A stretch of 38,133 bases of DNA from Candidatus Izemoplasma sp. (GTDB taxonomy: Bacteria; Bacillota_I; Bacilli_A; Izemoplasmatales; Izemoplasmataceae), in contig SKFS01000146.1 in assembly GCA_007117885.1 (NCBI GenBank), positions 1 to 38,133 on the forward strand. Direction: 5' to 3'. The position numbers and the translations under genes were made by a program. Shown piece by piece: positions 1-38,133 of this stretch (positions are counted from its first letter, which is position 1; each line of letters starts with the position of its first letter). The notes under the pieces were generated by a model. The model did not search any database and was not told where the DNA came from. It worked only from the letters and a program-made list of their open reading frames with translations.

Positions 1-194
1 GCTGCTTTAAGCGCCATCTCTTGTGTGCCATCGCCTTCACTCGGCACATAAATTTGCCGAATACCAAGTTTCTCAATGACCGCCGCTTCTGTCCAAACGC
101 CCTTTGTTTTTGCGGCAATTTCTTTGGCTGTAAGTACTGTTTTAGGTAAATAAATGCCTGTACCTACAATCCCAACATGGTTATTGTGGCTCAT
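1..194 (-). CDS. 3-oxoacyl-ACP synthase III (FabH)-like / KASIII family, N-terminal part, truncated by window edge
   Basis: Manual reverse-strand translation from ATG at 194: MSHNNHVGIVGTGIYLPKTVLTAKEIAAKTKGVWTEAAVIEKLGIRQIYVPSEGDGTQEMALKAA, typical KASIII N-terminus; not in the ORF track because truncated. Confidence 0.82.
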   Translation of the reverse strand, partial: MSHNNHVGIVGTGIYLPKTVLTAKEIAAKTKGVWTEAAVIEKLGIRQIYVPSEGDGTQEMALKA

Positions 195-209
195 TATACC
201 ACTCCTCGA

Positions 210-929
210 TTATAATCTCATTCCACCGTTTACACTAAGCACATGCCCGGTAATATAAGTTGACTCATTGCTTGCTAAAAAGAGCGCTGCATCGGCGATT
301 TCTTTTGGTTCGCCAATGCGTTTTAACATCGTTAAGTTGGCAAACTGCTTAAGTAAATCTTCCGGCACAGTCTTTAAAATATCCGTCATAATATAACCCG
401 GAGCAATTGCGTTAACACGAACTGGAACGCCTTTACGAGCAAACTCTTTCGCCCATGTTTTAGCCAAACCAATCACACCGGCTTTTGTCGCAGCGTAATT
501 CGCTTGACCAATATTGCCATACTCACCCACAACACTCGATATGTTTATAATCGAACCGCCACCTTGCGTTTCCATATGAGGACCGATATGACGGGTTAAA
601 TTGAACACACCTTTTAAGTTAACATCCATAACAATATCCCATTGTTCATCGGTCATTTTACGCGTCATCGCATCTCTTGTAATCCCCGCATTGTTGACCA
701 ATATATCAATGCTTCCATAGTGATTAACAATTTCTTCAAAGAAGTCTTTACATGCCGCACTGTCGGTAACATTTAATATCTTACCGACGACATTTTCTTG
801 TTCGTACTTCAAAGGTTGCATGTCTACCGCAATAACTTTTGCGCCTTCTTGCGCATAGCGAACAGCGATAGCTTGCCCTAATCCTTGTGCGCCCCCTGTT
901 ACAATAGCAACTTTATCTTTTAAACGCAT
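210..929 (-). CDS. fabG: SDR-family 3-oxoacyl-ACP / acetoacetyl-CoA reductase (FabG/PhaB-like)
   Basis: TGGAQGLGQAIA cofactor motif, NNAGITRD, YAATKAG catalytic YxxxK, C-terminal ITGHVLSVNGGM. Confidence 0.92.
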   Translation of the reverse strand: MRLKDKVAIVTGGAQGLGQAIAVRYAQEGAKVIAVDMQPLKYEQENVVGKILNVTDSAACKDFFEEIVNHYGSIDILVNNAGITRDAMTRKMTDEQWDIVMDVNLKGVFNLTRHIGPHMETQGGGSIINISSVVGEYGNIGQANYAATKAGVIGLAKTWAKEFARKGVPVRVNAIAPGYIMTDILKTVPEDLLKQFANLTMLKRIGEPKEIADAALFLASNESTYITGHVLSVNGGMRL

Positions 930-931
930 TT

Positions 932-2140
932 CTACACTCTCCTTAATATCATTGCAGTACCCATGCCGCCACCAATACAGAGTGACGCTAAACCATACGT
1001 ACTATCACGTTTTATCATTTCATGCACTAAAGTGACGATAATCCGGTTGCCGCTAGCACCCACAGGATGACCTAAAGCAATCGCGCCACCATTGACATTC
1101 GTTTTTTCTTGTAATTGTTCTTTGGCGATTTGATACTTCTCTTCAAGTTCGTGTAAAACACCTAAGCTTTGTGCTGCAAATGCTTCATTTAACTCTAGCA
1201 AATCGATATCTTTTAACTGCACACCAGCATGGTTCAAAGCGTTATCGATCGCTGGTGTAGGTCCTAAGCCCATATAGTTTGGATCAACGCCACCCTGACC
1301 AATACCCACGACTTCCGCAAGCGGTGTTAAGTTGTATTTTTCAATGGCCTCTTCACTCGCAATAAGCATAAAACTCGCACCATCATTAATTCCTGAGGCA
1401 TTTCCAGCTGTCACAGAGCCATCTTTTTTAAACGCTGGACGTAAACTGTTTAACTTCTCAAAACTCGTCGTACGATTCGGGTACTCATCGGTATCGAAAA
1501 CAACACTACTCTTCCGTTCTTTAACCTCAATTGGCACAATCTCATCGACAAAACGCTTACGATCAAGCGCTGCAATTGCACGCGCTTGGCTTTCGATCGC
1601 AAAACGATCTTGTGCTTCACGGGTAATCCCGTACTTTTCAACGATGTTTTCAGCCGTAATTCCCATATGAATTGGATTGAAAGCATCCATCAAAGCATCA
1701 TCAATCATATGATCTTTCACAGCAAAGCCACCCATTTTTATCCCTGGACGGATTTTATCCGGTAAAATATAAGGTGCTTTCGACATCGATTCAGTTCCCC
1801 CAGCAATAATAAGATGATGCAATCCAGCTTGAATGCTTGTAAAGGCATTCATGACACTTTTCATCCCAGAACCACATACCATGTTCACTGCATACGCGGG
1901 AACATGATGGGGAATCCCCGCATGAATCGCAACTTGTCTTGCCACCCCTTGGCCTAATCCTGCAGGCAAGATGTTTCCCACAATTACCTCATCAATTTCG
2001 CCGCCATCAAGCGCCGTTTCAGCAAGAATATTCTTCACCACTTCAGCGCCAAACAAAGCTGGATGGACATTTTTTAGTGTCCCCATAAAAGAGCCGATTG
2101 CTGTCCGCTTTGCGGCCACTACATAAACTTTCTTCGTCAT
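932..2140 (-). CDS. Acetyl-CoA acetyltransferase (thiolase)
   Basis: VCGSGMKSV active-site Cys, NVNGGAIALGHPVGASGNRI, CIGGGMGTAMI thiolase signatures. Confidence 0.94.
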   Translation of the reverse strand: MTKKVYVVAAKRTAIGSFMGTLKNVHPALFGAEVVKNILAETALDGGEIDEVIVGNILPAGLGQGVARQVAIHAGIPHHVPAYAVNMVCGSGMKSVMNAFTSIQAGLHHLIIAGGTESMSKAPYILPDKIRPGIKMGGFAVKDHMIDDALMDAFNPIHMGITAENIVEKYGITREAQDRFAIESQARAIAALDRKRFVDEIVPIEVKERKSSVVFDTDEYPNRTTSFEKLNSLRPAFKKDGSVTAGNASGINDGASFMLIASEEAIEKYNLTPLAEVVGIGQGGVDPNYMGLGPTPAIDNALNHAGVQLKDIDLLELNEAFAAQSLGVLHELEEKYQIAKEQLQEKTNVNGGAIALGHPVGASGNRIIVTLVHEMIKRDSTYGLASLCIGGGMGTAMILRRV

Positions 2141-2190
2141 AGTTCCTCCTCTATTTAATTACAACTCAAGGTTGCATTATTAAGTCTGTC

Positions 2191-2219
2191 ATTATATACT
2201 AGATTTATGAACATGCTTT
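2191..2219 (-). promoter_or_regulatory. Candidate promoter of the thiolase operon
   Basis: Reverse strand TATAAT (2191-2196), 17-bp spacer, -35 position at 2214-2219 with weak consensus lying inside palindrome 1. Confidence 0.5.
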
Positions 2220-2259
2220 CATTTACTGAATATACGTTCATAAACTGAATACCTATTCA
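2208..2259. promoter_or_regulatory. Array of three TetR-type operator palindromes, TGAA-N6-TTCA (first copy TGAA-N6-TTCA with CATGCT centre)
   Basis: TGAACATGCTTTCA 2208-2221, TGAATATACGTTCA 2227-2240, TGAATACCTATTCA 2246-2259; start-to-start spacing 19 and 19 bp. Confidence 0.8.
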
Positions 2260-2268
2260 CCTTATAAT
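2240..2268 (+). promoter_or_regulatory. Candidate tetR promoter
   Basis: TATAAT 2263-2268, 17-bp spacer that contains palindrome 3; weak -35 ATAAAC 2240-2245. Confidence 0.45.
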
Positions 2269-2278
2269 TTATTTTAAC

Positions 2279-2292
2279 ATAAAACGCTTACA
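2279..2292 (-). promoter_or_regulatory. cre-like site (TGTAAGCGTTTTAT on minus strand)
   Basis: 12/14 match to the cre consensus TGWAANCGNTNWCA, between the tetR -10 and its start codon. Confidence 0.45.
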
Positions 2293-2320
2293 CTGTCAAT
2301 TACAATCAATGGAGGTTTTT

Positions 2321-2920
2321 ATGCATACACCGATTAGTGAACCGACAACGCGCAATGCTAAGGCAACATTTAACCATATTTTAGATGCTGCGATTGAGCT
2401 GTTTTATAAGGATGGCTACCATCGCACTACCGTAAACAACATCACGAAGCACGCAGGGGTCGCTGCCGGCACATTTTACCTCTACTTTCCGAGTAAACTC
2501 GCCCTTTACAAACACGTACTCATTACTTTTTCTCATAATATTCGTCGGGAAATTGCTGCAAAAGTCGCCGTAAAAGAAACTCGATATGAAAAAGAACGTG
2601 AGGGAATTAAAGCGTTTATCCTTCTAGCGAAAAAGCACCCACAAATGTACAATATCATTTATGAATCGTTATATATTGATCGCGCGTTATTCAAAGATTA
2701 TTATGAATCCTTTGCCTTACGCTATATCCGCGGCTTAAACGAATCGGTAAAAAACAAAGAAATCCGTGACATCGATACAGAAATAGTCAGCTATGTATTA
2801 ATGGGAATATCGAATTTCATCGGTTTAAAAGTCGTCTTAGATTTAGGCAACAATAATGATGATATCGACTATATTGTCGACCAAGTGATGGAACTGATTA
2901 AAGCCGGCCTTTTTAGATAA
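2321..2920 (+). CDS. TetR/AcrR-family transcriptional regulator
   Basis: N-terminal HTH: ILDAAIELFYKDGYHRTTVNNITKHAGVAAGTFYLYFPSK. Start moved from 2309 to 2321 because the ORF-track start overlaps the GGAGG RBS. Confidence 0.93.
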   Translation: MHTPISEPTTRNAKATFNHILDAAIELFYKDGYHRTTVNNITKHAGVAAGTFYLYFPSKLALYKHVLITFSHNIRREIAAKVAVKETRYEKEREGIKAFILLAKKHPQMYNIIYESLYIDRALFKDYYESFALRYIRGLNESVKNKEIRDIDTEIVSYVLMGISNFIGLKVVLDLGNNNDDIDYIVDQVMELIKAGLFR

Positions 2921-2952
2921 AAAACACTGCCTGTTCACTGCAGTGTTTTTTA
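2919..2952 (+). terminator. Rho-independent terminator after tetR
   Basis: AAAACACTGC-ctgttcact-GCAGTGTTTTTT. Confidence 0.85.
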
Positions 2953-3072
2953 ATGGTCGTCCTTAACACACATTATTTGCCTAAATATGGTTGTTTACTT
3001 CTTTTCTTTTTGATATTATATAATCAAGCTAAAACTTATTTTTGCATTGCCTTTTACTTAAGGTGGGGTACG

Positions 3073-5547
3073 ATGAATCGACTTAGAAAACAGTTTCTTG
3101 TCGTTTTGCTTGGTGTTGCTTTTACCGTAATCGCTTTTTCAGGGATTTACCTTTTCTCAACAAATTTACTTGAATCCCGACAAGAAGCGATTCTTTTGCT
3201 TGAAAGTGAAAAAGCAACCGAAGAGTTTAATCAATACTTCTATGCCGTTGAAACGATTCTTGATAACTTAACACTATACATCCATCATAATGCCGATGAG
3301 AGCGCTCTTTTAGATTATATGGTACGGATTGATAGTGACCATCCGATGATTGCTTCCTTATATCTAGGTAAACCCGATTTAACGATGGTGAATTCGACCG
3401 GATTTATCCCGCCACCCGGGTTTGATTTAACAACACGGTTATGGTATCAGGATGCTTTGAACAGTGACACTATTATTTACACGAATGCTTTTCTTAATGC
3501 CACAGAAGATCGCATGATTGTCACCGTGGCTAAAGCGGTATACAGGGATAACAACTTTATTGGCGTCATCGCAGCGGATATTGATATTCTTACACTCAAT
3601 GAACTCATCTCAACGAAAACCATCGGTGAGAGTGGCTTCGCCTTTCTGATTGACAGCAATCATCATTTGCTTGCAGCCCCGTCTTTTGAGACTTCACCGC
3701 TTGCTTTAATTAACGCTGAAACGATGGGATACCCGATTATTAATCATAACGGTGAATCCTTTCACTACCGTATCTCTGTTCGTGAGCAAACCGGTGTTTT
3801 AGTCAGTAGTCCAATAAAAGATGGAACGTATACGTTAAATGTTTTTATGGATAATAACGAGTATTACCAACAAACTCAAGTCTTCCTATGGGTCTTAATC
3901 ACCGTTGGATTCTTCTTTGTTTTATCAGGAAGCGGTTTATATGCGTACTACTTACGTTTTGTTAGGCGGCCCATCGATGCCTTGCTTGAGGATATCGACA
4001 CAATAGACATTGGTGAGAACACCGATTATCGTCTCTCACTCAATCCTAATAAAGGGTTTGTTGGCATTCGTAGAACGTTAAACAATGTCCTTTCGGCTTT
4101 AGCACTATTCCAGTCTAAAGTGCAAGAGACCAATCGCAAACTTCTCATTGAAAACCAGCGAGTGATTCGTTTAATGGAGTCAAATGCGGACATTGTGTTT
4201 GAAATTGATCGTAATCGTCGCTTTGTATCGGTCTTCGGCAAAGGCTTAAAGACGATTAACCATAATCCTGAAGATTTTATGGATAAGACTGTTTTAGACG
4301 TCTTTGGGGACGATGGGATCGAACGGGACAACCATTATCAAGAAGCCTTAAAAGGAAAGACAGTTCGCTATGAATGGCAATACCTTCTGGAAGATAACCG
4401 CGTCATTTATTTCTCAACGATTATTTCAGCAATCCGTGACCAACAAAAAGAGATTATCGGTGCCGTTGGCATCACCCGAGATATTACCGAGGAGAAGCAA
4501 AAACAGCAAGAAATCGAGCACTTAAGCTTTCATGATTATTTAACCGGCCTTCACAACCGACGCTATTTTTCCGAAGTGTTGTTAAGGTATGACACATCTC
4601 AATACTACCCTCTAGCCCTAATTAATATTGATGTTAATGGGCTAAAACTACTCAATGATGCCTTTGGTCACCAAACGGGTGATTTAGCACTGAAGAAGCT
4701 CGCCCAAACATTTAGTGATGTTTTTTCGCCGCATGGGGCAGTCTGCCGCATCGGTGGCGATGAGTTTGCCGTACTCATTCCAAACACCGATGAAGGCTTC
4801 ATCGAAACACTTAAGAAAAACATCCTAGACAAAGTTGCCAGCTTAAACATTCATAGTATTCAGTTATCGATTGCTTTAGGCTATGCCATCAAAGAATCTA
4901 GCCATACCTCGATTCAAGAAATGATGAACGAAGCTGAAAACAAAATGTATAAACAAAAGATTCTTGAAGGAAAAAGTGCTCGCAGCAATGCCATCCAAGC
5001 AATTCTTAACACCTTAACCCATAAATATGCCCTTGAAGAACGGCATTCAAAGCGTGTCGCAAACATATCCAAAGCGATTGGAAAAGCGCTGATGCTTAAA
5101 CACGATGAAATCAATGAACTCGTTCTTGCGGCGTCCGTCCACGACATCGGGAAAATTGCGATACCCGATGAGATACTCAATAAACCGAGTTTGTTAGATA
5201 AGGAAGAGTATGAAGTCATTAAAGCCCACACGGAAGCCGGCTATCAGATTTTACGTGCCGCTGATGAATATTCTAGTTTAGCTGAGGATGCGCTTTGTCA
5301 CCATGAGCACTATGATGGCAATGGGTATCCAAACCAACTCAAAGGCGAAGAAATTCCTTTGTTTTCAAGAATCATTGGTGTTGCCGATGCCTATGAAGCA
5401 ATGACTTCAGATCGGCCTTACCGTAAAGCACTATCAAAAGACAAAGCCATACAAGAATTGATTAAACATCGTGGTACACAATTCGATCCAAAAATCGTTG
5501 ATGTCTTTATCCACACTGTTTTGAAACAAGCCGACGAAGAACTATAA
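3073..5547 (+). CDS. Membrane dCache-PAS-GGDEF-HD-GYP protein (c-di-GMP synthesis/hydrolysis)
   Basis: N-terminal TM + extracytoplasmic sensor, second TM, PAS (ITRDITEEKQKQQEIE), RIGGDEFAVLIPN, HDIGK and HHEHYDGNGYP. Start 3073 preferred: RBS AGGTGGGG; the 2953 start lies in the preceding terminator. Confidence 0.93.
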   Translation: MNRLRKQFLVVLLGVAFTVIAFSGIYLFSTNLLESRQEAILLLESEKATEEFNQYFYAVETILDNLTLYIHHNADESALLDYMVRIDSDHPMIASLYLGKPDLTMVNSTGFIPPPGFDLTTRLWYQDALNSDTIIYTNAFLNATEDRMIVTVAKAVYRDNNFIGVIAADIDILTLNELISTKTIGESGFAFLIDSNHHLLAAPSFETSPLALINAETMGYPIINHNGESFHYRISVREQTGVLVSSPIKDGTYTLNVFMDNNEYYQQTQVFLWVLITVGFFFVLSGSGLYAYYLRFVRRPIDALLEDIDTIDIGENTDYRLSLNPNKGFVGIRRTLNNVLSALALFQSKVQETNRKLLIENQRVIRLMESNADIVFEIDRNRRFVSVFGKGLKTINHNPEDFMDKTVLDVFGDDGIERDNHYQEALKGKTVRYEWQYLLEDNRVIYFSTIISAIRDQQKEIIGAVGITRDITEEKQKQQEIEHLSFHDYLTGLHNRRYFSEVLLRYDTSQYYPLALINIDVNGLKLLNDAFGHQTGDLALKKLAQTFSDVFSPHGAVCRIGGDEFAVLIPNTDEGFIETLKKNILDKVASLNIHSIQLSIALGYAIKESSHTSIQEMMNEAENKMYKQKILEGKSARSNAIQAILNTLTHKYALEERHSKRVANISKAIGKALMLKHDEINELVLAASVHDIGKIAIPDEILNKPSLLDKEEYEVIKAHTEAGYQILRAADEYSSLAEDALCHHEHYDGNGYPNQLKGEEIPLFSRIIGVADAYEAMTSDRPYRKALSKDKAIQELIKHRGTQFDPKIVDVFIHTVLKQADEEL

Positions 5548-5548
5548 A

Positions 5549-5584
5549 AAAACAGCTTTCACTTCGTAAGTGAGAGCTGTTTTA
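5549..5584. terminator. Terminator between convergent genes
   Basis: AAAACAGCTtTCACTTcgtAAGTGAgAGCTGTTTTATTT. Confidence 0.85.
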
Positions 5585-5585
5585 T

Positions 5586-7034
5586 TTAGGTCGCTTTTAA
5601 CTCAATCGGTTTTGCAACGGGATGATCCACCCGAATTTTAGGTTTGAAATCAAGCCGTAAATACATAAAATATCCAAGAATAACAATCACAAAATTACTA
5701 ATTAACATAGCATACCATATACCACTACTACCTAAGTCTGTAAACTCGCGCATAAACAAAACTAAAGGAATTCTTAATCCCCATAACCGTAATACCGATA
5801 ACCAAAATGTATACTGAGTTTTTCCTGTGCCATTGTAGGTTCCAATAAATGCCTGAAACATCGCCATCAAGGGCAGTCCTAAAAGAATATAAAACATGTA
5901 TTCGCTCGCTAAGTTGAGCGCCTCGATATTATCAACAATAAACAACCCCGCTAACGGTCTTCGTACAAAGATAATCATTGTTGAACCCACCGCCATAATC
6001 GCCACCGATAAAACCATTGCTTTAACAAAGGCTTGTTTCGCTCGCTGAGGATTTAAAGCGCCGATATTTTGACCAATATAAGCACTTAATACTGCGCCAA
6101 TCGCCATCACAGGGTGAAGAATAATCGATAAGATGCGGTTACCGACTCCAAATGCCGCCACCGTATTACGGCCAAAGCTATAAATAACACCGTTCATGAC
6201 ACCAAACCCAACCGCAGTAATCGCTTGGCCTACAGAGGCGGGAATGGCCGTTTTAAGAATATCCTTCACAACATAGCCCTCTAAAACGCTATAGCGTAAA
6301 TCAATCGTAATCCCATCGGCAGAAAAAAACAAATAATAAAACGCAAGGGGCATAACGACGGCATTGGCGATCAGGGTAGCGTAAGCAGCACCCGGAACAC
6401 CTAAATTGAACGTCATAATCAAAATCGGTGACAAGATAATATTAAGACCAATTGCCGAGCCACTTATAATAACCGGTGTCACCGTATCACCACTTGCTTG
6501 TCGTATCGCCATAAAAGCAAAGAATACAAACAATAGCGGCAACTCAAACGCACGGATACGTAAATAGCGTACACTATTTTCAAAAACAAATTGATCGGCT
6601 AAACTAGCACTCGGATCAACACCCATTAAACGAATAATCAGCGGTGAACCTAAGTAACTAAGCAATGTCAGTAACCCACCTAGAAAAAGCGATAAAATAA
6701 TTAGTTGAGTCGCATAGCGTTTGGCATCTTCAAGTTGCTGTGAACCGACAAATTGACTAATCAATGCCGTGCCAGCGACACTTAATCCCATCCCTAAAGA
6801 GAGAAACGTAAAGACGACCGGAAACGTAAGCTGAATGGCTGCAACAGCGTCAACACCCGCTCCTTGAATACGACCAACAAAAAACATATCAATAATATCA
6901 TGAAATGTTTTTAAGAAGTTGTTTAACATTAAAGGAATAGCCAGGATAATTAATCCTTTGTAAATGTTTGAATCCTTTAATATCATGTATCTTTTTTGAT
7001 CATCTTTAGTCACAATTTTCACCTGCCGAAACAA
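5586..7034 (-). CDS. MATE family efflux transporter
   Basis: 12-TM pattern, IPLMLNNFLKTFHDIIDMFFVGRI, two homologous halves; true start may be the internal Met near 6986. Confidence 0.92.
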   Translation of the reverse strand: MFRQVKIVTKDDQKRYMILKDSNIYKGLIILAIPLMLNNFLKTFHDIIDMFFVGRIQGAGVDAVAAIQLTFPVVFTFLSLGMGLSVAGTALISQFVGSQQLEDAKRYATQLIILSLFLGGLLTLLSYLGSPLIIRLMGVDPSASLADQFVFENSVRYLRIRAFELPLLFVFFAFMAIRQASGDTVTPVIISGSAIGLNIILSPILIMTFNLGVPGAAYATLIANAVVMPLAFYYLFFSADGITIDLRYSVLEGYVVKDILKTAIPASVGQAITAVGFGVMNGVIYSFGRNTVAAFGVGNRILSIILHPVMAIGAVLSAYIGQNIGALNPQRAKQAFVKAMVLSVAIMAVGSTMIIFVRRPLAGLFIVDNIEALNLASEYMFYILLGLPLMAMFQAFIGTYNGTGKTQYTFWLSVLRLWGLRIPLVLFMREFTDLGSSGIWYAMLISNFVIVILGYFMYLRLDFKPKIRVDHPVAKPIELKAT

Positions 7035-7084
7035 TTATACCATAGAAAAAAATAAATAGTTAGACTATGCCTAACTTTTTTTAA

Positions 7085-7121
7085 AAAAAGCAAAAAAGGT
7101 CCGCTACCTAGGTTTCGGACC
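7085..7121 (-). terminator. Terminator whose 5' stem is the end of the upstream CDS
   Basis: Minus strand GGTCCG-aaacctaggtag-CGGACCTTTTTTG; stop TAG (7104-7106) lies in the loop. Confidence 0.75.
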
Positions 7122-8225
7122 ATAATATTGATAATACCGAGTCTTAATGTTTCCGTTAAACAACACCCGTGTTCGATCGGCCCGCTTACGCAGCAACCCT
7201 TCTACACCCGGATACGACGTTAATAAATAAAAAGAAAACGTTGTTAAATGCCGAAACGTGTCGCCGATGCGCTTGTATAAAACCTCTGCATCCTCCTTTG
7301 TTTCTAAACGTTGTCCATACGGGGGATTCGTAATAATAATCCCGTAGTCTTTGTCAAAAGAAAAATCTTGAAAATCACTAAAGGAAAAATCAATCACATC
7401 CTCCACGCCGGCCTCAAGCGCATTTTCTTTTGCAACAGATAGCACATTGGCGTCGATATCACTCGCATAGATTTTTCCTTCAATGTCCTGATTTATCGCT
7501 TTAAAAGCCTCTTTCTTCTGTACTATAAAACGGCTTTTATCAACCCAAGGAAAACTTAAAAATGCAAACTCACGGTTTAATCCAGGCGCGATATTCTTGG
7601 CAATCATTGCTGCCTCAATGGCGATGGTTCCCGAGCCACAAAAGGGATCATATAAAACACGGCTTGCCTCATAAAAACTCAACAAAACCAATGCCGCCGC
7701 TAAGGTTTCTTTTATCGGAGCTTCGCCTTGTTTTAAACGATAACCCCGCTTATGTAACGCCTCACCACTCGTGTCGAGCAAACATTCGACTTGATCATTA
7801 AGCAGTTCGATTGATAGCCGATAATACTCGCCTTCTTCTTGAAATGTGTTCTTTTGATAAGCACCCTTAAGGTTTTCAATTAGCGCTTTTTTTGAGATAG
7901 TTTGGATATCACGCAAACTATAAAGCTTTGACTTCTGGCTTTTAGCCAAAATATGGTACTTCCCTTCAGAACTCAAATAGTTCTTTAAGGGAAGCTGCTT
8001 AACAAACTCAAACAGTTCATCATAGGTCCTCACTCTCCCTTGACCAATGACAATGTAAATACGGTCTGCAGTTCGAAGATGCAGGTTTGCTAAAAAAAGC
8101 GCTGATTCATCCCCCGTAAAATAGATTTTCCCGTTCGTGCTCTGAGTAACGGTTAAACCGAGGGCGTGCATCTCTCTTTTCAAAATCGCTTCGATACCAA
8201 ATGCACAACTCGCAACATAATTCAT
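7104..8225 (-). CDS. THUMP-domain class I RNA methyltransferase (RlmL/YpsC-like)
   Basis: THUMP N-terminus, DPFCGSGTIAIEAA, IITNPPYGQR. Confidence 0.93.
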   Translation of the reverse strand: MNYVASCAFGIEAILKREMHALGLTVTQSTNGKIYFTGDESALFLANLHLRTADRIYIVIGQGRVRTYDELFEFVKQLPLKNYLSSEGKYHILAKSQKSKLYSLRDIQTISKKALIENLKGAYQKNTFQEEGEYYRLSIELLNDQVECLLDTSGEALHKRGYRLKQGEAPIKETLAAALVLLSFYEASRVLYDPFCGSGTIAIEAAMIAKNIAPGLNREFAFLSFPWVDKSRFIVQKKEAFKAINQDIEGKIYASDIDANVLSVAKENALEAGVEDVIDFSFSDFQDFSFDKDYGIIITNPPYGQRLETKEDAEVLYKRIGDTFRHLTTFSFYLLTSYPGVEGLLRKRADRTRVLFNGNIKTRYYQYYGPKPR

Positions 8226-8300
8226 TTTCTCACCTTCTCGTAATCATTTTACCACAATTCACGCGATATCGACTATAATGTTAATGAAGGAGTGGATACC

Positions 8301-8906
8301 ATGGATTTTTTTGATGTTTACGCACTTATCACACTCGCGACATTTTATACATTGCTAATGAGTAAATCACTACTGCAACATAAACGAGGCAATCCTGTCA
8401 TATCTCTTGGAAAATCTAAAAATGGCTTTGCGAAGTACCTTGAACTCTTCTTTTATCTAGGCTTAGTATTTTTAACGTATCTCGTCATTATTGGGGCTTA
8501 TCAAATGAAGTTTTTCGGCGTCTTAGAGCTCTTTGTCCTTTTTAATACTTTGCCCACGCGGATACTAGCCTTTGTCCTACAAAATACCGCCATCGTTTTA
8601 TTTGCATTTGCCTTAGCGAGTTTCAAAGACGCTTGGCGCATCGGTGTTGATTATCATCAAAACCAGACTTTAGTAACAGAAGGGATTTTTAAGTACACAC
8701 GCAATCCAACTTACATTGCCATGAACTTGCTTTTCATCAGTTACTTTTTACTCTATGCAAACTTCTTCTTTTTAGGTTCAATGCTCTTCATTATCTTCGC
8801 CTTTCATCACCAAATCAAGAAAGAGGAGATTCTTTTAGAAAATGTCTTTAAAGATGACTACCTGCTTTACAAAAAACACACGCCGCGATATTTTTTTAAA
8901 AAATAA
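8301..8906 (+). CDS. Isoprenylcysteine carboxyl methyltransferase-family membrane protein
   Basis: Multi-TM, LVTEGIFKYTRNPTYIAMNLLFISY, HHQIKKEEILLENVFKDDYLLYKKHTPRYF. Confidence 0.82.
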   Translation: MDFFDVYALITLATFYTLLMSKSLLQHKRGNPVISLGKSKNGFAKYLELFFYLGLVFLTYLVIIGAYQMKFFGVLELFVLFNTLPTRILAFVLQNTAIVLFAFALASFKDAWRIGVDYHQNQTLVTEGIFKYTRNPTYIAMNLLFISYFLLYANFFFLGSMLFIIFAFHHQIKKEEILLENVFKDDYLLYKKHTPRYFFKK

Positions 8907-8973
8907 CCAATAAAAACGCACATTCAATGGTTATACTAGTGAAGGTGCCTTTTAGTAGGATAGAGGTGACACC

Positions 8974-9507
8974 GTGACAGAACAACCAATACAAGACTGG
9001 GTCAAACGTTTAAAAAATGGCGATAGAAGCGTTTTTGATGCGCTTTACGATGCCACTAAAACACATGTATACTACACAGTTTTAGTAATTCTTAAAGATG
9101 TTTCACTAACCGAAGACATTATGCAAGACACCTATTTAAAAATGCTTGAAAACATTCATCGCTACCAGCCTAAAAAACCCTTTAAAGCCTGGCTGGGTAC
9201 CATTGCAAAAAATCTTGCGATTAACGCATACCATAAGCAAAAACGCGAACATTCCATGCCTGAAGATGCCGAAGACTACCTCTTACCAAAAAGTGAATCA
9301 ACAAGTGAAAAGAGGTATTATCTACAGGAACTAATGCGCGTTTTAAACCCCGAAGAAAAAGAAGTTATCATCCGCTATGTGATTCTTGAAGAAAAGCATA
9401 AAGACATTGCTAAAGCGATGCACAAACCGCTTGGAACCATAACGTGGATGTATCAAAACGCACTAAAGAAATTACGAAAGGAAGCAGGTGAAAACCATGA
9501 AGAATGA
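8974..9507 (+). CDS. ECF-type RNA polymerase sigma factor (sigma-70 family), GTG start
   Basis: Region 2 (LTEDIMQDTYLKMLENIHRYQPKKPFKAWLGTIAKNLAINAYHKQKR) and region 4 (LNPEEKEVIIRYVILEEKHKDIAKAMHKPLGTITWMYQNALKKLRKE); RBS GAGGTG. Confidence 0.93.
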   Translation: MTEQPIQDWVKRLKNGDRSVFDALYDATKTHVYYTVLVILKDVSLTEDIMQDTYLKMLENIHRYQPKKPFKAWLGTIAKNLAINAYHKQKREHSMPEDAEDYLLPKSESTSEKRYYLQELMRVLNPEEKEVIIRYVILEEKHKDIAKAMHKPLGTITWMYQNALKKLRKEAGENHEE

Positions 9508-10267
9508 AAAACTTTTCCAGCAAATTCGCCAACACGCTGAAAGAGATGTGCCGGATTTAACGTCAAAAATCAAACACAATGAGCGCTTTTTAACCCCAAC
9601 AAAACGCCCAAGTTTTACTGCGTTTTTTAAGCGTCCGGTTCCTGTTTTCTCTGCACTGAGTCTTGTTTTAGTGGTTCTCTTCATCTTTATCTTAACCCCG
9701 TCGCAAGACGTTTTAGCGACCAGCACGGTTTACCTCGAAATTAATCCAGCGATTCAAATCGATTTGGATGAAGACGATCAAGTCCTCAGAATCATTCCCC
9801 TTAATGAAGACGCGAGCGAGCTAATTAAAGAACTCAACTCGACGCATCGACAAGATGTCATTGTTGCTATCGACAAAATTATCGAGAAAGCCATTGAAAA
9901 AGGGTATCTAAGTGAAGAGCATCCAGTCGTTCTTTTTGATATTCTGAGCAATCATTCAAACTTAGTAGAGCGTTTGAACACTCGCATTCAAGACCGTATT
10001 CCTGAAATTGCCCAACAACGATTACCGAATTTGGATATGGTTCGAGGCAATGCCCATAGTAGAGATGATGAAAACAATGCCATACAACCTGGTCAAAGAA
10101 TGCGCCATAACTTAATACTTACGCTACTCGATATGTATCCTGATGAGTTCACTTACGAAGAGCTCAGTACCTTATCAATGGGTGAGTTAAGACGCCTAAT
10201 GACTGAACATAACGCGGATGAAGACACGCCGCCAAATCGACCCCCGATGCCCAATCGGCCAAACTAA
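9497..10267 (+). CDS. RsgI-like (SEAL-type) transmembrane anti-sigma factor
   Basis: Overlaps the ECF gene by 11 bp. About 50 aa cytoplasmic part, one TM (VPVFSALSLVLVVLFIFIL), then STVYLEINPAIQIDLDEDDQVLRIIPLNEDASELI, resembling the RsgI extracytoplasmic domain; Pro-rich tail. Confidence 0.8.
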   Translation: MKNEKLFQQIRQHAERDVPDLTSKIKHNERFLTPTKRPSFTAFFKRPVPVFSALSLVLVVLFIFILTPSQDVLATSTVYLEINPAIQIDLDEDDQVLRIIPLNEDASELIKELNSTHRQDVIVAIDKIIEKAIEKGYLSEEHPVVLFDILSNHSNLVERLNTRIQDRIPEIAQQRLPNLDMVRGNAHSRDDENNAIQPGQRMRHNLILTLLDMYPDEFTYEELSTLSMGELRRLMTEHNADEDTPPNRPPMPNRPN

Positions 10268-10292
10268 AAGGATTCCAGAGAATCCTTTTTTT
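10266..10292. terminator. Terminator between convergent genes
   Basis: AAAAGGATTC-caga-GAATCCTTTTTTT. Confidence 0.85.
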
Positions 10293-11121
10293 ATCGCCAA
10301 GCGGCAATATCCTTTAGTGTTTTTTGATAAAGTAAATCTTGATGGTGAGTGTCATCGGCGTCAATGAGGTAGTTGTGGGCTTTTCTTAAGTGAAAATAAG
10401 GAGCTGGATGATTTTTTTGATAGACTAAAAAATCATAGGTGTCCACAGTATCGTTTGGATCATACCCTTTACGGGTAAACAATCGCCAAAAGAGTTTATA
10501 GATAAACGAAGTATCCTTCGTGCCAATTTCTGTTTTAACGCGCCCTGGATGAACGGTATAAAAACGCACCTTAGAAAACTCCTTTTTTTGACTTAACGCT
10601 AAGTTGAACATTAAGTTATAAAGTTTTGTGCGACAGTACGAACGAAATGCTTGATACCGTTTTACCGCCTCAATATCCTCGACATCAAACCTCGCCCGTG
10701 TATGGGCATCACTTCCAGTCGTAATAACATAACCGTTTCTAACTTTAAGTAAAGGGTAAAGCTCTAACGTAAAATAGGCGACAGCTAAATGGTTAACTTG
10801 ATACTGCCATTCAAACCCATCCTCAGTCAACCGCTTCTTTTGGGGAACAGTGGCGGCATTATTAATGAGGACATCAATGCCTTTAGCGTATTCAGTTTTT
10901 ATTTGATGGATGGCCTTCTGCATCGCATCGAAAGACGTGAAATCGGCAACGATCGTTTGGATTTCGACATTATATTTCGCTTTAATCATTGTCTTAATAT
11001 CTTCTAATCGATGCGCACTCCGCGCAACACCAATGACTGTTTCTTGTTTCTTAGCAAAGTGTTCGGCTAAGGCTTTACCAATCCCACTTGTCATACCTGT
11101 AATTACAATTGTTTTCTTCAT
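10291..11121 (-). CDS. SDR-family oxidoreductase
   Basis: ITGMTSGIGKALAEHFAKK, NNAATVPQ, YCRTKLYNLMF; start at ATG 11121 preferred over GTG 11130. Confidence 0.88.
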   Translation of the reverse strand: MKKTIVITGMTSGIGKALAEHFAKKQETVIGVARSAHRLEDIKTMIKAKYNVEIQTIVADFTSFDAMQKAIHQIKTEYAKGIDVLINNAATVPQKKRLTEDGFEWQYQVNHLAVAYFTLELYPLLKVRNGYVITTGSDAHTRARFDVEDIEAVKRYQAFRSYCRTKLYNLMFNLALSQKKEFSKVRFYTVHPGRVKTEIGTKDTSFIYKLFWRLFTRKGYDPNDTVDTYDFLVYQKNHPAPYFHLRKAHNYLIDADDTHHQDLLYQKTLKDIAAWR

Positions 11122-11259
11122 AACGTTCACCTGTCATTTATTCTTGTATGCTTATTATACCACGTAACGGCTTAAACGGTCGCACGACATTCGCCTTATA
11201 GTATTCACTTATGGTATACTGTAGATAATAAACCGATACCACTGTAAAAGGAGAAGACA

Positions 11260-11610
11260 ATGATATTATTTATCGAGTATCCCCCTTGTTCAACCTGTAA
11301 GAAAGCGAAAAAATTTCTCAATGAACACAAACTGCCTTTTGTCGCGCGTCATATCGTCGATGAGACCCCTACCAAAGATGAATTAGCAGTTTGGTTTGCA
11401 GCTAGTAATCTACCGATTAAACGGTTCTTTAATACGAGTGGGCAAGTTTACCGCGAGCTCAACCTTAAAGAGCGCATTGATTCCATGAGTGACGATGAGC
11501 TGCTTACGCTTTTAAGCGAAAACGGCATGTTAATCAAGCGGCCTCTACTTATTCAAGGGTCACGCGTTCTCGTTGGTTTTAAGGAAAAAGAGTATCTATC
11601 ATTAACGTAG
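11260..11610 (+). CDS. ArsC/Spx-family reductase-like protein
   Basis: YPPCSTCKKAKKFLNEHKLPF, LPIKRFFNTSGQVYRE, IKRPLLIQGSRVLVGFKEKEY. Confidence 0.88.
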   Translation: MILFIEYPPCSTCKKAKKFLNEHKLPFVARHIVDETPTKDELAVWFAASNLPIKRFFNTSGQVYRELNLKERIDSMSDDELLTLLSENGMLIKRPLLIQGSRVLVGFKEKEYLSLT

Positions 11611-11639
11611 ACATGGGTGTTTTACATGTCTATTTTTTT
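11609..11639 (+). terminator. Terminator after ArsC/Spx-like gene
   Basis: AGACATG-ggtgtttta-CATGTCTATTTTTTT. Confidence 0.75.
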
Positions 11640-11642
11640 ATC

Positions 11643-11665
11643 AAAAAAGACGCTAAAAGCGTCTT
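11643..11665 (-). terminator. Terminator of tRNA-Thr
   Basis: AAGACGCT-aaa-AGCGTCTT with a U-run on the minus strand. Confidence 0.75.
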
Positions 11666-11677
11666 ATTTAGTTCGGA

Positions 11678-11754
11678 TGGTGCCGCATGCTGGACTCGAA
11701 CCAGCAACCTCTTCCTTACCATGGAATTGCTCTACCTGTTGGAGCTAATGCGGC
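11678..11754 (-). tRNA. tRNA-Thr (GGT), CCA encoded
   Basis: Minus strand: GCCGCAT TA GCTC..GAGC A ATTCC ATGGTAA GGAAG AGGTT GCTGG TTCGAGT CCAGC ATGCGGC ACCA; full acceptor stem; anticodon GGT. Confidence 0.93.
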
Positions 11755-11819
11755 GACTTATTAACTTAAAACATTTTAACACAAATCCATCCTTGTGAAA
11801 AGACTTTTAATAAAAAATA

Positions 11820-12146
11820 TCAAACCTCAACAAAGACGACCTCTTTTTCAATTTTCGTCTTAAAAGTTTTTGCTTTTTTTGTGGGCATTTTAATAAATAA
11901 AATCTTAGCCTTTTCTTGTATTTCCCCCGTCTTTACATCAATTTGAGCATGATGTTTTGGGCATTCAATAACCCCGTTCTGGTAACTTCCTTTTGCGAGT
12001 GACGCCCCTAAATGTGGACAGCGGTCATCGATCGCAAAAACGTGTCCTTGATCGTAAACTAGTAAAATCGGCTGATTATTTACGTTCACCCTAAGCAATG
12101 ATTGTTTTTCAAAATCTTTAAGCGAGCATGTTTTTTCCCAAGCCAT
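11820..12146 (-). CDS. Rieske [2Fe-2S] ferredoxin-like protein
   Basis: RCPHLGASL...ECPKHHAQIDVKTGE; ATG 12146 preceded by GAGGTGG. Confidence 0.9.
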   Translation of the reverse strand: MAWEKTCSLKDFEKQSLLRVNVNNQPILLVYDQGHVFAIDDRCPHLGASLAKGSYQNGVIECPKHHAQIDVKTGEIQEKAKILFIKMPTKKAKTFKTKIEKEVVFVEV

Positions 12147-12204
12147 AGTGCCACCTCTTTTCATTTATAGTATACACGAAAAAGCGAATTTGATAAATAT
12201 CTCC

Positions 12205-12232
12205 TTGAAACATCGGAAACTTTTGATACAAT
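12205..12232 (+). promoter_or_regulatory. Candidate sigma-A promoter
   Basis: TTGAAA - 16 bp - TACAAT upstream of 12264. Confidence 0.55.
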
Positions 12233-12263
12233 AGATATACAGCTTTAAAAAGGACGTGAAACA

Positions 12264-13904
12264 ATGTTTAAGCTAAACTATAATAACCAGCAAAAAGACT
12301 ATAATGAAAAAGCTAAATTGATCAATCTCATTGATGATCCAAAAAAGGATTATTTTGTGGCGCTTGTGAACAATCGTTTGAGAGAATTAACATATGAGGT
12401 CGATTATGATGCAAGCATTGAGTTTCTAGACTCCACGAATCAAGAAGCTATTTTCACTTATGAAGCCAGTTTAAGGTATCTCGTTGCGATGGCCTTTCAT
12501 AAACTTTATCCCCACTTAACTTTTAAATTTAACTACAGTATCTCGCGTACAACGTTTTGCCACATTCTTGATGTTGAGGATTCTACAGAAGTTCGAACCA
12601 TCGTCAAAAATCTAAAACAAGAAATGCAGCGACTCGTAGACCTAGACTTGCCTATTGAACGGATTGAGATGTCGAATGAGGACGCGATTAAATTTTATCA
12701 AAAACACGGGTATCAAGATAAAATTGATATTATTCAGTACCGACCTGAAGACACGGTGCATTTCTATCAATGTGGTAGTTACTTAAATTACATGTATAAC
12801 TTAATGGTACCTTCGACAGGCTATTTAAAAAGCTTTGATTTACGGTTTTACTCTCCAGGCTTTTTAATTCAGTATCCACGTGCTGAAACCAACGGCAAAA
12901 TCCCTCCTTTTGAAGACGCCCCCATCTATGGTCGAACTTTACGTGATGCCAATCGTTGGGCTGAACGCATTGATGCAAACACGATTGCTAAAATGAATGA
13001 ACATGCGGCGAGCAGCTCCATGGTCGAGTTCGTTCATATGAATGAGAGTAAGCACAATCAAATGATTGCCGAAATCGGCAAAAAGATTCTTGATGATCAT
13101 GAAAACATCCGTTTAATCGCCATTGCGGGTCCGTCGTCGAGTGGTAAAACGACTTTCTCAACGCGGTTACGTATTGAGTTGATGACCTTAGGGTTAAAGC
13201 CGATTATGATTTCTTTAGATGATTATTATTTAAATCGTGAACAGCTTGTTCCTGATGAGAACGGTAAAATTGATTTAGAGCATCTCAACACGCTCGATAT
13301 CGAACTATTTAACCAAAATATGCTTGATCTTATCGATGGTAAAGTTGTTGAAATCCCCCACTTTGACTTCGTGGAAAAACGTCGCTCTGGCTATCGAAAA
13401 GTAAAGATTTCTCCTGAAAGTCCAATTATTATCGAAGGGATTCATGCCTTAAACGAAGAGTTGACGACGCTCATACCAAAACACCAGAAATTTAAAATTT
13501 TCATTAGTCCGCAGCTACAAATAAACATCGATAACCACAATCCTATCGGCATCACGAGTTTACGACTGTTACGTCGAATCGTTAGAGATCGTAAGTTCCG
13601 TAACTCACCCGCTTCACGGACGATCTCAATGTGGCCAAACGTTCGTCAGGGCGAGTTCAAATGGATTTATCCGCATCAAGAAGGCGCTGATTATATTTTT
13701 AACAGTGGCTTAGCATATGAACTCTGTGTGATGAAAAAATACGCTTTAGATACGTTGATGGAAATTCCTCGTGATAGTGAATATTTTATCACAGCGAACC
13801 GGTTAATTAAGTTTCTTAAGTACTTCAACGATATTCCCGATGATGTCGTCCCATGTAACTCACTTCTCAGAGAGTTTATCGGTGGCAGTTGTTTTGAAGT
13901 TTAA
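12264..13904 (+). CDS. Uridine kinase-like nucleoside kinase (PRK/URK family) with N-terminal extension
   Basis: IAGPSSSGKTTFSTRL P-loop, SLDDYYLNREQ, EGIHALNEEL, central catalytic region similar to TGS-containing uridine-kinase-like proteins. Confidence 0.88.
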   Translation: MFKLNYNNQQKDYNEKAKLINLIDDPKKDYFVALVNNRLRELTYEVDYDASIEFLDSTNQEAIFTYEASLRYLVAMAFHKLYPHLTFKFNYSISRTTFCHILDVEDSTEVRTIVKNLKQEMQRLVDLDLPIERIEMSNEDAIKFYQKHGYQDKIDIIQYRPEDTVHFYQCGSYLNYMYNLMVPSTGYLKSFDLRFYSPGFLIQYPRAETNGKIPPFEDAPIYGRTLRDANRWAERIDANTIAKMNEHAASSSMVEFVHMNESKHNQMIAEIGKKILDDHENIRLIAIAGPSSSGKTTFSTRLRIELMTLGLKPIMISLDDYYLNREQLVPDENGKIDLEHLNTLDIELFNQNMLDLIDGKVVEIPHFDFVEKRRSGYRKVKISPESPIIIEGIHALNEELTTLIPKHQKFKIFISPQLQINIDNHNPIGITSLRLLRRIVRDRKFRNSPASRTISMWPNVRQGEFKWIYPHQEGADYIFNSGLAYELCVMKKYALDTLMEIPRDSEYFITANRLIKFLKYFNDIPDDVVPCNSLLREFIGGSCFEV

Positions 13905-13936
13905 AAAAAGCCTGGAAATTTTTCAGGCTTTTTTCT
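13903..13936. terminator. Bidirectional terminator shared by convergent genes; contains the end of the downstream GGDEF gene
   Basis: AAAAAAAGCCTG-gaaattttt-CAGGCTTTTTTC. Confidence 0.85.
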
Positions 13937-15443
13937 TTTCGATAAGGTCGAGTATTTTTTGCCGATACATAGGTGAACGATTCGACTTCATTTTGTAGAG
14001 CTCTTTGTCTGCTCTAGACAAAATTTTATCCATAGACTCTCTATCTTTTCGATAGGCGACACCGTAGGATATGCTCACATGATTCTCAATACTCTGATCA
14101 TAAACATTTTCATCGATCGTGTTGGCAACTTTGTGTAAATCAATGGACTCTGTTGACTTAAACATCAGCAGAAACTCATCGCCACCTAAACGAATTGCTA
14201 AACCGTCTTCTTGATGACTAAACTCCTTTAAAACTTTAGCTAAACGAATAATCCAAGCATCGCCTTTCTCATGGCCATAGTAATCATTGAGTAGTTTCAA
14301 GCCATTTAAGTCAAGCATAATGACCCCTAAATATGGGTAATTCTTTTCATATTCATCGCGTCTTTCTTCAAAATAATTGCGGTTGTATAGCTCAGTCATT
14401 TGATCGTAGCTTCGTAAATAATTAAGATTGTGTACAAGTTCAACCAACTGAGTTTCATCATACATGAGGATTAGTTGGCCTTTTTTCTTAAACAACGAGA
14501 GCTCTAAAACTTGTTTTCGTGTATAAAGATAAGGTTTATTCTCAATATAGACGCCATCTTTAACTTCATCAAAGTGTTCATATACAATGGCTTGCGCTTG
14601 AATAACTCTAAGAAATTCATCGACGGTGGTTGGGGTTTCATCGTTTTTGAAGAAGCGCTGAACATTGACAGAATACTCTAAAATCATCCCATTGTGATCG
14701 GCAATAATCATCATTTCACGCATTGAGTCAATCACTTCCTTACGACCACGGTTAAGAAGATTTAAATGAAAATCCCGTTTATACACAGCAAAATATAATG
14801 CAAAACCAAATAAGACAAGGGCTAAATAGGTTGGATCTATGTAGAAATTGTAAATAAAAAGATGTGTAAAGTTAAGCGTTAATCCTACCGTAACAGTGAT
14901 AATGATAAGGTAAAAAGAAACTTCATCAACTTCTTTTTGTGCAGGTTGGCGCAAATATTTAAGCAATCGCACTAAAAAGGTAATGATAATACTATAACAA
15001 AACGCGGTGTGGACAAAAAAGAACCAACCCAGTTCAGAATAGATTAAATCATCAATGCTGGAGATTGCCGAGATTTCGATATTGATTAATGCTTGATGCA
15101 ATGGATTAGTTAAAGAAACGAGTGCAATCACAACAAAATAGGTTACAAACACACCATTAAGCCACATGGGAGTTTTATTTTGAGTGAACGTTTGAACGGT
15201 TTCAAAAGCATAATATACAATTAAGAAAACTGTTGGATAAATCAGCAACAGAAGATAATAGTTTAAAATGATACCATCAATCACATAAAACGCGAAAATT
15301 AAGAGCGTCCAAATAAAAATGACTTGCATTAAATGTCTTAGTGCACGGTATTTCAAAACTTGTTTATACTGATTGAGTATAATAACAGGAATAAACGATA
15401 AAAATCCAAATGCAATGAGGACACTGCCGGCAATAATATCCAT
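13923..15443 (-). CDS. Multi-TM (7TM-type sensor) diguanylate cyclase
   Basis: About 7 hydrophobic helices, PAS-like linker, IRLGGDEFLLMFKS, GVIMLDLNGLKLLND. Confidence 0.92.
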   Translation of the reverse strand: MDIIAGSVLIAFGFLSFIPVIILNQYKQVLKYRALRHLMQVIFIWTLLIFAFYVIDGIILNYYLLLLIYPTVFLIVYYAFETVQTFTQNKTPMWLNGVFVTYFVVIALVSLTNPLHQALINIEISAISSIDDLIYSELGWFFFVHTAFCYSIIITFLVRLLKYLRQPAQKEVDEVSFYLIIITVTVGLTLNFTHLFIYNFYIDPTYLALVLFGFALYFAVYKRDFHLNLLNRGRKEVIDSMREMMIIADHNGMILEYSVNVQRFFKNDETPTTVDEFLRVIQAQAIVYEHFDEVKDGVYIENKPYLYTRKQVLELSLFKKKGQLILMYDETQLVELVHNLNYLRSYDQMTELYNRNYFEERRDEYEKNYPYLGVIMLDLNGLKLLNDYYGHEKGDAWIIRLAKVLKEFSHQEDGLAIRLGGDEFLLMFKSTESIDLHKVANTIDENVYDQSIENHVSISYGVAYRKDRESMDKILSRADKELYKMKSNRSPMYRQKILDLIEKKKA

Positions 15444-15454
15444 AGTTTGGCTCC

Positions 15455-16159
15455 TTAAGTCCGTTTAGTATAGATTATCTTGTTTTTATCGGATAGAGTT
15501 TCTTGATACTGATAGCCATTTTCGCAATAACTTTTTAAAGTCGTTTCTGATAAGGATTTTTCACTCGCTAAATAGCGTAAATACTGCCCGCGTTGTTGCT
15601 TAACTTCCATAGCGTTTTTTTTGTGTTTACCACGAGCATCTACAGTGAAGAAATCCACGGTGATAATGGTTAACCGCGCGTCAAGAGTTTCACTATACTC
15701 CTTTGACGCCAAGTTAAGTACCGTTTGGTTTTCTAATGTGTTATAAAGGGGTTCCCGCCAATAATCCTTAAGAGGGCGGCCAATCTCAACATTCATCGGC
15801 AAGCGATACAAGCCAATCGTATCACTCGGCCTCAGCAAACCGTATAGACCACTCATAATAAAGAGATGTTGATCAAGAAAATCACGGCTCGATGCCGACA
15901 AACTGTTGATATCAAGCGCTTTAAACTGAGCACCCGTGTAACTCCATAATGCCTTTGAGTTTTCTTCGAAATGACTAAAGCGACGGTGATTCTCTTCGGC
16001 GATTTTTCGACTCGACTGATACAGTTTCTCAAGCGCTTCGACTGTGTAGTTTCTAAGCTCACCTAATAAAGTCTCTTTCTCTTTTTGAAAAAGACACTTT
16101 TGCGGGCGATCCGCGCTGACCCTTCTCATTGTTTTTGATGGTGAAATCACAATTTTCAT
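15455..16159 (-). CDS. yaaA: YaaA family peroxide stress protein (DUF328)
   Basis: MKIVISPSKTM, FIMSGLYGLLRPSDTIGLYRLPM, ARGKHKKNAMEVKQQRGQYLRYLA. Confidence 0.93.
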   Translation of the reverse strand: MKIVISPSKTMRRVSADRPQKCLFQKEKETLLGELRNYTVEALEKLYQSSRKIAEENHRRFSHFEENSKALWSYTGAQFKALDINSLSASSRDFLDQHLFIMSGLYGLLRPSDTIGLYRLPMNVEIGRPLKDYWREPLYNTLENQTVLNLASKEYSETLDARLTIITVDFFTVDARGKHKKNAMEVKQQRGQYLRYLASEKSLSETTLKSYCENGYQYQETLSDKNKIIYTKRT

Positions 16160-16185
16160 AAAACCACCCAACTCTATCATATCAC

Positions 16186-16211
16186 AAAAAAACCGATTAC
16201 TCGGTTTTATT
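16186..16211 (-). terminator. Terminator overlapping msrB 3' end
   Basis: Minus strand AAACCGA-gtaa-TCGGTTTTTTT; the loop is the stop codon TAA. Confidence 0.7.
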
Positions 16212-16649
16212 AAAAAGTTTTAAGTACGATGCATACCCTTCTTTAGCCATATCCGCCTTAGGAATGAAGCGTAATGCTGCAGAGTTAATACAGTATCTCA
16301 ATCCACCTTTGTCCAGCGGACCATCATCAAAGACATGACCTAAATGCGCATCTGAAGATAGACTTCTAACTTCAATTCGAGACATGCCGTAGCGTCGATC
16401 GGTATTTTTTGTTAAAGGAGCGACAGGTTTTGAAAAACTTGGCCAGCCACAACCAGAATCAAACTTATCCAACGACGAAAATAAGACTTCATTTGAAATA
16501 ACATCAACATAAATACCTTCGGCTTCATTGTCCCAATATTCATTGTAAAATGCGGGTTCTGTGCCATCTTCTAAAGTCACATGAAACTGCATAGGCGTCA
16601 GTTGTTTCTTCAATGCTTTTAACTCTTCTTTGGTTCTTTTTGACATCAA
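16197..16649 (-). CDS. msrB: Peptide-methionine (R)-S-oxide reductase
   Basis: [51 protein letters not shown]. Confidence 0.97.
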
Positions 16650-16733
16650 ACCACCTCACTGTCATTTTACCATTTTAGTTAACCCTTGACTGCGATAAAG
16701 CGTTAATAATTATGACGCATGTCACTAAAAACA

Positions 16734-16757
16734 AAAAAACACGCGTCATCGCGTGTT
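16734..16757 (-). terminator. Terminator overlapping thioesterase stop codon
   Basis: AACACGCG-tcat-CGCGTGTT with a U-run on the minus strand. Confidence 0.75.
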
Positions 16758-17175
16758 AATCAGTATTTTCATACTCCTTTAATCGATGATAAACATCAGC
16801 GTGATGCTTTGCTAAATTGATGGGTTTCAAATCGCGGTCTAACCACACTAACAACGTTTCACCAGAGTTGACCAAACGATTTTGATAATCCCTCATGGTA
16901 TAACTAAACACCAGTTTCACTTTTGTCGCTTTTATGATTTGAATCGCAAGGTGATACTTTTCTCCAAACCTTACGGGTGAGTGATAATTCACTGTCATGC
17001 TTAACATGGCCTGACGTAACCCACGGGCTTCGATTTGATGAAAAGGTAAGCCGATTTGATCACAAAAAGCCACACGGGCTTGCTCATAATAAATGGGATA
17101 GACAGAGTGATGAATCACACCCATTTGATCCGTTTCTTGATAGCGGGGCGTAATCTCAATAGAAAACAACGCCAT
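16756..17175 (-). CDS. Acyl-CoA thioesterase, 4HBT hot-dog fold
   Basis: YQETDQMGVIHHSVYPIYYEQARVAFCDQIG. Confidence 0.92.
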   Translation of the reverse strand: MALFSIEITPRYQETDQMGVIHHSVYPIYYEQARVAFCDQIGLPFHQIEARGLRQAMLSMTVNYHSPVRFGEKYHLAIQIIKATKVKLVFSYTMRDYQNRLVNSGETLLVWLDRDLKPINLAKHHADVYHRLKEYENTD

Positions 17176-17178
17176 AAC

Positions 17179-17691
17179 TTACAAAATTATCTCATCGTCG
17201 TCGTCATCATTAACAAAACGCTTGACTCTTACCTTAATATCTTCTTTGTTCATAAAGAAAACTTGATTGCGATTAGGAAAAAAGAGATTGTTAATAATCG
17301 GTATTAGTAAAAACATTAGCCATCCTGGGTGCCAAAAATCATTCAGCGTTAACCCTAACGCAATATAGCTAATAGTAATCGCTAACGTCACAAACTTACG
17401 CCCATCAATTTTACGCGATAAAAGAATGTCGGATAAAGGTATGAGGAAGAAAACAACCCATCCTGGATGCGCCATGTCAAGGCCAAAAGCGAGCCATAAA
17501 AAGAGTATGAGCGCAATCAAAGGCATCAATTGATGAATTCTACGTAGCCAATTTCGTGATAGTAAAATCGACGATAATGGGATGAGTAAAAAAGCCGTCA
17601 GTCCAAGCAGCCAGTTTTCGAGTACAAAACCAGAAAATAGAAACAATGTTAGTGCAATGAGTGGCATTGTCACAGCAATTCGTTGTCGCAT
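17179..17691 (-). CDS. Small multi-TM protein of unknown function built from three tandem repeats
   Basis: Repeat units MPLIALTLFLFSGFVLENWLLGLTAFLLIPLSSILLSRN / MPLIALILFLWLAFGLDMAHPGWVVFFLIPLSDILLSRK / ISYIALGLTLNDFWHPGWLMFLLIPIINNLFFPNR; acidic C-term NDDDDDEIIL. Confidence 0.8.
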   Translation of the reverse strand: MRQRIAVTMPLIALTLFLFSGFVLENWLLGLTAFLLIPLSSILLSRNWLRRIHQLMPLIALILFLWLAFGLDMAHPGWVVFFLIPLSDILLSRKIDGRKFVTLAITISYIALGLTLNDFWHPGWLMFLLIPIINNLFFPNRNQVFFMNKEDIKVRVKRFVNDDDDDEIIL

Positions 17692-17702
17692 AGTTTTTCT
17701 CC

Positions 17703-18284
17703 TTAATGTTTGATTATGTAAAGATTATATGGCGCGGCGAAACGGTTCAAACACTGGTATTTAATCACCGTAAAATCTTGACGATTTATCGATGTCAAGT
17801 ATCGTTCTAACTCCTCAGACTCCCGTTTACCCTCAGCATGTCCTGGATAGAGTGTTAGACTGATTAATCCACCGCGTTGAATACTATTCAGCGCTTTTTT
17901 TACCGCCAGCAATGTTGTTTCAGTTTTTGTCGTAATCGATTGATCTTCTCCAGGCAAATAGCCAAGATTAAAAACCATGACGGTAAACGGTTCTTTGACA
18001 ACGTCTTCAAATCGGCTATGGCACAATAAAAACAGTTTCACATTTTTGCACGCAGCAAGTTCAAGTCTATCTCGGGTATTTTTTAACGCTTTTTCTTGAA
18101 TATCAAATCCATAAACTGTTTTGGCATGTTTGGCTAAAAATACTGTGTCATGGCCATTGCCCACGGTCATGTCGATGGCAACCGAATCCTCGGTTAAGCA
18201 ATCTAAAATTGTTTGGTGGGCGTGCTCAATAATCGGTGTTCGCTTTAGACTAGTAATACTCGTCTTCATCTTTACGTTCTTCAA
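17703..18284 (-). CDS. mnmM: YtqB/MnmM-like class I SAM methyltransferase (tRNA wobble uridine modification)
   Basis: VAIDMTVGNGHDTVFLA and FNLGYLPGEDQSITTKTETT; start may be 18269. Confidence 0.85.
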   Translation of the reverse strand: MKNVKMKTSITSLKRTPIIEHAHQTILDCLTEDSVAIDMTVGNGHDTVFLAKHAKTVYGFDIQEKALKNTRDRLELAACKNVKLFLLCHSRFEDVVKEPFTVMVFNLGYLPGEDQSITTKTETTLLAVKKALNSIQRGGLISLTLYPGHAEGKRESEELERYLTSINRQDFTVIKYQCLNRFAAPYNLYIIKH

Positions 18285-18507
18285 GATACGAAACTATTTC
18301 AGATACAGCGATGCCGGCAATAATCCATAAAGCAAAGGTTCCTATAACATGATAAAACGGTCCAAACAAAAGACCAAAAGTACTAATTGCAGCGGCGATA
18401 AAAAACACAACAGCAATAAAGACATGATCACTATCACTGCCTTTTCCACTGTGGTATCCAACCCATAACCCAAAGAGAAGTTGGATAAGATAAATCACTA
18501 ATATCAT
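18250..18507 (-). CDS. Small membrane protein, unknown function
   Basis: Three hydrophobic segments; its 3' end overlaps the mnmM start, implying translational coupling. Confidence 0.7.
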   Translation of the reverse strand: MILVIYLIQLLFGLWVGYHSGKGSDSDHVFIAVVFFIAAAISTFGLLFGPFYHVIGTFALWIIAGIAVSEIVSYLEERKDEDEYY

Positions 18508-18592
18508 TTTTTACACTTCCATTCATCTTGATAATCCATTAACTACTTTATAGTATTCACAACGTTTTTTCAAGGGTTCATAGGTAAAACTC

Positions 18593-19138
18593 TTAAATTT
18601 CCCGATTACTTACAAATCGAAGCACCGCTGAGTCATTGAAGGTCGCTGAACTACTTGTGTTGATTTTTAATTGATAGTCGTCTTTCATTGCTCTTTCGTA
18701 GTCACTAAAACTTGTGATAAACTGTGCTTCATCAATCATCGGTGCGGCCCGATGGGCAGGGTGTAGATGATTATAACGTTTTTGATAACGTTGGTAGGCA
18801 ATCTTAGGATCACACGTTACCCATACTGTGCAGAGTTTTATTGCAGCATGTTCAGCGAACTCGCTAATTAATGATCGCTCGTTCTTTGTGAAGTTTGCTT
18901 CAATGGCGATGAGGTCATGATCTAAAAATAGCTGAGGCAAAGACGTTATCATTTGACGAACTGCTGCTTTACTTAAAGCACGATTCTCTGCCCGATTGGT
19001 AAAGCCAACCTGTTCTGCAAGCTGTTCCTTAATGGTGTCTTTCTGCAAAGACACCATCGGCACTTTTTCGTTCAGACTCTTTAAGAAGGTTGATTTTCCT
19101 ACCGCGATAAAACCGGTAATCACAAGGAGTCGTTTCAT
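18593..19138 (-). CDS. P-loop ATP-binding kinase-like protein
   Basis: LLVITGFIAVGKSTFLKSL Walker A; zeta-toxin/AAA33-like architecture. Confidence 0.8.
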   Translation of the reverse strand: MKRLLVITGFIAVGKSTFLKSLNEKVPMVSLQKDTIKEQLAEQVGFTNRAENRALSKAAVRQMITSLPQLFLDHDLIAIEANFTKNERSLISEFAEHAAIKLCTVWVTCDPKIAYQRYQKRYNHLHPAHRAAPMIDEAQFITSFSDYERAMKDDYQLKINTSSSATFNDSAVLRFVSNREI

Positions 19139-19890
19139 ACATTTTTAAGCGTCAACCTTACAGGACAGTGATCGCTCCCAATGACATCATTTAATAGTTC
19201 ACTATCAACGAGATGAGGTCTCAGCTTTTCAGATATAAGAAAGTAATCAATGCGCCATCCGGCATTATTTTTACGGGCGTTAAAACGATAACTCCACCAT
19301 GAATACTTTATCTTTTCTGGATATAAATCACGAAACGTATCGATAAAACCACTTTCAAGCAACTGACTAAGTTTACCGCGTTCTTCATCCGTAAATCCTG
19401 CATTACGACGGTTTGACTGAGGATTTTTTAAGTCAATTTCCTGATGCGCAACATTTAAATCACCACAGAGAACCACCGGTTTTTTTGTAGCTAAATCCGT
19501 CAGATAAACTCTAAATGCATCGTCAAAAGCCATGCGATAGTCTAAACGAGCGAGCTCAGTTTGGGCATTTGGTACGTACACGTTCACAAAATAAAAGGTC
19601 TCGTATTCAAGAGTAATGATTCTTCCTTCATCGGTATAAAGCGTATTGTTTAAGCCATAAGAAATCGTGAGTGGTGGGGTTTTTGTGAGAACCATGGTCC
19701 CTGAATATCCCGGTTTTTCCGCACTGTTCCAAATAACGTGATAATCAGCAAACGTAAAATCCGCTTGTTCAGGTTTCATTTTAATTTCTTGTAAAGCTAA
19801 AATATCTGGATTCTCTCTCGTTAAAAAATCAAGAAAGCCCTTTTTCATCACCGCTCGTAAGCCATTAACATTCCAAGAGATAAGTTTCAT
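19135..19890 (-). CDS. xth: Exodeoxyribonuclease III
   Basis: MKLISWNVNGLRAVMKKGF, LALQEIKM, GDLNVAHQEIDL, GWRIDYFLIS, GSDHCPV. Confidence 0.95.
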   Translation of the reverse strand: MKLISWNVNGLRAVMKKGFLDFLTRENPDILALQEIKMKPEQADFTFADYHVIWNSAEKPGYSGTMVLTKTPPLTISYGLNNTLYTDEGRIITLEYETFYFVNVYVPNAQTELARLDYRMAFDDAFRVYLTDLATKKPVVLCGDLNVAHQEIDLKNPQSNRRNAGFTDEERGKLSQLLESGFIDTFRDLYPEKIKYSWWSYRFNARKNNAGWRIDYFLISEKLRPHLVDSELLNDVIGSDHCPVRLTLKNV

Positions 19891-19972
19891 TCTTTCATCC
19901 TTCCCTATACGCAAATTAAGACAAGCACTGATTTATTATACCATAAGTTAAACCCCACAATGAAGGCAAAAT

Positions 19973-20004
19973 AAAAACCTCTGCAATGAAAAACAGAGGT
20001 TTTT
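19973..20004. terminator. Bidirectional-looking hairpin terminator downstream of the lipoprotein gene
   Basis: AAAAACCTCTG-caatgaaaaa-CAGAGGTTTTT. Confidence 0.85.
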
Positions 20005-20018
20005 ATGAAGGAAATTTA

Positions 20019-20582
20019 TTACTTTTTAATCGCTCCAACAAAGCGATCTGTACCAATTTGTGCAAAGACGATGTAATACGTGCCCGCCTCAAAAACAACA
20101 GGGTTGTCATTCCAAGCGCCCGCACCATCAATGTTTTCTTCTAAGAATGGTGGAACATAGATTACATCCGGCGTTAAGTTGTTGAACTTACCACTCTCAG
20201 GACTTTGTCCCCACCATAATGGAATATCTTCTTCAGCAGATGTCGTACGAACTATCTTAAACGTTAAGTTACCATCAAACGTTCTTTCAGTTCCATCAAT
20301 GGTATAGTTTACTTCCCATCCCGCAGCATCAGAAGGGAATGTTACTTCGATAACATATAAGCTATCAGCGCCTCTTAAATCACTACGTAAAGAGGAAATT
20401 CTGGAATCGTTAAGTGCAATCGCTTCCATTCTGTACTCATCTTTACCAAATGCTTGGTCCCATCCAGCAAAGTTTCCAGTTGCAAAATATGAATAGCCTT
20501 CATCTTCTAAAATTCCGCCGCCGCATGCTGTAAGTGCAAATAAAGCGACTAAAGCTACTAAAAATACACTAATTTTTTTCAT
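20019..20582 (-). CDS. Lipoprotein of unknown function in glucan-utilisation locus (possible carbohydrate-binding accessory protein)
   Basis: Signal/lipobox MKKISVFLVALVALFALTACGGG; beta-rich, Trp/Tyr-rich remainder; RBS AGGAG upstream of ATG 20582. Confidence 0.85.
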   Translation of the reverse strand: MKKISVFLVALVALFALTACGGGILEDEGYSYFATGNFAGWDQAFGKDEYRMEAIALNDSRISSLRSDLRGADSLYVIEVTFPSDAAGWEVNYTIDGTERTFDGNLTFKIVRTTSAEEDIPLWWGQSPESGKFNNLTPDVIYVPPFLEENIDGAGAWNDNPVVFEAGTYYIVFAQIGTDRFVGAIKK

Positions 20583-20619
20583 TTTTTTCTCCTTTTTTTG
20601 GTTTCTATTGTGATACTTA

Positions 20620-20652
20620 ATTTTAGCACTGCCCTCTTTGATTGTCAATCAA
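20620..20652 (-). promoter_or_regulatory. Strong sigma-A promoter for the lipoprotein gene, -35 inside a perfect 15-bp palindrome
   Basis: Minus strand TTGACA (20643-20648) - 17 bp - TAAAAT (20620-20625); palindrome TTGATTG-t-CAATCAA 20638-20652. Confidence 0.8.
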
Positions 20653-20688
20653 TTGAGAGTAGTAAACCCGTTACAGCTTTTATTTAAT

Positions 20689-20702
20689 GATTAACGCTTT
20701 CA
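20689..20702 (-). promoter_or_regulatory. cre/LacI-type site (TGAAAGCGTTAATC on minus strand)
   Basis: 12/14 match to the cre consensus; overlaps the amylase stop codon and lies upstream of the lipoprotein promoter. Confidence 0.5.
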
Positions 20703-22295
20703 TTTAAGTACAACACTTGTTAATGCCTCAATGATAAGTGTTTGACCTTCTAAACGTGCTGAGCCTTGACCGATATACGCTCTGAGTTGACTAAAGGTAA
20801 TTTCGGTGAAATCACTTAAATCAATCGTGAGTGTTTGGTTACCAGTGTTGTGAAACACTGCAACCGTGCTATTTTCATAGGTTGATAAAAACCCACCAAA
20901 GTGGAAGTAACCAGGAAAATCAATCGGCTGATACTCGCCACGGGCAATCTCAGGATTAGCATGACGTACCATGATCAGTTTTTTATAATGGGTATAAAGT
21001 GAGTTAGGATCACCGATTTGATCTTGCACAGTGCCATTAACTTGCGAGCTAGCAGGAAACGTTGACCCGATTGGATCTTTAACACTATCTCGGTCGCCCC
21101 AAAGCATCGCAAGACGGCGATTTGCATCGGTGTTTTCAGTTCCTCTAGAACCGCGCATACCAATTTCTTCGCCATAATAGATAAATGGCGTGCCGTAACT
21201 TAAAATATAGAGATTTGCGGCCATTTGCATGCGACCATCTTCAACTGATAAATATCCTGCGGCACGGTTCATATCATGATTTGAGATAAAGGGCTGTAAA
21301 ATCGCCTTTGGGTTCACTTCTTTGACACGGTTGCGATAACTGGTCAAATAGTTCACAAAGCTACTTACTGGTTCAATACCATTCGCTGTCATGGCGACGG
21401 CTCCAGATGCCCCGCTCATACCAAAATCGAAGTTATTCATCGCTTCATAATAAAGGATGATATTCGCGTCACTATCCCACATCTCACCCACAACATAAGC
21501 ATCAGCACGAATCGCTCTCACTTCGTCCATAAACCAATGCCAAAAATCAATATTTGGGCGAACTTCACCGAAAAACGGATATTTAACAGCGTCTAGACGA
21601 AAGCCTTTAACCCCTAAATCTAACCAAAATGTAATGATATCAACAATTTCTTGCCGCACTAACTCACTCGTTACATTGAGTTCGGGCATTTCTGACCAGA
21701 AGTTCCCTTCGTAATAGTACTCACCATGAAAAGGATAATAAGTTCTTCCTGGTACCTTTTCTTCTTCCTTGACTAAATTATAGTACTCTAAATATGGGTG
21801 GTCTAAATCACCATTGCGCATCGCTTCACGTGCTGTTCTAAACCAAGGATGATAACTTGAAGTATGATTGATGACTAAATCGATAATAATGTCAATTCCC
21901 CGATCGTTGGCTTCGCGGATAAGCTGGCGGAAATCATCTAAAGTTCCATACGCAGTATCAATCGCCTTATAATCGGTAGTGTCATACTTATGGTAACTCG
22001 GTGAGGGCATAATCGGCATTAGCCATATGCCGGTAATACCTAAACTTCTACCTGAACTAGGATCACCATCATTTAAGTAATCCAAACGCTGAATTAACCC
22101 TTGTAAATCCCCCATTCCATCGCCAGAGCTATCAGAAAAACCACCAAGGAATATTTCATAATAAACACGGTAATTATCGTCAATCATCACAGGCTCCAAT
22201 CGGGTATCACTAACAGTATACTCCTCAACCCTTCGACAAGCACTTAATGCGATAATCAACGTGATGAGTAGTACGAGCAGTCCTATTTTTTTCAT
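20700..22295 (-). CDS. GH13 alpha-amylase family lipoprotein
   Basis: Lipobox LITLIIALSAC; GH13 motifs DLVINHTSSYHPWF, GFRLDAVKY, VGEMWD, FISNHDMNRAAG. Confidence 0.94.
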   Translation of the reverse strand: MKKIGLLVLLITLIIALSACRRVEEYTVSDTRLEPVMIDDNYRVYYEIFLGGFSDSSGDGMGDLQGLIQRLDYLNDGDPSSGRSLGITGIWLMPIMPSPSYHKYDTTDYKAIDTAYGTLDDFRQLIREANDRGIDIIIDLVINHTSSYHPWFRTAREAMRNGDLDHPYLEYYNLVKEEEKVPGRTYYPFHGEYYYEGNFWSEMPELNVTSELVRQEIVDIITFWLDLGVKGFRLDAVKYPFFGEVRPNIDFWHWFMDEVRAIRADAYVVGEMWDSDANIILYYEAMNNFDFGMSGASGAVAMTANGIEPVSSFVNYLTSYRNRVKEVNPKAILQPFISNHDMNRAAGYLSVEDGRMQMAANLYILSYGTPFIYYGEEIGMRGSRGTENTDANRRLAMLWGDRDSVKDPIGSTFPASSQVNGTVQDQIGDPNSLYTHYKKLIMVRHANPEIARGEYQPIDFPGYFHFGGFLSTYENSTVAVFHNTGNQTLTIDLSDFTEITFSQLRAYIGQGSARLEGQTLIIEALTSVVLK

Positions 22296-22311
22296 CTAAA
22301 ACACTTCCATT

Positions 22312-23235
22312 CTATCCTTTAACAGCCCCTGCTGTGACCCCTTCAATGTAATAGCGTTGCATCGCTAAGAAGAGAGTGACGATTGGGATGGCCACCACTA
22401 AACTACCTGCAGCAAACATCGTAAACTGATTGCCATCAGCATACTGACTACCATGCACCATGTAATATAACCCCACCGCTACAGTATGAATTTGCCGGTT
22501 GGTTTCGCCGAGAATAACACGGGCAAAGATGAAGTCCATCCATGGCCCAGTAAAAGCCAGCAAGGCGGTATAAATAATAATCGGTTTACTGATAGGTAAA
22601 ACGATTTTTGTGAAAATTGTCGCATTGGTTGCCCCATCAAGACGCGCCGACTCAATGAGCGAGTTAGGAATAATATCAAAGAACCCCTTCGCCACATAAA
22701 AACCAAGTCCTGATCCCGCAGAATACACTAAAATTAAAGCAAACAAGGTTTCAGTTAAACCTAATGATTTTAAAATATAGTAAATGGCAATCATCGACAT
22801 AAAGCCCGGAAATAAGCCTAGAATTATCGCTAAGTTTAAAAATAACTTGCGCTGTTTAAACTTAATCTTGCTCATTACATAGGCCACAGATAAGGTCATC
22901 ATCGTCGAAAGAATGAACGACGCTGTCGCCACAAAGAGGGTATTTAAAAACCAACGTGGAAACAAAGTTGTGGTAAATAAACGAATGAAATTTTCAAAAC
23001 CAAAGCCTTTAGGAATATAGTGTGAAACTACGATTCCCACAAAAATACCATCGCGGTATTCTTCTCTAAATGAATGAAGGATTATCCACACAATCGGATA
23101 AAGCCAAACTAACGTAAGCAGAACTAAACCCAAATGGGCAAGGAGGGTCGAAAAACGTTCAGATCGCTCTGCTTTTTTTCTCTCTACTTCTTTTTCTTTC
23201 AACGGATTTTTAATATAGTCTTCAGTTTTTATCAT
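22312..23235 (-). CDS. Maltodextrin ABC transporter permease (MalG-like)
   Basis: Binding-protein-dependent permease EAA motif ESARLDGATNATIFTKIVLPISKP; C-term QRYYIEGVTAGAVKG. Confidence 0.94.
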   Translation of the reverse strand: MIKTEDYIKNPLKEKEVERKKAERSERFSTLLAHLGLVLLTLVWLYPIVWIILHSFREEYRDGIFVGIVVSHYIPKGFGFENFIRLFTTTLFPRWFLNTLFVATASFILSTMMTLSVAYVMSKIKFKQRKLFLNLAIILGLFPGFMSMIAIYYILKSLGLTETLFALILVYSAGSGLGFYVAKGFFDIIPNSLIESARLDGATNATIFTKIVLPISKPIIIYTALLAFTGPWMDFIFARVILGETNRQIHTVAVGLYYMVHGSQYADGNQFTMFAAGSLVVAIPIVTLFLAMQRYYIEGVTAGAVKG

Positions 23236-24662
23236 TGGAAGGTGTCCTCCTCTTTATACGCTTTACTACGTCGATAACTGAGTAACGTTGCACTTGCAGT
23301 AATAATGAAGGTAAAAATCGCAATTACTGAACCAATATTGACATCGCCTTCTTCAATTGTCAAACTATAGAGCCATGTAACAAGTAAATCAGTCTGTCCG
23401 GCGACACTCCCTGGAACATTGGGATCACCACCGGTAAGTAAAAAGATTATATTGAAACTTGTTATGTTGCCGATAAACGATGTAATTAAATACGGTGTTG
23501 TAATAAAAATAATATACGGTACGGTGATATTTCTAAATGCTTGAAACTTAGTGGCACCATCGATTTGCGCTGCCTCATAAGTATCTTTTGGCACATTCAT
23601 CAAAATACCACTCGTCATAAGCATAGTATAAGGTACTCCAATCCAAAGGTTAATCGTAAGAACACTAATTCGTGCTGTTGTGGCCGTACGCGCTTGACCT
23701 AAAAAAGCAAAGGGTTCATCTAAAATACCAATGTTCATTAACATCGCGTTCACTGGACCATGTTCAGAAAGAATTTGTTGCATTGCAAGCAATGAAATAA
23801 ACTGTGGCAACGCAATCGTTAGAATAAACACTGTGCGCCAAAGTTTTTTAAATCGAACCGTGCGTTTATTGATAAGCAACGCCAATAAAATCCCGCCAAT
23901 ATAACATGAAAATGTGGCAAAGAAAGCCCAAGTAATCGTCCAGCTTAAAACCGGTAGGAAACGATTAGCAATTTCACCACTACCAGTAAATATTTGCGCA
24001 AAGTTTTCAAATCCAACCCAGTTAAATAAATTTAGACCAGGCACCACTTCTCGGTCAAAATCAGTAAAAGCGATGAATATCATAAAAATCGTTGGTAACA
24101 AGGTAAAGGTGAGAACACCAATAATCGTCGGTGTAATGAGTAGCACGTGGAAACGGCTATCGAGCAACTCCGCTAAATCTTCTTTAAAAGTGAGCGGCTT
24201 TTTACCTTCTCGAACCATCAAATCGCTAGCATAACTGCTTTTAATGTTTGCAGTGTACGCCGCAAGAAAGACAACAATCAAACCAAACGTCACCACACCA
24301 AATAAAAGCATTAACATCGAGTTATCCGCTAAGCGACCAAATAAGTCACCCTCTTCAGTTCCCAGAGTAATGAAGTTTTGTAGTGCTTTAAAACCAATCG
24401 GTGTATCATTGACTTCAGGGTTAAGCATGAAAATCAGCAAAAACCCTATCTGTAAAACAAAAAAGAGCGCACCTTTAATGTACTGCTTGTGCGTCAAATT
24501 ACCAAAGCCCATAATTAAATGCGCTACTTTCGTACCGGTACTTCCATCTTTAAAACGCGCTATAAATCCTTTAAATAGACGACCTATAGCCTGAGCAAAC
24601 CTTACGAATGCATTACCGAATCGTTGCAATGTTTCAACAATAAAATTATTTTTTTTATCCAT
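23232..24662 (-). CDS. Maltodextrin ABC transporter permease (MalF-like) with N-terminal extension
   Basis: EAA loop YEAAQIDGATKFQAFRNITVPYI; 4-bp overlap with malG. Confidence 0.93.
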   Translation of the reverse strand: MDKKNNFIVETLQRFGNAFVRFAQAIGRLFKGFIARFKDGSTGTKVAHLIMGFGNLTHKQYIKGALFFVLQIGFLLIFMLNPEVNDTPIGFKALQNFITLGTEEGDLFGRLADNSMLMLLFGVVTFGLIVVFLAAYTANIKSSYASDLMVREGKKPLTFKEDLAELLDSRFHVLLITPTIIGVLTFTLLPTIFMIFIAFTDFDREVVPGLNLFNWVGFENFAQIFTGSGEIANRFLPVLSWTITWAFFATFSCYIGGILLALLINKRTVRFKKLWRTVFILTIALPQFISLLAMQQILSEHGPVNAMLMNIGILDEPFAFLGQARTATTARISVLTINLWIGVPYTMLMTSGILMNVPKDTYEAAQIDGATKFQAFRNITVPYIIFITTPYLITSFIGNITSFNIIFLLTGGDPNVPGSVAGQTDLLVTWLYSLTIEEGDVNIGSVIAIFTFIITASATLLSYRRSKAYKEEDTFQ

Positions 24663-24682
24663 AATCTACCCCACATTAAGGG

Positions 24683-24713
24683 TGTGAATCATTCCTCAGT
24701 GGAATGATTCACA
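24683..24713 (-). other. Perfect 13-bp-stem hairpin without U-run between malE and malF
   Basis: TGTGAATCATTCC-tcagt-GGAATGATTCACA. Confidence 0.85.
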
Positions 24714-24722
24714 TCCTAATAA

Positions 24723-26045
24723 TTAGTCTCTATGTCCTAACCAAATACGTTCAATGGCAATCATTTCAGTCACAATTGCGGCATCGGTATTAAATCGATT
24801 ATCAGTGTTACGCAAAATGGATAAAATGCGATCTGGTGCTTGACGTTGATAATAGAAAACATTGAAGCGTGCTTCACGACCAAACGGTTGTGGAATACCG
24901 TGTTCAAACATGGCAATTTGTGCGACAGCGAGTTGTGTGCGAATATCATCTGCTTGCATCGCATCAAACTCTTGTAAGGCATTTTTATAGGCTGGCAGCG
25001 TGCTATTTCTTACAAACGATTGTTCTTGAACATCTTTATGGGTAAGGAAAAGCAAGATATCTTCAAGGTAATCTAGCTTATCGCTCGAACGATTCATCAC
25101 AAACATTTTTGTGTCGGTAAAGGTGCCAGATTGCATCACAGTTCCCGCTTGAACGTCACCATAAACATCGTCTTCGGTTAAAGTAAACTGAGGTAAAACT
25201 GCAATGCCAAGATTGTTCCCCAGCGATGCACGCGCTTCATTAAAGTGCCATGCTCCACCGATGACTGTAAGACTTGTTTCAGTGCTTAAATCAGCACTCC
25301 ATCCCGAATCCGAGGCTTGTCGTGCACCGTTAGGACTGGTAAAGAAACGTTGTCCCCATTTCAATACAGATACCATATAATCGGTCACAAACTCAGTATT
25401 TTCTAGCACACCATCTTCATAAAGTCTAACAATTCTCTCACCGGTTTCTACAACAGAGGACAACACTAAGAATGAGTTATTAAAACCATCGGTTCCGGTA
25501 ATCGATAAGGAGCGTTTGCCTTGTTCTTGTGCAACACTCCAAATACCTTCCCAAGTTTGAACATCTTCTTCAGTCAAATATTTCTTATTATAGTAAAGAA
25601 TCAATGATTGGGCTTCGTATGGAATACCAAACACATACTCAGTACCACCGACATTCGCGGTAATAACATTTAAAAACGTCTCAGGATTTTGCGACTCAAT
25701 TTGAGACAGTAACGCTTGACTTTGCACAGGACGAATCGCCCCTGCGCCCGCAATCAATCGACCTAAGTTATCGTGAGCGACCGTTAAAATATCCGGTCCG
25801 GCATCCATATCATCTAAAAAGGTAGCGGCTGCTGAACCTGTATCCGCGGCACGAACTTCTACAACAAATGGAAAAGGTTCATCGTTATTGGCATTATAGT
25901 ACTCAATATACTCTTCCATTTTTTCTTGATAAAACTCCTGAACCTCAGCACCAACCCAAATAACGAGCGGATTGGAACGTGAGCAACCTAAAGCAATAAA
26001 AAGTGTCACTGCTAACATCACTAATAGCATTAATTTTCGCTTCAT
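24723..26045 (-). CDS. Maltodextrin ABC transporter substrate-binding lipoprotein (MalE-like)
   Basis: Lipobox LAVTLFIALGCS; extracellular solute-binding family 1 pattern DMDAGPDILTVAHDNLGRLIAGAGAIRPV, FGIPYEAQSLILYYNKKY. Confidence 0.92.
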   Translation of the reverse strand: MKRKLMLLVMLAVTLFIALGCSRSNPLVIWVGAEVQEFYQEKMEEYIEYYNANNDEPFPFVVEVRAADTGSAAATFLDDMDAGPDILTVAHDNLGRLIAGAGAIRPVQSQALLSQIESQNPETFLNVITANVGGTEYVFGIPYEAQSLILYYNKKYLTEEDVQTWEGIWSVAQEQGKRSLSITGTDGFNNSFLVLSSVVETGERIVRLYEDGVLENTEFVTDYMVSVLKWGQRFFTSPNGARQASDSGWSADLSTETSLTVIGGAWHFNEARASLGNNLGIAVLPQFTLTEDDVYGDVQAGTVMQSGTFTDTKMFVMNRSSDKLDYLEDILLFLTHKDVQEQSFVRNSTLPAYKNALQEFDAMQADDIRTQLAVAQIAMFEHGIPQPFGREARFNVFYYQRQAPDRILSILRNTDNRFNTDAAIVTEMIAIERIWLGHRD

Positions 26046-26077
26046 AATCAATCTCCTATTCTATTTTTTTTACTCTT

Positions 26078-26091
26078 TGTAAGCGTTTTGT
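26078..26091 (+). promoter_or_regulatory. cre/LacI-type site downstream of malE promoter
   Basis: TGTAAGCGTTTTGT, 12/14 to the cre consensus. Confidence 0.55.
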
Positions 26092-26100
26092 TGTGGCTTT

Positions 26101-26130
26101 ATCATACCATGAAAGAACCTTGATTAGCAA
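26101..26130 (-). promoter_or_regulatory. Candidate malE promoter
   Basis: Minus strand TTGCTA - 18 bp - TATGAT. Confidence 0.5.
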
Positions 26131-26156
26131 GACGTATGACCGCTTAATGACTCATT

Positions 26157-26168
26157 TTACATATGTAA
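26157..26168. promoter_or_regulatory. Palindrome TTACATATGTAA between divergent malE and pullulanase promoters
   Basis: Perfect 12-bp palindrome, central in the divergent intergenic region. Confidence 0.35.
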
Positions 26169-26199
26169 CCCTTACCATTATTTTTTCACTTCATTATCC

Positions 26200-26228
26200 T
26201 TGTTTTTAATAGAAAATTAGGCCATACT
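26200..26228 (+). promoter_or_regulatory. Candidate pullulanase promoter
   Basis: TTGTTT - 17 bp - CATACT. Confidence 0.45.
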
Positions 26229-26239
26229 AATAATAGATA

Positions 26240-26253
26240 CGTGAACGCTTTCA
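26240..26253 (-). promoter_or_regulatory. cre/LacI-type site in pullulanase leader
   Basis: Minus strand TGAAAGCGTTCACG, 13/14 to the cre consensus. Confidence 0.65.
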
Positions 26254-26272
26254 ATTAAGATAGGAGAAAAAA

Positions 26273-29089
26273 ATGAAAAAACTATTGCTTATATTTATGA
26301 TGATTGTTTTGTTTATGCCTTTTGTTAAAACTGTCCAGGCTGAAACTGAAACCACACATATTTATGTTCATTACTACCGCTACGCGGGAGATTATGATGG
26401 TTGGAACGTCTGGATGTGGCAAAATCAACCTGAAGCTAAAGCCGGCAAAGAATATACTTTTGTTGACGATGACACAGGAGCTGAACATAATTTTGGTGGT
26501 AAAGTCGCCAAGATTCCTCTGAGTGGCGATTTGGAAGACGCTGAACGCGTCGGTATTCTGATTTTCCGCGAAAACTGGATTAAAGACGTCGGTGTTGACC
26601 GTTTTGTCGATATTCCAAAAACGAGTCCAAATGGTGTGTTTCACATCTATCTGGTTGAAGGAGATCAACGCATTGGTACCTTTTTAGATGATCCTGAGGG
26701 ACCCGATACCGATCCAAAGTTTACCTTTGCCTATTTTACAACAATGAATCAAGTGCGTTTTCGTTCAACAGAAGTCATGCTTCCAGAAAACATTCGCATC
26801 ACGGCAAATGGCGATGACGTCGCCATCGAAAATGTTAGTATTGATCAGCGAATCGGCACTGTCACGATTGCTGAAACCCTTGATTTTGGTAAACAGTATC
26901 AAATTGAAGGGTTCTTTACAAGTGATGATTCAACGAACACTTACACACTAACCTACGATGGAATTTATGATTCGCCGGAGTTTGAAGACGCTTTTGGCTA
27001 TCAAGGTGAACTCGGGGTAATTCTAAAAGAAAACTCAACCCTCTTTAAACTTTGGGCACCCGTGTCGAGTGCTGTTGAGCTTATTCTTTACGATACAGGG
27101 ACACCCCGTAACCTTGGGGGAACCGATACACCGATTGCCGTTCACACGATGATTCCTGGAGAAAAAGGAACGTTCTCAATTGAACTACCGGGTAATTTAC
27201 ATGGTACCTATTACACCTTTTCAGTGACGAACGGCACGGCAACCCATGAAGTTATGGATCCTTATGCCTACGCTGCAGGGATCAATGGCGTGCGTGGTAT
27301 GGTTGTCGATTTTTCGTTGTTAAACCCTGAAAACTGGCAGTACAACTCACGGCCAAACAATATACAAAACCCCACTGATGCAATTATCTATGAACTACAG
27401 ATTCGAGATTTAACAAGCCACGAGAGTTGGACAGGATCTGAAGAAAATCGGGCACGCTATTTAGGTTTGATTGAGTCAGGTACAAGTTATAATGGCGTGA
27501 CGACTGGGTTTGATCATATCGTTGAGCTCGGTGTCACCCACGTGCAACTTTTGCCTTTCTTCGACTTTGGTCACGTTGATGAGTCACGAGTTGATGAAGA
27601 AGGTTATAATCCCTTTAACTGGGGCTATATGCCGATGAACTTCAATGTTTTAGAAGGTTCATTCTCTGCCAATCCGTTCGATGGTCGTGTGCGCATTCAA
27701 GAAATGAAGCAAGTGATTATGGGCTTTCATGATGCCAATATCCGCATTGTGATGGATGTGGTTTATAATCACACCGGGTTAACTGAAGATTCAAACTTTA
27801 ATCTCATTGTTCCAGGCTATTACTTCCGACTCAATCCCGATGGCAGTTTCTCAAACGGTTCTGGAACTGGCAATGAGACAGCTTCTGAGCGTGTGATGAT
27901 GCGCAAGTTTATGATTGATTCACTCCGTTTTTGGACAGAGGAATTTAATATATCTGGGTTCCGCTTTGATTTAATGGCACTTCATGATATTGAAACAATG
28001 AATCTCATTGTTGAAGAGTTGCATGCAATTGATCCTTCGATTCTTATCTATGGTGAACCTTGGAGAGGCGGCAATACACCCCTGCCCGCTTCACAGCAAG
28101 CTGATAAGCAAAACCTTATGCAAATGCCTTATGTCGGTGCATTTAACGATGATTTACGCGACGCCGTTAAAGGTTCTGTGTTCGCCCGAGACCAAGGGGC
28201 TTTCGTGCAAGGTATCTTCTCAGATCAAATTGTTAATCGCGTTAAGTACGGTATTACGGGTGGTACCGACTTTGATGGCTTACGCGCTAACTTTTTAAGT
28301 CCACAAAGAGTTTGGCATGGGGAACCTTATAAAACGATTAACTATGTTACCGCTCACGACAACAATACACTTCACGATAAACTTCATCAAACGTTAGCGC
28401 CTCTTGATCTTCTCGACTTATTAATACCGATGCAAAAACAATCGAATGCGATTGTGCTTACGAGTCAAGGCATTGCCTTCTTGCATGCTGGCGATGAGTT
28501 TTTGCGCTCAAAACCGGATGATGGTTTATCTCAAAGACAATATACAGGTGGCGGATTCGTCCATAACAGCTATGAATCCACTGATTATGTCAACCAGTTG
28601 CGCTGGGATTTAAAAGCGACTGAAGAAGGTATGGACGTCTTTGAATACTACAAAGGATTAATTCAACTTAGAAATGCGCACCCTTCATTTAGAATGGTCT
28701 CAGCCGATGCCATTCAAAACAATCTCTCATTTATTCATGAAGATCTTCAAGGGGTCATTGCCTATACAATTGCGAACACTGCTTCAAATGATTCGTGGGA
28801 AACGATTCTTGTTGCCCACAATGCCAATCAAAATCGTGTCCGCCTTCGTCTTCCTGACCAAGGAGGGTGGATATTAGTTGTTAACGGCGAAACCGCAGGT
28901 GTTGAAGAGATTTCCCGACATTTAGGGGGTTCAAGATTAACGATTGAAGCCAACTCTACGGTTGTCTTATATCAAACTTCAGCAATTGAAGACTATAATC
29001 CATGGCCGATGATTTTACTCAGTGTTTCTGGAGGACTCATCATTGCGGGTGTCGGCGGATTCTTTATCTTCAAGAAACTAAAGCGTTAA
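26273..29089 (+). CDS. pulA: Type I pullulanase (CBM41-CBM48-GH13), C-terminal membrane anchor
   Basis: Signal peptide; CBM41 THIYVHYYRYAGDYDGWNVWMW; DVVYNHTGLT, GFRFDLMALHD, YGEPWRGG, VTAHDNNTLHDKL; C-term TM MILLSVSGGLIIAGVGGFFIFKKLKR. Confidence 0.95.
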   Translation: MKKLLLIFMMIVLFMPFVKTVQAETETTHIYVHYYRYAGDYDGWNVWMWQNQPEAKAGKEYTFVDDDTGAEHNFGGKVAKIPLSGDLEDAERVGILIFRENWIKDVGVDRFVDIPKTSPNGVFHIYLVEGDQRIGTFLDDPEGPDTDPKFTFAYFTTMNQVRFRSTEVMLPENIRITANGDDVAIENVSIDQRIGTVTIAETLDFGKQYQIEGFFTSDDSTNTYTLTYDGIYDSPEFEDAFGYQGELGVILKENSTLFKLWAPVSSAVELILYDTGTPRNLGGTDTPIAVHTMIPGEKGTFSIELPGNLHGTYYTFSVTNGTATHEVMDPYAYAAGINGVRGMVVDFSLLNPENWQYNSRPNNIQNPTDAIIYELQIRDLTSHESWTGSEENRARYLGLIESGTSYNGVTTGFDHIVELGVTHVQLLPFFDFGHVDESRVDEEGYNPFNWGYMPMNFNVLEGSFSANPFDGRVRIQEMKQVIMGFHDANIRIVMDVVYNHTGLTEDSNFNLIVPGYYFRLNPDGSFSNGSGTGNETASERVMMRKFMIDSLRFWTEEFNISGFRFDLMALHDIETMNLIVEELHAIDPSILIYGEPWRGGNTPLPASQQADKQNLMQMPYVGAFNDDLRDAVKGSVFARDQGAFVQGIFSDQIVNRVKYGITGGTDFDGLRANFLSPQRVWHGEPYKTINYVTAHDNNTLHDKLHQTLAPLDLLDLLIPMQKQSNAIVLTSQGIAFLHAGDEFLRSKPDDGLSQRQYTGGGFVHNSYESTDYVNQLRWDLKATEEGMDVFEYYKGLIQLRNAHPSFRMVSADAIQNNLSFIHEDLQGVIAYTIANTASNDSWETILVAHNANQNRVRLRLPDQGGWILVVNGETAGVEEISRHLGGSRLTIEANSTVVLYQTSAIEDYNPWPMILLSVSGGLIIAGVGGFFIFKKLKR

Positions 29090-29102
29090 ACAAGTCCAAT
29101 TT

Positions 29103-29136
29103 AAAACCCATTCAGACGGCTGAATGGGTTTTTTTT
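29103..29136. terminator. Bidirectional terminator between pulA and fabV
   Basis: AAACCCATTCA-gacggc-TGAATGGGTTTTTTTT. Confidence 0.85.
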
Positions 29137-30328
29137 AGTCTAGTGAGTACTTACTCAATTGTTCAAAATCGACGTCTTTGTCGTAGTCAATCGTGTCAAA
29201 CGCAAAGCCATGAATCTGATAAAACTCTTTAAAGAAAGTATCCGTTCCGTTTAATTTGAAAAGTGCCTCATCCGATAAACTAAACATCATTGCCACGGTT
29301 TCTTTTTGAACATCTTCTTGCATTTCATAATGATCGACTCGAATTCTGCCTTCATCGTCGGTCACTCTATTGAGTCCGTAAACCATATCTTTATAAAGGC
29401 GGTACTTATGTTTAACAATTGATTCATGAAGTTGAGATCGCATCATCACATCATAGAGACATGATACATAAATCGGCATCTGGGGGATAAATACACTCGC
29501 TTTCGTCACGACTGCTTTACTAGAAGAAATCAAGGCTTCTCCTTGATACTTTTCTGCGAGGAGTCGATGTAAATCCTTGGCAGTTTTTTCTAAATCTTCT
29601 TTGGCTTTACCTAAAGTTCCTTTGCGATATATTTTTTCCGTTGTCGGACCGCCAATATAGGTATACGATATCGTTTTAGCCCCTTGAGCAATGATGTTTG
29701 CATGATGCAGTGCTTCAATCCATGACTTCCAGCCACTTCCTCCCATCACAAAGATCGTTTCAGAGATTTCTTCTGGCGTGGCATCGTCAACGATTAAAGG
29801 CTCAACACGGCGTTTTGCCACATCGATGGTTTTACCTTCGGACGCGCCGCCAATTGTTTTAATATGAGAACGAATGGTTTCGCCCGTTTTTTCATCTTTA
29901 CGTGCGCCCGCAGCTAAAGAGTAAATAACTAAATCAATAACGATGTTATTTGTTTTTAAATAGTCAATAACCTCATTCTGCATGCCCGTTGAAAACGCAT
30001 CACCAATGAAATCTTTATGAAGATTTTTTGTTTCTTTAGCATACGCTTGGAAAAAAACATTGTTCCACCAGCCCGCTGTCCCAGAGCGCTTGCCTTTCGG
30101 CGGTGACTCAAAAGATATGTTAATCGTGTTCGCATTTCCTTTAAACGCTAAAGCGATGCGTGAAGCTAAACCATAGCCGGATGAACCGCCGATAATCAAA
30201 ACATTTTTCGGACCTTTAAAATCCGCAAATGTCATCACTTCATCAATCTGACGTTTGACAAATTCTTGACAACCTATTGGATGGGCATTAATGAATATAT
30301 TCGATCGAATCGATGGGGTTATTTTCAT
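29135..30328 (-). CDS. fabV: Trans-2-enoyl-CoA/ACP reductase (FabV/TER)
   Basis: PIGCQEFVKRQIDEV, VLIIGGSSGYGLASRIA, SFESPPKGKRSGTAGWWNN, YSLAAGARKDEKTGE. Confidence 0.96.
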   Translation of the reverse strand: MKITPSIRSNIFINAHPIGCQEFVKRQIDEVMTFADFKGPKNVLIIGGSSGYGLASRIALAFKGNANTINISFESPPKGKRSGTAGWWNNVFFQAYAKETKNLHKDFIGDAFSTGMQNEVIDYLKTNNIVIDLVIYSLAAGARKDEKTGETIRSHIKTIGGASEGKTIDVAKRRVEPLIVDDATPEEISETIFVMGGSGWKSWIEALHHANIIAQGAKTISYTYIGGPTTEKIYRKGTLGKAKEDLEKTAKDLHRLLAEKYQGEALISSSKAVVTKASVFIPQMPIYVSCLYDVMMRSQLHESIVKHKYRLYKDMVYGLNRVTDDEGRIRVDHYEMQEDVQKETVAMMFSLSDEALFKLNGTDTFFKEFYQIHGFAFDTIDYDKDVDFEQLSKYSLD

Positions 30329-30405
30329 AGTCGGACTCCTTACTATTTTGTTATAATTATTATAGCATACCCGTTAAACGCGAGCCTTTTTAGCGCTTTA
30401 AGAAT

Positions 30406-30428
30406 AAAAACGACTTGAAAAAGTCGTT
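30406..30428 (-). terminator. Terminator of tRNA-Ser
   Basis: Minus strand AACGACTT-tttc-AAGTCGTTTTTAT. Confidence 0.75.
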
Positions 30429-30435
30429 ATCATGA

Positions 30436-30526
30436 TGGCGGAGGAAAAGGGATTCGAACCCTCGCATCGCTCTCACGACCTACTAGCTTTCCAAGCCAGC
30501 CCCTTCAGCCTCTTGGGTATTCCTCC
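30436..30526 (-). tRNA. tRNA-Ser (GGA), CCA encoded
   Basis: Minus strand GGAGGAA...CTGGC TTGGAAA GCTAG... long variable arm ...GAGGGTTCGAATCCCTTTTCCTCCGCCA. Confidence 0.95.
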
Positions 30527-30580
30527 AAAACTATACTTATCATAGCGATTTATCGACGATTTGTCAATCACAATAGGTTA

Positions 30581-30609
30581 TTGCATGTTAACTTTAAAAA
30601 GACTATAAT
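30581..30609 (+). promoter_or_regulatory. Strong sigma-A promoter for guanine deaminase gene
   Basis: TTGCAT - 17 bp - TATAAT. Confidence 0.7.
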
Positions 30610-30639
30610 GGAAGTACGATAACCATGAAAGGATTAGCT

Positions 30640-31125
30640 ATGAAGACAAACGAATCGTTAAAAGAAATTATGCAAAAAGCGATTGAACAAGCAAGGAAGA
30701 CGATGAATGATAATGTTGGAGGGCCCTTTGGTGCAGCCGTTATTGATGCTGAAGGAAAGCTTATCTCACTGGCTTCTAACTCCGTACTTGATGATCATGA
30801 CCCTACAGCTCACGCGGAGATGAATGCGATCCGTAAAGCCGGTGAGGTTTTAGGCACCCATGATTTGAGTGGTTGCACAGTCATTACCACAGCCTTTCCC
30901 TGTGCGATGTGTCTCGGTGCAATTATTTGGGCTAATGTAAAGACCGTGATCTATGGTGCTAGACCTGAAGATGCAGCAGCAATTGGCTTTCGCGATGCCT
31001 TTATTTATGAGTTTATTAACGATAATTTCAACGATCCTAACGTGCTTAAGTTTGATGAACAAGAACGAGAAGCTTGCCTTACTTTGTTTACAGAATATCA
31101 AAAGAAAAACAAAGAAATCTATTAA
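30640..31125 (+). CDS. Nucleoside/guanine deaminase (CMP/dCMP deaminase fold)
   Basis: THAE-type PTAHAEMNAIRKA and PCAMCLGAIIWANV zinc motifs; GARPEDAAAIGFRDAFIYEFI resembles GuaD; AAAGGA RBS upstream of ATG 30640. Confidence 0.9.
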   Translation: MKTNESLKEIMQKAIEQARKTMNDNVGGPFGAAVIDAEGKLISLASNSVLDDHDPTAHAEMNAIRKAGEVLGTHDLSGCTVITTAFPCAMCLGAIIWANVKTVIYGARPEDAAAIGFRDAFIYEFINDNFNDPNVLKFDEQEREACLTLFTEYQKKNKEIY

Positions 31126-31127
31126 AG

Positions 31128-31160
31128 AAATCACGATGTCCCTTGACATCGTGATTTTTT
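31128..31160. terminator. Bidirectional terminator between guanine deaminase and ygeW
   Basis: AAATCACGATGTC-cctt-GACATCGTGATTTTTTT. Confidence 0.88.
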
Positions 31161-31163
31161 TAC

Positions 31164-32147
31164 TTACTTATCACCCATCGTCATCGCCATCACAGCTTTG
31201 GCTGTGTGCAAACGATTCTCTGCTTCTTGATAGACAATTGAGTGTTTGCCATCGATTACTGAGTTTTCAACTTCATTTTCACGGTCGGCAGGTAAAGCAT
31301 GCATATACTTCACATTCGGACTTGCTAAAGCCATTAGTTCTTCTGTACATTTCCATGTTCGATTCGATTCAAGCAAGTCATCCACGACAAGTTCAGATTG
31401 GTTTCGAACCCATGAACCCCAGTTTTTTGGAATAACAATATCGGCATCGGTGAACGCTTCTTTAATATCGTGCGTTATCTTAAAGCTACCTCCGTAGGTT
31501 TCAGCATTCTTCTTCGCTTTCTCAATGACCCAATCTGGAAGTTCATAGCCTTCCGGATAAGCCAATGTCACATCCATTTGATAGCGTGGGAACAAGAGCA
31601 CTTGAGTCACAGGCACACTGATGGGCTTTTTATGACTTGTAGCGTAAGCCCAAATTACGGAGACTTTTAAGCGTTTTGTGGTTTCTGTAACCTCTTGAAT
31701 CGTCATTAAATCAGCTAGCCCTTGCATAGGATGATACAGATCACACTGAAGATTCATCACCGGAACGGTTGAATGTTCTGCCATTTCTCTTAAATAGCGA
31801 TTGCCAGTACTCCAAAAACATATACGACAAGCAATTCCGTGACCATAACTCGATAAAATAACGGCTGTATCCTTCGCGGTTTCACCGTGGGATATTTGCA
31901 TCGTTGATGTGTCTAAAAACGTAGCATGGCCGCCGAGTTGAGCTAAACCAGATTCCATAGAGTTTCGTGTTCGTGTTGATTGCTCAAAAAACATTAAGAA
32001 TGCCGTTTTCATGTTCAAGTACGGTGTCGGCTCATTGTTTTTAAACTTTCTTTTAAACTCTTTACTTACTTCAAGCAAAACATCGATTTCTTCATTGGTC
32101 CATTCTTCGAGGGTGATAAAATGTCTTCCTTTAAACTTTGGTGTCAT
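31164..32147 (-). CDS. ygeW: YgeW-like (knotted) carbamoyltransferase
   Basis: [74 protein letters not shown]. Confidence 0.87.
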
Positions 32148-33360
32148 GGTTTTCTCCTTTATTTAGTCTTTTTAAGTACATTGTAGGAATTAAGGCATAG
32201 AGTGCTGCAGCTTCAATCAGTTCTGACTTCCATGTTTTTTCATCGGGAGCATGCGCTTGATCTTCATGACCAGGACCAAAGCCGATACAAGGGATATTAT
32301 GGCGACCCATGATCGAGACAGCATTTGTTGAAAAGGTCCACTTATCAACAACTGGTTCTTTATTAAACAAGGTTTTATAAGCATCAACAGTACTCTCACA
32401 TACAAGATGGTCTTGGTCTAAAACCCAAGTTGGGAAAAATGCATCCGTAGGATAGACATACCCTGTGTATGAAGGTCTTTCATAGGTATACATTTCCACC
32501 TTTGCACCGACCTTTTTCACCGAATCTAATTCCCGAATCTCTGCGAGGGCAGATTGATAGGTTTCACCATGGGTTAACCGTCGGTCAATCGATATCGTAC
32601 ACCCATCGGCAACCGCACAACGCGATGGTGAACTAAAGAAAACTTCACTAATGGTGATTGTTCCTTTTCCTAAAAACGGGTCATCGAGTAAGCGGTCGTT
32701 AAGCTTTTCAATATCTTGAATGATTGGGGCCATTTTATAGATGGCGTTATCGCCACGCTCAGGGGCACTTCCATGGCAACTGAGACCTTGGGTCGAGACT
32801 TTGATTTCCATGCGCCCGCGATGTCCGCGGTAAATCCGACAAGAGGTCGGTTCGGTAATAACCACAAACTCTGGTTTAATGTTTTCCTTTTCGATTAAGT
32901 ATTGCCAGCAAAGTCCATCGCAATCTTCTTCTTGGACAGTGCCGGTGATGAGCAGCGTATAGTCCCCCTCAAGTTGCAGGTCTTTAATAATTTTACCGGC
33001 ATAGACCATCGAAGCCATACCGCCTTCTTGATCACTCGCACCGCGCCCTCCTATGGTTGTTTCGTCTTCATACCCTTCGTAAGGATCAAAGGTCCATAGT
33101 GAACGATCACCGATGCCGACCGTATCAATATGTGCATCCATTGCGATAAGGTGCTTGCCATGGCCAATACGACCGATGATGTTTCCCATCGCATCGATGC
33201 GCACCTCATCAAAGCCTACCTTTTCCATTTCTTCTTTAATTCTTAATACCACCGCTTCTTCTTGACAGGATTCACTCGGAATACGAATCATATCACGAAG
33301 AAATTTACTGATTTCTTTCTCGTATTTTTTCGCTTGTTCAACAATCATTTGATAATTCAT
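32131..33360 (-). CDS. ygeY: YgeY-like M20 family metallohydrolase
   Basis: [67 protein letters not shown]. Confidence 0.9.
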
Positions 33361-34721
33361 TTTTTCACTCCATCACGCAGTTTTTTTATGGCTTGATTAT
33401 AATGGTCAATTTTCATATACTCACGGTTCCAAAATTCCATTGATTTCATTTCATCTAAATAGGCTTTTGAGTAGCCAAACTTTAACCAGTCCATTTCTTT
33501 TTGCTTATACAAACGTTCTTTTTGTTCGGTGTGTCGAACGTCTAAGACATCTTCCGTACTCATCTTTAAGAAAATATCCTTAAACCACCGTCTTAAAACG
33601 AAGTCTTCGGTTTCTAAGTAGCGTTCTTCCAGTTCTTTAATCACTGAGTCGTAACGGTCATAACCATCTGTTGCCACGGTCACAATATTGTCTTCAGGGC
33701 CCAAATGTAAGTATTTTGCCATTTTGATGGCACCAAGAATATTGCATATTCCCGATACACCAAAAGCATCCACCATTGCTTTAGCATCATTAAGATCAAC
33801 ACCAAATTCGGCCAAAATATGCGGCGCGTCATGGACGATTTTGAGTCCTCTAACGGCGTCGTCATCTTTAATCAATGCGATATAATCCGTCGTTAAAAGG
33901 TTGTGGATGAGTGTACACATCTTATCACCGATACCTTCGATTCGATGTTGGCCACGTCCACCATCCATTAATGTCGAACACTCGTAAGGCTCTAGCGCAA
34001 CAATTTTCGCTTCTGGAAACACTGACTTAATTTGATCCCCAGCGGCTAAAGTTCCTGCACTTCCCGGTGCGGAAGTGAAACAGGCAATGCGTTCATTGCC
34101 AATCCCTTTGACGGCTTCAATTGCACTATTTCCCGTAACATGACGATGAAAACGATAGTTTGGTAAGAGCTCAAATTGTGCTAAGGTGCGAGTTTTTGGG
34201 TCTTTCTTTAGTTCATATGTCCGCTCTAAGGTTAAAATTACATCCGATTCGGTGCCCGGTGTTAAATCGAGTTTGGCGCCGTATTGTTGAATGCGGTCAT
34301 ACCGTTCTTTACTCATATTATCCGGCATGATCACCACCGCATCAAACTTCATTAAGTTGCAAATATAGGAGACACCGATACCAAAGTTTCCCGTTGAGGG
34401 GCCTAATATAGTGTGTTCCTTGGGAACTATATCGCCATCGACGTACCCTTCAATCAGTGTTGAATAGGCTGGTCCGACTTTATGTGAACCCGATGGGAAC
34501 TCTTTTCCGAGCAAAACAACAATGTTGGCTTCAATACCGGTTAACGCTTTGGGTAAAACAACTTTATTCACTCGCTTAAAATCGGGTTTCCAGGTGATGT
34601 TAAAAAGGTTTAAAGGGTCAAGTTCGTTTGCTTTTGCAGCCTGTATTTTTTCTTTCAAGTTAGGATCGAGACGATCAGGGTAAAGCATTTCATCGTAGGT
34701 CGGTCCGTAAGGTATTGTCAT
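33357..34721 (-). CDS. Fold-type II PLP-dependent enzyme with SGSHK lysine motif (TrpB2/cysteine-synthase-like)
   Basis: [22 protein letters not shown] (PLP Lys), [30 protein letters not shown]. Confidence 0.82.
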
Positions 34722-35962
34722 TTTTCTTCCTCCAAGTTTATCGTATTCTTTAATGCTTCGATGGTACCTTCAATGTCATACGGTGGTGAAATGACACGTT
34801 CAGCGGTGGCAGGATCTTTTAATCCATTACCCGTGTGAATGAGCACAATCGATTCATCGTGTTTAATTCTTTTTTGATTTAATGCTTCGACTAAACCCGC
34901 TAATCCTGCTGCCGAAGCAGGTTCTGCGAAGATGCCTTCTAAGGCTCCAAGATGTTTCATGCTTGCGAGTATTTTTTCATCAGAGACCGCGATAAAGCTT
35001 CCCCCTGTATGGTTCACAGCGCGCAATGCTTTAACTGGATTTCGGGGGATGCCTACAGCAATGCTATCGGCAAGGGTGTTTTCATCGGTCTCAATTAAAC
35101 TCTGTTTTGTCTCAAATGCTTTGACGAAAGGGGCACATCCAAGACTTTGCACACCGAGCAAGCGCGGTAACCGATCGATAAGTTCGAGTTGAAGCAAATC
35201 ATAAAAGCCTTTATAGACTCCCGCAATCGTACAGCCATCACCAACTGAAACCACAACCCAATCCGGTACCTTAAAGCCAAAATGCTCCGCAATTTCATAA
35301 GCCACTGTTTTCTTTCCTTCAACTAAATGAGGATTGATTGCGGCATTTCGATTGTACCAATGGTACGTGTCAATAGCTTCTTTTGATAGCGTAAAGGTTG
35401 CTTTATAATCGCCACGTACTTTAAAAACGTTGGCACCGTAAATTGAAAGTTGTCGAAGCTTTCCAAGCGGGGCCCGTTCGGGGACAAAAATCATCGCTTT
35501 TAAACCAAGCTTTGCGGCATTTCCCGCTAAACTCGAAGCGGCATTTCCCGTTGAACTACAAGCGACAGTGCGATGGTTTTCTTCACACGCTTTAACGACC
35601 GCAACAGCACTGGCTCGATCTTTTAAGGAGCCTGTTGGATTCATCCCTTCATCTTTAATATGAAGTTGCTTAAGTCCCAAATCATTCGCAAGTCGCTGTG
35701 CATGGATTAGCGGTGTGCCACCAATCGGTAACGTTTTAAGGTAATGATCACTGTCGATACTCATCATCGGCTTGTAACGCCACATGGTCGGGTCGTGTTG
35801 GTTTTTAAAATAATCGAGTGTGACTTCTTCTTTCATTCGCTCATAATCGTACTCAATTTCAAGGATACCTTTATCTTGACACGTCGGACAGGTGGTTATG
35901 CCTTTTGTGACAGGGAGGGTAGTATTGCAAAGTGTACACCGTGCATGTTTTACATAATTCAT
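34718..35962 (-). CDS. Threonine synthase-like fold-type II PLP enzyme with N-terminal zinc ribbon
   Basis: CTLCNTTLPVTKGITTCPTC zinc ribbon; NPTGSLKDRASAVAV PLP Lys; ACSSTGNAASSLAGNAA. Confidence 0.87.
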   Translation of the reverse strand: MNYVKHARCTLCNTTLPVTKGITTCPTCQDKGILEIEYDYERMKEEVTLDYFKNQHDPTMWRYKPMMSIDSDHYLKTLPIGGTPLIHAQRLANDLGLKQLHIKDEGMNPTGSLKDRASAVAVVKACEENHRTVACSSTGNAASSLAGNAAKLGLKAMIFVPERAPLGKLRQLSIYGANVFKVRGDYKATFTLSKEAIDTYHWYNRNAAINPHLVEGKKTVAYEIAEHFGFKVPDWVVVSVGDGCTIAGVYKGFYDLLQLELIDRLPRLLGVQSLGCAPFVKAFETKQSLIETDENTLADSIAVGIPRNPVKALRAVNHTGGSFIAVSDEKILASMKHLGALEGIFAEPASAAGLAGLVEALNQKRIKHDESIVLIHTGNGLKDPATAERVISPPYDIEGTIEALKNTINLEEEK

Positions 35963-37671
35963 TCGGGTTCATTCCATTCCATAGGTACTTTTTCAAACCG
36001 GTTTACATCAAAGAGTCCTGTATCCGTCAGCTTTAGTTCTGGAATAACCGGTAGCGCTAAAAATGCGAGAGTAATAAAAGGATCATCAATTTTATCCGAT
36101 AGTCCCATGGCTTCAATCTTTGCTGCCATGCGCAGGATCGCTTCTTGTACATCAAGGGCTTTTGCATTTGTCATAATACCACTGACTTCTAATGCCAGCG
36201 AGTCAATCACTTGGTGATTTTGTACAACCACAATACCCCCTTGAATCTCAACAAGTTTTTCAACTGCAAGCTTCATGGCTTTATCGGAATCGCCAATCAC
36301 AATAATATTATGGGAGTCATGAGCAATGCTTAAAGCCACAGCACCGTTTTGAATCCCGTACCCTTCAACGAGTCCAAGTCCTATGTTCTTGGTATTTTTA
36401 TGTCGCTCAATGACAGCGAGTTTTAAAATATCCTGCTCGGGATCATTTTTGTACACACCGTGTTCAATTTGAACAGTTCGTTTCAATACGCGTGTCGTGA
36501 TATTGTTTTCGATAAGACCAATGACACGCACTTCATGGTCTTTTAAAGGCAAGGAAAAATCCAAGGCTTCAAGATCAACATGGACGCTGTGCATCACCGC
36601 ATCGTTTAACACTGACTGCGTTTCATAAAGCGGCTTATCATCTTGTGCAACCCGTTCACCTTTAAAATAGACTGCTTTTGGGTGAACGTTCTTTATGTCA
36701 TCAAAAACGATGAAATCCGCTTGATAACCTGGTGCAATTGCCCCTAAATGTTTGAGTCGATAGCACTGCGCAACATTTAACGTGGCCATCCTAAATGCGA
36801 TAATCGGATCAATGCCGGCATTGATCGCAAGATTAATATTGTGGTTAATATGCCCTTCTTTAACAATATCTTCAGGGTGTTTGTCATCAGTGCAAAAAAG
36901 CAGACGATGGTGGTTTAAAGGTGTAACGCCCTCTAATAAAGTTCTCACGTTACGCGTTGCAGAACCCTCACGCAAATGGACATACATTCCGCGTTTAACG
37001 CGTTCCTCAAGCGAGGCTAATTGCGTACTTTCATGATCAGTTTGAACACCTGCTAAAATATACGCATTCAAGTCTTTTCCCATCATATCGGGTGCATGGC
37101 CGTCAATCGGCCGCCCTTGCATTGCATCAATTTTGTCGTGGATTCCCTTTTCGCCGTTTAACACCGCAGGGTAATCCATGACTTCACCTAAACCAAGCAC
37201 ACGCGGATGGTTTTTTAAGTGAACTATATCCTTAAGATCAATCGTTGCACCGGCGTTTTCCAAGGAAGTAGCGGGTACACATGATGGTGCCATCATATAG
37301 ACGTTTAAAGGAATATTTTCACTGCTTTTTAAAAGATATTCAATCCCTTCTAAGCCACTTACATTGGCGATTTCATGCGGATCGGCAATCACCGTTGTTG
37401 TCCCTTTAGGTACGACAATTTTAGAAAACTCTGGCGGTGTCAACATCGATGATTCAATGTGCACATGGCCATCGATTAACCCTGGCGCAACATAGGCGCC
37501 TTGTAAGTCGATTTCTTGGTTGCCTTGATACTCACCTACTCCTACTACAATACCCTTTTCGATCGCGATATCAACCGTTTCGATGGTCCCACTTAAAACA
37601 TTGATTAGTTGGGCATTCTTAAAAACTTTTTGTGCAGGAATCAATCCTCTCGCTACGTTAAGATGACGCAT
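35959..37671 (-). CDS. ade: Adenine deaminase
   Basis: APGLIDGHVHIESSMLTPPEF, PKGTTTVIADPHEIANVSG, GHAPDM, LFCTDDKHPEDI, HDSHNIIVIG. Confidence 0.95.
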   Translation of the reverse strand: MRHLNVARGLIPAQKVFKNAQLINVLSGTIETVDIAIEKGIVVGVGEYQGNQEIDLQGAYVAPGLIDGHVHIESSMLTPPEFSKIVVPKGTTTVIADPHEIANVSGLEGIEYLLKSSENIPLNVYMMAPSCVPATSLENAGATIDLKDIVHLKNHPRVLGLGEVMDYPAVLNGEKGIHDKIDAMQGRPIDGHAPDMMGKDLNAYILAGVQTDHESTQLASLEERVKRGMYVHLREGSATRNVRTLLEGVTPLNHHRLLFCTDDKHPEDIVKEGHINHNINLAINAGIDPIIAFRMATLNVAQCYRLKHLGAIAPGYQADFIVFDDIKNVHPKAVYFKGERVAQDDKPLYETQSVLNDAVMHSVHVDLEALDFSLPLKDHEVRVIGLIENNITTRVLKRTVQIEHGVYKNDPEQDILKLAVIERHKNTKNIGLGLVEGYGIQNGAVALSIAHDSHNIIVIGDSDKAMKLAVEKLVEIQGGIVVVQNHQVIDSLALEVSGIMTNAKALDVQEAILRMAAKIEAMGLSDKIDDPFITLAFLALPVIPELKLTDTGLFDVNRFEKVPMEWNEPE

Positions 37672-37675
37672 ACAA

Positions 37676-38133
37676 TCATCCTTTCTTTAATGACTTAAGA
37701 AACGCTTCAATTAATCCTAATGATACGTTTTTACGATATATTGCGTTGGATCGTTGATCATCAATCGGTTGAATGAAAGGGCGATACGCTTGAACGACTT
37801 CTTCGAGAACAGTGTCAAGGTCATCAACGGTTTTCCCAATAAGCCGCTCTTCAATTGTTCGCTCCCTCACAACTGTCGCATTCACCGCACCCAGTGCTAT
37901 CCGCAAATCCTTGATTACCCCTGCTTCTATATTGGCAAGTCCCGCAAAGGAAACTTTGCTGATGGCATCGGCTCTTCGTCCCCCAACTTTCACCCATGAT
38001 GTGTGGGTGTATTTCAAAATCGGTAGGGAAATCTTCGTGATCATCTCACGTTCATCGATGGCGGTTTGCTTTGGACCGATAATGACATCCTTAATCGGTA
38101 CATGGCGTTGTTGATTTAAACGTTCTAACGTGA
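37676..38133 (-). CDS. FAD-binding subunit of a molybdenum hydroxylase (xanthine dehydrogenase XdhB/YgfM-like), C-terminal part, truncated at window edge
   Basis: The frame is open past the ORF-track start: LERLNQQRHVPIKDVIIGPKQTAIDEREMITKISLP...GGRRADAISKVSFAG typical of the CODH_C domain. Confidence 0.85.
   Translation of the reverse strand, partial: TLERLNQQRHVPIKDVIIGPKQTAIDEREMITKISLPILKYTHTSWVKVGGRRADAISKVSFAGLANIEAGVIKDLRIALGAVNATVVRERTIEERLIGKTVDDLDTVLEEVVQAYRPFIQPIDDQRSNAIYRKNVSLGLIEAFLKSLKKG

Follow-up and report, generated by a model that had tools for sequence, protein, structure and literature searches.

A 19-bp-pitch array of predicted TetR operators between predicted head-on promoters at the tetR/thiolase locus of an Izemoplasmatales family

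Background

In a Candidatus Izemoplasma genome, a gene for a TetR-type regulator and a gene for a thiolase are divergently oriented, and the region between them carries three short palindromes at regular intervals. This arrangement raises the question of what binds the palindromes, which promoters they control, and whether their spacing matters. We analyzed the 38,133-nucleotide stretch that contains the locus (hereafter, the window) together with the remainder of its genome (G000; 1.75 Mb in 167 contigs), which falls among MAGs that carry the names Candidatus Izimaplasma and Mollicutes bacterium. The tetR/thiolase arrangement is present throughout two families of the order Izemoplasmatales, namely the family of the window (f1; 36 tetR/thiolase loci) and a sister family (f2; 29 loci). 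Members of the order have been reported as sugar fermenters (PMC6256511).

Results and discussion

Operator array and promoters

The three palindromes have the form TGAA-N6-TTCA and start at positions 2208, 2227 and 2246, an exact 19-bp pitch (Table 1). Their sequences, coordinates and spacing are all as originally predicted. With 10.5 bp to a helical turn, the pitch spans 1.81 turns, which leaves neighboring sites ~69 degrees off alignment. The window contains five TGAA-N6-TTCA sites compared with 1.66 expected from shuffled sequences. Two sites no more than 40 bp apart occurred in one of 300 Markov simulations of the window, and 19-bp palindrome pairs occurred in none. When the whole genome was scanned, the exact two-site 19-bp pattern proved to be unique to the tetR/thiolase locus.

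Table 1. Features of the tetR/thiolase locus, in window coordinates
Feature	Positions	Strand	Details
Operator O1	2208..2221	.	TGAACATGCTTTCA; adjoins tetR promoter start region; slot kept in three-operator relatives
Operator O2	2227..2240	.	TGAATATACGTTCA; sequence, family conservation
Operator O3	2246..2259	.	TGAATACCTATTCA; adjoins thiolase promoter start region
Predicted tetR promoter	2172..2200 (2172-2177/2195-2200)	+	TTGCAT-17-TATACT; recognizable in 36/36 f1 loci
Predicted thiolase promoter	2271..2299 (2299-2294/2276-2271)	-	TTGACA-17-TAAAAT, extended TGn; TTGACA/TTGACT-17 in 36/36 f1 loci
cre-like (CcpA) box	2279..2292	-	TGTAAGCGTTTTAT; inside -35/-10 spacer of thiolase promoter
tetR gene	2321..2920	+	199 aa, FadRSa-type TetR regulator; ATG 2321, RBS GGAGG 2311-2315
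Acetyl-CoA C-acyltransferase (thiolase)	932..2140	-	First gene of operon
SDR reductase	210..929	-	FabG/acetoacetyl-CoA reductase type
KASIII-like gene start	3..194	-	PRK06840-type; cut by contig end

The predicted tetR promoter lies to the left of the array and the predicted thiolase promoter to the right, each on the far side from its own gene. Transcription is predicted to start at ~2207 (+) and ~2264 (-), just outside the array at 2208-2259. This geometry, in which divergent genes have convergent promoters whose predicted start sites flank the array, is found in all 36 loci of the family. The thiolase promoter of the window matches 11 of 12 consensus bases, and its counterparts mostly have an extended TGn and a -10 element of the form TAnnnT, with one poor -10 (TAGCAC in L014). 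The tetR promoter takes the form TTGnnn-17-TATACT or TATAAT, with a spacing of 16 or 18 in two of the 36 loci. The tetR boxes were located by a search for a shared TTGCnn-17-TATAMT, adopted after automatic choice of the best promoter had picked wrong boxes in many genomes. This consensus was chosen by eye, which makes the hexamer match partly a product of that choice; position and spacing are less affected.

In the original prediction the two promoters had the reverse assignment, with TATAAT at 2191-2196 (-) serving as the thiolase -10 and TATAAT at 2263-2268 (+) as the tetR -10. Neither box is conserved, and the corresponding -35 positions read AAAGCA and ATAAAC. Palindrome 1 does not cover a -35 element, nor does palindrome 3 fill the spacer of the tetR promoter; the conserved promoters run the opposite way, and the array spans the predicted start regions of both.

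The thiolase promoter also carries a cre-like box that matches 12 of 14 consensus bases in the window. Its core, TGWAARCGYTT, is found at the thiolase promoter in 35 of 36 f1 and 28 of 29 f2 intergenic regions, and in f1 it sits inside the -35/-10 spacer. HPr kinase (HPrK) scores over its curated cut-off in the window's genome. The best CcpA-like protein among several of the LacI family scores 291.8 bits, below the NCBIfam cut-off of 442. Further cre-like sequences, with 12-13 of 14 consensus bases, are located in the window at 15204, 20702 and 26253 (-) and at 26078 (+).

The regulator

The product of tetR has a TetR_N helix-turn-helix domain (PF00440; 63.8 bits compared with a cut-off of 24), and its AF2 model is helical with a pLDDT of 93.6. 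Its best match in the PDB is FadRSa of the archaeon Sulfolobus acidocaldarius (phmmer 2.8e-28, ungapped over 169 residues). A profile built from 30 sequences matches FadRSa at 4e-42, the sole protein in the PDB below 1e-20, and in a Foldseek search with the AF2 model FadRSa chains take ranks 1-7, with Bacillus FadR behind. In FadRSa, the response to ligand depends on R73 and R86, both of which contact CoA; DNA binding requires G48 and is weakened by the substitutions Y47A, Y51A and Y53A (PMC6449355). The equivalents of both arginines are present (R75 in 29 of 30 aligned proteins and R88 in all 30), and G50, Y53 and Y55, which correspond to the DNA-contacting G48, Y51 and Y53, are conserved.

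The equivalents of FadRSa Y47, M101 and N37 are not conserved; A103 replaces M101, and position 39 (N39, the Asn37 equivalent) is variable in the array-bearing clade. Because the equivalents of M101 and Asn37 are missing, we class the regulator as kin of FadRSa rather than as FadRSa itself. We infer that its ligand is an acyl-CoA. The original prediction of an acyl-CoA-type TetR is supported for the type of regulator. Its comparison with FadR of Bacillus does not hold as well, since the nearest kin is archaeal and the NCBIfam model for the Bacillus FadR equivalog (NF053878) scores 51.1 bits against a cut-off of 200.

Downstream of tetR, at 2953-5547 on the + strand, there is a large gene whose product, as judged by eye, resembles a membrane sensor that contains domains of the GGDEF and HD types.

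The thiolase operon and a second target

The window breaks off within the third gene of the thiolase operon, which in relatives with long contigs continues. The order there is thiolase, SDR, KASIII-like PRK06840, Liv-type permeases and ATPases, and a substrate-binding protein, followed by a CoA-transferase, an alpha/beta hydrolase and, contig permitting, an intracellular short-chain PHA depolymerase. In the PDB, the CoA-transferase comes closest to 4-hydroxybutyrate CoA-transferases. The depolymerase, CoA-transferase, SDR and thiolase genes, which share one operon in relatives, are divided between two contigs in the window's genome: contig C165 holds homologues of the later operon genes, the last of which is the depolymerase (NF050089; 336.5 bits compared with a cut-off of 300). 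The KASIII-like PRK06840-type gene is a constant third member of the operon (L084:8119-9150, L041:2775-3809 and window 3-194). The LivG gene on C165 (L177:141-917) is by eye mostly very unlike that of the nearest relative (L041:65-847) and nearly identical at its end, possibly as a result of a chimeric assembly join.

The earlier description of the operon as thiolase-fabG-fabH is too simple, since the Liv-type transporter, CoA-transferase and short-chain PHA depolymerase point to hydroxyalkanoate catabolism. From its gene content, the operon looks like one for the uptake and catabolism of hydroxybutyrate or PHB oligomers. PHA synthase is absent from the 49 genomes of the family, and this reading therefore depends on scavenging. 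The regulon would suggest that Izemoplasmatales scavenge hydroxybutyrate or PHB oligomers. A literature search on hydroxybutyrate metabolism in Izemoplasma, weak in that subscription papers were thinly covered, found nothing relevant.

A second operon carries the same operators in relatives. An exact 19-bp pair is present in 34 of the 49 family genomes (none with the reversed control), and five such pairs lie away from the tetR locus. All five are upstream of acyl-CoA dehydrogenase-EtfBA operons, three of which begin with a gene for a MaoC-type hydratase. These names were read from translations, and the dehydrogenase is of the short-chain acyl-CoA type. The operon is present in eight f1 genomes, of which six have a 19-bp pair (one mismatched) and two lack operators. 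The sister family has single operators at both the tetR/thiolase locus and the acyl-CoA dehydrogenase operon, the latter in four of four genomes. In the five arrays a plausible -10 immediately precedes the operators, which matches their placement at the thiolase promoter. The geometry is one-directional, with no head-on arrangement. The second operon is absent from the window's own genome, where a search for a wider regulon found none: the count of TGAAYRN4TTCA equals that of the reversed control, and the sites examined are intragenic. Judging by gene content, the two operons together could allow some relatives to make butyrate.

The same genes may be read differently, such that the switch serves fatty-acid synthesis or general beta-oxidation and senses long-chain acyl-CoA in the manner of Bacillus FadR. 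The thiolase, FabG-like and KASIII-like genes are compatible with such a role, as are the acyl-CoA dehydrogenase and EtfBA genes of the second target. Moreover, FadRSa does not respond to acetyl-CoA and responds more strongly to longer chains (PMC6449355), for which reason a short-chain effector is not favored. Against this reading, the operon also encodes a Liv-type transporter, a CoA-transferase of the butyryl/4-hydroxybutyrate type and a short-chain PHA depolymerase that scores above its curated cut-off, and the Bacillus FadR model is not matched. We regard the long-chain interpretation as unlikely, although it is the most credible of the alternatives considered here, and continue with hydroxybutyrate as the probable substrate.

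Conservation of the array and its pitch

The 36 loci of the window's family contain 89 operators when at most one mismatch is allowed, with two palindromes in 20 loci, three in 15 and four in one. TGAA and TTCA are almost invariant, position 5 is mainly T or C, and there is no constraint on the central bases. The operators are therefore conserved in orthologous intergenic regions, as the original prediction required, and this conservation supports control of both genes by an array of TetR operators. O2 and O3 occupy the best-conserved slots. In many two-operator genomes, among them L022-L025, L029-L031, L047, L049 and L050, the slot adjoining the tetR promoter has decayed, and the distance between the promoters is still near 60 bp.

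We counted the 57 pairwise distances among exact palindromes in these loci with no pitch assumed, and each was either 19 bp (44 pairs) or 38 bp (13 pairs). In the sister family the loci have a single palindrome or palindromes that are mostly 109-220 bp apart; among the 29 loci, two exact pairs are spaced by 16 bp, and there is no 19-bp pair. Pairs with a 16-bp pitch occur outside the array clade in L162 and L164 (f10) and in L057, L059 and L064 (f2), and possibly represent a second register. Across 395 genomes of the class, the 19-bp pattern is present in 26 of 31 f1 genomes and in five of 364 others (three matches with the control). In one of these five, a member of family f5, the match again lies at the tetR/thiolase locus.

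Does the protein impose this pitch? It could instead be a relic, whereby the sites are ordinary TetR operators that make no contact with their neighbors, an ancestral 19-bp unit was duplicated in tandem, and the spacing has been retained merely because insertions or deletions would upset the promoters. Tandem duplication alone could generate a uniform pitch. The TetRs that accompany 19-bp arrays form one clade and may have a single origin, some linkers resemble one another (TAAAC in 16 of 53), and the decay of slot 1 seen in many genomes has left the promoter distance unchanged. However, most linkers and the inner six bases have diverged between neighboring sites. In addition, the distance from array to -10 ranges between 1 and 35 bp at the tetR end and between -1 and 13 bp at the thiolase end, and the pitch never varies. 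The pitch also recurs at the separate, one-directional promoter of the second operon. Because flanking distances drift while the pitch is constant and reappears at a different promoter, we favor a pitch imposed by the protein, most simply through contacts of adjacent dimers, and consider independent sites improbable, though clearly less so than the explanations that follow. The importance that had been attributed to a fixed pitch thus gains indirect support.

The binder is probably the adjacent TetR. The 36 TetRs with 19-bp arrays form a clade with support of 100/94 (98% of bootstrap trees), and regulator and register were therefore inherited together. At L160:447-479 (G103, from another family of the class), tetR, a 19-bp pair, a cre-like box and the thiolase gene all occur together in what looks, from the sequence, like horizontal transfer of the entire control unit; the TetR of the transferred-looking locus nests inside the f1 clade. 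A different TetR-type regulator might use the array, or the array might work by activation, and a distant paralogue does exist in the genome (G000:C26, 29% identity). However, the array and the adjacent TetR co-occur and follow the same phylogeny, also where the locus seems to have moved into another family, and operators over start regions fit repression, all of which makes this alternative very improbable.

We rejected, as the least credible possibility of all, that the palindromes work at the RNA level, either by forming hairpins where the 5' leaders of tetR and thiolase mRNA overlap or as an antisense pairing device: they do fall within both predicted leaders, which would overlap by ~58 nt, but the stems are just 4 bp, complementarity beyond TGAA/TTCA shows no covariation within the dyads (44, 31 and 21 of 89 compared with column expectations of 43.1, 40.1 and 22.2), there is no Rfam match at the array, and both the second operon and the f2 loci carry the same motif without a head-on arrangement.

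A proposed switch

Taken together, these observations make it probable that the locus is an autoregulated repressor switch that acts on both promoters, is relieved by acyl-CoA, and is cooperative at the 19-bp pitch. TetR dimers would sit next to one another on the three palindromes, with a spacing dictated by the protein family, and might make cooperative contacts with their neighbors. Any such contact must differ from that of FadRSa, because the Asn37 equivalent is not conserved in the array clade. The bound array would cover the DNA between the facing start sites and block initiation or early elongation in both directions, such that tetR (by autorepression) and the thiolase operon would be repressed at once. 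The substrate, probably 3-hydroxybutyrate or short PHB oligomers, would yield a short-chain (hydroxy)acyl-CoA that enters the FadRSa-like pocket at R75 and R88, whereupon TetR would leave the DNA. The free promoters are probably mutually exclusive, because they collide and their transcripts would overlap by ~58 nt. Expression of the operon would then provide import, CoA transfer, ester hydrolysis, reduction or oxidation, and thiolysis, and the cre box in the thiolase promoter spacer may add a carbon-catabolite check of the CcpA type.

Because arrays of two, three and four copies are conserved across the family and single-site relatives can serve as a natural control, a rule for cooperative TetR binding becomes directly testable. 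Our search of the literature for tandem TetR operators at a 19-bp pitch, or for face-to-face TetR promoters, returned nothing relevant, although it too was weak, with thin coverage of subscription papers.

Comparison with known systems

The operators of Bacillus FadR (YsiA) carry TGAAT/ATTCA half-sites, as do those described here. The two regulators (PDB 3WHB/3WHC for the Bacillus protein) also share the TetR fold, a GT(F/I)YLYF recognition region and a setting of acyl-CoA metabolism. However, they are only 22% identical in the fold comparison, in which Bacillus FadR ranks after FadRSa. The cre-like element resembles known CcpA/cre control in its conserved core within a promoter and in the presence of HPrK, and departs from it in a CcpA-like protein below the curated cut-off and an imperfect cre match.

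FadRSa (Saci_1107; PDB 6EL2/6EN8; PMC6449355) is the nearest solved protein by both sequence and fold. Besides the retained CoA- and DNA-contacting residues, the systems have in common a divergent, autoregulated gene beside genes of acyl-CoA catabolism, with autoregulation predicted here. In contrast to FadRSa, the present regulator has alanine in place of M101 and belongs to a bacterial host, with bacterial promoters and a cre box. Binding of FadRSa is cooperative and involves two dimers (PMC6449355), which pair on overlapping repeats through an Asn37 contact, whereas the dyads described here are separate and set at a 19-bp pitch. QacR likewise places more than one dimer on a control region, as we predict from the operator sequences for this array; however, QacR sites overlap (PMC6449355), and here two to four separate full dyads stand in a row.

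A BLAST search found no bacterial functional homologues of FadRSa, and it was argued that FadRSa shares no ancestry with bacterial FadR (PMC6449355). The TetRs of Izemoplasmatales are, from their sequences, candidates for the missing bacterial kin, and a bacterial lineage with the CoA-binding arginines of FadRSa bears on that argument. Tentatively, and with a good deal less confidence than in the switch itself, we propose that the array represents an arrangement distinct from the overlapping sites of QacR and FadRSa: a row of contacting FadRSa-type dimers in a strict 19-bp register, which would form an all-or-none lock on head-on promoters for hydroxybutyrate catabolism.
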